Positions 1 to 60,801 of a stretch of DNA of 60,801 nucleotides are shown piece after piece. Under the pieces are notes generated by a model that was not told where the DNA came from, did not search any database, and saw only the letters and a program-made list of their open reading frames with translations. This DNA is from an uncultured Bacteroidota bacterium (lineage in GTDB: Bacteria > Bacteroidota > Bacteroidia > AKYH767-A > JABDAW01): positions 1-60,801 of the forward strand of contig CAIMUP010000051.1 in assembly GCA_903844645.1 (NCBI GenBank), given 5' to 3'. The number at the start of each line of letters is the position of its first letter. Positions within the stretch are counted from its first letter, which is position 1. The position numbers were made by a program, and so were the translations under genes.

Positions 1-250
1 CCCAAAAGGACATACCACTTACCCAAAAGGACATACCATTTACCCAAAAGGACATACCATTTACCCAAAAGGACATACCATTTACCCAAATGGACATACC
101 ATTTACCCAAATGGTCATACCACTTACCCAAATGGTCATACCACTTACCCAAATGGTCATACCACTTACCCAAATGGACATACCACTTACCCAAATGGAC
201 ATACCACTTACCCAAATGGACATACCACTTACCCAAATGGACATCCATCT
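1..250. repeat. 21-bp tandem array 1 (about 11.5 units, cut by window edge)
   Basis: Period is exactly 21 bp, with units starting at 1, 22, 43 and so on to 232. Each unit begins CCCAAA and contains CATACCA. Variants come in runs: AAAAGGAC in units 1-4, AATGGAC in unit 5, AATGGTC in units 6-8 and AATGGAC in units 9-11, which suggests block duplication of neighbouring units. The last unit breaks off at 244. From 251 to 585 I see no gene, only a hairpin terminator (418-446) and a promoter (545-552). Confidence 0.95.
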
Positions 251-417
251 TGGGTAAGATGATGAAAATGTTGCCTAAGACAGTCAAAATATCGGAAATT
301 AAGACTAATTTAATAAAGAAAAGTAGTTTAATCAAACAATAAAATGATGAGTAATTTAAAAAAAGTCAGCAGGTTCCCCAATGTACCTGAGTCCCGAAAG
401 ATGATCTTGTCCAACCT

Positions 418-446
418 CCTGACGGGTTTTTCTCCCGTCAGGTTTT
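418..446 (+). terminator. Hairpin terminator with TTTTTCT loop
   Basis: A perfect 9-bp stem (CCTGACGGG / CCCGTCAGG) closes a TTTTTCT loop and is followed by TTTT. The same loop and the CCTGA/TCAG stem base recur at 35238 and 60670. No upstream gene is visible in the window, so it may end a transcript entering from the left. Confidence 0.6.
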
Positions 447-544
447 GATAATTGGAATTCCTATCACTAAAACCTTTCGGAAGCCCACAGGATCGTAGAT
501 AGTTTAGCAATCATAAGGAGTTCTATTTTTATTATTTATTTTCG

Positions 545-552
545 TAATTTCG
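545..552 (+). promoter_or_regulatory. Promoter -7 box (TAATTTCG variant)
   Basis: Variant of the Bacteroidota -7 consensus TAnnTTTG, 33 bases before the ATG at 586. The last T is replaced by C, as in the box proposed for the ABC exporter at 2990-2997. Confidence 0.45.
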
Positions 553-585
553 CCCCAATTAATTCTTTAAATAATAGCTAATAAA

Positions 586-1191
586 ATGAAAAAGACACAC
601 CTCCTAATCTTAATACTAACCATCGCAAGCCTCTCCATAATAGCACAAGGCGGAACAAAGTTAGACGAAAACAACGGCTTCAAAACCTATAAATTCGGCG
701 AGAAGCTGAAGCCTTATCTGAATATGAAAACCTTCAGCGATAACTACATCCTGAACGACCAACATGTGTTAAGATTTCCAGGCAAAGATCTCACCGTAGG
801 CGACCTGCCAGTGAAATGTATTGACCTTTATTTCATTGGCGATTCGCTATGCAAGATAGAAGTTTTTTTTATGGTCATGTATAACGAAGAACTGATTTCA
901 GCCTGCAAAAATGTCTTCGGAGCCCCCGATTCCACCCATTATAAAACCGATACTAGCGGCGAAAAAGAAAATATCTCCGCAATGATTGTAAAGGAATGCT
1001 TTTGGAGCGGGAAAAACATTAATCTTACCTACAGCGATTTGAGTAACCGATATTATACCATCCCCGAAAAGGATAGTAAAATTTATAAGAAGCTAACCGT
1101 CTCGATGATTTATAAATTGAACAGCTACGGCGATTTGATAAAGACAAAAAAGGAGGAAGTGATCGAGACCCAGAAGAAGGCGGACTTTTAA
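586..1191 (+). CDS. Secreted protein of unknown function
   Basis: A 201-residue protein beginning with a clear Sec signal peptide: KK, then a hydrophobic run of about 15 residues ending SIIAQG. The mature part is mixed alpha/beta with many Lys and Asp residues and has no motif I recognise. It carries no lipobox and no T9SS C-terminal domain, so periplasmic location is likely. A -7 box variant precedes it. Its stop codon (1189-1191) directly abuts the stop of the convergent ABC exporter, with no base between them and no terminator visible. Coding status is supported by length, signal peptide and codon use; function is unknown. Confidence 0.8.
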   Translation: MKKTHLLILILTIASLSIIAQGGTKLDENNGFKTYKFGEKLKPYLNMKTFSDNYILNDQHVLRFPGKDLTVGDLPVKCIDLYFIGDSLCKIEVFFMVMYNEELISACKNVFGAPDSTHYKTDTSGEKENISAMIVKECFWSGKNINLTYSDLSNRYYTIPEKDSKIYKKLTVSMIYKLNSYGDLIKTKKEEVIETQKKADF

Positions 1192-2982
1192 CTACGCTTT
1201 TTCCTCTTCTAGCAATTGCTTTTCATACAGGTTGAAGTAAATTCCTTTCTTCTCCAAAAGCCCTTGGTGCGTACCTTCTTCCACGATCATCCCATTCTCA
1301 AGGAAGATGATGTGGTCGGCATTCTTCACCGAAGAAACACGATGACTGATGATGACCGTCGTCCTATTCATCATGATAGATTTCAGGTTGTTTAAAATCT
1401 CTTCTTCGGTTTGCGTATCCACGGCAGACAGGCAATCATCGAACACCAGTATCTTAGGCTTTTTGATGATGGCACGGGCAATAGAGATACGTTGTTTCTG
1501 TCCGCCAGAGAGGGTGATGCCGCGTTCGCCAATCTTTGTTTGGAAGCCATCAGGGAATTCAATGATATTAGAATAAATGGCGGCATTTATGGCGGCTTTC
1601 TCGATGGTATCTTGGAGGGATTTGGCGTCATCTTTAAAGTCTATCAATCCAAAGGCAATGTTGTTGGCAATAGTTTCAGAGAAGAGGAAAACATCTTGCG
1701 GAACGACTCCGAGATTAGACCGAAGGCTGCCTAAATCTAACTTGCGAATATCATTTCCTCCGATAGAAATTGTGCCGCCTGTTACATCATACATCCGAGC
1801 AATAAGATTGACGATGGTAGATTTTCCCGAGCCTGTTCGTCCCAGTATCGCAAGCGATTTTCCTTCCTCCACAATGAATGAAATATGGGTCAAGGCATGG
1901 ACACCGGAATCGGGATAGACGAAAGAAACATTGTTGAATTCGATAGCTCCATTCACTTCTTTTATTCCATTAATAGGGGTGCTTATTTCGGATTTGGTAT
2001 GCAAGAATTCATTGATCCTTTCTTGCGAAGCTGCCGCCCTATTCACCAAGGCAGTAACCCATCCGACAGCGGCAAAGGGCCATGTCAGCATATTGATATA
2101 GATGATGAATTCCGCGATATTCCCTAACGTGATATGCCCTGCGATGGCTTCCATGCCGCCTACATATATCGTGATTAAGGTACTCGTTCCGACAAGTACT
2201 ATGATCAATGGAAAGAAGATCGCATTGGTAGTGGCGAGGCGAATAGACTTCTTTTTATAAAGCGAATTTTGTCTGTCGAAATCTTCCTCCGATTGGGCTT
2301 CCCGAACAAAAGATTTCAGCACTCTTATCCCTGAAAAAGCCTCTTGTACAAAGGTGGATAATTGCGACTGTTGCTCTTGTACGCGTTCGCTTTGTTTGTT
2401 GATTAAGTTGCTTACATAATATATCGAAACAGCCATGATGGGCAAGGGAATGAGGACATACAGGGTGAGCTTGACATTGACATTGAGCATCGTCGCGACG
2501 ACCAAAATAAACAGTGCCGCGAGGTTCAGCGTGTACATAATCGCGGGTCCGATATACATCCTTACGCGGCTCACATCTTCAGAGATTCTGTTCATCAAAT
2601 CACCGGTATTATTACGCCTGTAAAACGATAAACTCAAGGCTTCGTAATGTTCAAAAATCTCGTTTTTCATATCCCTTTCAATGAGGCGCGACATGACGAT
2701 GATGGTCTGCCGCATTAAAAAAAGAAATATTCCTTTCAGCATAAAATAAGCAATGACGGCGATGAAATAATACAGCAATGGGTTTCTAAGAATCTCTAAT
2801 AATTCATCCGGATTCTTGGTAGGATTTAATTTAATAGCATCCCTCACCTGGTCAATAATATTCCCCGTTAATCGTGCCGGAAAGATGGCGAAGAGGTTCG
2901 AGATGATTACAAAGCAGAAGCCCAGGAAGAACCTCCATTTGTACTTCAAAAAATACTTGTTGATATGTTTTAATGATTTCAT
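1192..2982 (-). CDS. ABC exporter, fused permease and ATPase (MsbA-like)
   Basis: A 596-residue half-transporter. Six predicted membrane helices span about 15-310 (ABC_membrane type 1), followed by a nucleotide-binding domain: Walker A GRTGSGKST at 381-389, Q-loop VPQD near 430, signature LSGGQKQR at 491-498, Walker B ending VFDD at 513-516 and an H-loop SHR after it. The residue that is normally the catalytic Glu after Walker B is Asp (VFDDCLSAVD), as seen in the degenerate site of heterodimeric exporters, so it may need a partner or hydrolyse slowly. Substrate cannot be told from sequence; lipid or drug export is usual for the family. It stands alone, with 0-bp convergent spacing to the gene before it. 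Confidence 0.93.
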   Translation of the reverse strand: MKSLKHINKYFLKYKWRFFLGFCFVIISNLFAIFPARLTGNIIDQVRDAIKLNPTKNPDELLEILRNPLLYYFIAVIAYFMLKGIFLFLMRQTIIVMSRLIERDMKNEIFEHYEALSLSFYRRNNTGDLMNRISEDVSRVRMYIGPAIMYTLNLAALFILVVATMLNVNVKLTLYVLIPLPIMAVSIYYVSNLINKQSERVQEQQSQLSTFVQEAFSGIRVLKSFVREAQSEEDFDRQNSLYKKKSIRLATTNAIFFPLIIVLVGTSTLITIYVGGMEAIAGHITLGNIAEFIIYINMLTWPFAAVGWVTALVNRAAASQERINEFLHTKSEISTPINGIKEVNGAIEFNNVSFVYPDSGVHALTHISFIVEEGKSLAILGRTGSGKSTIVNLIARMYDVTGGTISIGGNDIRKLDLGSLRSNLGVVPQDVFLFSETIANNIAFGLIDFKDDAKSLQDTIEKAAINAAIYSNIIEFPDGFQTKIGERGITLSGGQKQRISIARAIIKKPKILVFDDCLSAVDTQTEEEILNNLKSIMMNRTTVIISHRVSSVKNADHIIFLENGMIVEEGTHQGLLEKKGIYFNLYEKQLLEEEKA

Positions 2983-2989
2983 CGGGGGG

Positions 2990-2997
2990 CGAATTTA
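2990..2997 (-). promoter_or_regulatory. Promoter -7 box (TAAATTCG variant) for the ABC exporter
   Basis: On the minus strand TAAATTCG ends 7 bases before the ATG at 2982, close enough for a very short or absent leader. It shares the TTCG variant ending with the box at 545. Confidence 0.4.
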
Positions 2998-3081
2998 AGT
3001 TTTCATCGAGACGTGAGCGAGGGGTATGGAAGTGGTTTGGGGTATGGATTGGGATCAAAAGGCGACCCCTCCCTTCGATTT

Positions 3082-3117
3082 CCATTTTATCCCGCGAAAG
3101 CGGAAAAGGGAAAATGG
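3082..3117. repeat. Dispersed hairpin element, subfamily 2 (copy a)
   Basis: Outer stem CCATTTT / AAAATGG and inner stem CCGC-GAAA-GCGG. The core CCCGCGAAAGCGGAA matches the core of the element at 41026 (CCCGCAAGAGCGGAG). It lies upstream of the ABC exporter and has no T-tract. Confidence 0.5.
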
Positions 3118-3216
3118 CGATTCGAGGTTTAGTAACAGTAATTATAGTTAAATGACTGATAATATGATAATAAAGGCTGCCAGATCTGTTTCCCGAAGTG
3201 TTAAAAGGAGTTACAG

Positions 3217-3405
3217 TTTTTGTGAAACTGTAACTCGTTTTGAGAAAACTGCAACTCGTTTTACCAAAATAGAAACCTGTTTTATCAAAATGTAAACTCG
3301 TTTAATCAAAACGAAAACTCCTTTTATCAAAACGAAAACTCCTTTTATTAAAATGGAAACTTGTTTTATTAAAATGGAAACCTGTTTTGATAAAACGCGT
3401 TTTCG
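3217..3405. repeat. 21-bp tandem array 2 (9 units)
   Basis: Units start at 3217, 3238, 3259, 3280, 3301, 3322, 3343, 3364 and 3385. Each opens with TTTT, has AAAA around position 8 and ends AACTCG, AACTCC or a close variant. The two central units are almost identical while the end units diverge. It lies in the 609-bp gap between the divergent ABC exporter and thiolase genes; the rest of that gap holds two hairpin elements and the two promoters. Confidence 0.9.
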
Positions 3406-3487
3406 TTTTGGAGAATTTTATTGGAATTATCTGACCGGGCATCCCGAAAAGCATGTCCCTTGGATCCATGTCAGTGTTCGTTTCTTT

Positions 3488-3533
3488 CATCGTTTTATGA
3501 TAGCGACCTCTTGGGAGCTACAATAAAACGATG
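3488..3533 (-). repeat. 46-nt covarying hairpin element, copy 1 (reverse orientation)
   Basis: Perfect outer stem CATCGTTTTAT / ATAAAACGATG. The inner stem reads TAGC / GCTA where other copies have TTAC/GTAA or TTGC/GCAA. Family continuation GATGAAAGAAA follows on the minus strand. It is 58 bases upstream of the thiolase start, pointing away from it. Confidence 0.75.
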
Positions 3534-3564
3534 GATAAAAATATCCTCCCTCCGATTATTTTCC

Positions 3565-3572
3565 TAATTTTG
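3565..3572 (+). promoter_or_regulatory. Promoter -7 box (TAATTTTG) for thiolase
   Basis: Exact match to TAnnTTTG, 19 bases before the ATG at 3592. Confidence 0.7.
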
Positions 3573-3591
3573 CATCCTAAAATATTTAATC

Positions 3592-4770
3592 ATGGATGCA
3601 TACATAGTTGCCGGATATAGAAGTGCTGTTGGCAAGGCACCACGCGGGGTTTTCAAGTCAGTTCGCCCCGATGATTTGGGAATAGAAGTATTAAAACATT
3701 TGGTAGCTTCGGTTCCTCAATTAGATAAGGATAGAATCGAGGATGTCATCGTAGGCAATGCCACTCCTGAAGCCGAACAGGGCTTGAATATGGGAAGAAT
3801 GATCTCCCTGATGGGTCTTAATACCATCAATGTCCCTGGTATGACGGTCAATCGTTTTTGTTCGTCAGGTCTTGAAACCATTGCCATTGCTGCTGCTAAG
3901 ATTCATGCCGGTCTTGCTGATTGTATCGTGGCAGGTGGTGTCGAAAGCATGTCTCCGATTCCTTTTGGGGGCTGGCGTATCGTCCCTAATTACCCTATTG
4001 CGAAGGATCATCCTGATTATTATTGGGGAATGGGATTGACCGCAGAGGCAGTAGCAAAAGAGTACAATGTAACCCGCGAAGAGCAGGATGTTTTCTCCTT
4101 TAATTCTCACCAAAAAGCCATCCATGCAATTAGTAATGGTTACTTCAAAGACCAAATCGTTCCGGTAACGGTATCTGAAGTCTATCTTGATGAGAATGAA
4201 AAGAAGAAAACCAGGGATACCATCATCGCTACCGATGAAGGTCCGAGGGCTGATACTTCCATTGATAAATTAGCCAAACTTAAACCCGTCTTTGATGCGA
4301 AAGGCACGGTAACTGCGGGGAATTCCTCACAAACATCGGATGGTGCTGCTTTCGTAATAGTAATGTCGGAAAAGATGCTGAAAGAATTGAACTTAGAGCC
4401 AATAGCAAGGGTAGTAACATACGCCGTAGCAGCTGTAGAACCAAGGATAATGGGCATCGGACCTATCAAAGCCATCCCATCAGCATTAAAAAAAGCGGGA
4501 CTAAAACAAGCAGACATCGAATTAATAGAATTAAACGAAGCCTTCGCCTCCCAATCTTTAGCCATCATCAAGACCCTCGGCTTAAACCCAGACCTTGTAA
4601 ATGTAAACGGAGGAGCAATAGCATTGGGGCACCCATTAGGCTGCACAGGTGGTAAATTAACCGTCCAATTACTCAACGAAATGAAGAGACGCAAACAAAA
4701 ATACGGCATGGTAACCATGTGTATTGGCGGAGGGCAAGGAGCAGCAGGGATATTTGAAATGATGAATTAA
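3592..4770 (+). CDS. Acetyl-CoA acyltransferase (thiolase, FadA type)
   Basis: Catalyses the last step of beta-oxidation, CoA-dependent cleavage of 3-ketoacyl-CoA, in the cytoplasm. The 392-residue length fits the family. The nucleophilic Cys90 lies in NRFCSSGLE; GGVESMS, NEAFASQ and GHPLGCTGG (catalytic His) follow, and the second catalytic Cys is in CIGGGQGAAG near the C-terminus. Both thiolase domains are complete. It is followed after an array by an acyl-CoA dehydrogenase in the same direction, so the two probably serve fatty-acid degradation, but an 805-bp gap and separate promoters argue against one operon. A covarying hairpin begins 17 bases after the stop. An acetoacetyl-CoA thiolase role cannot be excluded. 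Confidence 0.93.
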   Translation: MDAYIVAGYRSAVGKAPRGVFKSVRPDDLGIEVLKHLVASVPQLDKDRIEDVIVGNATPEAEQGLNMGRMISLMGLNTINVPGMTVNRFCSSGLETIAIAAAKIHAGLADCIVAGGVESMSPIPFGGWRIVPNYPIAKDHPDYYWGMGLTAEAVAKEYNVTREEQDVFSFNSHQKAIHAISNGYFKDQIVPVTVSEVYLDENEKKKTRDTIIATDEGPRADTSIDKLAKLKPVFDAKGTVTAGNSSQTSDGAAFVIVMSEKMLKELNLEPIARVVTYAVAAVEPRIMGIGPIKAIPSALKKAGLKQADIELIELNEAFASQSLAIIKTLGLNPDLVNVNGGAIALGHPLGCTGGKLTVQLLNEMKRRKQKYGMVTMCIGGGQGAAGIFEMMN

Positions 4771-4787
4771 ATAAGAATATCCATCAT

Positions 4788-4833
4788 CATCCTTTTATTG
4801 TTACTCCCAAGGGGTCGTAATCATAAAAGGATG
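4788..4833 (+). repeat. 46-nt covarying hairpin element, copy 2
   Basis: Perfect 11-bp outer stem CATCCTTTTAT / ATAAAAGGATG, inner stem TTAC / GTAA and CCC/GGG around a short loop. It starts 17 bases after the thiolase stop and is followed by GAAAGAAA. There is no T-tract, so it is not a standard intrinsic terminator. Confidence 0.8.
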
Positions 4834-4979
4834 AAAGAAATAAAATCTGAAAGACACATTTCTGTTTCTGTAAAAGGGATTAGAAGGAATCAAAACATAA
4901 TTTGAAGAAGATAAGAGATTCTATTACTTCACTTATGCTCTTTTGCTTTAGTAAAGTCGAACTTCATCTGCAAAGTAAC

Positions 4980-5290
4980 GATACTATTAAGGATAATGAA
5001 GATGCTTAGCAGGTATGTGAAGATACTTGTAAGGTATGTGAACATCCTGTACAGGTATATGAACATCCTGTACTGGTATGTGAACATCCTGTACTGGTAT
5101 GTGAACATCCTGTACTGGTATGTGAACATCCTGTACTGGTATGTGAACATCCTGTACAGATATGTGAACATCCTGTACTGGTATGTGATCATCCTGTACT
5201 GGTATGTGATCATCCTGTACTGGTATGTGATCATCCTGTACAGATATGTGAACATCCTGTACAGATATGTGAACATCCTTGTCAAGTATC
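4980..5290. repeat. 21-bp tandem array 3 (15 units)
   Basis: Units start every 21 bp from 4980 to 5274. Core units contain CATCCTGTAC followed by GGTATGTGA. The first three units are older variants (GATACT... and GATGCT...), and the last contains CTTGTCAAGTATC. Variation is clustered: GAA endings to 5168, GAT endings in 5169-5231, then GAA again. It sits in an 805-bp gap between two plus-strand genes. Its first and last units and its right flank match those of array 4. Confidence 0.95.
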
Positions 5291-5294
5291 GTCT

Positions 5295-5440
5295 TTTTCC
5301 ATATTTTTATGTTGAGAAAGGCGATATTTTAAGTAGGGAATAAGGCAAGTTTTAGGTTTTAGCATGGATTTGAGGAGTGGGAAGATAGAAGGATTTCTTT
5401 ATTTGCTGGGATTGTTATGGGGAATTTAGTAGTTTTGGTA
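5295..5440 (+). repeat. Duplicated flank shared by arrays 3 and 4 (copy 1)
   Basis: This stretch matches 8949-9095 at several ordered blocks: TTTTTATGTTGAGAAAGG, AGGTTTTAG, ATTTGAGGAG and GGAATTTAGTAGTTTTGG. It includes a TAGTTTTG box at 5430-5437. From 5441 to 5545 I see nothing further. Confidence 0.7.
5430..5437 (+). promoter_or_regulatory. Possible upstream promoter -7 box (TAGTTTTG)
   Basis: Matches TAnnTTTG, 139 bases before the acyl-CoA dehydrogenase ATG, and corresponds to the box used as the only candidate promoter of the PrsW gene in the duplicated flank. May be a relic or a second promoter. Confidence 0.4.
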
Positions 5441-5545
5441 GGTATGACGGAATTTACTTTAAAGGCTATGAATTCCAGGTTCTATAATACAATGTTATTT
5501 TAATGTCATTTCATTTACTTTCAATATTTCTTCGTTCCAATTAAG

Positions 5546-5553
5546 TATCTTTG
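5546..5553 (+). promoter_or_regulatory. Promoter -7 box (TATCTTTG) for acyl-CoA dehydrogenase
   Basis: Exact TAnnTTTG match 22 bases before the ATG at 5576. Confidence 0.7.
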
Positions 5554-5575
5554 CAACCACAAAAATTGAAAGATT

Positions 5576-7360
5576 ATGGAAACGATTAATAAAGCAATTA
5601 AAGGTGGAGAATTCCTGATTAAGGAAACTCAAAGTTCGGATGTTTTTATCCCTGAAGAATTCAATGAAGAGCAAATGATGATGGCCACGATGGCTCATGA
5701 TTTCCTGCAAGCAGAAGTCTTTCCGAACCTCGACAGAATTGATGATCATGAAGCTGGATTAATGGAAAGCATCATGACAAAAGCCGGTCAATTGGGGCTT
5801 CTTGGCACCGCCGTCCCCGAACAATATGGTGGCTTTGGCAAAGATACTTTGACCAACATGCTGATGACCGAATATCTCGGTGCAGGCCATGCCACTTCTG
5901 TTGCATTGTCGGCACATACAGGCATTGGTACTTTACCGATTCTGTACTTTGGAACAGATGCCCAGAAGAATAAATACCTTCCCAAGCTTGCTTCGGGAGA
6001 ATGGAAGGCTTCCTATTGTCTTACCGAGCCAGGTTCGGGTTCGGATGCCCTTGCTGCAAAGACTAAAGCCGTACTTTCTGATGATAAGAAACATTACATT
6101 CTAAATGGCCAGAAGATGTGGATTACCAATGCCGGGTTCGCTGATGTATTCACGGTTTTCGCACAGGTAGATGGCGATAAATTTACAGGCTTTATTGTAG
6201 AGAAAGGCTATGAAGGATTATCTCTTGGCGATGAAGAACATAAGATGGGTATCAAGGGCTCATCTACGCGCCAGGTCTTCTTTTCCGATTGCAAGGTGCC
6301 AGTAGAAAACGTCCTTGGCGAGATAGGCAAGGGTCATCATATTGCATTTAATATCCTCAACATTGGTCGTGCAAAACTTGCCGCTGCGGTTCTTGGTGGA
6401 AGCAAAGTTGCCAGTACCGAATCCATTAAATATGCTAATACCCGTGAGCAATTTGGGAGGCCAATAGCCAAGTTCGGTGCTATTCGTCACAAACTTGCAG
6501 AACAAGCTATCAAGAATTATGTCCTTGAATCTGCAGTCTATCGTGTTGCCAATTTGATTGATCAACAAGAGAAAGAACTGACTGCAGAAGGCAAAAGTTA
6601 TGCAGCAGCTCATCTTGGTTCTGCAGAGGAATATGCTGTAGAATGCGCTATTCTCAAGGTGTTTGGCTCCGAGACTTTGGATTATGTGGTGGATGAAGGT
6701 GTACAAATATTCGGTGGTTACGGATACTCTGCCGACTACCCGATGGAACGTGCATATCGTGATTCTCGCATCAACAGAATCTTCGAAGGCACCAATGAAA
6801 TCAATAGAATGTTGTGTGTTGATATGCTTCTTAAACGTGCTTTGAAAGGACAGATTGACCTCATGTCTGCTGCACAAAAGGTTCAATCCGAATTAATATC
6901 AATTCCTGACATAAATGAAGAGGATAATGCCTTATTCGTAGCAGAAAAGAAGATAATTATTAACATGAAAAAAGCAATCCTGATGGTAGCCGGAAGTGCT
7001 GTACAAAAGTACATGATGGACCTTGCCAAAGAACAAGAAATTATCATGAACATTGCTGATATGATGATCCAAACTTATGCTGCCGAATCCGTTTTATTAA
7101 GAACGGAAAAATTGGTTTCCATTAAAACAGAAACAGCCTGTGCAGGTCAGTTAGACATGATGCGTGTCTTCATGCATGAAGCCAATGATGTCATAAGTAC
7201 TGCAGCAAAAGATGCAATCAATTCCATGTCCGAAGGTGATGAACAACGAATGATGCTGATAGGCTTGAAACGCTTCACAAAAATCCCTTCATTCAATTCC
7301 AAGGAAGCCAGAAGACGAATTGCGAAGCAGCTTTGTGAGGCAGGGAAGTATTGCTATTAG
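5576..7360 (+). CDS. Acyl-CoA dehydrogenase with C-terminal extension
   Basis: FAD-dependent first step of beta-oxidation, forming trans-2-enoyl-CoA. At 594 residues it is about 200 longer than the core family, like the very-long-chain/ACAD9-type enzymes common in Bacteroidota. Visible motifs are YCLTEPGSGSDA (FAD/substrate contact), IKGSSTRQ, QIFGGYGYSADYPMERAYRD and IFEGTNEINR, whose Glu at about 404 is in the usual catalytic-base position. The extension (about 415-594) is helical. It follows thiolase in the same orientation, supporting a fatty-acid degradation role. Electron transfer would go through ETF, which is not encoded in this window. Chain-length preference is inferred from architecture only. 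Confidence 0.93.
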   Translation: METINKAIKGGEFLIKETQSSDVFIPEEFNEEQMMMATMAHDFLQAEVFPNLDRIDDHEAGLMESIMTKAGQLGLLGTAVPEQYGGFGKDTLTNMLMTEYLGAGHATSVALSAHTGIGTLPILYFGTDAQKNKYLPKLASGEWKASYCLTEPGSGSDALAAKTKAVLSDDKKHYILNGQKMWITNAGFADVFTVFAQVDGDKFTGFIVEKGYEGLSLGDEEHKMGIKGSSTRQVFFSDCKVPVENVLGEIGKGHHIAFNILNIGRAKLAAAVLGGSKVASTESIKYANTREQFGRPIAKFGAIRHKLAEQAIKNYVLESAVYRVANLIDQQEKELTAEGKSYAAAHLGSAEEYAVECAILKVFGSETLDYVVDEGVQIFGGYGYSADYPMERAYRDSRINRIFEGTNEINRMLCVDMLLKRALKGQIDLMSAAQKVQSELISIPDINEEDNALFVAEKKIIINMKKAILMVAGSAVQKYMMDLAKEQEIIMNIADMMIQTYAAESVLLRTEKLVSIKTETACAGQLDMMRVFMHEANDVISTAAKDAINSMSEGDEQRMMLIGLKRFTKIPSFNSKEARRRIAKQLCEAGKYCY

Positions 7361-7370
7361 TAAAAATTTA

Positions 7371-7378
7371 TATATTTG
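7371..7378 (+). promoter_or_regulatory. Promoter -7 box (TATATTTG)
   Basis: Exact TAnnTTTG match 38 bases before the ATG at 7417 and just after the acyl-CoA dehydrogenase stop, so the next gene has its own start site. Confidence 0.65.
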
Positions 7379-7416
7379 CTGCCTCTTAAAACTGGTAAAA
7401 ATTTATAAATAAAACG

Positions 7417-7839
7417 ATGGCTCAAGTAATCCCTTACCTTCTTTTCAATGGTACTTGTGAAGAAGCATTTAACCTTTACAAATCGGTCTTTGGCGGCGAG
7501 TTTCCATACATAGGACGGTTCAAAGACATGCCCCCTATGCCGGGAAAAGAAATCCCTGCTTCGGAAGGCGAAAAAATCATGCACATCTCGTTGCCTATTG
7601 GCGGAGGAACTTACTTAATGGGCAGCGATTCTGGCGGGAATACGGTTACAGTAGGCAACAATTTCTCGGTTTCTGTTAATGCCGATTCGGAGGAAGAGGC
7701 AACAAGAATCTTCAACGGACTTTCTGTCGGAGGAAAGGTAATGATGTCGATGGAAAAGACATTTTGGGGAGCCTATTTCGGTATGTTTGTGGACAGATTC
7801 GGCATTGCCTGGATGGTAAATTACGACTACCAGAAGTAA
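7417..7839 (+). CDS. PhnB-like VOC superfamily protein
   Basis: A 140-residue single-domain protein with the typical PhnB/glyoxalase opening IPYLLFNGTCEEAFNLYKSVFGGE, split here as IPYLLFNG, EEAF and YKSVFGGE at about residues 5-29. It continues through a central IMHISLPIGGG strand and ends FGIAWMVNYD. Members of this branch (related to 3-demethylubiquinone methyltransferase-like VOC proteins) mostly lack a proven substrate. The protein is cytoplasmic, with no signal peptide. It lies 40 bp upstream of DUF2461 and probably shares its transcript. Confidence 0.88.
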   Translation: MAQVIPYLLFNGTCEEAFNLYKSVFGGEFPYIGRFKDMPPMPGKEIPASEGEKIMHISLPIGGGTYLMGSDSGGNTVTVGNNFSVSVNADSEEEATRIFNGLSVGGKVMMSMEKTFWGAYFGMFVDRFGIAWMVNYDYQK

Positions 7840-7879
7840 GGATTTCAGGGCATTCCATACACCGTAAAATACGGCAACT

Positions 7880-8542
7880 ATGACTATTACTAAAGATACA
7901 TTTCAGTTCTTAAAGGACGTGAAGAAAAACAATGACCGCGAATGGTTCAATGCTCATAAAGAAAGGTATGTCGCTGCCAACGAAAACTTCATCGGCTTCA
8001 CCCAATCCTTGATTCATGAGATAGCAAAATTCGACAAATCGGTTGCAGGATTAGATGCTAAGAAAGCGGTTTATCGCATCTATCGCGATACCCGTTTCTC
8101 GAAGGATAAGACTCCGTACAAGACTTACTTTTCTGCCTCCTTAATGGGCAAAAATACGGGCTGCGGCGTGGCTGGTTATTACCTTCATGTGCAACCCGGA
8201 AACTGTATGTTGGCAGGCGGTGTTCACATGCCTGAACCGAAGGTAATAAAGGAGATTCGGCATGAAATAAGTTTCTATAACAAGGAGTTTATGAAGATAA
8301 TTAATGCCAAAAATTTCAAAGATAATTTCACACTCCAAGGAGAGAAATTGGTAAAGATTCCACAAGGGTTTGACAAGGACGATCCGATGGCGGAATACCT
8401 TAAATATAAGGAGCTGATGATTTGTCATTCGGTGGCAGATAAAAATATCCTTGCCGATAATTCCATTACCTATTGTACCAAAGTTTTTAAAGCGATGCTT
8501 CCCTTCAATAGCTTTATTAATAAGCCTTTGATAGAGGGGTAA
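7880..8542 (+). CDS. DUF2461 domain protein
   Basis: A 220-residue protein matching the DUF2461/TIGR02453 pattern: N-terminal FLKDVKKNNDREWFNAHKERY region (residues about 9-30), AVYRIYRDTRFSKDKTPYKT and GYYLHVQPG in the middle. The function of this widespread family is not established. It is likely co-transcribed with the VOC gene 40 bp upstream. The following 596-bp gap holds array 4; 8543-8675 shows nothing else recognisable. Confidence 0.9.
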   Translation: MTITKDTFQFLKDVKKNNDREWFNAHKERYVAANENFIGFTQSLIHEIAKFDKSVAGLDAKKAVYRIYRDTRFSKDKTPYKTYFSASLMGKNTGCGVAGYYLHVQPGNCMLAGGVHMPEPKVIKEIRHEISFYNKEFMKIINAKNFKDNFTLQGEKLVKIPQGFDKDDPMAEYLKYKELMICHSVADKNILADNSITYCTKVFKAMLPFNSFINKPLIEG

Positions 8543-8675
8543 TTCCTACCAAAGAAGTCACGAATTCATCGAATTAAGAACTTTTGCAACACATTTCTGA
8601 TTCAGCATGGTTAATTTTCAAGGCTTATGATGAATCAAAAGATACAGACGAAAGGTATTTTTAACTGGAAAAGAC

Positions 8676-8944
8676 GATACTTGTCAAGGATGTGAACATA
8701 CTTGTCATGCTAAAGTACATTTCTATCAAGTATCTGCACATCCTTATAAAGTATGTTCACATCCCTATAAAGTATCTGCACATCCTTATAAAGTATCTGC
8801 ACATCCTTATAAAGTATGTGTACATCCTTATAAAGTATCTGCACATCCCTATAAAATATGTTCACATCCCTATAAAATATGTTCACATCCCTATAAAGTA
8901 TGTTCACATCCCTATAAAATATGTTCACATCCCTGCTAAGTATC
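8676..8944. repeat. 21-bp tandem array 4 (13 units)
   Basis: Units start every 21 bp from 8676 to 8928. Core units contain CATCCYTATAAA followed by GTAT and either CTGCA or GTTCA. The first unit (GATACTTGTCAAGG...) nearly matches the third unit of array 3, and the last contains GCTAAGTATC, matching the array 3 end. Core units differ from those of array 3 in about a third of positions, so the two arrays share ends but not the homogenised core. Confidence 0.95.
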
Positions 8945-8948
8945 CTTT

Positions 8949-9095
8949 TTTCTCCTGTTTTTATATTGAGAAAGGTGATTTTTAAGGAATGGCAAGTAGC
9001 AAGAAACAGGTTTTAGGGGGTATTTAAGGAGGGGAAAAGGAAAGGGAATTCATTATTGTCAGGAATTATTGTTAGGAATTGTGTAGTTTTGGCGG
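8949..9095 (+). repeat. Duplicated flank shared by arrays 3 and 4 (copy 2)
   Basis: Counterpart of 5295-5440, with ordered blocks TTTTTATATTGAGAAAGG, AGGTTTTAG, ATTTAAGGAG and GTGTAGTTTTGG. It ends in the promoter box of the PrsW gene. Confidence 0.7.
9084..9091 (+). promoter_or_regulatory. Promoter -7 box (TAGTTTTG) for the PrsW gene
   Basis: Exact TAnnTTTG match 47 bases before the ATG at 9139. Confidence 0.65.
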
Positions 9096-9138
9096 CTTAT
9101 AAACCTCTTCATTAAATTTAACAAAATTGATTTAAAAT

Positions 9139-10461
9139 ATGCTATTATATTATGGTGCCACAATTGCCGCCTTAATTCCGATAATCTGGATTCTTTTTCT
9201 AAGGAAATTAGATTTATTTAAGCAACTCAAATTACCTCCTATTATCATCGTTTGCATACTCGGTGCACTCACCACTTTCCTTGCACATCCTGTCTATAAA
9301 TACCTGATTGACCCTACAGGATTCACTACCGATGGAACCATTGAAGGAGACCTTTTATATTCAATAATAGGTATTGGCTTACCAGAAGAATTAATGAAAA
9401 TACTACCCGTGTTTCTCGTCCTTTTATTCTTCCCGAAGTTAATAAAAGAACCCTTCGATTTAATCATTTTCGCCTCTGTGTCAGCATTAGGTTTTTCATT
9501 CCGAGAAAACATACTCTATGTCTTTAAATATGGGTACGAAATTATCCCTGCAAGGTCAATCGTTTCATCGCCATTCCACATGTTCACCTCCTGTATTTTC
9601 ATTTATGGATTAATAATTTGGAGGTATAAAAAGAATGTAAAAAACAAGTGGTTCAATCTCTTCTGGTTCCCTGCATTTGCCATTATATCACATGGAATTT
9701 TTGATTTCTTTATAATAACAACATCGAGTATTTTCTTCCCAATTCTTTCCTTGTTTTATTTTATGATCATGGTCTCCATAGTAGCAGGAATATTTAATAA
9801 CACCCTGAATCAATCATCAGGATTCAGCCCGAAAGTAGTGGTCAATTCAGACGATACCATCAAGCTTGTTTTAGGAAGTTATGCCATTCTTTTCGTGCTG
9901 TATATTGTTGGCGGATTCTTCGCAGGATCAGAGGCAATGGCAATAAATATTATTAGAAAAGTGAACTACTTCAACGCCACAATGGTGCTGATAATGGTAA
10001 CCCGTTTAAGCAGAATAAAGTTGGTCGAAGGACACTGGTTTATGCTTCAATTTGAATTGCCGTTTAGTTATAATGGAGGTTGGAAAATAAAAGGAGATGG
10101 GTTCAATGAAACCTACATTAATCAGTACCTTGAAGAAGACATTAAACTTTATCCTTTCCCTAAGCGATTAAACCCCGAAGGAAAGAAATATCATGCCTTT
10201 ATTGAGAAGAAAATTTATTCAAATGATATGCAACTTTTCTATCTTACCAAGGTTTATAAAACGGATGATAAAACCGATTTTGAATATTACATTTTAATGC
10301 CAAAGAAAAGCGGCACTACTGAATTTGATACCGACAAACCCATTGCGGCTTTCTTGAAATTGGATAACCTTGAATTCATTAATAATCCGAATGCAGATTA
10401 TAGTGAACTTCCTTTTCTATCATGGGTAGAAATAATCAGTTTTCAGAACAACCATCCATAG
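9139..10461 (+). CDS. PrsW-family intramembrane metalloprotease
   Basis: A 440-residue protein with about eight membrane helices in residues 1-290. The PrsW motifs are all visible: Glu83-Glu84 and Lys87 in LPEELMK, FRENILY at 121-127, His147 in FHMF and HGIFDF at 185-190. These are the presumed metal-binding and catalytic residues; PrsW of Bacillus cleaves the anti-sigma factor RsiW at site 1. No anti-sigma or sigma gene is adjacent, so the substrate here is unknown. The C-terminal 140 residues form a soluble domain that I do not recognise. The gene stands alone, with its own promoter in the array 4 flank. Confidence 0.85.
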   Translation: MLLYYGATIAALIPIIWILFLRKLDLFKQLKLPPIIIVCILGALTTFLAHPVYKYLIDPTGFTTDGTIEGDLLYSIIGIGLPEELMKILPVFLVLLFFPKLIKEPFDLIIFASVSALGFSFRENILYVFKYGYEIIPARSIVSSPFHMFTSCIFIYGLIIWRYKKNVKNKWFNLFWFPAFAIISHGIFDFFIITTSSIFFPILSLFYFMIMVSIVAGIFNNTLNQSSGFSPKVVVNSDDTIKLVLGSYAILFVLYIVGGFFAGSEAMAINIIRKVNYFNATMVLIMVTRLSRIKLVEGHWFMLQFELPFSYNGGWKIKGDGFNETYINQYLEEDIKLYPFPKRLNPEGKKYHAFIEKKIYSNDMQLFYLTKVYKTDDKTDFEYYILMPKKSGTTEFDTDKPIAAFLKLDNLEFINNPNADYSELPFLSWVEIISFQNNHP

Positions 10462-10610
10462 TAACCCGAAACAACTCTTACCAGATACGACTGATTTCAA
10501 ATCATTTGGTCAATCAATAAGATTATTCAATTCAAACAATCAACATTAAGTCAATTAATAACCCAGAGTGCCACATGTTTTCAGGCATAAAAGAGTTGCT
10601 TTTTATTCTG

Positions 10611-10618
10611 TATCTTTG
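10611..10618 (+). promoter_or_regulatory. Promoter -7 box (TATCTTTG)
   Basis: Exact TAnnTTTG match 47 bases before the ATG at 10666. Confidence 0.65.
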
Positions 10619-10665
10619 CATCCCTAAATAAATTATCTCCATTTAACAATTAAAAATTATTAAAA

Positions 10666-10968
10666 ATGAAAAACCAAGATCTTATTTCCAAAAGAATTTT
10701 AACCGTAGCTTTCGCTTTATCCATGATACTATGCAGTGCTGCTTTGTTTGTGCTTTCTTTAAACTTTTCTGGCAAGGCAAAGGCTGCAACTACGGTGGTT
10801 TCGCCTATTGTTGCGAGCAAGATTTCGAGTGCTAATCCGGCAGGTGAAGGAGGCTTCATCGCCAGTGCCGGAGTAGCGAATAATTATGCTTACTATATCT
10901 ACTTAGCACCCAATGGTAACTGCAATTATTGGAAGGCTTCGTTGAGCCTTTTTAAGGATGTCCAATAA
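10666..10968 (+). CDS. Small exported protein of unknown function
   Basis: A 100-residue protein with an N-terminal hydrophobic segment (about 12-32) ending near KAKA, consistent with a signal peptide or anchor. The rest is rich in Ala, Gly, Ser and Asn and has no recognised domain. Its own promoter and the short 27-base distance to the next start suggest it is the first gene of a small envelope operon. Coding status is likely but rests only on the signal sequence and context. Confidence 0.6.
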   Translation: MKNQDLISKRILTVAFALSMILCSAALFVLSLNFSGKAKAATTVVSPIVASKISSANPAGEGGFIASAGVANNYAYYIYLAPNGNCNYWKASLSLFKDVQ

Positions 10969-10995
10969 TTGTTTAGCCGTAGCGTTACTTCGACT

Positions 10996-11898
10996 ATGAA
11001 ACTGCTTTTTGTCTCTATTTTCATTGTCTTTTTTTGTACTCATGCAAGAGCCACAAACTCTTCCTTGGATGATTCCACAAAACAATCTTCATGTCATTGG
11101 TATTGCCCTAAGATTGATTGGAAACAGGTTCAGTTCTTTGGCAAATCATCTGACACCAACTACCGATACAACAAGGTCTATTTCGAGGTAGGAGTAGGGA
11201 ATTACAACAATCCGGCAGCAGATAGATTAGAACGGAAGTTTAGTGATTTAGGATACTCCGGTTTAAGTTCTTCTGATGGATTACTTGGCGATATTCGGAC
11301 TGTTTCCGGTAAGCCTACCATGTTTGGGAAGAAGGATATTCAGTTTCACCTCGGCTTCGGATATAGTGTCAATAAGTATCTGTCATTCGGTATTGATTTT
11401 CGGAATATTCCTTCGATGAATGTGCAAGGATATGTCGCCAAAGTGCCGTACGATTACACCAATCCAGACCTTGTGCAAGAATCTGTAAGTGCTACTACTA
11501 CCCAATACAAAGTCAATGTGTTGTTACTGACCATTGAACAAAATCATCGCAAGGTTTTCGATGTATCCGCAGGGGCAGCCATGGTTCATTATACCTTCGA
11601 TGTGGAAACTCAACTGAACATTAATCAATATGATACGACTTCCAATCTTCAAATCGTGGGGCAGGCAAACATTGTAACCACACCGAAAGTATGGGGACAG
11701 GCATTCAATGTTCATAGCGATATTTACTTCACCAAAAACTTCTCTTTACAACTATCCGGCGATTATTTTTTTAATGTTGTGGCATCAATTCCTACCATCG
11801 TTTTTAATGACGGACCATACCAGCGAAGGGTCGGAGATCATACGTTGAATTTCTTGCATGCCACCTTCTCTGGCGGTCTGGCTTTTCATTTTTGGTAA
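10996..11898 (+). CDS. Secreted or outer-membrane beta-barrel-like protein
   Basis: Start placed at the ATG at 10996 because it gives a clean signal peptide (MKLLFVSIFIVFFCTHARA); an in-frame TTG at 10969 adds nine residues that spoil it. The 300-residue protein shows alternating hydrophobic strands ending in aromatic residues (FHLGFGYSVNKYLSFGIDFRN, quoted in part as FHLGFGYS and LSFGIDF) and a C-terminal HATFSGGLAFHFW. A terminal Trp/Phe after alternating residues is typical of outer-membrane barrels. No specific family recognised. It lies 39 bp before the GT-C gene. Confidence 0.7.
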   Translation: MKLLFVSIFIVFFCTHARATNSSLDDSTKQSSCHWYCPKIDWKQVQFFGKSSDTNYRYNKVYFEVGVGNYNNPAADRLERKFSDLGYSGLSSSDGLLGDIRTVSGKPTMFGKKDIQFHLGFGYSVNKYLSFGIDFRNIPSMNVQGYVAKVPYDYTNPDLVQESVSATTTQYKVNVLLLTIEQNHRKVFDVSAGAAMVHYTFDVETQLNINQYDTTSNLQIVGQANIVTTPKVWGQAFNVHSDIYFTKNFSLQLSGDYFFNVVASIPTIVFNDGPYQRRVGDHTLNFLHATFSGGLAFHFW

Positions 11899-11937
11899 TC
11901 CTGTCAGGCTTCTTTCCAAGCCTCTAAGTGTTCATCC

Positions 11938-13446
11938 ATGAACTTGCAAAACATCCCCACCCGTATCCTTGTTTTTGTATTCATCATCCTTTGTTTCATC
12001 ACGCGGCTTCCGCAATTATTAAGCCCTAATATTTTATTAGATGGCGATGAAAGCATCTTAGGATTACTCTCAAAACACATTGCCGAAGGTAAAGGATTCC
12101 CAATCTTTTTCTATGGTCAGAATTATGGTTTCTCCTTGCTGGAAGGCTCTTTCGGAGCGATCAGTTTTTTAGTATTCGGGGTGAATGCCGTTGCCTTACG
12201 CGTATCTTTATTGCTATTATGGTCTATCGGCATTGTATTTTTCTTCTTATCGTTTCTGCAATTAACGAACAAGAAAACCGCCTTCCTCATTACGCTACTG
12301 ATGGTGCTGATACCTGCCTGGGCAATAGGATCTATGAAGGCGAGAGGCGGTTATATTACAGCCTTTACCCTAACATCTATCGTTATTTATTTAATATTAA
12401 AAGCCAAAGAAAGTCCAACCGTAACACTCTCTTTTATTATTGGAGCAATCACTTTTATCATCTATCTTTCTCGACCGTTTTGGATACCCGGATTGCTGCC
12501 AGTTTTCGTTTATGCGTATGCCTTCAAACGAAATTACAGAGGCATCCTCGCCTTATGTTCAGGGGCTTTGCTGTTCTTCTTGATCTTCCAATTTATCCTC
12601 CCGAAGCCTTATGTTTTCTGGGAGCCAAAGTTGTTTATCGTAACCAGTTATTGGGATGCTATCAAAGAAATCCCTGTCCGTATTTTCTATAATACCACTG
12701 GTTCGTATTGCTTGGAAAACAATATCGCGTTAGGATTTTTCGATAGGATTTCATCCTACCTTTTCGATGGTCTTTTAATCCTTTTATTCGCGATACAAGG
12801 CTACCGAATCATCAACAAAAAGTACCTTGTATGGTCATCCGTGTTTTGTATTTCCATCCTTTTCACGATTGCTTACACGCCCTTCTTCACCAAGAATTAT
12901 GGCGCAAGGTACCTCCTCCCCTACTCCCAATTTTTGGTGTGTTGGATGGGAGTCGAGGTGATAGATTTTATCCAACAAAAGAAATTCTTAAAATACTTCT
13001 ATGCCTTCGTAAGCATCCTGTTTATTTTCTGTATCGGGGCGTTGATAGAGTTTAAGGACTTCAACTTTTTGCCTGAAAGCAAGAGCACTATTCCTGAAAA
13101 AAGCAGGGTGGAAGAGGTCATTACATACCTTGCCGACCATGGTGTGCATGATGCCTTCACGATAGATGGGATGACCCAATGGAGCTTTATTTTTTACAGT
13201 AATGAATCGCTTATATGCCGTTCGTTATCGCCGATTGACCGGTATCCTCGTTACCCGGAATTGGTGGATAAGGCGATGAATGCGTGCAAACCGACGGCTT
13301 TGATTTGGATGAAAGAAGGGGTTTATAAATTGGAACAAAATCCAGAATACAGCCGCGATATTATCCTCCTCGGCGGTCGGTATTTTGTTTATCTTCATCC
13401 CTCGAAAGACCTTTTGAAGAAGATGAATTTCCGGTTCCGGGAGTAA
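11938..13446 (+). CDS. GT-C membrane glycosyltransferase (GT39/ArnT-like)
   Basis: A 502-residue protein with about ten to eleven membrane helices. After the first helix the acidic motif LLDGDESILG (about 33-42) occupies the place of the catalytic Asp-Glu of GT-C enzymes, which use polyprenyl-phosphate sugars and work on the periplasmic side. The C-terminal 110 residues form a soluble domain. Acceptor unknown; surface proteins or glycolipid are reasonable. It is the last gene of a likely three-gene transcript and is followed by a strong terminator. Five more GT-C-like proteins occur in the window. Confidence 0.8.
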   Translation: MNLQNIPTRILVFVFIILCFITRLPQLLSPNILLDGDESILGLLSKHIAEGKGFPIFFYGQNYGFSLLEGSFGAISFLVFGVNAVALRVSLLLLWSIGIVFFFLSFLQLTNKKTAFLITLLMVLIPAWAIGSMKARGGYITAFTLTSIVIYLILKAKESPTVTLSFIIGAITFIIYLSRPFWIPGLLPVFVYAYAFKRNYRGILALCSGALLFFLIFQFILPKPYVFWEPKLFIVTSYWDAIKEIPVRIFYNTTGSYCLENNIALGFFDRISSYLFDGLLILLFAIQGYRIINKKYLVWSSVFCISILFTIAYTPFFTKNYGARYLLPYSQFLVCWMGVEVIDFIQQKKFLKYFYAFVSILFIFCIGALIEFKDFNFLPESKSTIPEKSRVEEVITYLADHGVHDAFTIDGMTQWSFIFYSNESLICRSLSPIDRYPRYPELVDKAMNACKPTALIWMKEGVYKLEQNPEYSRDIILLGGRYFVYLHPSKDLLKKMNFRFRE

Positions 13447-13470
13447 GCCTTATTTGATAGTATATTCATT

Positions 13471-13504
13471 AAAAAAAAGCGGCACACTGTGTACCGCTTT
13501 TTTT
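13471..13504. terminator. Bidirectional intrinsic terminator
   Basis: Stem AAAAGCGG..ACA / TGT.CCGCTTTT with flanking A8 and T7, between the convergent GT-C gene and the SprB-repeat pseudogene; it can serve both strands. Confidence 0.85.
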
Positions 13505-13565
13505 ATGAAGGAATTTGTGGTAATCTGACAGGAACGTAAAGGGGCGTATTTGTTAGAATGTTTGG

Positions 13566-14741
13566 TCAATAAGAAGATACATGCATCACTGCTGATTGAC
13601 AATTTTTTGTGTCAACAATATATATAACATGATCACCTTGTGGCGGGTTTGTGATAGAATATTGACCTTGGTAATTAAGTGCCCAATCATGATGAGAGTC
13701 AATATGTACATAATAAGTATAAGCAAGAACATCAAAGCCATTTCCGCCCTGAATATTATCAACTGTTAAGTACGAAACGGGATAACCCCAATCAAAATGT
13801 GCGTTATATGTAATGGGGGCAGGTTGAGTTATTGTAAATGTGGTTTGCATACTTATTGGACTGCATCCATCATCATTAAGAACGGATAAAGTATAAGTTC
13901 CCGGGTGTAAATTGTTAAAGTATCCTATTTCATTAATATTATTAATATCTGAAGGCTCATCATAGTTCACATTTACCCCTGTAAGTTCACAATGATAAGG
14001 ATAACTTGCATCTTGGATAACTGGAAATACCTTTACAACACCATCATCTGCACCATTGCAAGTAACATTTTTTGAAGACGTTCTCACTTAAATAACAGAT
14101 CCAACTCGATCTCCTAATGCAAAAGGATTTGAGATAACAGAACATCCACTTTGATCAATAACACCAATTTTTGTTGAACTACCATTCAAATTGAATATCG
14201 AGTAATCTCCATTAGCATCTGGTCCTTGAGTAAACGGACTATTATTTTGATTTCCTCCAGTGCCATAAAGTTTAAAATGATAGGTCCCTGTTCCCCCACT
14301 TGGATGAAGAGTTATGAACCCATCATTTCCTCCAAGGCATATTGGAGGATGAGTGGCTGTAATATTAGGGACTATTTCAGAAGGTGCGGTAAGGGTAAAA
14401 TCAGAAGTCCCAACTGTGATAGTAGGTGAGAAAAAATAAAAATCATAAATAATTATGGTTTTGTATCCTGTACAGATGTGGTTAAAAAACATAACCCAGG
14501 TAGTACCACCATTATAATAATTAATTTCCGTCGGCAAAGTAACATCCCCATCAATTGTGGCATATGGAATACCTCCTGAAGGTGCATTAGTCACTGTTAC
14601 CTCTATAGAGCCATCGCATAAATTGCTACAAGCTGGGTTGGCATGCCCTGTAACAGAAACTGTAGGTGTTGCATTCACTATATTAATTACCATGACCATG
14701 CCCAGCACGACCATTAAACATTTTGTTAAGATTTTTTTCAT
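13566..14741 (-). pseudogene. SprB-repeat secreted protein interrupted by an in-frame TAA
   Basis: Starting at the ATG at 14741 (signal peptide MKKILTKCLMVVLGMVMVIN...A), the frame runs 217 codons, hits TAA at 14088-14090 and continues in the same frame for 173 codons to 13566. Both halves carry SprB-like repeats: CLGGNDGFITLHPSGGTGTYHF before the stop (quoted in part: CLGGNDGF, SGGTGTY) and VTCNGADDGVV directly after it. The continuous frame and matching repeat spacing show one ancestral gene. No T9SS C-terminal domain or PKD domain remains, so it is also probably truncated. The longer upstream frame to 14966 runs into array 5 and is spurious. A short secreted product from the first half remains possible. 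Confidence 0.75.
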
Positions 14742-14782
14742 TGTTTTAATTTTATTAGTTAGAATATGTTTTATTATCGCTG

Positions 14783-14790
14783 CAAATCTA
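14783..14790 (-). promoter_or_regulatory. Promoter -7 box (TAGATTTG) for the SprB-repeat gene
   Basis: Minus-strand TAGATTTG, 41 bases before the ATG at 14741. Supports 14741 over the longer start inside array 5. Confidence 0.65.
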
Positions 14791-14904
14791 CTAATAATAT
14801 TTATCATTCCACCCCCCCCTTCCAAAAAAAGCTGCATATATATAGGGATGCCTCCCACCTCTTTTTCCAGAAATTTCCCCTTTTTACAGCTAAAAAAGTT
14901 CACG

Positions 14905-15155
14905 GTAGCAATTAGTCTGACCACAATAGCTATTGTCTTGACCACGGTAGCTATTGTCATGACCACAATAGCTATTGGTATGAGACGGTAGCTATTGTCA
15001 TGACCACAATAGCTATTGTCATGACCACAGTAGCTATTGTTATGACCACAGTAGCTATTGTCTTGAGGAAGGTAGCTATTGTCATGACCACAGTAGCTAT
15101 TGTCATGACCACGGTAGCTATTGTCATGACCACAGTAGCTATTGGAATGAAAACA
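14905..15155. repeat. 21-bp tandem array 5 (12 units, one of 20 bp)
   Basis: Units contain GTAGCTATTGTCATGACCAC or close variants. The unit at 14968-14987 is 20 bp, one of only two length exceptions I noticed in all arrays. Units include the palindromes TAGCTA and GTCATGAC. It lies between two minus-strand genes in a 488-bp gap; the remainder is the terminator at 15168 and the promoter at 14783. Confidence 0.93.
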
Positions 15156-15167
15156 ATTGCTTGTAAT

Positions 15168-15209
15168 AAAAAAGCAGCCCCGAATCTTATAGGATTCAGG
15201 GCTGCTATT
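15168..15209 (-). terminator. Intrinsic terminator
   Basis: Stem GCAGCCC / GGGCTGC continuing as GAATC / GATTC, with an A6 run that becomes T6 on the minus strand. It ends the gene at 15230-16090. Confidence 0.85.
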
Positions 15210-15229
15210 TTGAGCGGATGCCTTTTTGA

Positions 15230-16090
15230 TTATAAAGCAGTGCGAGAAATCGGGTCGCTCAATCCATAAGGATTATCATCATCATCAATAATCAATTCAT
15301 GTCGGAAATAAACCAAAGTACCGCGGGTAAAACCTCCCTTTTTGGTATGATTCTTTTTGGTCGGTCGCAGCCTTGTCCAGGTGATATTATCTAATGAATA
15401 CCACCAGTCGTGTATGCCAACCTTGTCATCCTGATCTACATCGCCAGTTAATAAAAATTCTCCTGCTACTACTGAATTCCGTACCCCGAACACAGCCAAA
15501 TGTCTTCCTCCCGGACCTACGACATGGAAGCCGCCACTCTGTAACGTCGAGATGGCGTGTGCTCTGTTAGCCGGATTTTGAACAAAGGTGTTGAAGAGGT
15601 GGAGAATAGGCTCTAAAGCGGTAATCATCGCTCTGTAATATTCGCTTACCGCTGGTCCGTGAGCATCTTCATAATCGTCCACCGAAGTGGTCGCTAAGGT
15701 GAGTAATCCGCTTACCACCGTAACGTGAATATTGCCCGTGCAATCAGAAATTATTTGTCTGCCGAGTTCTACGGTTTCGCTTTTATTTTTACCCGTCATG
15801 TTCAGCACTCCTTTTACTACTTGGTTAGGGTCAGGTAATGACATCAAAACAATGGGCATTGCGCGTTCTAATTTCAACGCTGTTCCGTGGTCATCGGTGA
15901 GGATAATAATGCAGTTTTCAAAGCCCTTCCGTTGCCTTAATTTTTCGGCAAGCGTTCTGCCTTTCCATGTGTTCGGGAAGGAGAATTTCAGACCTTCTCC
16001 AATAGGTTTTACTTCCGATGCCACTACCTTTTTCCACTCCAGGATGTAGGACATGATTACGATTACAAATGTTACGATTTTGTTCTTCAT
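15230..16090 (-). CDS. Protein of unknown function with C-terminal Fn3-like segment
   Basis: A 286-residue protein. A hydrophobic N-terminus (about 5-18) could be a signal peptide, though no clear cleavage site follows. The middle (about 100-200) looks helical: QVVKGVLNMTG, AMITALEPILHLFNTFV. The C-terminal 70 residues, with DWWYSLDNITWTRL, GTLVYFRHEL and a final GLSDPI, resemble a fibronectin-III-like ending. Proteins with a helical part followed by a small beta domain also occur at 34325, 42391 and 57564. It is flanked by terminators on both sides, so probably transcribed alone. Function unknown. Confidence 0.7.
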   Translation of the reverse strand: MKNKIVTFVIVIMSYILEWKKVVASEVKPIGEGLKFSFPNTWKGRTLAEKLRQRKGFENCIIILTDDHGTALKLERAMPIVLMSLPDPNQVVKGVLNMTGKNKSETVELGRQIISDCTGNIHVTVVSGLLTLATTSVDDYEDAHGPAVSEYYRAMITALEPILHLFNTFVQNPANRAHAISTLQSGGFHVVGPGGRHLAVFGVRNSVVAGEFLLTGDVDQDDKVGIHDWWYSLDNITWTRLRPTKKNHTKKGGFTRGTLVYFRHELIIDDDDNPYGLSDPISRTAL

Positions 16091-16144
16091 TTTTGTTAAT
16101 TTAATTAAGTTTATTTTTAGTTTAAGTTTGTTGCTTTGGGGAAT

Positions 16145-16178
16145 AAAAAAACCCCCTCCGAATAATCGAAGGGGGTTT
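16145..16178 (-). terminator. Intrinsic terminator
   Basis: Stem of CCCCCT..CGA / TCG..GGGGG with an A7 run on the plus strand, giving T7 on the minus strand, 28 bases after the stop of the large T9SS protein. Confidence 0.85.
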
Positions 16179-16205
16179 CAATTATAGTTTCCTAACGAGG
16201 GGCTG

Positions 16206-18902
16206 TTACCGGAGTACGGTTATTTTTCCATAGTATTCGTGAGCCACCTTTTCGTAATCTTTTATCCTGATGTAATACAGGTACGTTGATTCGAGGACTA
16301 TTTCTCCATTAATCATCCCGTCCCATGGCATGCTTAAATCGGTGGAAGTATATAATTTCTCACCCCAACGGTCGAATATTTCCATGGTATATTCAAAAAT
16401 TCCTGTGCCATACGGTTGGAATACATCGTTGATACCGTTCGTTCCTGGTGTAAACGCATTCGGAATATAGAAGGTGTAATAAGGGGTAATAATTACGGTT
16501 CCGTTGATGGTGTCAGCACATCCGAATTTGTTGTAAACGGTCTGCGTAATCCAGTAGGTGCCGGTATCGGCATAGCTATGGAATACATCACGGGAGGTGG
16601 CATAAGTACCATCACCGAAATCGTAAACGACGGTATCAGCACCTTGCGAGCGGTCATAGAAATGTATTTCAGGGCTTAACAAACTGGTAATCGGAGGGTC
16701 AATAGTGAACCTTGCAGTCGGGAGGGGCCAGGCATTGATATAGGCTGAATCGGTCAGTGTCGCGAAGCATCCCGAAACAGAGGTAACGGTCAACGATACA
16801 TTGAAGATTCCGGCATCGTAATAGGTATGTAATGGCGAAGTAGAATCGGAATAGTTTGAGCCATCACCGAAGTTCCATTTCCATTTCACAATCGCTTGGC
16901 TGCAAGTGGAATGATCGGTGAATTGAACATTCAGCGGGATACAACCATCAATCGGTTCGCCAAGGAATACAGGGTTCGGGGTAGGATCTACATGAACATT
17001 AATCTGGGTAGAAACGATGGTACAGCCCTGGGCATCAGTAACGGTTACCACATAATTCGTAGTGGTAATAGGATGCACATACGTAGGGTTTCCATTCGCC
17101 CCAAAGGTATTCCAAGCATAGGCATAAGGGGTATAACCACCCGTAACCGAGACGCTTATTTGGGTAGAATCGCCTTGGCAGAAGCCTGTATCATTGCAAG
17201 AGGTGATGTACAAATAAAATGGTATCGAAACCGATGAAGAACTGCTTTGAGTACAACCATGCGCATCGGTAATGGTAACGATATAAGTGCCTGTCAGGAG
17301 CGCGGCATTGATAGCATCGGTGCTACCATTCGACCATAAGTAAGCATACGGCATTGTACCTCCCCCGACATTGGCAGTATCGGCACCAGTCGGCAGATAA
17401 GAACAGAATGGCGGTGAATACGGCGATGCAATAACCGTCAATACTGGCGGCTCGGTTACTGTCAAATAAACATGTGCGGCACACGATAAGTTATTCGGAT
17501 TAACGACGAAGCAAGTATAATTCCCGGCACTTAAATTAGAAACTGTGGTGGCGGTAGAATTGGTCGGTGTCCACGCATAGGTAAAAGGACCAACACCAGA
17601 AGCGGAAACGAATATAGCTCCATCGCTACCCCCGAAGCAAGATACATTTTGGATAATCGTACCATTAGCACTTAATGAAGAAACAGAATCCACCATTAAA
17701 ACAGTATCAATCCAGCATCCATTGGCATCAGTTACAGTTACGGTATATAATCCCCATCCCAATCCGGTAGCCGTTGGTCCTGTCTGCCCCGATGGAGACC
17801 AAGCATACGTAAAAGGTGCCACTCCGCTGGTGGTAACAGTAAGCGTACCGGTATGGTTTCCGCAGCTATCAGGCGTGGCTGCCCAGCTCGAGATACTGTC
17901 TTTCACCACGACGGTGAAGGTATCTACGGCATCCACATTGCCGCAAGCATAGTGAACATGACAAATATAATCTCCCGAAGCTCCTGCCACGATTGAATCG
18001 CGGTTGGTAGGTCCGATAATCATCGGTCCTGTCCAGGTGATGGTTTGATAAGGGGAATTATTCGGGATAAAACGATAGCCTTCAGGGTTCGTAACAGACC
18101 ATTGCACCCCATTTCTTCCGGTAACGGTGGTCGCGGCGGTGGCGGTAGAATTCTGAATTCCTTCCGTAGCATTTCCCCCATTCCAGGTGGTACAAATCGG
18201 CTTGTCGTGGATGTACATATCTATTGCGTTTTCGCCTTCGTGTAACACGACTTGGTTTTTGGTATGCAGTGCATTGCATCCATAAAAATCAACATCTATC
18301 CAAGATACCACGAAGCGGCGAAACGGTGCCACGCCATACACATCATACTTGACGCAGGTATATTGGGTGGCATTATTTGCGACAGGGAATAAGTCTTCCC
18401 AAGGACAGCAAATGGCGGTTCTATCGCCAGTGGTGATGATGGAAGTGCTGGGCAGCGGCGAGTTGGGCCACGTAGCATATTGTCCGCCCAAAGCGCATTG
18501 GAAGGCGAGGAAATTATTCGAAGCCGCCACGACAGACGTGTAGCTATTGGAATAAATGCAAAACGTAAACGGCAACGTGATACACGCTGCGTATTCATCA
18601 TCGTTCCAAGTATTGGGCCAGGTACAGTTGGTGCCGGCATACGGATAGGGGTTATACGGAATGGGTACGATGGTATAGCTCGTGGTGCTGTCGCCGCCAT
18701 AATGCGTAATGCCGAGGGTAACGGGCAGATTACAAACGGTATCCGTCCAATGGCTGATTCCATTGGTATCCAGAGGCTGGAAGAAGGCTGCATTCTGTGC
18801 TTTGCTGCTGCTGATATTCAGCATGACGAGCATCAGGACTCCTGCTGCGGCGGTTAAAATTTGTTTCATAAGTTTGTTTGATTGCTTCATATTTTGTTTC
18901 AT
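16206..18902 (-). CDS. Large T9SS type B secreted adhesin-like protein (SprB and PKD repeats)
   Basis: 898 residues, exported by Sec and then the type IX system. Signal peptide to about 36 (ends SSSKAQ). Residues about 40-290 form a nidogen-like N-terminal domain ending VTGRNGVQWSV and YRFIPN. Four SprB-like repeats follow at about 340-630, each with a pattern such as SGVGPFTYAW and ending DANGC. Two PKD domains (KWNFGDGS, VYDFGDGT) cover about 655-800. The last 95 residues (FYIPNAFTPGTNGINDVF, then IFDRWGEKLY and a YYGKITVLR end) are the gliding-associated C-terminal (CHU_C) type B sorting domain. Its PKD-PKD-CHU_C module closely parallels the protein at 20289-23303. Role inferred as adhesion or surface display. 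Confidence 0.92.
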   Translation of the reverse strand: MKQNMKQSNKLMKQILTAAAGVLMLVMLNISSSKAQNAAFFQPLDTNGISHWTDTVCNLPVTLGITHYGGDSTTSYTIVPIPYNPYPYAGTNCTWPNTWNDDEYAACITLPFTFCIYSNSYTSVVAASNNFLAFQCALGGQYATWPNSPLPSTSIITTGDRTAICCPWEDLFPVANNATQYTCVKYDVYGVAPFRRFVVSWIDVDFYGCNALHTKNQVVLHEGENAIDMYIHDKPICTTWNGGNATEGIQNSTATAATTVTGRNGVQWSVTNPEGYRFIPNNSPYQTITWTGPMIIGPTNRDSIVAGASGDYICHVHYACGNVDAVDTFTVVVKDSISSWAATPDSCGNHTGTLTVTTSGVAPFTYAWSPSGQTGPTATGLGWGLYTVTVTDANGCWIDTVLMVDSVSSLSANGTIIQNVSCFGGSDGAIFVSASGVGPFTYAWTPTNSTATTVSNLSAGNYTCFVVNPNNLSCAAHVYLTVTEPPVLTVIASPYSPPFCSYLPTGADTANVGGGTMPYAYLWSNGSTDAINAALLTGTYIVTITDAHGCTQSSSSSVSIPFYLYITSCNDTGFCQGDSTQISVSVTGGYTPYAYAWNTFGANGNPTYVHPITTTNYVVTVTDAQGCTIVSTQINVHVDPTPNPVFLGEPIDGCIPLNVQFTDHSTCSQAIVKWKWNFGDGSNYSDSTSPLHTYYDAGIFNVSLTVTSVSGCFATLTDSAYINAWPLPTARFTIDPPITSLLSPEIHFYDRSQGADTVVYDFGDGTYATSRDVFHSYADTGTYWITQTVYNKFGCADTINGTVIITPYYTFYIPNAFTPGTNGINDVFQPYGTGIFEYTMEIFDRWGEKLYTSTDLSMPWDGMINGEIVLESTYLYYIRIKDYEKVAHEYYGKITVLR

Positions 18903-18944
18903 TAATTTTATGTTGTTAGCTTTTATTTTCTTCGTCTTATACTT

Positions 18945-19649
18945 TTATATTCCGCGAACGGTTACGGGAACGATATTACACCAAATGCCTACCCGTTGGT
19001 CGTCGAGCAAATAAATTGCCTGATATTTCCACAGCGCACTGGTATTAACTGGCGGCAACGCAAAGTTGTCGGTATAATACGGGTTCGTAGGGCTGAATAA
19101 CGGCACCATTCCATGCCCGTCATTCCTATCCACCTGTATTTCGATGCCTTGATAAACGCCTTTCGTGTAGGTCAGATACGGATGTCCGCCGCCAACCAAA
19201 ATAATCTTCAGATTCGGCTTTGCCAGGGTAGGATCCACCGTGCCATGCTCTGCCTCGAAACCCATGTCTGTACCATCGTCATGAAGATAAATCAATTTTT
19301 GATTCTTCATGCTTTGAACAAGCGAACAATAACGAGGTATAATACCATCTGTAACATCCACCGCAGGTGTGGAAACATCCTGCCCGAGGGGCCAGATGGT
19401 ACCCGTGGTACCCGTTCCATGCAATTTATGTTTTCCCAATACCGTCCATCCTTTGCCATAGTCAGGCACTCCCTCGTGCTTGGTATGATAATACCTCCAC
19501 CAGTTGGCATCTTTCGCTTGCTGGGTAACGATGCCCGAGGCGATGCCGTATTTCGAGGCATAACTCGGCAACCTTAATTTCATCCTGTCCAATTGGTCAG
19601 CCAACTCTGCCTCGTTGGTTTTTACATAATTTTCTATAGTTAATTCCAT
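18945..19649 (-). CDS. Cytoplasmic-like protein of unknown function
   Basis: 234 residues, no signal peptide. A short helical N-terminus (ENYVKTNEAELADQLDRMKL, 6-25) precedes a mixed region rich in Gly, His, Tyr and Pro, with LKIILVGGGHPYLTYTKG in the middle and a beta-like end VGIWCNIVPVTVRGI. I recognise no family. It ends 42 bp before the start of the large adhesin in the same direction and may be co-transcribed with it. Array 6 begins 52 bp upstream of its start. Codon use looks like that of its neighbours. Confidence 0.65.
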   Translation of the reverse strand: MELTIENYVKTNEAELADQLDRMKLRLPSYASKYGIASGIVTQQAKDANWWRYYHTKHEGVPDYGKGWTVLGKHKLHGTGTTGTIWPLGQDVSTPAVDVTDGIIPRYCSLVQSMKNQKLIYLHDDGTDMGFEAEHGTVDPTLAKPNLKIILVGGGHPYLTYTKGVYQGIEIQVDRNDGHGMVPLFSPTNPYYTDNFALPPVNTSALWKYQAIYLLDDQRVGIWCNIVPVTVRGI

Positions 19650-19700
19650 ATTATTTAGTTTGTAATTTTTCTATTTTGATGAGTAAATGGCAGAATTTGA

Positions 19701-19910
19701 GCTCCGCTAATACCTATTATTGCTCCGCTAATACCTATTTGAGCTCCGCTAATACCTATTATTGCTCCACTAATACCTATTTGCGCTCCGCTAATTACCC
19801 TTTGCGCTCCGCTAATACCTATTTGTGCTCCGCTAATACCTATTTGCGCTCTGCTAATACCTATTTGCGCTTCGCTTCTAACCGTTTGCGGAGTTTTAAT
19901 ACCTATAATT
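19701..19910. repeat. 21-bp tandem array 6 (10 units)
   Basis: Units start every 21 bp from 19701 to 19890 and contain GCTCCGCTAATACCTATT. The unit at 19785 changes internal letters (CTAATTACCCTT) yet keeps the length. The final two units are degenerate. It lies between two minus-strand genes in a 325-bp gap; 19911-19974 holds nothing else recognisable. Confidence 0.93.
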
Positions 19911-19974
19911 TCCTTCACTTGGGAGCTACCTTGGATCATTTTGGGGGCTGTATATATAGGGGTGGTCATGGGAA

Positions 19975-20190
19975 TTATAATGTAATTTTGTTAAAATTTT
20001 GAAATTTAGCCATTTCCAGTACTTCAATCGCCTGTTGTTTGGATACAGAAGGGAAATTTTCCAAGAATTCCTCCAGTGTTTCGCCCGTTTCAATATAATC
20101 AAACAAGGATTGAATCGTAACCCTCGTTCCTTTAAAAACAGGAGTTCCTCCCATCGTCTCCACATCTATATTTATTGCGCCGTAATTCAT
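19975..20190 (-). CDS. DUF433 antitoxin-like protein, orphan
   Basis: 71 residues with the full DUF433 pattern: an N-terminal strand, GGTPVFKGTRVTIQSLFDYI at 14-33, TGETLEEFLENFPSVS, then QQAIEVLEMA. The family folds as a winged-helix-like DNA-binding domain and usually neutralises a DUF5615 PIN-like toxin encoded just downstream. Here the downstream position is occupied by array 6 and no toxin frame is present, so it is an orphan, either a relic or a stand-alone regulator. A hairpin separates it from the large gene upstream. Confidence 0.88.
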   Translation of the reverse strand: MNYGAINIDVETMGGTPVFKGTRVTIQSLFDYIETGETLEEFLENFPSVSKQQAIEVLEMAKFQNFNKITL

Positions 20191-20207
20191 TATATATTTA
20201 ATTAAAA

Positions 20208-20264
20208 GGAAGGATACATAGTATCTGAAATGGTCATTTCATAATTTATATATCCTTCCTTCGT
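20208..20264 (-). terminator. Composite hairpin, possible terminator
   Basis: Outer stem AAGGAAGGATA / TATCCTTCCTT encloses an inner hairpin GAAATG-GT-CATTTC. On the minus strand it follows the stop of the 1004-residue T9SS protein and is trailed by TTTTAATT. It lies just upstream of the DUF433 start, so it could also regulate that gene. Confidence 0.5.
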
Positions 20265-20288
20265 CATCGTCTTTTGTTTGATTTCTTA

Positions 20289-23200
20289 CTATCGGAGTAG
20301 GGTTACATGCCCCGTGAATTGGTGGGCGATGTTGGTATTATCCCTGAATTTGAAATCGTAGATATAGGTATCTTGCTTGCAATTCACGCCGTTGAAGGTG
20401 CCGTCCCATCCGATGCCCATGTCATCGGAATGGAATAATAACTCGCCCCAACGGTCGAAGATGGTCATCGCATATTCTTTCACATTTCTGCCTACGCCCA
20501 TAAAGTAATTGTTCATTCCGTCGCCATTCGGGCTAAACGCAGATGGGATATAGAATTCATAATCCGTCATGATCGTAACCGTCCCGATGATAGAATCTAC
20601 GCAGCCGTAATTGTTCATTACATATTGCGTAATCCAGTACATTCCGGTATCTTGGTAGGTATGGAATGGGTTGCGCAAGGTCGTCGTGTTGCCATCGCCG
20701 AAGTCATAATATAAGGTATCGGCTCCCTGCGATTGGTCTGTAAAAGTAATTTCAGGGGAGATAATGGTCGTTACCAACGGGTCAATCAAGAAGCGGGCAA
20801 CCGGCACAGGATACACATCTATATAAGCTGAATCGGTCAGGGTAGAGATGCAATTGCTGGATGAAATCGCCGTCAAGGTAACATTGAAGATACCTGGGTT
20901 GTAATAAATATGGGTAGGCTCGATAGAGTCGTTATGCGCTGTTGCATCACCGAAATCCCAATCCCATTTAATGATAGGTAAGGAAGAGGTGGTCGCATTG
21001 GTGAATTTCACGGATAACGGGGCGCATCCTCTTAACGGGAATCCGCTGAATGAAATCTGCGGAGCGGAATTAACCACCACCGTATCGGAGGTAGAAACAT
21101 TCGGGATGGTGCAATTATCGGTAACCACTACGGTATAAATGGTAGTAATGGATGGCGTTACGGTAATAATTCCCGTTGCCACCCCGATACCGTTATCCCA
21201 AGTATAAGTATAATTTCCGTTACCGCCCGTAGCCACCGCACTGATGGTAGCCGATTGTCCTTGGCATATTTGAGCAGAAGCCTGCGCCACCACAGCCAAA
21301 GGAGGATTGACGAAAATAGTTATCGGGGCAGTAGTAGCGGTACATCCGTTAATGTCGGCAACTGTTACGTTATAAGTAGTGGTAACTACTGGGTTCACAG
21401 TTTGGGTAGCCGCTATCGAACCATTGTCCCAAGCGTAAGAATACGTTGGCGTACCCCCACCAACAAAGGTTGCTAAGTTAGCCGTTTGCCCAATGCAAAT
21501 GGTCGTATTCGGAGAAAGGCTTAATGTCAATTGTGCCGGTTCGGTAACTACGGCATTATTAGTAACCGTGCAACCATTGGCATCGGTAATGGTAACATTG
21601 TAAATTCCTGCAAAGAGATTAATTGCAGTAGCGACATTACCTTGTGCTGGCGACCATGAATAGGAATACCCGGGTGTTCCTCCTGAAACATCTAACGGAA
21701 CAGTACCTGTAGCTGTATTAAAGCAAAGTTCTCCTGTTGGAGCAGATGTCGCAATAAGTAATGGAGGTTCAGTAACCGTATCAGATACTGCCTTAGTACA
21801 TCCGATAGCATCCGTTATTAAGAAAGTATAAATGCCGGCAGGGATATTTGCTGCCGTCAAGGTATTTCCTCCGGTAGGCGACCATTGATAAATAAAAGGA
21901 GCAATACCGCCACTGGTATCCGCAATGATTTGTCCGGTAGATAACCCGAAGCATGTTACATTTGTTACCGTCAGATTAACTATCACCGAAGCACTTGAAA
22001 ATATTGTTACGCTATCAATTTGAGAATGGCAACCACTAGCATCCACAACTGTAACATAATAAACACCGGCTCCTAAACCCGTAGCCGTTTGTGTAGATTG
22101 CCCGTTAGACCAATGATAAGTATAAGGAGAATTACCACCCGTAGCGTTTACGGTAGCGGTACCATTTGCCTGATTGCAGGTAGTATTAGTCGAGTCCATC
22201 GTTAAGGTCATGTTCGAACCATTAGTAGGAGTACAAGTGGTGCAAGCGGTTTGGAAGTAACATCCGGTCATAATCCATGCATAACAATCGCAACTACAAG
22301 AACCACCATCATATCCATTAGTACAAATAGTTTGTCCCGAAGTATAATTAGAGGTATGCTCATCGAAATTATAAAATGAATTCGGGAAGGCATTAGTATA
22401 TTGCACATTGTTGAATTTAGCATTATGCACCGCACTATTAATATTATCCTGCATATCGGTAACAATACTAAAGGCATCTCCATAGGAAGGAACTTGGCAA
22501 ACAGTCAAACCGGCAACATCATCTGTGATGACCTGTGCATAAGAAGAAATACATCCATCATCAAGATAAATACTTCCATTATAGGTTACGCTCGGATCTT
22601 GATAAATAATCATTAAAGTAATTCCATCTATTTCCCAAGCAGAATTACCACCGATATTGAAAGTATAAATTCCATTACACCCGATAGCCCCCCCATTAGT
22701 TGTAGAACCAACCGGAAGGTTAACCCTGAAGGCTCGTGTCCCAATATCTCCCCAACATTTGGGTCCATCTTGTCCAATCATAGTTGCGGTAATGGTATCT
22801 ACCGGACCACTTGGATTGGTTGTAATTAAGGTGGGGGTAGTAGAAGAACCTGCCTGATAAGACACTTCCCAATAAACCAATGCCTTTACTACAATAGCAT
22901 TTGGCGGCAACGCAGAAATCGTTACATGGGCTGGGTTTCCACTGCCAATTGTTGAAACAGCATATTGGTTATACCTGGTTTCGACCAAGGTAGAGCCTTG
23001 GGTATAGTTCAATCCGCACATGGTCGTATCCCAATAATGCCCCAACACATGATTCCCATTTTTCTGATGGTTACTGTGGTTTGAGTTTTGATTTGCACCG
23101 TTAGGATTCGTCATATTGTTATTATTAGAGCTGGAATTCGGGTTTTGTTTTACTTGCCCGTTCTCATAAATAACAGTAGGATTAATGTTGGGTTGTCCCT

Positions 23201-23303
23201 GAATCAGGGCGTTTGGTGTTTGGCTCGAAGATGGTGAAATTTGAGCAAATGTGCTTCCAACAAGGCACATAACAAGCAATGCGATTAGTTTGATTTTTTG
23301 CAT
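20289..23303 (-). CDS. Giant T9SS type B secreted protein (SprB and PKD repeats)
   Basis: 1004 residues. Signal peptide 1-21 (ends STFAQ), a Gln/Asn/Ser-rich linker to about 85, then an N-terminal beta domain (about 86-365) containing VKALVYWEVSY and GNSAWEIDGITLMIIYQD, resembling DUF3344-like domains in secreted proteins. Its end is Cys-rich (SCSCDCYAW, CTTCTPTNG). At least five SprB-like repeats follow (GGNSPYTYHWSNG, GGIAPFIYQWSP, GGTPGYSYSWSP, GGTPTYSYAWDNG, GGNGNYTYTWDNG), then two PKD domains with WDFGDA and YDFGDGN, then a CHU_C sorting domain (PSAFSPNGDGMNNYF, IFDRWGELLF). It is a paralogue of the 898-residue protein in its last 350 residues. Likely a filamentous surface adhesin. Confidence 0.93.
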   Translation of the reverse strand: MQKIKLIALLVMCLVGSTFAQISPSSSQTPNALIQGQPNINPTVIYENGQVKQNPNSSSNNNNMTNPNGANQNSNHSNHQKNGNHVLGHYWDTTMCGLNYTQGSTLVETRYNQYAVSTIGSGNPAHVTISALPPNAIVVKALVYWEVSYQAGSSTTPTLITTNPSGPVDTITATMIGQDGPKCWGDIGTRAFRVNLPVGSTTNGGAIGCNGIYTFNIGGNSAWEIDGITLMIIYQDPSVTYNGSIYLDDGCISSYAQVITDDVAGLTVCQVPSYGDAFSIVTDMQDNINSAVHNAKFNNVQYTNAFPNSFYNFDEHTSNYTSGQTICTNGYDGGSCSCDCYAWIMTGCYFQTACTTCTPTNGSNMTLTMDSTNTTCNQANGTATVNATGGNSPYTYHWSNGQSTQTATGLGAGVYYVTVVDASGCHSQIDSVTIFSSASVIVNLTVTNVTCFGLSTGQIIADTSGGIAPFIYQWSPTGGNTLTAANIPAGIYTFLITDAIGCTKAVSDTVTEPPLLIATSAPTGELCFNTATGTVPLDVSGGTPGYSYSWSPAQGNVATAINLFAGIYNVTITDANGCTVTNNAVVTEPAQLTLSLSPNTTICIGQTANLATFVGGGTPTYSYAWDNGSIAATQTVNPVVTTTYNVTVADINGCTATTAPITIFVNPPLAVVAQASAQICQGQSATISAVATGGNGNYTYTWDNGIGVATGIITVTPSITTIYTVVVTDNCTIPNVSTSDTVVVNSAPQISFSGFPLRGCAPLSVKFTNATTSSLPIIKWDWDFGDATAHNDSIEPTHIYYNPGIFNVTLTAISSSNCISTLTDSAYIDVYPVPVARFLIDPLVTTIISPEITFTDQSQGADTLYYDFGDGNTTTLRNPFHTYQDTGMYWITQYVMNNYGCVDSIIGTVTIMTDYEFYIPSAFSPNGDGMNNYFMGVGRNVKEYAMTIFDRWGELLFHSDDMGIGWDGTFNGVNCKQDTYIYDFKFRDNTNIAHQFTGHVTLLR

Positions 23304-23767
23304 TAGTTAAGTTTTATATGGTTATATATTCATTTTAGAAATGTAAAATTAAGAAAAAAAAAAGTAACCACCAAATATTTCTTCAAATTTTTTCTGAAAA
23401 ATTTATCAACATTCTTTAAAATCACCCCTTTTCGGAGGGGGTATTTCCATCCAAAAGAGAGCCTTTCCAGCACCTGAATAATGCCTTTAAATGCTTTATT
23501 ATAAGCCTTTTAACGGAAAAGACTGGATTCTATTTTGAATCATAAAAAGGTGGTTCATAACTCCTCAAATATTTTTTTGAGTAATTCCAAAAAAAAATTG
23601 CCTGAAAACCCCGAAATTCCCAAAAAAGAACTTTTCGAGGTCTCGCATGTTGATTTTATGCTTCTAAAAAAATCATCGTATTACATAATATAAGGAGTAT
23701 TTCGGAGGAGTTATTCCCCAGCCCCCTCTTTTCATTCCCTATTTTGCAATGGATTAAACCTGTTGAT

Positions 23768-23852
23768 ATGGTCCGCGGGGTCAACCTTATGGTCCGGCGG
23801 AGTCAACATTATGGAGCATAATGTCAACATTATAGAGCGTAAGGGCGACCTT
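23768..23852. repeat. 21-bp tandem array 14 (4 degenerate units)
   Basis: Units at 23768 (21 bp), 23789 (22 bp), 23811 (21 bp) and 23832 (21 bp), each starting ATGG or ATAG and ending CAACATT or a variant. It is short and weak, yet it keeps the period. It lies in a 657-bp gap between divergent genes. The rest of the gap (23304-23767) is AT-rich and holds no gene or element that I recognise. Confidence 0.65.
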
Positions 23853-23924
23853 ACAGACAAAAAAGAAGCGACCAATTTTAATTAATAGATTGGAATGGCG
23901 AAGAGCCTTTTCCCCATTTTGATG

Positions 23925-23932
23925 TAGTATTG
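23925..23932 (+). promoter_or_regulatory. Promoter -7 box (TAGTATTG variant)
   Basis: One mismatch to TAnnTTTG, 28 bases before the ATG at 23961. Confidence 0.45.
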
Positions 23933-23960
23933 CAGCATTAAATTTATAAAATTAATCCAA

Positions 23961-25523
23961 ATGCTGTCCTTCACCTACCCCTACCTGCTGATTTATGTAG
24001 CCCTCGCACTCTATATTTTAAGCCTCGCGACATTCCAATTCAGCGAGCAGAAAAGAGGGGCATTAATTCTTCTTTTTATGGGATGTTTCGCTTTAGGATT
24101 GTACGTTTGCAGTCTTTCCAAATTCCTCTATTTTTGGGATGAAAGTTTCCATGCCTTGGTCGCAAAAAATATGATGACGAATCCTTTGAAACCGATGTTG
24201 CGCCTCGAATCCGTCATGCCCAATAGTTATAAAGAATGGACCCAATGCACCTTGTGGTTGCACAAACAACCGCTGTTTATGTGGCAAATGGCGATCAGCA
24301 TGAAACTGTTTGGCGTGAATGAAGTAGCGGTTCGCATCCCCAGCCTGACGATGGTCGCGATGCTCGTATTTCCGATTTATCGGATGGGCAAAATATCGCT
24401 CAATGAACGGGTGGGATATTATGCTGCATTCCTGTTTTCACTGTCATATTTCGTGCATGAATTAGCCACCGGATTCCAACCCACCGATCACGACGATATC
24501 GCCTTTTTATTTTATGTAACATGCAGCATTTGGGCATTTATGGAATACGAAAAAACAGGCAAACTGAAGTGGGTTTTGTTGATAGGAATTTTTGTCGGCT
24601 GCGCCATCTTAGTGAAGTGGATAATGGGATTGTTGATTTACGGAGGCTGGGGAATTTCCATTTTAATGGATAAAGAAAAAAGGAAGATAGGGAAGAATTA
24701 TTTGGATGCTTTTTTAAGTTTATTAATGACCGCCCTCGTCGTCCTTCCCTGGCAAATTTATACCTGGATTAAGTATCCCATCGAAAGCTGGTACGAATAT
24801 CATTATGCCAAAACCCACTTCACCGAAGGGCTTGACGGACATACCGGCAACGTATGGTTTCACTTCTTCGGCTTCAAAGAAATCTATGGGCATGGCGACG
24901 TATTTCCATACCTGATGATCGTGGCATTCGTGCTTTTATTAATCCGATTAAAGAACCAGTCGCACCGCATCGTTTTCACCTTCAGCGTCCTCGCCGTCTA
25001 TATTTTTTATACCATCGCCAATACAAAAATGACACCTTATTGTTTAATCGTATGCTCTATATTTTATATTGCCCTCGGCTCCTTGATAGATCAATTATTT
25101 AATTTAATAAACTCCAAATTACCGAAAGGAAATATCGCCGCGAAACTGATTCCATTTCTTGCACTTTCAGCCCTCGGTTATTCAGATATTAATTACAAAA
25201 GGATTTACAAAAACCATGTCAACTCCCCCGAAAATAAAGACACCTACACCTATCAAGTTACCAAAGATACGAGGGTAATTAAAGACCTTCCGAATAAATT
25301 AGGAGCTACGGATTATCAGTTATTCAATGTCAAGAAATATGAACATTTAGCCATCATGTTTTACACAGGGATCAGTGCTTACGAGACACTGCCTGATGAA
25401 CAAACGGTAGCTAAATTCAAATCGCAAGGCATCAAAATGGCGTTTAATAATGATGGAAAACTACCTGCATATATTCTCAACGATACCACCATCCTCAAGC
25501 TCAAGATGGATGCCGAAGAGTAG
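23961..25523 (+). CDS. GT-C membrane glycosyltransferase (ArnT/GT83-like)
   Basis: 520 residues with about eleven membrane helices. The motif YFWDESFHALVAKNM (about 54-68) carries the Asp-Glu pair of ArnT-type enzymes, followed by LHKQPLFMWQMAISMKLFG and EVAVRIPSL, both typical of the PMT_2/GT39-83 fold. It would move a sugar from a polyprenyl-phosphate carrier to a lipid or protein acceptor on the periplasmic face. The C-terminal soluble part is about 90 residues. Its stop is 2 bp from the stop of the convergent GT-C gene. Donor and acceptor unknown. Confidence 0.85.
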   Translation: MLSFTYPYLLIYVALALYILSLATFQFSEQKRGALILLFMGCFALGLYVCSLSKFLYFWDESFHALVAKNMMTNPLKPMLRLESVMPNSYKEWTQCTLWLHKQPLFMWQMAISMKLFGVNEVAVRIPSLTMVAMLVFPIYRMGKISLNERVGYYAAFLFSLSYFVHELATGFQPTDHDDIAFLFYVTCSIWAFMEYEKTGKLKWVLLIGIFVGCAILVKWIMGLLIYGGWGISILMDKEKRKIGKNYLDAFLSLLMTALVVLPWQIYTWIKYPIESWYEYHYAKTHFTEGLDGHTGNVWFHFFGFKEIYGHGDVFPYLMIVAFVLLLIRLKNQSHRIVFTFSVLAVYIFYTIANTKMTPYCLIVCSIFYIALGSLIDQLFNLINSKLPKGNIAAKLIPFLALSALGYSDINYKRIYKNHVNSPENKDTYTYQVTKDTRVIKDLPNKLGATDYQLFNVKKYEHLAIMFYTGISAYETLPDEQTVAKFKSQGIKMAFNNDGKLPAYILNDTTILKLKMDAEE

Positions 25524-25525
25524 CA

Positions 25526-27037
25526 TTACTTCCCCATTTTCACATACAATTTCATATCCGAACACGGGAAATCTTTCGCAAACCTCAACGAAGGATTATA
25601 GAGCGAATCAACATCTCTCTTGTCGAGGAAGACAAAGTCTGTGGCATCCTTGTAATAATAATATCCTGTAAAGTTCAACCAATCCAAGTGGTTTCTTTGT
25701 TTATAATAATAGATGTCGTTATCGTATAACCAACACCATTTGAATACAGATAAAGAAACACGTTTTTCACCATTACACAAAGCCGATTTGTTTTGAGTTA
25801 TATATTCAATCAAATCCTTCGTATCAGCTTCTTTTTTCCATGATTTGACATAATGAAAATTTATATTAACAATAAAATTACATAAAAATAGCACTGCAAT
25901 TCCCACAATGATTCCCGTGAATAATTTACTCCTTTGTCTTATCAAATCATCAAATAGAAATGCCATTAAAAGAATAAATAAAGGGAAATAAAATAACGCC
26001 GTTCGTTCTTGCAGATACAAGATTCCCAACACTTGGTATTCAAAAAAGTTCATCAGAAAACAAATAAATAAAATCACAAAAAGTGACGACATGAATGAAT
26101 ATCTTTCGGTAGATTTCGTCTTTCTATACCCTGCAAAAATCATGATGATTGAAGTAATCAAAACAATGATAACCCCAATCTGAATACCATTTCTCAAATG
26201 ACGCATAAAGGGATGGTCGTATGTCAATCCTGTAATCAATGAAAACACTGAATCCTTCCAAAACCCTGTTTCTCCACCCCAAAAGAGTGCAGTGGAATGG
26301 TTCATATTTAGTATGACGGGAAGAGCAAATAATAAAACCGAAAGTGGCGATAGAAGCACAACACTTTGGATAATTATGGATGTCATAAACTTTGTTTTAT
26401 TTTTTTTCTCCTTGATAATAATTCTATGCAAGTTGAAAAGGATTAAAATACTTGCATTGACAAGCAAATACCCAATCAATGTAAAACTTGCAAGGACTGC
26501 CAATGCCGATACAAAAATTGAAATAAAAGCATAAATATAAGGTTGTTTTTCTACTGTGAATAAATAAGAATAAAACAGGCTAATCATCATAAGTCCAATA
26601 GCAATACCGTAGCCTCTCGCTAACATAAAAAAATCCAACAGAAAAGGGTTCAAATTCAGTATAAGAAACGAACAAATTATTAAAATAGGTGATTGGAACT
26701 TTAACAGCAATCTCGCAGAGAATAGTAAAAATAAAAAGTGTGCAAGCAGGTTCGGTAAGCGTAAACTCAATTCATTTATTCCAAAAATATAAGTCGTAAT
26801 TTCCATCAACCATGTATTTAGGAAATGGTCGTTTGCCGAGGCTCTGTCATAAGTTGAAAGAAATATTATTCCCTTATTTACAAACTCAATAAAAGTGTGG
26901 CTCTCGTCAGATGTAATCGAAAGTAATGAGGCTCTGATCACTGTATAAGCAAGAATTAATAACCCACAAAAAAACAAAATAAGTCTGGTTATTTTCTTGT
27001 TATCATGAATCAATATACCCATAGATAAGTTTTTCAA
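25526..27037 (-). CDS. GT-C-like membrane protein, paralogue of the gene at 35337
   Basis: 503 residues, about eleven membrane helices. The N-terminal TSDESHTF (about 36-43) and NDHFLNTWLMEITTYIFG match WDEIYTF and NNHLLNTWLMELTYKLFG of the protein at 35337-36866, so the two are paralogues. The acidic pair after the first helix suggests GT-C glycosyltransferase activity. Its start overlaps the stop of the cation-diffusion gene by four bases (ATGA), indicating translational coupling on one minus-strand transcript, although the two functions have no evident link. Confidence 0.78.
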   Translation of the reverse strand: MKNLSMGILIHDNKKITRLILFFCGLLILAYTVIRASLLSITSDESHTFIEFVNKGIIFLSTYDRASANDHFLNTWLMEITTYIFGINELSLRLPNLLAHFLFLLFSARLLLKFQSPILIICSFLILNLNPFLLDFFMLARGYGIAIGLMMISLFYSYLFTVEKQPYIYAFISIFVSALAVLASFTLIGYLLVNASILILFNLHRIIIKEKKNKTKFMTSIIIQSVVLLSPLSVLLFALPVILNMNHSTALFWGGETGFWKDSVFSLITGLTYDHPFMRHLRNGIQIGVIIVLITSIIMIFAGYRKTKSTERYSFMSSLFVILFICFLMNFFEYQVLGILYLQERTALFYFPLFILLMAFLFDDLIRQRSKLFTGIIVGIAVLFLCNFIVNINFHYVKSWKKEADTKDLIEYITQNKSALCNGEKRVSLSVFKWCWLYDNDIYYYKQRNHLDWLNFTGYYYYKDATDFVFLDKRDVDSLYNPSLRFAKDFPCSDMKLYVKMGK

Positions 27038-28020
27038 GTCAGGATACTATGCTTCTTATCAGGAAGCAGATTAACAGTATTCCATTCTAACTTTTTTACA
27101 AACGGCGATTGCCGAACCTTACAATCCTCAATCATACAAATCGGACAAGAACCTGGAAGGCATGGATCGGCATGAATAAAAAATTCTACCCGTCCTTCCA
27201 GATTTTTATTCAAAAGATCTTCGACAGCCGTTACTTCTGTATGTGCCTCCTCCAAACTCAAATACCAAGGCAAGGTAATGTGACAATCTACATGCAAATA
27301 AGAACCGTATTTCAATACTCGCAAATTGTGCATATCTATCCATTTTATTTGTCGGTTTTGGTTAAGGATATAAATCATGATTCCGATAGTCTCGTTGTCG
27401 GCTTCATCCAACAAGCCCATGATAGATTGCTTCGTGATATTATACCCCGTCAACAATATAAATAATCCCAGCAGAATAGCCAGCACATTATCGAACCATA
27501 AAAAACCTGTCAAATGAATAATCAACAACCCTATGATCAGCGCACCGCTCGAGATGGTATCCGCAATCAAATGTTTCCCGTCAGCATTCATCAAAACAGA
27601 ATGATATTTCTTTCCTTTTTTAATCAGAAACATCCCCATAAAATAATTGCATAGTCCAGAGAAAGCTGAAAGATAAACCCCCATACTTATATTCTCAATT
27701 GGCTGCGGATGAAAGAAATTATAAATAGCTTTCCCAATAATAGCAAACCCGGTAATCAATATCAAGCCTCCTTCAAATCCCGCAGACAAATATTCAATCT
27801 TCCCATGACCGTATGGGTGATCTTCATCCTTGGGTTTCGCAGCATAATGAATACTGTATAGCGCAAAACTCCCTGCAATAACATTGATAATAGATTCCAA
27901 AGCATCCGACAAAATTGCATTCGATCGGGTAATAAGATATGCAAAAAACTTAACACCGGTAAGCACAATGCTAAAGATTAGCATCAACCGCATGGTACTT
28001 ATTTTGGATTGGTCTTGCAT
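27034..28020 (-). CDS. Cation diffusion facilitator transporter
   Basis: 328 residues with six membrane helices in the first 215. It has the CDF hallmarks SDALESIINV in helix 2, HPYGHGKIE in the following loop and a second metal-site helix near DTISSGALIIG. The C-terminal cytoplasmic domain (about 215-328) ends in a Cys-rich stretch (PCLPGSCPICMIEDC) that could bind metal. It exports divalent cations such as Zn2+ or Fe2+ by proton antiport. Stop and start overlap with the GT-C gene downstream by four bases. Metal specificity is not inferable. Confidence 0.9.
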   Translation of the reverse strand: MQDQSKISTMRLMLIFSIVLTGVKFFAYLITRSNAILSDALESIINVIAGSFALYSIHYAAKPKDEDHPYGHGKIEYLSAGFEGGLILITGFAIIGKAIYNFFHPQPIENISMGVYLSAFSGLCNYFMGMFLIKKGKKYHSVLMNADGKHLIADTISSGALIIGLLIIHLTGFLWFDNVLAILLGLFILLTGYNITKQSIMGLLDEADNETIGIMIYILNQNRQIKWIDMHNLRVLKYGSYLHVDCHITLPWYLSLEEAHTEVTAVEDLLNKNLEGRVEFFIHADPCLPGSCPICMIEDCKVRQSPFVKKLEWNTVNLLPDKKHSILT

Positions 28021-28036
28021 AGTTTTTTGGTTATTC

Positions 28037-28088
28037 CTCTGTGAATCTCTGTGTAGTTTATGTAATAGTTACAGAGAGATTCACAGAG
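28037..28088 (-). terminator. Long inverted repeat between the T9SS gene and the CDF gene
   Basis: Arms CTCTGTGAATCTCTGT and ACAGAG-AG-ATTCACAGAG pair over about 16 bp with a two-base bulge. It begins directly after the T9SS protein's stop (minus strand). No T-tract follows, so it may be a Rho-type or processing structure rather than an intrinsic terminator. Confidence 0.55.
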
Positions 28089-28089
28089 T

Positions 28090-30567
28090 TTATTCAACAA
28101 CAATCTTCCTCACCGTATTGTACCCCTCCGACACCAACCGAAATGTATAAATCCCCTTCGCCAACCGAGAGAAATCAAACCCCTGACTATACTTCCCCTC
28201 CCCTATTGTCCTCCTATCAACATAAACCTCCCGTCCTGCTAAATCATAAACACTAAACACAAAATGTTGTGGCTTCGTAATGCTAAACCCAATCTCAACC
28301 CTCCCATTGCTCGGATTAGGAAACAAACTAAACCGTGGTGGCTCATTCTGAATAGTCGGAATCCCTACAAACCCATAAGGCAACGAAACAGCACTACATC
28401 CATTCGCATCTGTAACAATCACCGTATAAGCCCCAAATGCCCCAATCGTGAAAGTCTGATTCGTAGAACCCGTTACAGGCACCCCATTGAAACACCACTG
28501 ATAATTCAAAGCAGCACTCGAAGTAAGCTGCGACCCATTAACCGTAACAACAGGAGTAGAAGGCAAAGGATTAATTCCAATAGCAACCGCAGTCGAAAAA
28601 GCCATACATCCCTTTGCATCTTTCACGGTCAAGGTATAAGAAGTAGCAACCGTTGGCGATGCCATAGGATGTGCAACTGTAGAATCATTCAAAGTGTTAT
28701 TCGGATTCCATAAATAAGTATAAGGAGGTGTTCCTCCGGCTGCCGGATTCAAAGCACCAAGCAGCAATCCCGAACCAAAACATATACTCTGATTAGTCCC
28801 TGCATTGGCAGATAATAAATCAGGTTCAGTAATGATAGACTGCGTTACAAACCGGCATCCCGAAGCATCAGTAACTGTACAGAAATATGTCCCTGCCGCA
28901 AGATTCGTAATCGAATCATTCGTAACTGCCGATGACGACCAAAGATAAGAATATGGCGCATTCCCACCAGCAACACTCGTTACAAAAGCCTTCCCGTCGT
29001 TCCCCCAATGACAGGAAACATTCGTGTCTCGCGCCGTCGCAACCAAGCCCGAATCATTACCAATAATCACAGTTGTATCAAGCCTGCATCCATTGGCATC
29101 GATAATCGTCAAATAATAAATCCCCGAAGCAGCATTTACCAGATAATAATTATTCCCCGCTGGCGGACTCCAGTTGTAGGTATAGGGTCCCGTCCCTCCA
29201 TTCGGCGCAATGGTTACACTCCCCGTAGGACTGTTGCAAGGTGCCGATGCAATGGTTTCAGCAGCAGTAAAAGATGATACATAAAATGGCTTATCGTAAG
29301 GAATAACAAAAGGGATGTTATGAAGATCCAAAATAGTTCCATCAAAAATCAAATGATAAGTCCCGCCCATCAAATGCGGAGTCACACTCAATACAAAAGT
29401 AGAATCACCATGACCATTCGTATCACACACAAGGCTGTGAACAGCAGTGATAGTATAAGGACCACCCGGACCCGTCAAGGCAAAATCAGAACACTCCACA
29501 CTACCACACTGCACCTTCTCCGAAAACTTAATCTTCAAACTATCCGAATTACAACTATTCCCCGCAACAATAAGTTTTAGCTTGGGTGGAATACTATCAA
29601 ATAAAACAGCAGTAGACTGACAGAAATTTATTGTATAACCAGTCCTTACATAAACATTAATATCCTCATAATTTACAATAAGTGCATAGGTTTCTCCAGC
29701 TAAAACTGGGACTTCAGCATTAAAAGCACTACCCAGGTTACCTTGATAATTAAAAGATGAACCACCATTAGGTCCTGTTGCACCTGTCCAATAAGATTGA
29801 TTACAACTTACCAACATTGAAGGGAGGTAATAAATCGAATCGCAAGGTTTATTTGTAATATTATAAAGTGCCCAATCATTATCATTATCCCAAGTAAAAG
29901 GTGTTATTAGAAAATTTAGGTTTCCACTTTGTTGAACAGTAAAAGTGTACCACATGCTGTTCTGTTCCCCGTGTTTTAAACAAGATATTGTTGTGTCAAT
30001 TTCATTTGGAATTAATCCTGTTCCATGCAAAGTATCATATTGCGTATATATACATGAAGTAATTGGAATAGCACCTAAACAATCCTGATGGGTTGGGAGA
30101 GATGGAGTACCAATGTAAATATTATAGCTTGGAATACAATAAGGAAGCGACCAAGTATCAATAACTACATAATAGGTAATCCCTGCTATTGCATAAAAAG
30201 TCAGGTTCTCAATTCCCGATTGGTCTCCATGCGTTCCTACACAAATACCATTACTTGGGCATCCGATATAAGCAAAAATACCAATCCATTCTGTCGTAGT
30301 ATTTACCCTCACCTGAATGTTTCCTGATACATTTGCAGTAAAAACATACAGCCTGTCTTCACCTCCAAGAAAGTTGGTGTTCCCGCAAGGAACTGTGTTA
30401 GCATCCATAAAATCATTCCCTAAATGACAGGTAGAATCATTAGAGCTACTGTAAGGAATAATTATTTCATGAGCCAAAGCATCAGCACATTTTGCAGCAG
30501 GATTTTGTCCATAACTTATTGAAGCAATAAGCAATGAAGTTAAAAGGAAGAAGGATAATTTATTCAT
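28090..30567 (-). CDS. T9SS type A secreted protein with SprB repeats
   Basis: 825 residues from the ATG at 30567, chosen because it gives a clean signal peptide (MNKLSFFLLTSLLIASISYG) and follows a -7 box; a longer frame adds nine residues. The N-terminal part (about 22-330) holds two pre-peptidase-like beta segments: IQVRVNTTTEW and LYVFTANVSG, then a WYTFTVQQSGNLNFLI block. An Ig-like region follows (about 330-430), then three SprB-like repeats (GGTGPYTYNWSP, GGNAPYSYLW, GGTPPYTYLWNP). The last 80 residues (SLFPNPSNGRVEI ... GIYTFRLVSEG ... KIVVE) are a type A sorting domain that anchors or releases the protein through the T9SS. Substrate or ligand unknown. Confidence 0.9.
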   Translation of the reverse strand: MNKLSFFLLTSLLIASISYGQNPAAKCADALAHEIIIPYSSSNDSTCHLGNDFMDANTVPCGNTNFLGGEDRLYVFTANVSGNIQVRVNTTTEWIGIFAYIGCPSNGICVGTHGDQSGIENLTFYAIAGITYYVVIDTWSLPYCIPSYNIYIGTPSLPTHQDCLGAIPITSCIYTQYDTLHGTGLIPNEIDTTISCLKHGEQNSMWYTFTVQQSGNLNFLITPFTWDNDNDWALYNITNKPCDSIYYLPSMLVSCNQSYWTGATGPNGGSSFNYQGNLGSAFNAEVPVLAGETYALIVNYEDINVYVRTGYTINFCQSTAVLFDSIPPKLKLIVAGNSCNSDSLKIKFSEKVQCGSVECSDFALTGPGGPYTITAVHSLVCDTNGHGDSTFVLSVTPHLMGGTYHLIFDGTILDLHNIPFVIPYDKPFYVSSFTAAETIASAPCNSPTGSVTIAPNGGTGPYTYNWSPPAGNNYYLVNAASGIYYLTIIDANGCRLDTTVIIGNDSGLVATARDTNVSCHWGNDGKAFVTSVAGGNAPYSYLWSSSAVTNDSITNLAAGTYFCTVTDASGCRFVTQSIITEPDLLSANAGTNQSICFGSGLLLGALNPAAGGTPPYTYLWNPNNTLNDSTVAHPMASPTVATSYTLTVKDAKGCMAFSTAVAIGINPLPSTPVVTVNGSQLTSSAALNYQWCFNGVPVTGSTNQTFTIGAFGAYTVIVTDANGCSAVSLPYGFVGIPTIQNEPPRFSLFPNPSNGRVEIGFSITKPQHFVFSVYDLAGREVYVDRRTIGEGKYSQGFDFSRLAKGIYTFRLVSEGYNTVRKIVVE

Positions 30568-30591
30568 CGTAATATTTTTTGTTTGAAAAGA

Positions 30592-30599
30592 CAAAAGTA
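30592..30599 (-). promoter_or_regulatory. Promoter -7 box (TACTTTTG) for the T9SS type A gene
   Basis: Minus-strand exact match 24 bases before the ATG at 30567; it lies within the longer frame's first codons, which rules that longer start out. Confidence 0.7.
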
Positions 30600-30615
30600 C
30601 AAAATGTATGGAATA

Positions 30616-31956
30616 TTAGATTTGATTTCTTTTTCGTGTATCTAAAAACCTGAATAATGTTAGTAAAGATAACAGAGGAATCATCCACATCATTCTACAA
30701 CCTAACCTATCAATGGCATTTGCAAAAGTTCCGCAATCCCAGGCATTCAATAGAATCGCAAGAATTAAGATTATAATAACTGACAAAAACGTTTTACTAA
30801 AGAGGCTTCTGTTTATAATTGATAAAACCAAAAGAACAATAATAGATACTATCATAACCCAATAGATAATAGTATTACCAAAATCTATCATTGATAATTC
30901 TTCATTATACTGTTTTGAATCTCGATATTGCTCCATTTCATTTGGCAGATATAATTGGATTCTTTTATACAATCTTGTTTCTTCATGGAATGCTCCATTG
31001 CCATCCCCTATTCTGAATTTCTCTAACTGGTCTATTGTTGCTTTGATAGATTCCTTTACATGAATCCATAAATATTTAGGAGTAATAAATGTTGCAAAGA
31101 TGATTTCATTTATTTCCTTTTTCGATTCATTCCAATTTCCCAATTTATAAAGCGGACTCCAATCTTCCCAAACAAATTGCCATGCCCGAATATTTAATGA
31201 ATCCTTGTATTGACAAAGTTTATAATCTTTGGTTCCACAATTTTCATCCAAATATTTTTTCAAAATTCCATGTTCAACCATTGCACCCATAAAGAAAACA
31301 TGTCGCGATCTTGCCAACGCATGTCCCATGGTTATTAATCCAAATGTTATCAAACAAAATAGCACGATGATTTTCTTTTTGGGGATAATGTTTTCAGAGA
31401 AGATAAATTTCTTGAAGAGCAAAATCAAAACCAACAATCCAATAAACAATATCAAATGCGAAACGTGCATAGCACAAGATATGAAGAACAGAAAATATAA
31501 AAAGTAGAGCTTCCTTTTTGAGTTATTCCCAAATAAAATAAGTACAAGGCATAGCACCGTAATCGGCGTAAATATATCTGAAACCAACTGGCTTGAAACC
31601 CAAGAAACTCCAGTGAACAATGATAAAAACAACATCGTCACCAAAAACCTGACATTGATATTCTCGCCAAAGATTAATTTGAATAGTTGATGAATGAGAT
31701 AGGATAATATTAAGGACTGAAAGAAAACAGCAAACCACAAGGAAAAGCCATTTAAACTTGCTATCCTCAAAAAGTAACCATAAGTAATAGGTCTATCACT
31801 TGGGGTTATGTATTCAAATCCTGTATTCAAATAAGTTGAAGTATCAGAATAAAGAATTGGGAAGCCATTATAAAAAGCATCATGCATTAAGAATAATGCG
31901 CCAAGTACAATGCACGTCAATTGTATTACGCGGTTGTTTGAAATTTTATCATTCAT
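30616..31956 (-). CDS. Multi-spanning membrane protein, GT-C-like
   Basis: 446 residues with about ten membrane helices. The first periplasmic loop contains YSDTSTYLN and DRPITYGYFLR, a layout seen in uncharacterised GT-C-like membrane proteins of Bacteroidota, but the usual Asp-Glu pair is not evident. A soluble loop lies at about 235-325. A TATTTTTG box ends five bases before the ATG, so the mRNA is probably leaderless. Its start codon overlaps the start codon of the divergent gene (CATG at 31954-31957), so the two promoters must lie inside each other's coding sequence. Confidence 0.7.
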   Translation of the reverse strand: MNDKISNNRVIQLTCIVLGALFLMHDAFYNGFPILYSDTSTYLNTGFEYITPSDRPITYGYFLRIASLNGFSLWFAVFFQSLILSYLIHQLFKLIFGENINVRFLVTMLFLSLFTGVSWVSSQLVSDIFTPITVLCLVLILFGNNSKRKLYFLYFLFFISCAMHVSHLILFIGLLVLILLFKKFIFSENIIPKKKIIVLFCLITFGLITMGHALARSRHVFFMGAMVEHGILKKYLDENCGTKDYKLCQYKDSLNIRAWQFVWEDWSPLYKLGNWNESKKEINEIIFATFITPKYLWIHVKESIKATIDQLEKFRIGDGNGAFHEETRLYKRIQLYLPNEMEQYRDSKQYNEELSMIDFGNTIIYWVMIVSIIVLLVLSIINRSLFSKTFLSVIIILILAILLNAWDCGTFANAIDRLGCRMMWMIPLLSLLTLFRFLDTRKRNQI

Positions 31957-33835
31957 GGCTGCAAAAATAGAAACGAATCACAAACTAATTCCCCTTCCAC
32001 CCACCAAATTCCCCAATTCCCCCTCCCAAAAACAAGCACCGAAAGCCAAAAAGTACCCCTATTCCCTTCTTTCAGTCCTCCTGATTATCCTCGCCCTCCT
32101 CATCTTCAATTGGGAATCTAATAGCGACCGTTTCAAAAAACACGAACCTCCAGGCATCATTAATTGGGATGTCTTCGGCTATTATCTCTACCTCCCCGCA
32201 ACCTTCATTTACCACGACCTTGCCATAAAAGATGTTACATGGATTCAGAAACTAACCACAAAATATGACATCTGGCTCTATCAAATAACCTTCGCCCCAA
32301 AAGGCAAGAAACGAATCATCTATAATTCCGGTTTGAGCTACTTTTTTGCACCCGGGTTTTTAATTGCTCACAGCCTTGCAAAGCCCTTGGGATATGATGC
32401 CGATGGTTTAAGTCCCCCATATCAATATTCAATTCTATTCACCTCTTTGCTTGTTACTTTCCTTGGTTTATTTTACTTACGCAAACTTTTATTATTCTAT
32501 TTTAATGATGTCATATCGGCAATTACTATCGCAATAATTTGTGGCGGCACCAATTGGTTTATCAATGTTGGAAGTGCCCATGGGATGCCTCATAGTTTTT
32601 TGTTTGCCCTGAATGTTTGCATCCTTTATTTCACACATTTATGGTTCCAAACGCATCAAAAAAAATATGCAATCCTATGCGCCATCGCCCTTGCATGGGC
32701 TGTCAATTGCCGCCCTATCGAATTGATTTGGATTCTTGTTCCTTTGTTTTGGAATGTGAAAACATTTGAGGAATTAAAAAGCAAACTAAGAAATTTTTCT
32801 CTTTACAAAACAAATGTATGGACATTCATCATCGTATTTATCCTCCTATTAGCTCCTCAATTTGCCTACTTCCAGTATGCCTCAAACGACATATTAAAGA
32901 TAAATATTCACAACGAAAAGCTCTGCATTCTTTCTCCCTATTTAATAAAATTCTTATTCAGTTATAAAAAAGGGTGGCTACTCTACACACCGATTATGGC
33001 ATTTGCAATTGCAGGTTTCTTCTTTCTTTTTAAAAAGAACAAAGAAATTTTCGGAGCATTATTTTCCCTATTCCTGATTAATCTTTGGATAACATCAAGT
33101 TGGGAAAACTGGTGGTATGCTGCCAGTTTCGGACAAAGACCGATGGTCGAAACTTATGGACTAATGGCAATTCCTTTGGGATATATTCTGCAAACTATTG
33201 TTAATAAAAATCTCTTGGTTCGATTTGTATTGATAATTTTTATTCTTGCATTCTTTTCATTAAACATTTTCCAAAGTCGCCAATGGTGTCTCGGAATTAT
33301 CGAACCGCAATACATGACCAAAGGATATTATTGGAAGACATTTGGCAAGTTAAGCAGTAGTCCTGAAGACCGTAAATTATTAGAACCCGAAAGAGGTAAC
33401 AACGAATTTAAAGGAGACAAAAACGATTTCGACATTCAGCCTTTATTTAATAATGATTCTACAAAAGAATTAGAGGTTTATAACAAAGAGTATGTCGCCT
33501 ACCTTAATGACCACACCAATGTTACCCAAAAAAATTATTTTTATATAACAGGGAGCGTAGATGTCCTATTAAATGATAGCACCGACATTGAAAAATCAGG
33601 AGTAATTATCAATACCGAAGCATCTGGAGGACGTTCAATAAAAGGTCATTCCTACAAATTACAGCCAGAGAATTTCAAAGAGGGTAAATGGAATACCATT
33701 TTCTTTGAATACCTCACTCCCAACTTTTTTCATCCTGACGATAAAATAAAAATCATTTTCCTATACAGTGGAAACAAGAAAATCGCCATTAATAATTTCA
33801 AAGTCGAAGCCTTGATTCCTAAAAAGGATTACTAA
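31955..33835 (+). CDS. Multi-spanning membrane protein, GT-C-like
   Basis: 626 residues from the ATG at 31955. An in-frame start at 31910 would extend it into the opposite gene. The N-terminal 30 residues are Pro/Lys-rich, then about eleven membrane helices run to about 480. The first external loop contains IINWDVFGYYLYLPATFI, where an Asp takes the place of the GT-C catalytic acid; NWFINVGSAHGMPHSFLF and VNCRPIELIW follow. The C-terminal 150 residues form a soluble beta-rich domain, possibly carbohydrate-binding. No Met occurs in the first hundred residues after 31955, so the start is fairly firm. No clear -7 box was found. Confidence 0.75.
   Translation: MAAKIETNHKLIPLPPTKFPNSPSQKQAPKAKKYPYSLLSVLLIILALLIFNWESNSDRFKKHEPPGIINWDVFGYYLYLPATFIYHDLAIKDVTWIQKLTTKYDIWLYQITFAPKGKKRIIYNSGLSYFFAPGFLIAHSLAKPLGYDADGLSPPYQYSILFTSLLVTFLGLFYLRKLLLFYFNDVISAITIAIICGGTNWFINVGSAHGMPHSFLFALNVCILYFTHLWFQTHQKKYAILCAIALAWAVNCRPIELIWILVPLFWNVKTFEELKSKLRNFSLYKTNVWTFIIVFILLLAPQFAYFQYASNDILKINIHNEKLCILSPYLIKFLFSYKKGWLLYTPIMAFAIAGFFFLFKKNKEIFGALFSLFLINLWITSSWENWWYAASFGQRPMVETYGLMAIPLGYILQTIVNKNLLVRFVLIIFILAFFSLNIFQSRQWCLGIIEPQYMTKGYYWKTFGKLSSSPEDRKLLEPERGNNEFKGDKNDFDIQPLFNNDSTKELEVYNKEYVAYLNDHTNVTQKNYFYITGSVDVLLNDSTDIEKSGVIINTEASGGRSIKGHSYKLQPENFKEGKWNTIFFEYLTPNFFHPDDKIKIIFLYSGNKKIAINNFKVEALIPKKDY
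31962..31969 (-). promoter_or_regulatory. Promoter -7 box (TATTTTTG), probably leaderless
   Basis: Minus-strand TAnnTTTG match ending five bases before the ATG at 31956; it lies inside the first codons of the divergent gene. Confidence 0.6.
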
Positions 33836-33893
33836 TTCATCGTTAATCCCCCTCCTAAAAAAAACCCTTCCAAACGTAAACTTGGGCAAAATT

Positions 33894-34157
33894 GTAGTAA
33901 TTAAGCCCCTCGTAGCTCCAATCATACCCCTCGCTGCTTCAATCATACCGCTCGTAGCTCCAATAATACAAGTCATAGCTCTAATAATACAAGTCGCAGC
34001 TCTAATAATACAAGTCGTAGCTCCAATAATACAAGTCGTAGCTCCAATAATACAAGTCGTAGCTCCAATAATACAAGTCGTAGCTCCAATAATACAAGTC
34101 TTGACCCTTAGAATACCGCTCTCGTCTCCAATAATCAAGGTCGCAGCTCTAAACCCC
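33894..34157. repeat. 21-bp tandem array 7 (about 12 units)
   Basis: Units begin every 21 bp from 33912, with GTAGCTCCAATAATACAAGT as the core form from 33954 to 34100. The units on both ends are diverged. The unit matches array 12 at 14 of 21 positions (GTAG, TC, AA, AT and AGTC conserved). It lies in a 489-bp gap between two plus-strand genes; 34158-34242 shows nothing else. Confidence 0.93.
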
Positions 34158-34242
34158 AGTTTTCACTTTTCAAAATCGCCACCCCAAAAAAGAATCTTCA
34201 ACAAATTTTTTGTCACATGATGCAATATCAAATAAAAAAATG

Positions 34243-34250
34243 TATGTTTG
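34243..34250 (+). promoter_or_regulatory. Promoter -7 box (TATGTTTG)
   Basis: Exact TAnnTTTG match 74 bases before the ATG at 34325, leaving an unusually long leader. Confidence 0.65.
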
Positions 34251-34324
34251 CGCCCTCGAATTTTTAGTCGCAGCTAACCGTTCCCGTATTTGAAACGTAA
34301 AATTGAAACTAAAAATTTAAAAAA

Positions 34325-35230
34325 ATGAAAACACCAGACAAAGAAAGAAAAAACATGGCACTCGAATCAGTCCATGTCATCATTAGCCCCGAAAACGACT
34401 ATGTAACCAAGCGTTCAGGCATCGCAGCAGCCATTGACAAACCCTATCAGGAAATCCTCAAAGGAATCGCAGCCCAAACCAAACAAGGCATCCCAACCCA
34501 CGGCATTACCACCAACCTCGGGAACAAATTCGACCTCCTTTGTAAAGCAGAATTTAAAATGATCTCCGCCGGAAGTGCCTATTTCGCAAGCATCGAAGAT
34601 GTAATCAACAGAGCAAAAGTAGAATTCACATTACCCCAAGTCGAAGCAAATCATCACAACGGAATCGCCTCCTTTTGCGATGGAACATTATTAACCATCA
34701 CCCCCACCATTGCCGCCCTTCTCGGACCTTTCGGAGGAAGCGTAATCCAAAGAACAGATGTCGTGAACAAATTAGCCGCCTACCGTTCAGTAGAAACCTC
34801 CACCGAAGAAGCAATAGATGCCCGCGTACTACAAACAGCAGACATTCACCCCTTCATCATGAAATCAATTGAATTCCTCGAACTCTACGTGGACCCAATC
34901 GTCAACACCATGCTCGAAGACTATCCCGACCATTATGCCTTGTATTGGAATGCCAGAAAAATAAACCACTTCCCCCACGGAACAACAACAGCAGAAGGCT
35001 ACATGCTCGACCCCGAAGGACATCCGATTTATAACGGACAAGTATTTTTCCCCTCACAAAATATCACCCTCCACACTTTGTTAGACGGCAGTTTCACCAA
35101 ACCACATTTCCCTTTTGGCATAGCAGCACCCGTAGCATCAGCACCCGGTTTCCACCCCAATGTCGCCAATCCCTACCAAATCAAAAAAGGAAAAACGGTT
35201 AGTCATATCTTCAACATGGTTCGCATATAA
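34325..35230 (+). CDS. Cytoplasmic-like protein of unknown function, helical plus beta domain
   Basis: 301 residues without signal peptide or membrane segment. Start could be 34325 or the Met 11 codons later (MALESVHV). The N-terminal two thirds are helical (AAIDKPYQEILKGIAAQTKQ, VVNKLAAYRSVETSTEEAIDA). The C-terminal part (about 205-301) is beta-rich with Gly turns (AEGYMLDPEGHPIYNGQVFF), recalling a carboxypeptidase-regulatory-like fold. Two terminators follow. It has the same overall plan as the unknown proteins at 15230, 42391 and 57564. It does not match a family I can name. Confidence 0.7.
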   Translation: MKTPDKERKNMALESVHVIISPENDYVTKRSGIAAAIDKPYQEILKGIAAQTKQGIPTHGITTNLGNKFDLLCKAEFKMISAGSAYFASIEDVINRAKVEFTLPQVEANHHNGIASFCDGTLLTITPTIAALLGPFGGSVIQRTDVVNKLAAYRSVETSTEEAIDARVLQTADIHPFIMKSIEFLELYVDPIVNTMLEDYPDHYALYWNARKINHFPHGTTTAEGYMLDPEGHPIYNGQVFFPSQNITLHTLLDGSFTKPHFPFGIAAPVASAPGFHPNVANPYQIKKGKTVSHIFNMVRI

Positions 35231-35237
35231 CATCCAT

Positions 35238-35265
35238 CCTGAAAGGTTTTTCTCCTTTCAGGTTT
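35238..35265 (+). terminator. Hairpin terminator with TTTTTCT loop
   Basis: Stem CCTGAAAGG / CCTTTCAGG around TTTTTCT, seven bases after the stop at 35230. Same loop as at 418 and 60670. Confidence 0.7.
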
Positions 35266-35277
35266 AATAAAAACCAA

Positions 35278-35311
35278 AAGCCCTCAAGCCCTAAAACCTT
35301 GAGGGCTTTTT
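35278..35311 (+). terminator. Second intrinsic terminator in tandem
   Basis: Perfect 11-bp stem AAGCCCTCAAG / CTTGAGGGCTT followed by TTT. Together with the first hairpin it isolates the gene at 35337, whose -7 box lies 14 bases further on. Confidence 0.85.
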
Positions 35312-35324
35312 CAATTCCTTTTAG

Positions 35325-35332
35325 TATGTTTG
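35325..35332 (+). promoter_or_regulatory. Promoter -7 box (TATGTTTG), probably leaderless
   Basis: Exact TAnnTTTG match with only four bases to the ATG at 35337. Confidence 0.65.
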
Positions 35333-35336
35333 CAAA

Positions 35337-36866
35337 ATGATTTCAAGCGTTTCATTCAGCAATAAACAAACCGCCTACCTCTTAACCATCATCGGGGGAA
35401 TGCTATTGCTTTATTCCACCCTTAAAGCAATCTTCATCCCCCTCACCTGGGATGAAATCTACACCTTTGAACACTATGTAAAGAATGGAATCATCTTCCT
35501 CCATCAATACAATGCCATTGATGCCAACAACCACCTCCTCAATACCTGGCTAATGGAACTTACATATAAACTATTCGGCAACAGCGAATGGGCAATGCGC
35601 CTCCCGAATTTGATTGCACAACTTGTTTTCCTCATCTATTCCGGCAAGCTCGCCATGCGCCTATCCACAAAGGTTTTAACGATTACCGCCTTCTTGATTC
35701 TAAACCTTAATCCCTTTCTAAACGACTATTTCATCTTAGCACGGGGTTACGGCTTGTCATCAGGATTACTAATGATGAGTCTTTACTTCACTTACAGATA
35801 TATTGAAGAAAAAAGTTCTTACAGTACTGCGTTTATCGCAGTATTCACAGCCTCCATCACCCTCTTAGCTAATTTTACCTTGCTGAATTATGCACTCCTC
35901 TTACCATTAATCTTTATCTCGATTAATTATTACAGAACTCTCCGGATGCCAGTAGATACAAGCGATTCGATAACTAATAATAAAGTATCAAAACTCCTAT
36001 TCCGCATCAATTCAATCCTGATTTTGATTCCGTTAGCGGTGTTATTAATAGCAATCCCCATCCTTATCAAACTGCGAAATGCAAAGGCGTTAATAGCGGG
36101 TGGCGACGATGGATTCTTCATTAATACCGCCGTTCCGTTAATCCAAAAGTCCTTTAATAATACCCCGATAGTGGTGCAAGGAATTCTCTTTTTTGAAGGG
36201 ATCGTGATCGCCATCATGATTCTTTCTTTCATCTTGATTCTCCTAAAATTCAAGAGAGATAAAACCATACTTACCCACTCCTTTTTCATCGTTATTTTTG
36301 TAATGATAATCGGGTGTATGGTCGCTAATATCCTGCAACATCAATGGTTTGGCATACTCTATCTTAAAGATAGAACAGCTTTGATGTATCTTCCGTTGTT
36401 CTCGATTCTGCTTATTTGTTTTTTAGAGAATGTCAATGTATATCTCAAGAGAATTACTGCGATGTTCAGCGTGATATTATGCGTGGTGATGCTACTTAAT
36501 TTCATCCACGGGATGTCTATGGTTCGTGTCATCAATCATTATTGGGATACTGATTTGCGAGACATGATAATGTACTTAAAACAACATCACAAAGAAAATA
36601 CTAACGACACCAAGTGCCTTACAATAGTTGTAGACAGGGCGTTTGAGGAGGATTTGAATAACTATAAAACTATCTATACTATGGATTGGTTATGTAAGGT
36701 GGATGCTGCTGATACCTTGAATCCGGCTAATGATTATTTCTATATCAGCACTAATCATCTGAAGTTATTCGATAAGAATTCTTATACCATCCTCCAAACA
36801 TTTCCGAAGACCAATATGGTTTTGGTAAAGAATACGATGCCCAAGAATCATTCAGCGATGAAATAA
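35337..36866 (+). CDS. GT-C-like membrane glycosyltransferase, paralogue of the gene at 25526
   Basis: 509 residues with about eleven membrane helices. The catalytic-acid motif is LTWDEIYTF (about 38-46), followed by NNHLLNTWLMELTYKLFG and WAMRLPNLIAQ, closely matching the 25526 protein. A LILNLNPFLNDYFILARGYG block is shared almost residue for residue (LILNLNPFL..FF.LARGYG). The C-terminal soluble domain is about 105 residues. It is single, set off by two terminators upstream and followed by a VOC gene with its own promoter. Acceptor and sugar unknown. Confidence 0.8.
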   Translation: MISSVSFSNKQTAYLLTIIGGMLLLYSTLKAIFIPLTWDEIYTFEHYVKNGIIFLHQYNAIDANNHLLNTWLMELTYKLFGNSEWAMRLPNLIAQLVFLIYSGKLAMRLSTKVLTITAFLILNLNPFLNDYFILARGYGLSSGLLMMSLYFTYRYIEEKSSYSTAFIAVFTASITLLANFTLLNYALLLPLIFISINYYRTLRMPVDTSDSITNNKVSKLLFRINSILILIPLAVLLIAIPILIKLRNAKALIAGGDDGFFINTAVPLIQKSFNNTPIVVQGILFFEGIVIAIMILSFILILLKFKRDKTILTHSFFIVIFVMIIGCMVANILQHQWFGILYLKDRTALMYLPLFSILLICFLENVNVYLKRITAMFSVILCVVMLLNFIHGMSMVRVINHYWDTDLRDMIMYLKQHHKENTNDTKCLTIVVDRAFEEDLNNYKTIYTMDWLCKVDAADTLNPANDYFYISTNHLKLFDKNSYTILQTFPKTNMVLVKNTMPKNHSAMK

Positions 36867-36905
36867 ATTAACAAACATTTAATGCGGACTTAACTAAATA
36901 ATGCG

Positions 36906-36913
36906 TAGTTTTG
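36906..36913 (+). promoter_or_regulatory. Promoter -7 box (TAGTTTTG)
   Basis: Exact TAnnTTTG match 49 bases before the ATG at 36963. Confidence 0.65.
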
Positions 36914-36962
36914 CGGCATTATAAATAACTAAATTATCAATAACAAATTTTAAATTTTAATT

Positions 36963-37349
36963 ATGGACAAGAGTACAAATTCTATTAACTGGTTCGAGAT
37001 TCCTACGCTGGATATCTTGCGTGCAAAGAAATTCTATGAAGCCACCTTCGGCATCGAAATGTCAGAAATGATGGAGATGATGGGCATGAAGATGATTGGT
37101 TTCCCTGCCGATCCGATGAGCGGAAAAGCCTCTGGTTGTATCATCCAGAGCGGGATGCACAAGCCTTCGATGGAGGGCGTGGTGATTTATCTCAATGCCA
37201 ATCCGCAGATACACGAGGTAACGAATCGGGTGGAAGCTGCGGGTGGAAAATTGGTGATGCCGGTAACCCAAATCTCTCCGGAGATCGGCTACATGGCGTT
37301 CTTTATTGACACCGAGGGCAACAAAATCGGGGTACATGCACAGAACTAA
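36963..37349 (+). CDS. VOC family (glyoxalase/bleomycin resistance-like) protein
   Basis: 128 residues with the VOC pattern: INWFEIPTLDILRAKKFYEATFG at about 9-31 (quoted in part INWFEIPT, AKKFYEATFG), a central VVIYLNAN strand, EAAGGKLVMP and MAFFIDTEGNKIGVH at the end. Such proteins dimerise and hold a metal; many are lyases, dioxygenases or binding proteins, and the substrate cannot be told here. Met-rich stretch EMMEMMGMKM at 35-44 is unusual. It ends at a strong terminator. Confidence 0.88.
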   Translation: MDKSTNSINWFEIPTLDILRAKKFYEATFGIEMSEMMEMMGMKMIGFPADPMSGKASGCIIQSGMHKPSMEGVVIYLNANPQIHEVTNRVEAAGGKLVMPVTQISPEIGYMAFFIDTEGNKIGVHAQN

Positions 37350-37380
37350 GTTTCGGTAAGGATTATCCCGAAAACAAGTA

Positions 37381-37424
37381 GCCGCGAATTCTGAATCAAT
37401 CAGAGTTCGCGGCACTCTTTTTTT
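37381..37424 (+). terminator. Intrinsic terminator
   Basis: Stem of about 14 bp (GCCGCGAATTCTGA / TCAGAGTTCGCGGC, one GT pair) followed by a T8 run; ends the VOC transcript. Confidence 0.9.
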
Positions 37425-37555
37425 AATCCGTGAAATATGCAACTTTCAAATGGGTTACCCACCCAATTATCCACGTTCCTGTGGGGGAAAAACCCGTCAG
37501 AAGTGGAATCATGTTATCGGCTTCCATTTGAATGGAATAATGCTCTGCTATTACG

Positions 37556-37744
37556 CGACCAGGTGGTAATGCTACACGACCAGATGGTGATGTAACAGGA
37601 CCAGGTGGTAATGTTACACGACCAGGTGGTAATGTTACACGACCAGGTGGTAATGTAACAGGACCAGGTGGTAATGTAACAGGATCAGGTGGTAATGTAA
37701 CAGGACCAGGTGGTAATGTAACACGACCAGGTGGTCTCATCACT
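37556..37744. repeat. 21-bp tandem array 8 (9 units)
   Basis: Units start every 21 bp from 37556 to 37724 and contain GACCAGGTGGTAATGT then AACA or TACA. CG-starting and GG-starting variants occur in runs. It lies in the 756-bp gap between convergent genes; 37745-37927 shows no gene and no other element. Confidence 0.93.
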
Positions 37745-37927
37745 TTAGTAGTTTTCTCTGTTTTTAAACCCCTTTTTACGTTGTAAACACCATTATATAA
37801 GGAGTAAGCAACGGAGTTCAGAGGGGCAAAAACAGAGTTTTCGGGGGAGAAATCAGAAGATTTTTGGGGAATTATAAGGGATTCGTCTTGATGGGAAGGT
37901 AGAAAATATTGATTTGATAGGATGTTT

Positions 37928-38096
37928 GGACTGGGTCGTCTGCTGCGCGAGGGATGGTAGGGGCTTGGTTGCCGCCTTTTGGTAGGGACTTTTCGTGGGG
38001 AAGGCGGGAACGGAACCCCCGAACAGCCTGACCGCTGCTGCCATTTGTCGGGGGATTTGGTGGGAGGCAGCAGGGGACGCGCCATAAGGGTTCAAA
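37928..38096 (-). repeat. GC-rich dispersed repeat of about 160 bp, copy A
   Basis: Its reverse complement matches 48579-48739 with long identical blocks, for example GGAACGGAACCCCCGAACAG, CTGCGCGAGGGATGGTAGGG and GGGGACGCGCCATAA. It begins nine bases after the uvrC stop (minus strand) and array 8 lies beyond it. It contains repeated CCACCAAAAGGCGG-type boxes. GC content is well above that of the surroundings. Confidence 0.85.
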
Positions 38097-38105
38097 GTTT
38101 AAAGT

Positions 38106-39959
38106 TTAGGGTTTAATTGGGGTTGGGCTATTGGGTATCGGTGTGTCGAAGGGGATCGTTTCGGAATGGAAATGGGTGTAAACCAGTTTGGCTTTTGCCT
38201 TGCCGATAACAGGTTCTATTTCTTCCAAAGTGGCTACTTTGATCTTCTTGACGGACTTGAAGTGGGCGAGTAATTTGTCTGCTATTCCTTGTCCGATTCC
38301 TTTGATGTCGGCGAGTTCGGTTTTGATGGTTTCTTTGCTTCTTTGGTTTCGGTGGTGGGTGATTCCGAAGCGGTGTGCTTCGTCTCGGATGCGTTGGATG
38401 ATCTTGAGGGTTTCGCTTTTTTTGTCTATATATAGTGGGATTTTATCGCCTGGGAAGTATATTTCTTCGAGGCGTTTGGCGATGCCTATGATGCCGACTT
38501 TGCCCATCAGTTTTAGCTTCTTGAGGCTCTTGATGGCTGCGGTTAATTGTCCTTTGCCGCCGTCTATTACGATGAGTTGTGGGAGGGTTTGGTTTTCGTC
38601 TATCATGCGTTTGTATCTTCTGTAAATAATCTCTTCCATGGATGCGAAATCGTCGGGTCCGGTAACGGTTTTTATGTTAAAATGCCGGTAGTCTTTCTTA
38701 GACGGTTTGCCGTCTTTAAAGACTGTCATAGCGGCTACGGCGTGGTCTCCGTGGAAGTTGGAATTGTCGAAACATTCGATATGTTTTGGTGGTTCGGTGA
38801 GGCGTAAATCTTTCTGCATGAGAGTTAATAAACGATCTATCTTTATTTGTGGGTCGAGCTTCTCATACATATCCAATTTTTCCTTCATATAATACTGCAC
38901 ATTCTTCTCTGACAGAGCCAAGAGGTGCATTTTATCTCCCCGTTTGGGCACTGTAAAATAAACATTGGGTATGTCCATTTTCATGGCGATAGGAACAATT
39001 ATTTCGTTTGATTCGGAATTAAAGCGGGCACGCATTTCGATGATGGCGAGGGCTAATAATTCTTCGGGTGTTTCATCTAATTTCTTTCTCAATTCTATTG
39101 TATGAGCCTGTATTATAGCACCATTCACGACCTTGAAGTAATTCACGAAACCGTAATCCTCATTCGTGAGAATAGAGAAAACATCTACATTATGGATGTT
39201 AGGATTCACGATGACCGACTTGCTTTTATACCGTTCCATCAGCTCTATCTTCCCTTTAATAATATGTGCATTCTCGAACTCGAAGTTATCAGAATACCGT
39301 TTCATTATTTCTTTAAGATGGGCAATAACAGAATGGATATTTCCTTTTAATATCTCTTTAATCTCTTGTATTGTCTGGTCGTAATCTTCCTTTGTTTGCA
39401 AGGCTTCGCAAGGTCCTTTGCAGTTTTTGATGTGATACTCGAGGCAGACTTTAAACTTCTTTGCCTCGATGTTTTCTTTAGATAGTTTAAGGTTGCAATT
39501 CCGAAGTTTATACAAGGAATGAATCAACTCCATAATGGTATTCATCATCTTCACATTAGGATAGGGTCCGAAGTATTGCGATCCATCGCGAACTAACAAT
39601 CTGGTAGGAAAGATGCGGGGAAAATCTTCATCTTTAACGCATAACCATGGGAAGGTCTTATCATCTTTCAACATCACGTTGTATCGGGGTTGGTACTTTT
39701 TAATAAGATTATTCTCTAATAACAAAGCATCCAATTCGGTATCCACCACGATGACTTTTATGTCTACAATACGCTTGATTAAAAGTATCAACTTCCCATT
39801 GTGGGCAGCACTTTTCATAAAGTAAGACCCGACTCTTTTCTTCAAGCTCTTTGCTTTCCCTACATAAATAATAGTACCTTCTTTGTTGAAGTATTGATAC
39901 ACTCCCGGCTTATCAGGAATGTTCCTTATCTTGTTTTTAAGAGATGCTTTTTTCATCAA
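38106..39959 (-). CDS. uvrC: Excinuclease ABC subunit C
   Basis: 617 residues. The GIY-YIG nuclease domain opens with IPDKPGVYQYF and TIIYVGKAKSLKKRVGSYF (about 14-48) and makes the 3' incision in nucleotide excision repair. A UVR motif lies near 205-240, the RNase H-like domain for the 5' incision near 380-540 (IECFDNSNFHG, PQLIVIDGGKGQL, HRFGITHHR) and helix-hairpin-helix motifs near the end (LADIKGIGQGIADKLLAHF). Start could be Met1 or Met2. It follows accA by 30 bp on the same strand and is probably co-transcribed. UvrA and UvrB are not in the window. Confidence 0.97.
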   Translation of the reverse strand: MMKKASLKNKIRNIPDKPGVYQYFNKEGTIIYVGKAKSLKKRVGSYFMKSAAHNGKLILLIKRIVDIKVIVVDTELDALLLENNLIKKYQPRYNVMLKDDKTFPWLCVKDEDFPRIFPTRLLVRDGSQYFGPYPNVKMMNTIMELIHSLYKLRNCNLKLSKENIEAKKFKVCLEYHIKNCKGPCEALQTKEDYDQTIQEIKEILKGNIHSVIAHLKEIMKRYSDNFEFENAHIIKGKIELMERYKSKSVIVNPNIHNVDVFSILTNEDYGFVNYFKVVNGAIIQAHTIELRKKLDETPEELLALAIIEMRARFNSESNEIIVPIAMKMDIPNVYFTVPKRGDKMHLLALSEKNVQYYMKEKLDMYEKLDPQIKIDRLLTLMQKDLRLTEPPKHIECFDNSNFHGDHAVAAMTVFKDGKPSKKDYRHFNIKTVTGPDDFASMEEIIYRRYKRMIDENQTLPQLIVIDGGKGQLTAAIKSLKKLKLMGKVGIIGIAKRLEEIYFPGDKIPLYIDKKSETLKIIQRIRDEAHRFGITHHRNQRSKETIKTELADIKGIGQGIADKLLAHFKSVKKIKVATLEEIEPVIGKAKAKLVYTHFHSETIPFDTPIPNSPTPIKP

Positions 39960-39989
39960 AGAATCTATCCATAAAGTATGAAATAGAAT

Positions 39990-40958
39990 CTAACTCTTAG
40001 GCTCCAATTCCTTTACCACACCCATATCGCAGAACTTATTAATACGTTTCTCAATGCGTTTATCGGCATCCATAGGGGTAAGTTTAGCAAGATGTTTTAT
40101 GATTACTTCTTTGACGGTTTTAAACATCATATCGGGATCGTTATGTGCTCCACCAAAAGGTTCTTTGATGATGCCATCAATTAGTTTTTGATGCAACATA
40201 TCATCCGCCGTGAGGTGCAAACATTCAGCCGCTTTCTCTTTAAAATCCCAACTTCTCCATAAAATAGAAGAACATGATTCAGGAGAAATAACGGAGTACC
40301 AAGTATATTCTAACATCAAAACTTTATCACCGATACCGATGCCCAAAGCCCCGCCTGATGCGCCTTCTCCGATGATGATACAGATAATCGGAACACGCAG
40401 TTTAGCCATCTCGAAAAGGTTACGAGCAATCGCTTCGGCTTGTCCACGCTCTTCGGCTTCCAATCCGGGGAAAGCCCCGGGAGTATCTATTAAAGTAACT
40501 ACCGGCTTGTTAAATTTCTCTGCAAGTTTCATCAAACGCAGTGCCTTACGATACCCTTCAGGATTCGCCATACCGAAGTTGCGAAGTTGTCGTGTCTTCG
40601 TATTATGTCCTTTCTGATGACCAATAATCATCACCGTTTGTCCATCAATACTACCGAAGCCTCCCACGATTGCTTTATCATCTTTCACCGTTCTGTCGCC
40701 ATGAAATTCAACAAAAGAATCACCACAGATAGCATTAATATAATTCAAGGTATAAGGACGTTCGGGATGGCGAGAAATCTGTACCTTTTGCCAAGGGGTA
40801 AGGTTGGCGAAAAGATCAGTACGAACGGTCTCGATACGCTTCTCCAATTCAGTAACGGTGCCGCTTATATCCACTTTTGTTTTCTCTCCGATTTGCTTTG
40901 CTTTCTCAATTTGTTCTTGCAATTCGGCAATCGGTTTTTCAAAGTCCAATAGTATCAT
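39990..40958 (-). CDS. accA: Acetyl-CoA carboxylase carboxyltransferase subunit alpha
   Basis: 322 residues from the ATG at 40958; a longer frame to 41024 overlaps the promoter and adds a non-conserved tail, so it is rejected. The helical N-terminus ([17 protein letters not shown]) is followed by [41 protein letters not shown] and the oxyanion-hole glycines of [12 protein letters not shown]. With AccD it transfers the carboxyl group from biotin to acetyl-CoA, giving malonyl-CoA for fatty-acid synthesis. It leads a probable operon with uvrC. Confidence 0.96.
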
Positions 40959-40980
40959 ATTTGATTTATTTAATGTGCTG

Positions 40981-40988
40981 CAAAGATA
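40981..40988 (-). promoter_or_regulatory. Promoter -7 box (TATCTTTG) for accA
   Basis: Minus-strand exact match 22 bases before the ATG at 40958; supports the shorter accA start. Confidence 0.7.
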
Positions 40989-41025
40989 CAAAACATTCCG
41001 CAATAACATTTTCCATAATCCCAAT

Positions 41026-41079
41026 CATCCTCCTTTTATTGTTACCCGCAAGAGCGGAGCAATCACACGACGAGGAATG
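41026..41079. repeat. Dispersed hairpin element, subfamily 2 (copy b)
   Basis: Shares CCTTTTATTGTTAC with the 46-nt family and CCGC-AAGA-GCGG inner stem with the elements at 3082 and 43141. ATTG/CAAT stem surrounds the inner stem; the outer arms CATCCTC / GAGGAATG are imperfect. It begins next to the stop of the minus-strand gene at 41080. Confidence 0.5.
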
Positions 41080-41730
41080 TTATTTTATTTTCTCTAAGCA
41101 AATTATTCTTATTGAATCATCATACTCATGATTTGGATATAGAATAATTCTTGTTGAGTCAATATCATAATGAACCTTTATTGAATCATAATGGGCTGCT
41201 CTATAATCATCCTGAAGATAATGTTTTTCAAATATTCCTTTTTTCTCAAAAATATCCAATCGTGGAGAACCTAAAACTCCCACAAAAGAAGATTGGATTC
41301 TTAATTTATTGTCTTGAAAATAAATTTTATCCGCAGGTGATATGAGTTGTCCAAATAAAGAAAAGACAAGCACAACTCCTAAGAATGGAATATATAAAAA
41401 GCCAGCCGTAAATACAGGCAGGAATGAGAATATCCTAAAGTAAATTTTCTCTATTTTATTCATGACCATCTTATCGGAAAGAAGAATAAAAAACATACCT
41501 GTGATGAGTGTTATTATAATAAATATTCTGGTAGTCCATAATCCGCGAAGCCCAATATGATATTTGATATATAAAAAAATAACAGATGCAGAAATCAAAA
41601 ATGTACCATAATGAATATATTTAATAGTCTTTGAAATAGTTGGGCTAAGTCTCCATAGAACCTTTCTGTTCCATAGAAAGAGTCCATAGAAATAAAAGAA
41701 TAAGAATGCTATCGTAAATATTATTGCCAT
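41080..41730 (-). CDS. Membrane protein of unknown function
   Basis: 216 residues with five predicted membrane helices (about 1-17, 35-55, 65-86, 97-118, 118-134) and a hydrophilic C-terminal 80 residues (FEKKGIFEKHYLQDDYRAAHY, YPNHEYDD). No family recognised. The tail could sit in the periplasm or cytoplasm. It has its own -7 box and no obvious operon partner. The tail pattern with repeated short strands resembles small proteins seen in tandem in other Bacteroidota, but I cannot name a function. Confidence 0.7.
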   Translation of the reverse strand: MAIIFTIAFLFFYFYGLFLWNRKVLWRLSPTISKTIKYIHYGTFLISASVIFLYIKYHIGLRGLWTTRIFIIITLITGMFFILLSDKMVMNKIEKIYFRIFSFLPVFTAGFLYIPFLGVVLVFSLFGQLISPADKIYFQDNKLRIQSSFVGVLGSPRLDIFEKKGIFEKHYLQDDYRAAHYDSIKVHYDIDSTRIILYPNHEYDDSIRIICLEKIK

Positions 41731-41744
41731 TATTTATTGAGCGG

Positions 41745-41752
41745 CAAATCTA
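41745..41752 (-). promoter_or_regulatory. Promoter -7 box (TAGATTTG)
   Basis: Minus-strand exact match 14 bases before the ATG at 41730, with a TTTG about 20 bases upstream as a possible -33 box. Confidence 0.65.
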
Positions 41753-41844
41753 CTAAACATTTCCATTCCCAAACAACCATCCACCAAAAGTAGCTATCAA
41801 ATATATCCCCGGCAATCGAGTTCGTCAACATTATACTTATAATA

Positions 41845-42381
41845 ATGAATGCCGTGTTTGGAGATGTAGAATGGGAGATGATGGTAGCGAAATGGGATGC
41901 GGTATTCATCGAATGTACCATTGTGTGGGCTTCTTCGGTGATGATGAAGACGAGTTTCGATGCCGTATTGGCAATCTCTTTCACGGTATTCACTAATTCA
42001 ATGACTGTTTTGGCTTGTTTTGATACGATGTTAGCCAGTATGTGTGTTCCGAAGCCTTTCGGTGGTGTTCCGAAGCCTTTCGGTAATGTTCCGAAGCCTT
42101 TCAGTGATGTTCCGAAGCCTTTCGGTGATGTTCCGAAGCCTTTCGGTGATGTTCCGAAACCTTTCGGTGATGTTCCGAAGCCTTTCGGTGATGCTCCGAA
42201 ACCTTTCGGTGGTGTTCCGAAGCATTTCGGTGGTGTTCCGAAGCCTTTCGGTGATGTTCCGAAGCCTTTCGGTAATGTTCCGAAGCCTCGCAGTGATGTT
42301 GAATTGGGTAAATGTGATAATGACTTGGGTTGATGTGATGTTGAAATGAGTTAATGGAATAAAATATTGGTTGAAATGTAA
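41845..42381. repeat. 21-bp tandem array 9 with decayed flanks (about 25 units)
   Basis: Twelve homogeneous units at 42046-42297 contain TTCCGAAGCCTTTCGGTGAT; CCGAA/TTCGG forms a dyad. To the left, 41845-42045 can be cut into nine or ten 21-mers with only partial similarity (recurring GATGC, GTATTC, TGTTTTGGC in the same column). To the right, four more degenerate 21-mers run from 42298 to 42381 (TTGGGT and ATGTGAT in register). The phase is kept although letters have diverged. The right end stops ten bases before the gene at 42391. It lies in a 660-bp divergent gap; 41753-41844 holds nothing else. Confidence 0.85.
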
Positions 42382-42390
42382 CCATTACTC

Positions 42391-43131
42391 ATGATAAAGA
42401 GTAAACGCCGACTTATGATGATTAAAAAGAAAGAGTACATGATAAAAGAATTGGATGAAAAGAGCATCAGGATGATTATTTTGTCTGCCATGGTGATACA
42501 AACGATCCAAGGCAAACTCGGAATGCCCCGAAAGATTGTTTTATTTAAGGAACGCTCGATTGCGATGGCATCCATCCAAAGCGAAAACAAGAGCGGATAT
42601 TATACCGTTCCTTTTGATGGTCTCGAATTGTGGGAAACGCGCAACGGAGATCTGGCGACAACGCTGCAAAATCAGGAAAAGAAGAAAGCAAGTGCCGCCG
42701 ATGTGGCGTATTCAAAGGGGCAAGTGGTCTTGTCGCTGAATGAATTTATCATTTATATCAACGCTCTGGCACGGGAAAATCAAAAGGAAGCGGTATCTAT
42801 TATCGAAACAGCCTTGTGCGTAGTGATTCCATTTTATAAAAGAGTAATCATTGATTTTAAGTATGTAAAAGGTCCGGGCAGCGGCGTTATTACGCTCATT
42901 TCTGCGGCAGTAAAAGAGGATGGAAAACGAGTTAGCGGGACTTATCAATTTCAATATGGATACATGGTAGAAGGGGTGATAGAATGGGCAGAGGCAATTA
43001 GCCTTCCGAAAAATATTATTGTCGTGAAAGGCTTGAAAACAGGGGTTATCATCTACTTTCGCAAACGATCTGCAACCAGCAAAAGCGGCATGAGCAAATG
43101 GTGCGAACCGATCTTTACATCGCTTAATTAA
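42391..43131 (+). CDS. Unknown protein with helical core and C-terminal Fn3-like segment
   Basis: 246 residues; the start is uncertain among several early Met codons (residues 1, 9, 10 and 17), with no -7 box nearby because the decayed array runs to its edge. No signal peptide. The centre is helical (EFIIYINALARENQKEAVSIIETA), and the last 70 residues (YQFQYGYMVEGVIEW, VKGLKTGVIIYFRKRSATSKSG, WCEPI) resemble a fibronectin-III-like domain in which a GLKTGVIIYFR strand matches the usual LxPGTxYYFR. Compare the end of the 15230 protein. A hairpin element lies 9 bases after the stop. Function unknown. Confidence 0.68.
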   Translation: MIKSKRRLMMIKKKEYMIKELDEKSIRMIILSAMVIQTIQGKLGMPRKIVLFKERSIAMASIQSENKSGYYTVPFDGLELWETRNGDLATTLQNQEKKKASAADVAYSKGQVVLSLNEFIIYINALARENQKEAVSIIETALCVVIPFYKRVIIDFKYVKGPGSGVITLISAAVKEDGKRVSGTYQFQYGYMVEGVIEWAEAISLPKNIIVVKGLKTGVIIYFRKRSATSKSGMSKWCEPIFTSLN

Positions 43132-43140
43132 ATTTTATCA

Positions 43141-43182
43141 TCATCGTGTTGAAAGCTCCGCTTTTGCGGGCTGCAAGACGAT
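43141..43182 (+). repeat. Dispersed hairpin element, subfamily 2 (copy c)
   Basis: Outer stem CATCGT / ACGATG and inner stem AGC-T-CCGC-TTTT-GCGG-GCT. The core GCTCCGCTTTTGCGGG matches the reverse complement of the element at 41026. Starts nine bases after the stop at 43131. Confidence 0.6.
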
Positions 43183-43228
43183 GAATACCCATCTTCTTAT
43201 TCAGCATGCAGATACCATTTTTACCAAG

Positions 43229-44083
43229 CTATTGATGGATCGTAGCGTTTAATAAATCAATCAGCCGCCGCGAATGATTGCTGAAATACCTCTTGCTTTT
43301 AAACGCCCCGACCCATGTAATTCCGTGTACGGTATTGGTAAAAAAAACTTCATCGGCTTGCAAGAGATGATCGGGAATTAAACTCTGTTCAACAACCTTT
43401 TTATGTTGAGATCGGAGGAGAGTAATAATCTGCTTCCGCATCACCCCATCCACGCATCCATCTTCCAAGGGCGGCGTAAAGAATTCATCATTTCGAGCAA
43501 TGAAAATATTAGAACTTACCGCCTCCGCAATAAAATTATTTTCGTTTAATATCAAGGCATCGTCGAAGCTGTTTTCGGTCTTGTAAAGTCCTGCTAAAAT
43601 ATAAATCAAGCTGTTACACGTTTTAAAATTAGATAACCTCGTTAGCTGCTTGACTTCCTCTGAATACACGGTTATCCGCAATCCCTTCTCATTTAATTTA
43701 AAATGAATATCGGTGCAAGGTTCGGCTTCGATTAAGAAAGAACATTCGTTCTTGGTTGGGGTATATTTCCCTCCGTAATTACGAAAAACCTGTAGCCGAA
43801 TAATGCTACTGTCAGATGATTTATTTCTTTCGGCTGTCTTACTAATTTCTTTATGGAGATATTGTTCCGAGAAACCAAACTTATCAAAGCCCATCTTCAG
43901 ATACTTCATTCCGGCATTCATCCTTACATAATGATCGTGAAAGAAGAGTGCTTTTCCATCAACCATTTTAATGGTTTCAAACAAACCATCACCATACCGA
44001 AACGCCCTGTTCTTAGGCGAAATGATGTATTCCTTCTCGGAATGAAACTGCCCATTGTAATTCACAAATAACTCTTTGCTCAT
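43229..44083 (-). CDS. Aminotransferase class IV (IlvE/PabC-like)
   Basis: 284 residues of the PLP-dependent fold-type IV family. AFRYGDGLFETIKM at 27-40 is the typical opening; the PLP Lys is Lys154 in NFKTCNSL; NNFIAEAVSSNIFI holds the conserved Glu; DGCVDGVMRKQII follows. The family includes branched-chain aminotransferase, D-amino-acid aminotransferase and aminodeoxychorismate lyase; the sequence alone does not separate them, and the 284-residue size fits the shorter PabC/D-aminotransferase forms. It is the last gene of a rhomboid-gmhB-aminotransferase operon with gaps of 6 and 12 bp. Confidence 0.88.
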   Translation of the reverse strand: MSKELFVNYNGQFHSEKEYIISPKNRAFRYGDGLFETIKMVDGKALFFHDHYVRMNAGMKYLKMGFDKFGFSEQYLHKEISKTAERNKSSDSSIIRLQVFRNYGGKYTPTKNECSFLIEAEPCTDIHFKLNEKGLRITVYSEEVKQLTRLSNFKTCNSLIYILAGLYKTENSFDDALILNENNFIAEAVSSNIFIARNDEFFTPPLEDGCVDGVMRKQIITLLRSQHKKVVEQSLIPDHLLQADEVFFTNTVHGITWVGAFKSKRYFSNHSRRLIDLLNATIHQ

Positions 44084-44095
44084 CGCGACTAAAGC

Positions 44096-44584
44096 TTAAA
44101 GAACTTGGTTGATAATAGTAGTAAGTGGAGTATTAGATTCGATAAGTATAGTCTTTACTCCGGCTGCTTTACCGGCAATAATATCCCGTTCATTATCTCC
44201 TATAAAATAAGATTTGGAAGCATCAATATCGAACCTTGCAATAGCCTTTTCGAGCATCAATGAATCAGGTTTGCGACAAAGGCATTTCCCTGTATCAGGA
44301 TGATGCGGACAATAATAAATTTCGGTAAGAGGAATACCATTTTCAGTCAAAACTTTTGTTAAATATTGATGAAGAATTTCAACATCACGATGGGTATAAA
44401 GTCCTTTGGCAATACCTCCTTGATTAGTAATAACAATAAGCATGAAACCCTTATCCACAAAGGCTTTCAAAGCATCAATCAATCGTTCGTTAATGACAAA
44501 TTCATCCAAGCCAAAAGTATAATGACCACGCTCTTGATTAATTACTCCGTCTCTATCTAAAAATACTGCTTTATTCATCATCAA
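44096..44584 (-). CDS. HAD-IIIA phosphatase, heptose-1,7-bisphosphate 7-phosphatase-like
   Basis: 162 residues. The HAD nucleophile and acid are Asp10 and Asp12 in FLDRDGVIN; VITNQGG is motif II, and FIGDNERDI motif III/IV. A zinc loop with CPHHPDTGKCLCRKP is diagnostic for the GmhB/HisB-N branch. GmhB dephosphorylates D-glycero-D-manno-heptose-1,7-bisphosphate in lipopolysaccharide heptose synthesis. A GT9 heptosyltransferase-like gene at 54470 would fit a heptose-containing surface glycan. It lies within a tight minus-strand operon; start could be the first or a later Met of MMMNKA. Confidence 0.88.
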   Translation of the reverse strand: MMMNKAVFLDRDGVINQERGHYTFGLDEFVINERLIDALKAFVDKGFMLIVITNQGGIAKGLYTHRDVEILHQYLTKVLTENGIPLTEIYYCPHHPDTGKCLCRKPDSLMLEKAIARFDIDASKSYFIGDNERDIIAGKAAGVKTILIESNTPLTTIINQVL

Positions 44585-44590
44585 ACTATA

Positions 44591-45205
44591 TTATTGAAAC
44601 ATTCCTGTAACATTTTGAATGAACAAAGTAATCAACAAAGGCTTCAAGGCAAGCGTAAATATTATCCCAAATAAAGCACCCCATAAATGTGCATTATGAT
44701 TGATGTTGGAACCGCCGCGTTTATCCATATAAATCTCGAACGCCATGTACAATAAACCGAAGATCCATGCAGGCAGCGGAATCGGAAGAAACATAAGCGA
44801 TAATTTGGCTGTCGGTTCAAATATTATATACACAAAAACGATGGCAGAAACCGCGCCAGATGCGCCAAGTGCGTTATAACTGTAATTATCTTTATGCCTT
44901 TTATAAGTCGGAAGGATGGACAGCACGATGCCTCCTAGATAAAGCAAAATATAGTAATACCAACCTTTGTCTTCAAAGGCGAAATCATATTGTTGTTCGA
45001 CGATTTTCCCGAAATTATAACAGACATACATATTGAAAAGCAGATGCATCCAATCGGCATGGATAAAACCACTGCTCAAGAGGCGATACCACTGCCCATA
45101 TTTATTGACTTTATAGGGATTAAAAATCAGTTTTTCCATCAGCTCTTTCGATTGAAAAGCGAGGATTGAAACGATGCAAGTAAGGAGGACAATGTATAAA
45201 GTCAT
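44591..45205 (-). CDS. Rhomboid-family intramembrane serine protease
   Basis: 204 residues with six membrane helices. The catalytic Ser116 is in GASGAVS and the His173 in NAHLWGALFG; HLLFNMYVCYNFG at 54-66 is the conserved helix with the oxyanion-hole Asn. Both catalytic residues are present, so it should be active. Substrate unknown. It is the first gene of the operon with gmhB-like and aminotransferase genes. No clean -7 box was found in the 80 bases before it; array 10 starts 81 bases upstream. Confidence 0.93.
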   Translation of the reverse strand: MTLYIVLLTCIVSILAFQSKELMEKLIFNPYKVNKYGQWYRLLSSGFIHADWMHLLFNMYVCYNFGKIVEQQYDFAFEDKGWYYYILLYLGGIVLSILPTYKRHKDNYSYNALGASGAVSAIVFVYIIFEPTAKLSLMFLPIPLPAWIFGLLYMAFEIYMDKRGGSNINHNAHLWGALFGIIFTLALKPLLITLFIQNVTGMFQ

Positions 45206-45285
45206 GGTTTGAATTTTTCAGGTTGTTTTATAGAGATTTTAAGAAATAGCATTGATTGATAAGTAAATATAGGTTTGCCCGTTGA

Positions 45286-45453
45286 GTGAAAAGTGAAATT
45301 TCCTTCAACCGGAATGAAATTACATGCAACCGGAATGACATTACATGCAACAGGAATGACATTACATGCAACCGGCACGACATTTCCTGCAAACGGAATG
45401 ACATTACATGCAAACGGAATTAAATTACCTGCTATTAAAATGAAAATAGTTGC
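45286..45453. repeat. 21-bp tandem array 10 (about 8 units)
   Basis: Units in register from 45307 to 45433 contain ACCGGAATGACATTACATGC. End units are diverged (45286-45306 and 45433-45453). It lies in the 381-bp divergent gap between the rhomboid gene and the gene at 45587. Confidence 0.9.
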
Positions 45454-45526
45454 AGATAAAATCCTTTTTATAACAGGTAATTTTGAGGACTTAAAGAGTG
45501 GCATCATTTATTTTTATAATTTCTGT

Positions 45527-45534
45527 TACTTTTG
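45527..45534 (+). promoter_or_regulatory. Promoter -7 box (TACTTTTG)
   Basis: Exact TAnnTTTG match 52 bases before the ATG at 45587. Confidence 0.65.
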
Positions 45535-45586
45535 CACCGCGAAGATGAAGCGGCAAAGTAATGAATAATTCAATAAATAAAATTCT

Positions 45587-46300
45587 ATGGCAACACTACA
45601 TACTGATAAAATATTGCAGGTAAAAAATATTTCGATTACCAGTTTGGTGCTGCTCGTGATTGGGATTATCGCTAAGATATTCAACCTTCCCGGTACGGGA
45701 TATTTTCTTGGAATTTCGATCACCTCAACCAGCTATTTGTTCATCCTTTTTGCCTTGGAATACAGCAAAGAATCGAACCCGAATCCTCAAAGATTGTTAC
45801 TCGGAAGATTGTGTTTCGCGACCTTTGTGCTGGCGTTAATAGGAGTCATAATTTTATTTTTAAGAATATCAGGACTCGCCACCGCGCCCTTAGCATCAGG
45901 CATTTGGATGTTTCGATTCAGCGGATTATTATTCGCTTATGTCTGTTTCAATCATTATTTCAGACTGATAAATTCCGGCAAAGACAGCAAGTCGCGCCTC
46001 GAAGGATTAATATTAATGGTCGCATCTGCATCGTATTTAATTATCATTGCATTGGTCATTATTGCTGCCGCATTTAATATCAAAATCGGAGCGTTATTAA
46101 TTGAATTAAGTTTGCTACTTACTGTGATCATTACCCTGCCCTTGCTGTATCTCAAAGCGTGGTTCAGGAATGTTACGTTGACTACTTTAATAATTTTTAA
46201 TACCTCCTTAAATATCTTTTATTTCTCTGATGCCGAGATCTCGAAACTCTTTCATAAAGACCATTCGGAGGAGGTAATTATGAAACCCGAAATTAAATAA
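45587..46300 (+). CDS. Membrane protein of unknown function upstream of a TonB receptor
   Basis: 237 residues with seven predicted membrane helices and a hydrophilic His/Glu-containing tail (FHKDHSEEVIMK). The first two helices carry GIIAKIFNLPGTGYFLGIS, slightly like the start of GldL-type motility proteins, but the rest does not fit. It ends 12 bp before the TonB receptor and is certainly in the same operon, so a role in uptake of, or response to, the receptor's ligand is possible but unproven. Confidence 0.7.
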   Translation: MATLHTDKILQVKNISITSLVLLVIGIIAKIFNLPGTGYFLGISITSTSYLFILFALEYSKESNPNPQRLLLGRLCFATFVLALIGVIILFLRISGLATAPLASGIWMFRFSGLLFAYVCFNHYFRLINSGKDSKSRLEGLILMVASASYLIIIALVIIAAAFNIKIGALLIELSLLLTVIITLPLLYLKAWFRNVTLTTLIIFNTSLNIFYFSDAEISKLFHKDHSEEVIMKPEIK

Positions 46301-46312
46301 ATATCGAAAACT

Positions 46313-48553
46313 ATGAATCATAAATTAATACCAAAATCCTTTCTTTTCATCTCTCTTTTTCTTTTCATTTTTACCAATGTCGATGCACAAACTAAGATCA
46401 CAGGCAAGGTCTTAGATGCCCGTAACAAGCCGCTTCCAGGTGCTAATATTTTTATTAAAGACAGTTACGACGGAACATCAACAGATGCAAATGGTATCTA
46501 CAGTTTCATTGCTAATGATACTGGTGAAGTAACTCTGGGCGTAACAATTTTCGGTTATGAAAAGATAGAGAATAAAATACGCCTTGAAGGGAAAGAAATA
46601 GTCTATAATCCCATCCTGAAAGAAACGATGAATATGCTGAAGGTGGTAACTATTTCAGCAGGCTCTATTGAAGCCAGTGATGCGAAACGAGTAACCGTCC
46701 TCAAGCCCCTCGACATTGTTACCACAGCCAATGCTGCCGGGGATATTTATGGTGCATTAAAAACGCTTCCGGGTGCACAACTTGCCAGTGAATCAGAAGG
46801 GCTTTTTGTGAGGGGCGGAACGGGGAATGAAACCAAGACAATTATTGATGGGATGGAGGTGGCGCATCCCTATTATAGCGGGGTTCCGGACATTGCAGCA
46901 CGAGGTAGATTCTCTCCATTTTTATTCAAAGGAACTATCTTTAGCACGGGTGGATATTCAGCACAATATGGCGATGCAATGTCATCTGCATTAGTTCTTG
47001 AAAGCCAGGATGTAGCAGATAGAACAGCTTCGACCATGGCTTTTTCATCGGTAGGTGTAGGATTTGGGCATCAGCATTTGTATGATTCTGCAAATGCTTC
47101 CATTGGCTTTGATGCTAATTACACGAACCTTGAACCCTATTTTAAAATCATTAATCAAAATGTAGATTGGAGTGTGAATCCCGTGTTCTATGGTGGTTCG
47201 TTCAACTTCCGAACCAAAACTTCCAAGACAGGATTGTTGAAGTTCTACGGGTATGACAATGCCTCGCATCTCGCTATCTATCAGGATAATATTGACAGCA
47301 TAGAATTCGGTAAGACCTCCAAGAACCGCTTTGATATTAAGAACAACGACCTCTATACCAATGCCACTTACAAAGATTACTTCGGAACAAAATGGTCCTT
47401 ATACATCGGCACATCTTACAGCAAGAATACCGATGAAATCACCGTTGATGCCACCCCCATTAAGAAGGACGACAACCTCTTGCAAGGCAAGGTTTTGTTG
47501 ACCCGATATATCGGAAAACTCTCCTCCATTCGCTTCGGCGGCGAGGTACACAAATGGCACAATGAATTTGACATCACACTCCCTCGATATTATTCAGGAA
47601 TTGTTACTGGCTATTATGATTATAATCCAAAGATAGATGACATACAAACAGCAGGCATCATCGAATCAGATATATACTTATCCACCCACCTCGTGATGCG
47701 CCTCGGAGCAAGGGCAGAACACTCCACTTACATCAACAAATCAGACATCGCTCCCCGCACCTCCCTCGCCCTCAAGACCGGTGAATTCAGCAGTGTTTCC
47801 TTAGCTTACGGACACTTCTATCAACTACCGATAGACAGTCTTTTATTCCGCTCCAAAGACTTGACGTATGAGAAAGCAATCCACTACATCCTCAACTACC
47901 AACATGTAGATGACAACCGCACATTCCGCATCGAAGGATACTATAAACAGTACCAAGACTTAGTAAAAATCATCCCCGATCCAGACCCCTACTATTCCTA
48001 TTACAACAACTCCGGCAACGGCTATGCACGCGGCATAGACGTATTCTATCGCGACAAAAAGACCATCCACAACGCCGACTTCTGGCTCTCCTACACCTAC
48101 CTCGACACCAAAAGAAACTTCCTCAACTTCCCCACCGAAGCCACCCCAAACTTCGCCTCCAAACACACCGCCACCCTCGTTTACAAACAATGGATAACAC
48201 CCATCAAAACATACCTCGGAGCAACTTACACCTTCGCCACCGGAAGACCCTATTACAACACCAACAACCCCGACTTCACCACCAACTACCCCTCCTACCC
48301 CACCTCCATGACCCCCAATTACAACAACCTCGGACTCAACGCCAGCTACCTCACCAAAATCGGCGGCTGGTTCTCCGTCATCGTATTCTCCGTCAACAAC
48401 GTCATCGGCTTCGACAACATATACACCTACCATTTCTCCTCCGACGGCACCTACAAACAAGCCGTCAAAGCCCCAACCCCACGCTTCTTTTTTGCCGGCT
48501 TATTCATGTCCATCGGCACCAACCGAAGCAAAGAAGTCGTCAACAACAACTAA
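46313..48553 (+). CDS. TonB-dependent receptor with carboxypeptidase-like N-terminal domain
   Basis: 746 residues. Signal peptide 1-25 (ends FTNVDAQ), then a CarboxypepD_reg-like domain (ITGKVLDARNKPLPGANIFI, about 29-100), a TonB plug (about 125-230, with ALKTLPGAQLASESEGLFVRGG, quoted in part LPGAQ and EGLFVRGG, and IIDGMEV) and an outer-membrane beta-barrel. The C-terminal strand ends FFFAGLFMSIG before a short tail. It takes up a large ligand with energy from TonB-ExbBD. No SusD-like lipoprotein follows, so it is not a standard glycan-uptake pair; a metal chelate or other ligand is possible. Its 3' end shows C-rich codon use, unlike its 5' half. Confidence 0.92.
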   Translation: MNHKLIPKSFLFISLFLFIFTNVDAQTKITGKVLDARNKPLPGANIFIKDSYDGTSTDANGIYSFIANDTGEVTLGVTIFGYEKIENKIRLEGKEIVYNPILKETMNMLKVVTISAGSIEASDAKRVTVLKPLDIVTTANAAGDIYGALKTLPGAQLASESEGLFVRGGTGNETKTIIDGMEVAHPYYSGVPDIAARGRFSPFLFKGTIFSTGGYSAQYGDAMSSALVLESQDVADRTASTMAFSSVGVGFGHQHLYDSANASIGFDANYTNLEPYFKIINQNVDWSVNPVFYGGSFNFRTKTSKTGLLKFYGYDNASHLAIYQDNIDSIEFGKTSKNRFDIKNNDLYTNATYKDYFGTKWSLYIGTSYSKNTDEITVDATPIKKDDNLLQGKVLLTRYIGKLSSIRFGGEVHKWHNEFDITLPRYYSGIVTGYYDYNPKIDDIQTAGIIESDIYLSTHLVMRLGARAEHSTYINKSDIAPRTSLALKTGEFSSVSLAYGHFYQLPIDSLLFRSKDLTYEKAIHYILNYQHVDDNRTFRIEGYYKQYQDLVKIIPDPDPYYSYYNNSGNGYARGIDVFYRDKKTIHNADFWLSYTYLDTKRNFLNFPTEATPNFASKHTATLVYKQWITPIKTYLGATYTFATGRPYYNTNNPDFTTNYPSYPTSMTPNYNNLGLNASYLTKIGGWFSVIVFSVNNVIGFDNIYTYHFSSDGTYKQAVKAPTPRFFFAGLFMSIGTNRSKEVVNNN

Positions 48554-48578
48554 CCTCCCCACTTTAAACCTTAAACCC

Positions 48579-48739
48579 ATTATGGCGCGTCCCCTCCCGC
48601 CTCCCCACCAAAGTCCCCACCAAAAGGCGGTAGCGGTCAGGCTGTTCGGGGGTTCCGTTCCCGCCTCCCCACCAAAAGACCCCACCAAAAGGCGGTAACC
48701 AAGCCCCTACCATCCCTCGCGCAGCAAACCACACAGTCC
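48579..48739 (+). repeat. GC-rich dispersed repeat of about 160 bp, copy B
   Basis: Inverted match of 37928-38096. It begins 25 bases after the TonB receptor stop, in the same orientation relative to its upstream gene as copy A is to uvrC. It includes three CCCACCAAAAGGCGGTA-like boxes. Array 11 starts 14 bases beyond it. Confidence 0.85.
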
Positions 48740-48753
48740 CCCTAAACCCGATC

Positions 48754-48921
48754 GAGTTACGGGTGTAACCGAATGGGTTACGGGTGTAATCGATTTGGTT
48801 ACGGGTGTAACCGATTGAATTACGGGTGTATCCGATTGGGTTACGGGTGTAACCGATTTGGTTACGGGTGTAACTGATTTGGCTACGGGTGTAACTGATT
48901 TGGTTATGGGCGTAACTCGAA
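48754..48921. repeat. 21-bp tandem array 11 (8 units)
   Basis: Units start every 21 bp from 48754 to 48901 and contain GGTTACGGGTGTAACCGATT; GGTTAC/GTAACC is a dyad in most units. It lies in a 583-bp gap between convergent genes. From 48922 to 49136 there is no gene and no element that I can identify. Confidence 0.93.
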
Positions 48922-49136
48922 ATTTGGGCGTTAAACGCAATAATCTTTCCACCATCCCTAATTTAAAACCGCCGTAAACGCTCATTACAAGCAAAATTAG
49001 GAGGGTGCTTCAGGTTCATCCCCCGAAACTGCCCCATTTATGAACTTTAAAAAGCAAAACCGCTATTAAATAGCCTCTAAATCGAACCGTACGGCAAATA
49101 AACCACTTTTGGCACCATACTATGGGTTCAAACTTT

Positions 49137-51269
49137 TTATTTGAATAAATGGTACACCGCGAAACTCGCACAATAAGCGAGCAAGCCCATGAATATAAAT
49201 TGCAAAACGGGCACTTTCCAGCTCCTCGTTTCGCGATAAACCACCGCCAAGGTACTCATACATTGCATCGCGAAGGCATAAAATATCATTAAAGAATAGC
49301 CCACCGCCAGGGTGTAGGTCGGCTTCATCGTCTGCGGATTAATATCGGCAATCATTTTATCTTTAATAGATTCGTGAGAGCCTTCTTCACCCACCGAATA
49401 GATGGTCGCCATCGTTCCTACAAAGGCTTCACGAGCCGCAAAGGAAGTGATCAAGGCAATGCCAATCTTCCAATCGAAGCCTAAAGGTTTTATTGCCGGT
49501 TCGATGAATCTCCCGAAGCTGCCGGCATACGATGCGGCGATTTTTTCGGCTTGTATATGCCGTTTAATTTCTTGGGATGAAAGGGTCGAAGTGTATTCCG
49601 TTCTCTGATATTTCTGGTCAATATTCTTGAACCTGTCGCCTGCCCCGAAAGATGCTAAGAACCATAAAATAATGGAAATAGCGATGATGATTTTACCGGC
49701 ATCGAATAAGAAAATCTTTACTTTCTCAACAATAGTAATCCCGATATTAGACCATCGAGGCATCCTGTACACTGGCATTTCCATAATGTAATAACCACGT
49801 TCTTTAGCCTTCAACACAAAGCTCAAAAGGAAGGCGGCAAGCAGCGCGGTTAGGAAGCCGATTAAGTAAAGCCCCATCAAAACCAAGCCTTGCAGATTGA
49901 TGGAATATAAAACATACCGATTCGGAACGACCATCGAAATAAGCAGGGTATAAACAGGTATCCGCGCAGAACAACTAATCAGCGGAGTTACTAAAATCGT
50001 GATCGTTCGTTCCTTCCAACTCTGGATAGTTCTTGTGGACATAATTGCAGGAACTGCACACGCCACACCGCTAACCAAGGGGATAATAGACTTCCCGTTC
50101 AAGCCGAACTTGCGCAATAATTTGTCCATAATGAAGCTCACGCGAGCCATGTATCCCGTATCTTCGAGGATGGCAATGAAGGTAAACAGAATGGCAATTT
50201 GAGGGATGAACACAACAATGCCGCTAAGCCCCGCGAAGATTCCGTTGACCAATAAATCGTTGAAGAAGCCCGCAGGAAGGGATGTTTGTGTCACCTCGCT
50301 TAGTTTCTGGAATCCCTTCTGCACCCATTCCATCGGCAAAGAAGACCACGCAAACACTGCCTGAAAAATGAGAAACAGAATCAAAAGAAAGAAAATATAC
50401 CCGAAGATTTTATGAGTGAGAAAACTATCTAATTTAGTAGTGAACTGCTTGCTTTGAATCGCATCCTTTTGAATGACTACATCCTTTATTACTTTGTCAG
50501 TAAGGATTTTGTACCGCTCCAACGTCTCGGCAGCTTGCAGGTGGCTACTGTTGAATTTATGTTCGTCCAAGAAGGATTTAATAATCTCTTTTTTGGAAGG
50601 ATTGGCATTAAAAAAAGGAATCAATTCATAGTTGTTCGCTATCTGGAATGCCACGTAATCGCTGTTGACGTGGATAGTCTTTTTAATTAAATCCACCACC
50701 TCTGGGGCGAAGGCTCGGATATTAATAAAGTCGGCACGGGGTGCTGTCAGATCCTCTGAAATAGCTTGTTTCAATTCATCAATACCTATTTTTTCGCGAG
50801 CATTGATTGCAATGACCTTAATGCCCAATTTCTTTTCCAGCATCGGAATATTTATCTCCAATCCCTTTTTCTTTACCAAATCCATCATATTTAATGCAAG
50901 GACTACGGGAGTTTTTAAATCAATGATTTGAGAACATAAAAACAGGCTTCTTTTCAGGTTGGAGGCATCGGCAATTACAATAGTAATATCAGGATGCAGG
51001 GGATTCCTCGGGTCGCATAATAATTGGAACGTAACATGTTCATCCATCGTTTTGGGATACAAACTATAGGTTCCGGGGAGGTCTATGATTTCGGCATCTA
51101 TCTCATTACCCTTAGCATCAGATAATTTGCACAGTCCAGTTTTTTTATCCACCGTAACGCCAGGAAAATTTGCCACCTTTTGATTCAATCCGGTGAGCGC
51201 ATTAAACAATGAAGTCTTTCCACAATTGGGATTCCCGACTAAGGCAACCTTTATCTTTTTATTCGCCAT
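49137..51269 (-). CDS. feoB: Ferrous iron transporter B
   Basis: 710 residues. The N-terminal G domain has GNPNCGKTS (about 10-18), the switch region FPGVTVDKKTG, DLPGTYSLYP and NMMD; a helical linker follows, then the membrane part with two Gate regions (SGVACAVPAIMSTRTI and SFAAREAFVGTMA). It imports Fe2+ across the inner membrane. It is the last gene of a lipoprotein-feoA-feoB operon, 9 bp after feoA. In many Bacteroidota FeoA and FeoB are fused; here they are separate. Confidence 0.97.
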   Translation of the reverse strand: MANKKIKVALVGNPNCGKTSLFNALTGLNQKVANFPGVTVDKKTGLCKLSDAKGNEIDAEIIDLPGTYSLYPKTMDEHVTFQLLCDPRNPLHPDITIVIADASNLKRSLFLCSQIIDLKTPVVLALNMMDLVKKKGLEINIPMLEKKLGIKVIAINAREKIGIDELKQAISEDLTAPRADFINIRAFAPEVVDLIKKTIHVNSDYVAFQIANNYELIPFFNANPSKKEIIKSFLDEHKFNSSHLQAAETLERYKILTDKVIKDVVIQKDAIQSKQFTTKLDSFLTHKIFGYIFFLLILFLIFQAVFAWSSLPMEWVQKGFQKLSEVTQTSLPAGFFNDLLVNGIFAGLSGIVVFIPQIAILFTFIAILEDTGYMARVSFIMDKLLRKFGLNGKSIIPLVSGVACAVPAIMSTRTIQSWKERTITILVTPLISCSARIPVYTLLISMVVPNRYVLYSINLQGLVLMGLYLIGFLTALLAAFLLSFVLKAKERGYYIMEMPVYRMPRWSNIGITIVEKVKIFLFDAGKIIIAISIILWFLASFGAGDRFKNIDQKYQRTEYTSTLSSQEIKRHIQAEKIAASYAGSFGRFIEPAIKPLGFDWKIGIALITSFAAREAFVGTMATIYSVGEEGSHESIKDKMIADINPQTMKPTYTLAVGYSLMIFYAFAMQCMSTLAVVYRETRSWKVPVLQFIFMGLLAYCASFAVYHLFK

Positions 51270-51278
51270 TAAATTAGT

Positions 51279-51515
51279 TTAATCATGAATCGAAACAATT
51301 ACGGTGCAGGCTTCATCTATCCGTAAACTCAACAAATATCCTGCAACGGAAATCGCAATAGGGTCGCCCAGCGGCGCCTTTCTTTCTAAGGTAACGACCT
51401 CGCCTGGGACGCAGCCCATCTCAAGCAATTTCAATGACATTACCTCATCGGTGAAGGAAATAATCGTTGCTGATTGTCCTACTTTCATTGTATCCATACT
51501 GATATTATTTCCCAT
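51279..51515 (-). CDS. feoA: Ferrous iron transport protein A
   Basis: 78 residues forming one SH3-like FeoA domain: KVGQSATIISF, KLLEMGCVPGEVVTLERKAPLGDPIAISVAGYLLSLR (quoted in part LLEMGCVPGE, PLGDPIAI, LSLR), with the usual L..MG..PG pattern. It is cytoplasmic and thought to support FeoB activity. Start at Met1 or Met7. The gap to feoB is 9 bp, to the lipoprotein gene 48 bp. Confidence 0.93.
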   Translation of the reverse strand: MGNNISMDTMKVGQSATIISFTDEVMSLKLLEMGCVPGEVVTLERKAPLGDPIAISVAGYLLSLRIDEACTVIVSIHD

Positions 51516-51563
51516 CTCTGCTATAAAATTCTCGCTCGCAATGGCGCAACGTGTTATGAAATA

Positions 51564-51719
51564 TCAGGCGGTGTGAACGATTGTAGCCTTAGTATTTGCT
51601 TTGCCGAACTTGGGGCAGTCGCATCCTTTTTTAAAGATTCCGCAACTGGATAGCAACCCTGCAAGAGTTACAATCAATACCACCCGAAGCGAATATGTTA
51701 CACTTTTCTTCATCATCAT
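51564..51719 (-). CDS. Tiny Cys-containing lipoprotein at the head of the feo operon
   Basis: 51 codons, shorter than usual ORF cut-offs. The start is one of three ATG codons at 51719, 51716 and 51713. It has a Lys-rich start, a hydrophobic run (LRVVLIVTLAGLL) and a lipobox LLSSC with Cys at about 26, then a mature peptide of about 25 residues with KKGCDCPKFGK. A TAATTTTG promoter box lies 17 bases before the start, and feoA follows 48 bases after the stop. The mature C-x-C pair could bind iron, but this is inference from context. Confidence 0.8.
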   Translation of the reverse strand: MMMKKSVTYSLRVVLIVTLAGLLSSCGIFKKGCDCPKFGKANTKATIVHTA

Positions 51720-51735
51720 TTTTCTTTTATAAAGG

Positions 51736-51743
51736 CAAAATTA
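51736..51743 (-). promoter_or_regulatory. Promoter -7 box (TAATTTTG) of the feo operon
   Basis: Minus-strand exact match 16 bases before the most upstream ATG (51719), with a TTTTTGAGA stretch about 25 bases further upstream as a possible -33 region. Confidence 0.7.
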
Positions 51744-51858
51744 CAAAAAGAACGGGTAAACCATCTCAAAAATTTATAGATGGTGGATTTTTTCAGTTTT
51801 ATTATCTTTTCTGATGAAAAAAATCAGGACAAAATTTGGTCATTTCCCTGAAAAGTTG

Positions 51859-51866
51859 TAGTTTTG
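51859..51866 (+). promoter_or_regulatory. Promoter -7 box (TAGTTTTG) of a candidate small RNA
   Basis: Exact TAnnTTTG match, followed 37 bases later by a perfect terminator hairpin and no reading frame between. Confidence 0.55.
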
Positions 51867-51871
51867 CCGCC

Positions 51872-51933
51872 GAGTAGAAAAAATTTTTTTTCATAAAAGG
51901 TTGGGCAGTCTCGGAAACGAGGCTGCCTTTTTT
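51872..51933 (+). ncRNA. Candidate small RNA or attenuated leader upstream of smpB
   Basis: Defined by a -7 box (51859-51866) and a terminator (51904-51933). The predicted RNA is about 62 nt: an A/U-rich 5' part with a long U run, then the hairpin. No start codon with a useful frame lies inside. The terminator faces the smpB promoter, so the unit looks self-contained. Alternative: it insulates smpB from read-through and the upstream box is chance. Confidence 0.4.
51904..51933 (+). terminator. Perfect GNRA-loop intrinsic terminator
   Basis: 10-bp stem GGCAGTCTCG / CGAGGCTGCC (one GU pair) with a GAAA tetraloop and T6. On the plus strand no gene precedes it, because the feo operon leaves in the other direction. 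Confidence 0.85.
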
Positions 51934-51955
51934 CATACCATTCCCGATGAATAAC

Positions 51956-51963
51956 TAATTTTG
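51956..51963 (+). promoter_or_regulatory. Promoter -7 box (TAATTTTG) of smpB, probably leaderless
   Basis: Exact TAnnTTTG match with four bases between its end and the ATG at 51968. Confidence 0.65.
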
Positions 51964-51967
51964 CCGC

Positions 51968-52411
51968 ATGAATGATCCTGTATTAAATATCAAAAACAAA
52001 CGTGCCAATTTCGAGTATTCTTTCCTCGAAAAGTATTCCGCAGGCATGGTGCTGACAGGCACTGAAATCAAGTCGGTACGAGAGGGGAAGGTAAATTTTA
52101 CAGATTCGTTTTGTGTGATTCATCACAACGAAATCTTTGTGAAGAACATGCACATTTCCCACTATACCGAAGGCTCTTACAACAACGTCGAGGCGAAGCG
52201 TACCCGCAAGTTGTTATTAACTAAAAAGGAAATCAAAAAGCTCAATGCCAAGATGAAGGAAAAGGGTTTGACGATTGTCCCGATTCGTATTTTTATCAGC
52301 GATCGCGGCTTTGCAAAATTGGATATTGCGTTAGCGAAAGGGAAGAAGACTTACGACAAGCGGTCGGACTTGAAGGAGAAGGATCTGAAACGCCAGATGC
52401 GGGAGGCGTAA
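51968..52411 (+). CDS. smpB: SsrA-binding protein
   Basis: 147 residues of the SmpB OB-fold family: KNKRANFEYSFLEKYSAGMVLTGTEIKSVREGKVN at 9-43 (quoted in part FEYSFLEKY, LTGTEIKSVR), EIFVKNMHISHY, RTRKLLLTKKEI and the C-terminal KGKKTYDKRSDLKEKDLKRQMR tail that mimics the tmRNA anticodon region. It binds tmRNA and rescues stalled ribosomes. The likely leaderless mRNA and the candidate small RNA in front are unusual. A covarying hairpin starts 24 bases after the stop. Confidence 0.97.
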   Translation: MNDPVLNIKNKRANFEYSFLEKYSAGMVLTGTEIKSVREGKVNFTDSFCVIHHNEIFVKNMHISHYTEGSYNNVEAKRTRKLLLTKKEIKKLNAKMKEKGLTIVPIRIFISDRGFAKLDIALAKGKKTYDKRSDLKEKDLKRQMREA

Positions 52412-52435
52412 AGTCCTTTTTGCGAGGTCTGTAAT

Positions 52436-52481
52436 CATCCTTTTATTGTTACTCCCAGGAGGTCGTAATCATAAAACAATG
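52436..52481 (+). repeat. 46-nt covarying hairpin element, copy 3
   Basis: Left arm CATCCTTTTAT and inner stem TTAC/GTAA identical to copy 2, right arm ATAAAACAATG with two mismatches. It lies 24 bases after the smpB stop. Confidence 0.75.
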
Positions 52482-52567
52482 ATGATAAAATTAAAATATA
52501 CGATTACCCAGTTTCCTGATAGTACTTTCTTGTTCTATAAATCGAAAAAGACATATTCTTAATGACA

Positions 52568-52777
52568 GTTCAAACTATCGTAGTCATAGTTCAAACCATC
52601 TTTGTCGTAGTTCAAACCATCTTTGTCGTAGTTCAAACCATCTTAGTCGTAGTTCAAACTATCTTAGTCGTAGTTCAAACCATCTTAGTTGTAGTTCAAA
52701 CCATCTTAATCGTAGTTCAAACTATTTTAGTCGTAGTTCAAACTATCTTAGTCGTAGTTCAAACTATCTTATGTTTA
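52568..52777. repeat. 21-bp tandem array 12 (10 units)
   Basis: Units start every 21 bp from 52568 to 52757 and contain GTTCAAACYATCTTAGTCGT. It shares 14 of 21 positions with array 7. It lies in the 498-bp gap between smpB and the next plus-strand gene; 52778-52897 shows nothing else. Confidence 0.93.
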
Positions 52778-52897
52778 GTGTCTTCTGTGGCTTTTTTAAT
52801 ATCTAATAAAGCAGTATTTAACAGCGCATTACGGATTTTTGATTTGAGATAAACGATTTTATACATATTCCCCATTCCTAAATTCCTATTTGATTTT

Positions 52898-52905
52898 TAC
52901 TTTTG
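52898..52905 (+). promoter_or_regulatory. Promoter -7 box (TACTTTTG), probably leaderless
   Basis: Exact TAnnTTTG match with four bases to the ATG at 52910. Confidence 0.65.
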
Positions 52906-52909
52906 CCTA

Positions 52910-53287
52910 ATGAATCCACTACGATTACTCCTCCTCTCTACCCTCTTTTTTGGGATAATAATAGCCCCTGCCCAAAACTTCAGAGTAATCAAAGAAACAA
53001 ATGACTATATATTAAAGGAGTGCGATAGTGCTTTTTATTATGCTCATGAAAATTCTCCTTCCAAATTACTCTCTGCTTATTGCCGAAATTATGAAGACGA
53101 TTTGGGAGAAATTATTGTGATGGAAATGAAGACGAATAAAGTTTTTAAGATTAAAATCGGTTCTTATTCTCTTTCAAATTTAAGATGGCTTACTGATAAT
53201 TCGTTTGCCTACTATCGGGTCTATTGGGGTACATCAAAACACAAATATTTAGGGCTTCAATATTTCACTGTCGAGATAAAGAAATAA
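52910..53287 (+). CDS. Small secreted protein of unknown function
   Basis: 125 residues with a signal peptide (MNPLRLLLLSTLFFGIIIA, cleavage likely after PAQ). The mature part has short beta strands (YILKECDSAFYYA, IIVMEMKTNKVFKIKIG, FAYYRVYWG). No family recognised. It is preceded by a -7 box with almost no leader and followed by a convergent glycosyltransferase operon 27 bp away with no terminator visible. Confidence 0.7.
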   Translation: MNPLRLLLLSTLFFGIIIAPAQNFRVIKETNDYILKECDSAFYYAHENSPSKLLSAYCRNYEDDLGEIIVMEMKTNKVFKIKIGSYSLSNLRWLTDNSFAYYRVYWGTSKHKYLGLQYFTVEIKK

Positions 53288-53314
53288 AAGCAAAGGATGC
53301 TTCAGAGAGAATAA

Positions 53315-54439
53315 TTATAACTTCTTATACAGGTCTTCAATCGCAGTTATAAAACTATCCCACTCAAACCGTTTCTTCTCAATAGCGGCATTTTTCGAGA
53401 ATTCTTCTTCCTTGTTTTGATAATAAAAATCAACCAAAGCATCGGCAATGGATTTGGCATTGGTATCGGTAACATAGCCCACTTTATGGTCTGGAACGAT
53501 CTCCGCCAAGCCGCCTACATTGGTTACTAACATCGGTCGTTCAAAGTTGTATGCGATCTGCGTAACGCCGCTCTGGGTGGCGGTTCTGTATGGCTGAACC
53601 ACAATGTCGGCAGTACAGAAATAGTATTTCAAGTCCTCCGAAGGAATGTAATCTGTCTTAAGAATTATGGACGATTGAAGATTGTACTCTTCGATTAATT
53701 TCTGGTAATAACTCCAGTCTTCATAGCACTCACCGGCAATGATTAATTTGATACCCAATTGCCGGACGCGAGGATCGCTCATCGCCTCTAATAACAAGTC
53801 AAGTCCTTTGTATCTTCTGATGAATCCGAAGAACAGAATATGTTTGTCATTAGGGTTTAATTGCAGATGATTCAAGGCATCCATCTTCTCAACTTTAGCA
53901 CCGAAAATATTATAAATAGGATGCGGAATAAAGACTTTATTCTTCGTATCCGTGAAGTGATTCAAGTCATTCAAAACACTTTCCGACATAGTTATGAAGC
54001 CATCATTTTGATTGATGAAAAACTTAGTCAGAGCTTTGTCTCCAATTCTCTTTTCATGAGGGATAACATTATCGAGAATGCTGATGATTTTGCAATCCTT
54101 TTTCAACAAATAAGCCACTGTACCAAATGATGGCGCAAAGAATGTCATCCAGTATTTAAAGATTAATAAATCCGGTTTGAAAGCTTTAATTTTCTGCGCA
54201 GTGGTATAATAACTAATCGGATTGATAGTATCCAAAACCCTCATGGCATCAATCTTATCAGCACCTTCTGTTTCAATAACCATTTGGCTTTTGCCAGGGA
54301 ATAAAAGATCAGGATACTGCCTTGTAAAAGTGAATGCTTTCACCTCATGTTTCTTTTCTAATTCCCGATATAAAGCAGCATTGAACTGTGCAATACCACC
54401 TCGATAAGGATAGAAAGTTGAGAGGATGGCAATCTTCAT
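53315..54439 (-). CDS. Glycosyltransferase family 4 (GT-B)
   Basis: 374 residues. N-terminal Rossmann half begins MKIAILSTFYPYRGGIAQFN (Gly-rich acceptor loop), and the C-terminal half has NDKHILFFGFIRRYKGLDLLLEAM, ADIVVQPY, and the donor-site motif GVTQIAYNF then VTNVGGLAEIV (E-x7-E region). It transfers a sugar from a nucleotide donor while building a surface polysaccharide or lipid glycan. It is the last gene of the DUF4199-GT2-GT9-GT4 operon, 30 bp after GT9. Confidence 0.92.
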   Translation of the reverse strand: MKIAILSTFYPYRGGIAQFNAALYRELEKKHEVKAFTFTRQYPDLLFPGKSQMVIETEGADKIDAMRVLDTINPISYYTTAQKIKAFKPDLLIFKYWMTFFAPSFGTVAYLLKKDCKIISILDNVIPHEKRIGDKALTKFFINQNDGFITMSESVLNDLNHFTDTKNKVFIPHPIYNIFGAKVEKMDALNHLQLNPNDKHILFFGFIRRYKGLDLLLEAMSDPRVRQLGIKLIIAGECYEDWSYYQKLIEEYNLQSSIILKTDYIPSEDLKYYFCTADIVVQPYRTATQSGVTQIAYNFERPMLVTNVGGLAEIVPDHKVGYVTDTNAKSIADALVDFYYQNKEEEFSKNAAIEKKRFEWDSFITAIEDLYKKL

Positions 54440-54469
54440 TTTATTGAATAATAGATCGCAGAGAATGCT

Positions 54470-55561
54470 TTAGGAATGCTTTACAATAGCATCGTAAACT
54501 GCAGCCACACTGATATCATGCATGCAATGATGCTGGCGAGTGCATGTGTTTCCATAATAATCATCGCAGCCGGTTGTTGGCTCAACGATAGTGCCTCTTC
54601 CATACAATTCAAACTCGTGTTTGTTAAAGATGTTATTGAATAAGATAAGCGGCTTCTGCAATCCCGTAGCAATGTGCATCATCATGGAAACCGCAGTAAC
54701 TATAGTATCACAATTAGCAGTGATAGCAATGAATTCCTCTAAAGAATAAGTTCCTGGATAGTATGCACCCGTTTCATGATTATAGATTTTGTTTTGTGCA
54801 TCCTCATCAACGCCACCCAGCAAAACAGGAAAATAATTATTGTGTTGAAGTTGCCGAACCAATTCAATCCAGTTATCAGTCGCCCAAAGACGAGTGCTCC
54901 ATCGCTTGCCACAACCGGTATTCAGTCCTATTATCTTCTTACCTTGAGATTTCTCTTTCAGGAGAGTCCATTTGCTTACTAATTCTTTATTCACATTCAA
55001 TAAATAAGACTCGTGGTTAAACTTCAATCCACATATTTCAAAGATTTCTTCGAGGTAAGATTTTGTATTTTGTTTAGAAATATTATCAAACAAACCTGTT
55101 ATCAATTTATGAGTAGCGGCGGGTGTTGCGACATCAATGTGGTTCTCTGTACGATTCCAGATGAAGCCATATTTTTCCTTAGCATTTACATCGGTAAGCA
55201 AGGCACAAGCCTCTGGTTCCTTATCAAGATTAATTGCAATATCATACTTCTGATGAGTGATCGGATACACAGCATCAAAGCCATATTTATAAATCTTATC
55301 AATCGCATCCTTTGGAAGAATATCAGGCGAAAGCGTAACCCAGGTAATATGAGAGTTAGGATACAGTTCACGGTATTTATTCACCAAAGGAGTAGTACGG
55401 ATCACATCTCCAAGAGCCCCCAACTTGATGATAAGAATCTTGGTCTTTATTGGAATATATTCATCGCAGGTATCACAAATCTTATCGCGCAGTTTATTGG
55501 GAATGCAAGGGATCTCACCTCGGAAATACTTACAGTCAAACTTTATATCTTTTAATTCCAT
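54470..55561 (-). CDS. Glycosyltransferase family 9 (heptosyltransferase-like)
   Basis: 363 residues. A short Cys-bearing N-terminus (FDCKYFRGEIPC, ICDTCDEY) precedes the GT-B start KILIIKLGALGDVIRTTPLV (about 41-60), typical of GT9/ADP-heptose transferases; the C-terminal half has KIIGLNTGCGKRW, GGVDEDAQ and VTAVSMMMHIATGLQKPLILF. A Cys-rich end (GCDDYYGNTCTRQHHC) is common in this Bacteroidota subgroup. It acts on lipid A core-like or other surface glycans. Gaps of 30 bp to the GT4 gene and 11 bp to the GT2 gene support an operon. Confidence 0.92.
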   Translation of the reverse strand: MELKDIKFDCKYFRGEIPCIPNKLRDKICDTCDEYIPIKTKILIIKLGALGDVIRTTPLVNKYRELYPNSHITWVTLSPDILPKDAIDKIYKYGFDAVYPITHQKYDIAINLDKEPEACALLTDVNAKEKYGFIWNRTENHIDVATPAATHKLITGLFDNISKQNTKSYLEEIFEICGLKFNHESYLLNVNKELVSKWTLLKEKSQGKKIIGLNTGCGKRWSTRLWATDNWIELVRQLQHNNYFPVLLGGVDEDAQNKIYNHETGAYYPGTYSLEEFIAITANCDTIVTAVSMMMHIATGLQKPLILFNNIFNKHEFELYGRGTIVEPTTGCDDYYGNTCTRQHHCMHDISVAAVYDAIVKHS

Positions 55562-55572
55562 CTTCCTCTATT

Positions 55573-56529
55573 CTAATTTGTTTTCTTTTCTATTAAATAA
55601 GTATTTCTATCTGGGGAAGCCCTCGATATTAATTCGCCAAGAAAGCCCGCTATGAACAGCATTGTACCCATAATCATTGTGGTTAATGCAATGTAAAACG
55701 ATGGTCTTTGTGTAATCAATCTTGCTCGAACCCCTTCTACATATACATCATACAGTTTGGTTGTTCCTAAATAAACCGTTGCAAGGAATCCAACAAGGAA
55801 CATTACAGTTCCAAGGAAACCGAACAGGTGCATGGGTCGCTTGCCAAACTTAGATACAAATGAAATAGAAAGCAAGTCAAGGAAACCATTAATAAACCGT
55901 TCCAAGCCAAACTTGGTAGTGCCATATTTTCTTGCTCGATGCTCCACGACCTTTTCTCCTATTTTAGTGAAGCCTGCCCACTTCGCAATGACCGGAATAT
56001 AGCGGTGCATCTCGCCATAAATCTCTATCGTCTTGACAACATCTTTATTATAAGATTTTAAGCCGCAATTAAAATCGTGGAGATTGTTGATGCCAGACAT
56101 TTTCCTTGTTGCCCAATTAAAAAACTTGGTAGGAATGGTCTTTGAAATAGGATCGTGGCGAACTTTCTTCCAGCCCGAAACCAAGTCATATCCATCTTCT
56201 TTTATCATCTTATATAATCCCGGAATTTCATCGGGGCTGTCTTGCATATCGGCATCCATGGTGATGACGACATCGCCTGCACAGGCGGCAAAGCCGACAT
56301 TCAAGGCAGCGGACTTTCCGTAATTTCTTCTGAACTTTATTCCTTTGATGCATGGATTCGCTTCAGAGAGTTCTTCTATCACCTTCCAGGAATTATCTTT
56401 GCTGCCATCATCTACTAAAAGCACTTCGTAAGTGTATCCATTGGCATCCATGACGCGATGAATCCATGCCGTTAATTCGCGAAGCGATTCATCTTCATTA
56501 AACAGAGGGACGACTACAGAAATATTCAT
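55573..56529 (-). CDS. Glycosyltransferase family 2 with C-terminal membrane helices
   Basis: 318 residues. The GT-A domain starts ISVVVPLFNEDESLRELTAW, has LLVDDGSKDNSW and the DxD-type ITMDADMQDSPDE at about 90-102, and GLKSYNKDV. Two membrane helices lie at about 232-255 and 272-297. This is the DPM1/ArnC/GtrB plan, which makes polyprenyl-phosphate sugars, the donors for GT-C enzymes. That fits the six GT-C-like proteins in the window, although no direct link is shown. 17 bp after the DUF4199 gene. Confidence 0.93.
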   Translation of the reverse strand: MNISVVVPLFNEDESLRELTAWIHRVMDANGYTYEVLLVDDGSKDNSWKVIEELSEANPCIKGIKFRRNYGKSAALNVGFAACAGDVVITMDADMQDSPDEIPGLYKMIKEDGYDLVSGWKKVRHDPISKTIPTKFFNWATRKMSGINNLHDFNCGLKSYNKDVVKTIEIYGEMHRYIPVIAKWAGFTKIGEKVVEHRARKYGTTKFGLERFINGFLDLLSISFVSKFGKRPMHLFGFLGTVMFLVGFLATVYLGTTKLYDVYVEGVRARLITQRPSFYIALTTMIMGTMLFIAGFLGELISRASPDRNTYLIEKKTN

Positions 56530-56546
56530 ATTAATAATGAAATATG

Positions 56547-57113
56547 TTAAGCATTATCGTTGTTCGGGGCGGTAGTATCTGTCTCAAAGGGGTTCCTTTC
56601 TTTTTTAAGAATCGCTGCGACGATGATAGCGAAGATAGCCGAGAAGATAGAGCCATAAACAATCGAATTAAACTGCGCCAAAATGGTAAATTGTTTATCC
56701 ATATCTTGCAGGCTTTCCACCGTTTTATCGACCTTTTCTTGGGGCACATTAAATTTTTCCATAAAGCCTACCGTATTCTCAATCGTCCTGTCTTTGATGA
56801 ACGCGGCGAGGTTGGTATCTATCACATGGAAGAGCAAAATAGAGAAAATAGTTACGATAATAGACCGCACCAAGAGCATAAAAAACATGTTGATAAAACC
56901 TTCTTTCAGCGACATGAAACCGCCTTGCTGTTTGCGATAATTTTTTACTGCCACGACAGAATAAATGCCTATCAGCAGCAGAAAAACCATACCAAACCAC
57001 ATGCTGGCAAGCCACATGGAATTAATAAAATACGCGAGGTAATAAACGGTTGTTTGAATCAAGCCCAGGATAAGCCCGTGGGTCATGATATATTTCTGCA
57101 ATTCTTTTTTCAT
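56547..57113 (-). CDS. DUF4199 membrane protein
   Basis: 188 residues with four membrane helices (about 10-30, 36-56, 78-98, 150-170) and a charged stretch near 110-140. The start MKKELQKYIMTHGLILGL and the VKNYRKQQGGFMSLKEGF loop match DUF4199, a Bacteroidota family of unknown function that commonly precedes a GT2 gene. It opens the four-gene glycosyltransferase operon driven by a TACTTTTG box. Confidence 0.9.
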   Translation of the reverse strand: MKKELQKYIMTHGLILGLIQTTVYYLAYFINSMWLASMWFGMVFLLLIGIYSVVAVKNYRKQQGGFMSLKEGFINMFFMLLVRSIIVTIFSILLFHVIDTNLAAFIKDRTIENTVGFMEKFNVPQEKVDKTVESLQDMDKQFTILAQFNSIVYGSIFSAIFAIIVAAILKKERNPFETDTTAPNNDNA

Positions 57114-57137
57114 GATGCTATTTTTTTATTTAGTCGG

Positions 57138-57145
57138 CAAAAGTA
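57138..57145 (-). promoter_or_regulatory. Promoter -7 box (TACTTTTG) of the DUF4199-GT operon
   Basis: Minus-strand exact match 24 bases before the ATG at 57113. Confidence 0.7.
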
Positions 57146-57361
57146 GGAAAAGAAATTGAAATGGCTGATAACTCGCTCTCGAATTTTGTTTCCTGATGGA
57201 AATATCTGCTCTGTTTTGCCTCGAATTATGGCTTCATTTTATCGCATACTATCTTATTAAATACCGAGAATACCTATTTTTATCCCAAAAGAGCCATTAA
57301 AAAGGGGTTGATAACGGTAAAGTGTTGTTAAATAGCTTTTTAGATGGCAGTATAGGTCTCT

Positions 57362-57529
57362 TATTGGAATAAAAATACCAATAAGTTGTATGTAAATGCC
57401 TTAAAGTTGTATGTAAATGCCAATAAGTTGTATGTAATTGCCAAAAACTTGTATGTAATTATGAATAACTTGTATGTAATTGTCAAAAACTTGTATGTAA
57501 TTATGAATAACTTGTACCTGATTATTAGA
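57362..57529. repeat. 21-bp tandem array 13 (8 units)
   Basis: Units start every 21 bp from 57362 to 57509 and contain AACTTGTATGTAATTATGAA or AAGTTGTATGTAAATGCC. It lies in a 450-bp gap between two minus-strand genes; 57146-57361 shows nothing else. A single inverted unit follows at 57545-57570. Confidence 0.92.
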
Positions 57530-57544
57530 AATGCCTTGGTGTTA

Positions 57545-57570
57545 TTGGCATTTACATACAAGTTTATTGG
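57545..57570 (-). repeat. Inverted copy of an array 13 unit overlapping a stop codon
   Basis: TTGGCATTTACATACAAGTT, continuing TATTGG, is the reverse complement of the sequence at 57379-57404 and 57400-57424 with one or two mismatches. It covers the TAA of the gene at 57564-58505. Transcript from that gene could pair this copy with any early array unit. Confidence 0.8.
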
Positions 57571-58505
57571 GTAAATTCCGCCTCATATCCTGTATTATTC
57601 TTCTCATCGAGATTTTGCAGGGTAATCGTTCCATATCCGTATTTGATGGTGAAGGTTTGGTCCTTACTTAATGTGATAAACTTCCCGCTAGCAAACTTCC
57701 CTTTAAAGAGTTTTAGGGGACCCGGTCCGGTACATTTTAATTCGCTTCCATTAACCAATTTCTTCAGCGTCTTGACGCTTTGATTCTTCACATTTCCTTT
57801 CCTGAATTTAATGCTCTGAATAGAATGCAGGATAAGAAATCCCCAGTCCGCCGCCTTCTCTGGCACGGAACTAAAATATCCTACCAAAAACTGCCCGATT
57901 CCTTTCAAATGTTTCTTGATCGGGTTCAATAAATTCATGCATTCTTCGAGTGCCGTTTCGCTTTGTTTTTTGACCTTCGTTCGGGCTGCGTTTTGCAGAA
58001 TAAAATCTGGCAAAGCGAGCAAATCGGCAGCGAGATCCATCTTGTTTTCGGCAAGGAAATTCACGGTCATTGGTCGGTCAATCAAGGGCAATGAATTATG
58101 ATGGTCAATAAGGGCTTTGATGCACTCGCAGCGCAGGTCTCGGTCTGCAGGGAAGAAGATTTTATTACCGTGAAACGTAACGCCATACTCGGTTAATTTA
58201 TGGATGGTCGAGGGATAATATTTTTTCAGGAAAAACACCCTGATTTTATGTTTAATCCATATCGGGTCGAGGTCGGTATCCAATATCTTCAACAACTTTT
58301 TTGACTCTCCCTCCAAGTCCTTCGAGAGTTGGTATTTGGCTTCTGCAATTCCGATATTTGTTTCATCGGTATCCAGCTCGATTTCGTTCTCTATATTATA
58401 AGGACGTATGATGCTGCTCCCCCCGTCCAGCAAGTCTTTCGCGACCACCTTGCGGCACAGTTTAATCCATTCAGGGATGGGAGTCGGGAGTTTGATTCTG
58501 GACAT
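57564..58505 (-). CDS. Bacteroidota protein of unknown function, helical core
   Basis: 313 residues, no signal peptide. N-terminus RIKLPTPIPEWIKLCRKVVAKDLLDGGSSII resembles a recurrent Bacteroidota hypothetical family that begins with IPLPxxI..L..L......DG..S. The middle is helical (AARTKVKKQSETALEECMNLL, IKKHLKGIGQFLVGYF, KAADWGFLI), and the last 55 residues (FASGKFITLSKDQTFTIKYG, ITLQNLDEKNNTGYEAEF) are a small beta domain. Proteins of similar plan lie at 15230, 34325 and 42391. Its stop codon lies inside an inverted unit of array 13. Confidence 0.72.
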   Translation of the reverse strand: MSRIKLPTPIPEWIKLCRKVVAKDLLDGGSSIIRPYNIENEIELDTDETNIGIAEAKYQLSKDLEGESKKLLKILDTDLDPIWIKHKIRVFFLKKYYPSTIHKLTEYGVTFHGNKIFFPADRDLRCECIKALIDHHNSLPLIDRPMTVNFLAENKMDLAADLLALPDFILQNAARTKVKKQSETALEECMNLLNPIKKHLKGIGQFLVGYFSSVPEKAADWGFLILHSIQSIKFRKGNVKNQSVKTLKKLVNGSELKCTGPGPLKLFKGKFASGKFITLSKDQTFTIKYGYGTITLQNLDEKNNTGYEAEFTQ

Positions 58506-58567
58506 ATTTTATGTGCTTTTGATAATGAATAATAAGTCAGGCGACTGATGGCATGAATGGCACCTCC

Positions 58568-59680
58568 TTAATCCACCCAATCGGCGAGGAAAAGATTGAT
58601 GCCATGCTTCTCTTTATTGAGGCGGTTGGAAGAAAATACGAGTTGTTTTCCATTTGGAGAAAACACCGGGAAAGCATCGAACGAGCCATCGAAAGTTATC
58701 TGTTCCAAGCCCGTACCATCAGCATTTATCATAAACAAATTGAAGGGATACGACCCCTTGGAAGCATGGTTCGACGAGAAAATAATCTTCTTCCCATTGT
58801 GAGAGAAAAACGGACTCCAGTTGGCTCCCCCGAGGTGCGTAATTTGTTTCATTTCCGACCCATCGGCATTGCATGTGAAGATCTCCATCTGGGTTGGCAT
58901 CACTAAATCTTGAGCTAATAACTCTTTATAAATATTCACTGCCGAATCGGTCTTGGGGCGCGATGCACGGAACACAATTTTCTTGCCATCAGTAGAGAAA
59001 AATGCACCCCCGTCGTAGCCCAAGTCATGGGTAATCTGTTTCACGTTCGAGCCATCAATATTCATGGTATAAAGTTCCACATCGCCAGAACGAGTGGAGG
59101 TAAAAACGATTTTATCTTTCTTTGGAGACACCGTCGCTTCGGCATCGTAGCCGGGGGTTGTGGTTAATTGTTTTAAGATTTTTCCATGCAAGTCGGCAAC
59201 GAAGATATCGAAGGCAGAATAGATAGCCCATGTATATTTTCCATCCTTCCGATGTTCGGGTGCGAGAGGACATTCCTTGTCTTTCAGATGCGTGGAGGCA
59301 TACAAAATCGTGGTATCGCCAGGCATGAAATAGGAACAGGTCGTCCTGCCCATTCCGGTACTTAATAATTTGGGAGGCACCGAATCCATACGCGCCGTAG
59401 CGACATCGAAATAATAAATTTGGTCGCACTTGCTGCCCCACTTTTCGTTCCTTGCCTGAAACACGATTTTCTTTCCGTCATTGCTCCAATAGGCTTCGGC
59501 ATTATCGCCGCCAAAGGTCAGTTGGCGGATGTTTTTAAAATGCTTTTCGGCAGTATTCTTCAAAGTAGAAACTTTTGCTGAATCAGCGGGGGTGGTAGTT
59601 GTTGCTTCATCGCCACCATTGTCGGAGGCACATCCCGAAATCATCAGGAAGAGGGTAAAAATCGTTATCAGGTATCTCAT
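58568..59680 (-). CDS. PD40/WD40-like beta-propeller lipoprotein (TolB-like)
   Basis: 370 residues. Signal peptide with lipobox LMISGC (Cys at 17) followed by a Thr-rich linker. Then six PD40-type repeats: SNDGKKIVFQAR, PKKDKIVFTSTRSGDVELYTMNIDGS, STDGKKIVFRASR, SHNGKKIIFSSNH and SPNGKQLVFSSNR are the clearest. This forms a TolB-like propeller, probably periplasmic and anchored to a membrane, used for protein binding. The T-A-T-T-T-G box for it lies at 59699-59706. Confidence 0.9.
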   Translation of the reverse strand: MRYLITIFTLFLMISGCASDNGGDEATTTTPADSAKVSTLKNTAEKHFKNIRQLTFGGDNAEAYWSNDGKKIVFQARNEKWGSKCDQIYYFDVATARMDSVPPKLLSTGMGRTTCSYFMPGDTTILYASTHLKDKECPLAPEHRKDGKYTWAIYSAFDIFVADLHGKILKQLTTTPGYDAEATVSPKKDKIVFTSTRSGDVELYTMNIDGSNVKQITHDLGYDGGAFFSTDGKKIVFRASRPKTDSAVNIYKELLAQDLVMPTQMEIFTCNADGSEMKQITHLGGANWSPFFSHNGKKIIFSSNHASKGSYPFNLFMINADGTGLEQITFDGSFDAFPVFSPNGKQLVFSSNRLNKEKHGINLFLADWVD

Positions 59681-59698
59681 ATTTTATTTTTAAGGGCG

Positions 59699-59706
59699 CA
59701 AATATA
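59699..59706 (-). promoter_or_regulatory. Promoter -7 box (TATATTTG) of the PD40 lipoprotein
   Basis: Minus-strand exact match 18 bases before the ATG at 59680. Confidence 0.65.
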
Positions 59707-59746
59707 ATAACATAAATAATTATGAAATTGACCTGCGGCAGTTTTG

Positions 59747-59754
59747 TACATTTG
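59747..59754 (+). promoter_or_regulatory. Promoter -7 box (TACATTTG) of the SDR gene
   Basis: Exact TAnnTTTG match 29 bases before the ATG at 59784, divergent from the PD40 promoter. Confidence 0.65.
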
Positions 59755-59783
59755 CGGCGTAATAAAATCCCAAATACAGCGTA

Positions 59784-60593
59784 ATGAAAGATAAAATAGT
59801 CATCATCACAGGGGCTTCCTCGGGAATCGGGAGGGCTTGTGCCATCGCGTTTGCCAATGCAGGATGCAAGGTAGTGATTGCTGCCAGAGATGAACTTAAA
59901 CTACAAGAAGTACACCTTTTAGTAGCCGAAAAAGGCACGGAAGTGCTGTCAGTTACCACCGATGTATCCCGCGAGGAGGACTGTAAGAAACTGATTGAAG
60001 CGACCCTGAACCGGTTTGGGAGGATAGATATTTTGATTAATAATGCAGGGCTTTCGATGCGGGCTTTATTCCTCGATACCGACCTGAAGGTGCTGAAACA
60101 TCTGATGGATGTAAACTTTTGGGGTACCGTTTATTGCACCAAATATGCCCTGCCCCATCTCTTGAAAACCAAAGGCTCCATCTTGGGCATTTCCTCCATT
60201 GCGGGGAAGAAGGGCTTGCCGGGCAGGACGGGTTATTCTGCCTCAAAATTCGCGATGGAAGGCTTCCTCGAAACGGTGCGAACAGAGAATATCGAGAACG
60301 GTTTACACGTCCTCGTCGCATGTCCCGGATATACCGCCTCCAACATTCGGAATGCCGCTTTGATGAAGGACGGAATGCCCCAAGGCGAAAGCCCGTTAGA
60401 GGAAACAAAATTAATGACTGCCGAACAGGTCGCTACCGAAATCCTGAGTGCCGTTATCCAGCGAAGGCGAGATTTAATCCTGACCAAGCAAGGCAAATTA
60501 ATGGTCTTCTTAAACAAATTTTTTCCTACCTTTATGGATAAGATGGTCTATAACCACGTCGCTAAAGAAGCTGGCAGCCCTTTGAAGGATTAG
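59784..60593 (+). CDS. Short-chain dehydrogenase/reductase
   Basis: 269 residues, classical SDR. Cofactor loop TGASSGIGRA at 9-18, Asp60 with VTTDVS, NNAG at 86-89, catalytic Asn111, Ser138 in GISSIAG, Tyr151 and Lys155 in YSASK. The Ala-Arg-Asp after strand 2 (AARDELKL) suggests a preference for NADP(H). The long C-terminus with KQGKLMVFLNKFFPTFMDKMV resembles membrane-associated DHRS7-like enzymes. Substrate unknown. A covarying hairpin and a TTTTTCT-loop terminator follow. Confidence 0.93.
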   Translation: MKDKIVIITGASSGIGRACAIAFANAGCKVVIAARDELKLQEVHLLVAEKGTEVLSVTTDVSREEDCKKLIEATLNRFGRIDILINNAGLSMRALFLDTDLKVLKHLMDVNFWGTVYCTKYALPHLLKTKGSILGISSIAGKKGLPGRTGYSASKFAMEGFLETVRTENIENGLHVLVACPGYTASNIRNAALMKDGMPQGESPLEETKLMTAEQVATEILSAVIQRRRDLILTKQGKLMVFLNKFFPTFMDKMVYNHVAKEAGSPLKD

Positions 60594-60602
60594 TGCCTTC
60601 AT

Positions 60603-60648
60603 CCTCGTTTTATTGTTGCTCCCAAAAGGTCGCAATCATAAAACGATG
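60603..60648 (+). repeat. 46-nt covarying hairpin element, copy 4
   Basis: Arms TCGTTTTAT / ATAAAACGA and inner stem TTGC / GCAA, followed by GATGAAAGAAA. It begins nine bases after the SDR stop. Confidence 0.8.
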
Positions 60649-60669
60649 AAAGAAATTACTACGATGTAT

Positions 60670-60694
60670 CCTGAAAGGTTTTTCTCCTTTCAGA
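60670..60694 (+). terminator. Hairpin terminator with TTTTTCT loop
   Basis: Stem CCTGAAAGG / CCTTTCAG(A) around TTTTTCT, after the covarying hairpin. The T-tract is weak (ATTTC). From 60695 to the window end nothing more is recognised. Confidence 0.55.
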
Positions 60695-60801
60695 TTTCTA
60701 TGGATTAAACAAATTTATTTGAATATATTTTTTGATACGGTCTGTTGTCTCTGACACAAGCAAAGATTCGATGAATGATTTTGTTTCTAATAGCGTTTAA
60801 G

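Follow-up and report, generated by a model that had tools for sequence, protein, structure and literature searches.

Array 9 is built on a single 21-bp lattice that runs without a break through three families of units: those of a diverged left block, a homogenised core and a diverged right block. Twenty-one base pairs correspond to two turns of B-DNA. The array is best read as one of a class of non-coding arrays that evolve by turnover of whole units under a constraint to two-turn spacing, and this reading is probably correct. Its evolutionary part, according to which the core is homogenised in whole 21-bp units and the edges drift without indels, can be held with high confidence. The further part, in which a putative DNA-binding protein would use the helical phasing of the array as its platform, is proposed tentatively.

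Layout and Register of Array 9

The window, i.e. the whole stretch of 60,801 nucleotides that was analysed, is contig C51 of a genome of 3.84 Mb in 143 contigs, estimated as 98.7% complete. The genomes analysed are draft assemblies (at least one is a MAG), with several contigs that terminate in an array. Array 9 is located in a divergent intergenic region, with a 216-aa gene on one side and a 246-aa gene on the other. The features are as follows, with strand given for the two genes.

41080..41730, minus strand: flanking gene of 216 aa, an orphan for which Pfam, NCBIfam and 40 relatives gave no match
41815..41877: left margin of the conserved cassette, common to the copy on contig C65 and that on contig C158 of the sister species; 21-bp periodicity not clear
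41878..42045: left block with eight 21-bp units, diverged but in register (register test, column 5, no indels)
42046..42297: homogenised core, 12 units with consensus GTTCCGAAGCCTTTCGGTGAT (TRF, unit listing, column counts)
42298..42360: right block, three diverged 21-bp units of the GTTGAATTGGGTAAATGTGAT family in the same register
42361..42381: possible fourth right unit, not significant (3 of 21 positions identical to the core at register 0)
42391..43131, plus strand: flanking gene of 246 aa, without family match

Neither flanking gene displayed a match to a defence family or an NCBI family. The first half of the 216-aa protein is hydrophobic, and its gene lies directly upstream of accA.

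The core was recovered by TRF as 12.2 copies of a 21-mer at 42045-42300 with 91% matches and 0% indels; its last unit (42277-42297) carries the variant CTCGCAG, which is common to all three copies in the genome. The right block was reported by the same program at 42293-42356 with a period of 21 and 74% matches, and its units are identical to the core at 10, 9 and 10 of 21 positions at register 0. The earlier note had expected a lag-21 autocorrelation outside the core, and a significant one is observed on both sides: it amounts to 0.394 in the left part (41845-42045) against a null of 0.272 ± 0.035, and to 0.587 in the right part (42298-42381) against 0.327 ± 0.068, neither value being reached in any of 500 simulations. 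A value of 0.394 is attained by only 0.5% of 201-bp segments taken from coding ORFs of the window. Further out the peak is absent, with values of 0.214 at 41740-41844 and 0.313 at 42382-42600. In a leave-one-out register test, the left units agreed at 8.33 of 21 positions at register 0 and at 5.5 elsewhere (best other register, 6.0). Register 0 was the best for eight of the nine left units, and the same behaviour was seen in all five homologous copies described below. The unit at 41857-41877, taken by itself, is not in register, so the clearly periodic left block comprises the eight units of 41878-42045. Moreover, T occupies unit column 5 in all 40 left-block units of the five copies. Of the roughly nine left and four right diverged units counted in the earlier note, the existence of flanking units is therefore real, with eight clear on the left and three on the right, and the fourth right unit is doubtful.

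Cassette Copies and Age Structure

DNA searches of the genome itself recovered the core on contigs C65 and C94 and, more weakly, at C91, and the left block, apart from the window, at C65 and C94 only. The three copies share one layout, namely a left block, a core of 12, 8 or 7 units and a right block. In the sister species G002 the cassette is present at C158 and C38 with a core of 13-14 units, and in G001, of the same genus and 97% complete, a copy is absent. The cassette thus described occurs at several sites and has been kept at an orthologous site in the sister species; C158 is taken as that site because a homologue of the 246-aa ORF comes next there. A truncated copy of this ORF adjoins the C94 copy, and paralogues are located at C8 and C140. 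In the left margin, identities of successive blocks are 16, 15 and 15 of 21 to C158 and 13, 15 and 16 of 21 to C65. Similarity to C158 extends to about 41796 and falls to background beyond it; homology with other copies starts at about 41796-41836, and that with C38 at 41878. With head-to-tail units longer than about 9 bp and a variable number of copies, array 9 has the properties of a bacterial intergenic minisatellite (VNTR).

Whole 21-bp units are the steps in which the core gains or loses copies and is homogenised within a species. Core units are near-uniform within each species and differ between the two species at about six of 21 positions, and left-block identity is 69% between the two G002 copies and 58-65% between these and the copies of the present genome. 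Since left units are shared one to one and core units are species-specific, the core has been homogenised after the species split and the left block has not. The earlier picture of a young core between old edges is accordingly retained on the left; the right edge is not simply old, because at C65 it is an expanded, second homogenised sub-array of 9.6 units. The companion suggestion that the left units are decayed copies of the core unit is not supported, their match to it at register 0 (5.9 of 21, background about 5.5) being no better than chance; they look like members of another, older unit family on the same 21-bp lattice. Compared with the right unit, they score 9.2 of 21 at register 0, higher than at any of the 20 other registers though register 13 comes close; this weak resemblance is no more than suggestive. 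In the simplest picture, the left block would be an older lattice of another unit family, with an in-phase expansion of the GTTCCGAA family inside it. Repeats of GTTCCGAA spaced by 21 bp also appear in a few arrays of unrelated sequence, at C91, at C3 of G002 and at C154 of G001.

Substitutions and Indels in the Left Block

The left block can be aligned unit by unit, gap-free, across all five copies. On the tree of these copies, which spans two species, about 119 parsimony substitutions were counted (140 if the non-homologous part of C38, omitted here, is included) and no indels. As a control, all alignments of dispersed non-coding repeats of the same genomes were used, in which 357 mismatches accompany 29 gap openings, or about one gap per 12 substitutions. 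At this ratio approximately ten indels would be expected in the left block where none was observed, a difference whose significance is approximate because the control alignments overlap; at one indel per 50 substitutions, the result would be unremarkable (P ~0.09). The proposal that substitutions are many, that indels are absent and that spacing is in this way kept better than sequence therefore holds across species. Elsewhere in the genus arrays do contain indels (29 of 115 arrays), with roughly 13 mismatches for each indel position when settings are lax. No significant 10.5-bp periodicity was found when interspecies change was analysed by unit column.

A Genus-Wide Class of Period-21 Arrays

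Statistics for the class were obtained from a 381-kb sample, about 10% of the genome, in which some contigs had been chosen for weak left-block matches. The period was 21 or a multiple of it in 90 of the 95 tandem arrays of this sample. After neighbours had been merged 79 arrays remained, which extrapolates to about 800 in this genome, and these account for about 4% of the sampled DNA at about two per 10 kb, almost all of them intergenic. The mean spacing is 4.8 kb with a CV of 0.49, compared with 0.68-0.78 when equal numbers of arrays were assigned at random to intergenic gaps, with four definitions applied (p<0.001); spacing and placement both rest on simple ORF calls. Nearly every array has its own unit sequence, and no k-mer stands out as a common motif among the units of different arrays. 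The same period-21 habit is found in G001 and G002 and is rare outside the genus in the samples taken. In the flanks of 68 arrays from the three genomes, a lag-21 excess extends to about 200 bp out, which implies that phase-keeping edges are general and that array 9 is an example of them. Literature searches, with most subscription papers outside their coverage, returned no account of a system of this kind.

Conservation in place between species is not clear for most arrays, and this speaks against each of them having an essential role. Among the orthologous gene borders that could be compared, some keep an array with an unrelated unit, for example downstream of uvrC in G001, and at others the array has been lost or gained. 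Single arrays, which turn over between species in this manner, are therefore dispensable.

Several further observations were made in the course of this survey. Arrays of the class are seen in the window (1-60801) and at loci L005-L007 and L136-L151 of the same genome. A break of synteny coincides with the array L120:17682-18267 (contig C1 of G002) relative to loci L221 and L222 (C35 and C107) of the present genome, where both broken ends carry arrays, with unrelated units, at similar distances of about 200 and 150 bp from the genes. Upstream of accA in G001 (L008:4447-4856), adjacent arrays with the different palindromic units CAGGAAATGATTTCCTG and GTCAAATGGATTTTGAC share one 21-bp register; the outer array is degenerate and the other homogeneous, a layout like that of array 9 in unrelated sequence. 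Positional orthology there is unproven, because the intervening ORF is not homologous. Two dispersed elements were also recorded. One is non-coding, measures about 100-150 bp, includes inverted parts (CCTGAAAGGTTTTTCTCCTTTC) and has many copies, among them 60599-60693 of the window, L121:18470-18618 and others at L146, L150 and L151; short pieces of it lie at 3481-3539, 4781-4841, 35236-35272 and 52434-52482 of the window. The second, of about 123 bp (L121:7425-7547), has at least 12 copies in the genome with approximately 80-92% identity and mostly constant length.

Alternative Explanations

The earlier note had considered a coding origin of the left part. The frame 41845-42333 could be a gene, live or in remnant form, for a peptide of heptad repeats (VPKPFGD), given that the plus frame is open for 162 aa, that the heptads show a hydrophobic pattern and that pN between species is about half of pS (0.32 vs 0.59). 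Similar pN/pS values are obtained in minus-strand frames, however, and parsimony changes are distributed over the codon positions as 36/35/48 (p=0.27), with no significant third-position excess. In-frame stops occur in two of the five copies, C94 and C158, as well as in most right-block units of C65, and neither a protein family nor a homologue outside the array copies was found. Array 9 consequently displays neither the intact frame nor the codon-position bias of a protein-coding gene, and such a gene is extremely improbable here; the open frame is regarded as a by-product of a stop-free 21-bp unit. For the left block, a coding origin was examined in six frames and rejected. A structured RNA or cruciform, in which each unit would form a small hairpin in a transcript or in supercoiled DNA, draws on an excess of inverted repeats in the units (mean arm 4.41 vs 3.41 in shuffles, sd 0.13; 4.25 vs 3.55 with dinucleotide shuffles), on the sequence CCGAA-GCCT-TTCGG within the core unit and on the folding of four core units on the minus strand, which is better than that of shuffles (z -3.2). 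No such advantage over shuffles is seen for the plus strand of the core or for either strand of the left block; the dyad is lost in the homologous G002 core unit, and dyad arms vary as much as the remaining positions or more (0.153 vs 0.132). A strong dyad is present in only 22 of 68 arrays and the window has no Rfam match, so that array 9 exhibits neither a match to a known RNA family nor a conserved structure. Hairpin conservation and compensatory change gave a mixed result: compensated pairs make up 40 of 75 double changes, an excess that may stem from unit subfamilies. Taken as a whole, the hairpin explanation is quite improbable. Even less probable is a mobile element of the MITE type, made up of a leader, a minisatellite and a tail and comparable to BrickBuilt (described below), which the three dispersed copies here and the two in G002, each with left block, tandem core and mostly a right block, would resemble. 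No inverted repeat of at least 12 nt, as expected of terminal inverted repeats, is present in 41740-42480 of the window, the C94 copy reaches into ORF 42391 at its 5' part, a pattern seen in ordinary segmental duplications, and the left block exists at only three places in the genome, other arrays being devoid of it.

A purely mutational origin is unlikely. Here, the replication or repair machinery of the genus would duplicate DNA in 21-nt steps without selection, and phase would be kept since small indels are rarer than substitutions. The unrelated units without a common motif are consistent with this, as are the many arrays unshared at orthologous sites and the near-restriction of the class to one genus, which would be expected from a changed enzyme. 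Against it, nearly all arrays are intergenic; as 21 bp preserves the reading frame, neutral duplication should also have left many arrays inside genes. Even spacing is likewise unexpected, as are zero indels beside about 119 substitutions. Selected two-turn spacing, with a putative reader, explains the intergenic placement, the even distribution and the lack of edge indels better than mutational bias alone.

Comparison with Known Repeat Systems

Plasmid iterons are direct repeats of about two helical turns, suited to phased protein binding; they are few, lie at replication origins and are bound by a sequence-specific Rep protein. The present arrays are iteron-like in that their repeats fall on whole helical turns (90 of 95 arrays), and differ in that no motif common to their units was detected. 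BrickBuilt, a minisatellite-containing MITE of Porphyromonas gingivalis, is likewise an intergenic element of Bacteroidota with dispersed copies of variable copy number, and consists of tandem 23-nt repeats with a leader and a tail (PMC4596501). It is, however, one family of 19 copies with one unit and small inverted-repeat ends (PMC4596501), whereas about 800 arrays with different units and period 21 occur here, and array 9 is without terminal inverted repeats. The tandem repeat regions of Borgs are also pervasive, fast-evolving, independent of one another in sequence and in many cases intergenic (PMC9879509). Their units vary in length (examples are 18, 20, 21 and 36 nt), their share of the genome is 0.3-1.0%, and ORFs contain about 44% of them (PMC9879509); the arrays studied here cover about 4% of the sampled DNA, are nearly all of period 21 and nearly all intergenic, and are evenly spaced. 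The TAACTGA heptamer, which is also found in some Bacteroidota, similarly forms many intergenic sets of direct repeats (PMC4679880), but it is one fixed heptamer that in Beggiatoaceae stands mostly near start codons (PMC4679880), as opposed to 21-bp units of arbitrary sequence.

Proposed Mechanism and Significance

In the preferred reading, whole-unit turnover under a two-turn spacing constraint, the core would be renewed by unequal exchange or slippage in 21-bp steps, and this turnover would seldom get to the edges. Indels arising at the edges would be removed because the array would serve as a helically phased platform, presumably for a DNA-binding and probably oligomerising protein of the nucleoid type that would read spacing and not a fixed sequence. 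The even placement at 4.8 kb fits a role in chromosome organisation or in insulation between transcription units. A broader proposal, possible and still rather doubtful, is that in the roughly 800 evenly spaced intergenic arrays the 21-bp period alone is the signal, read by a putative protein that senses helical phase. If this is true, the ageing and renewal of such a lattice can be followed in array 9. It is by sequence that most bacterial repeats are recognised, and the arrays of this genus share only their period, two helical turns that persist despite drift. This would point either to the geometry of DNA as a selected chromosomal signal or to machinery that duplicates DNA in a fixed step of 21 nt, and either would be unusual.
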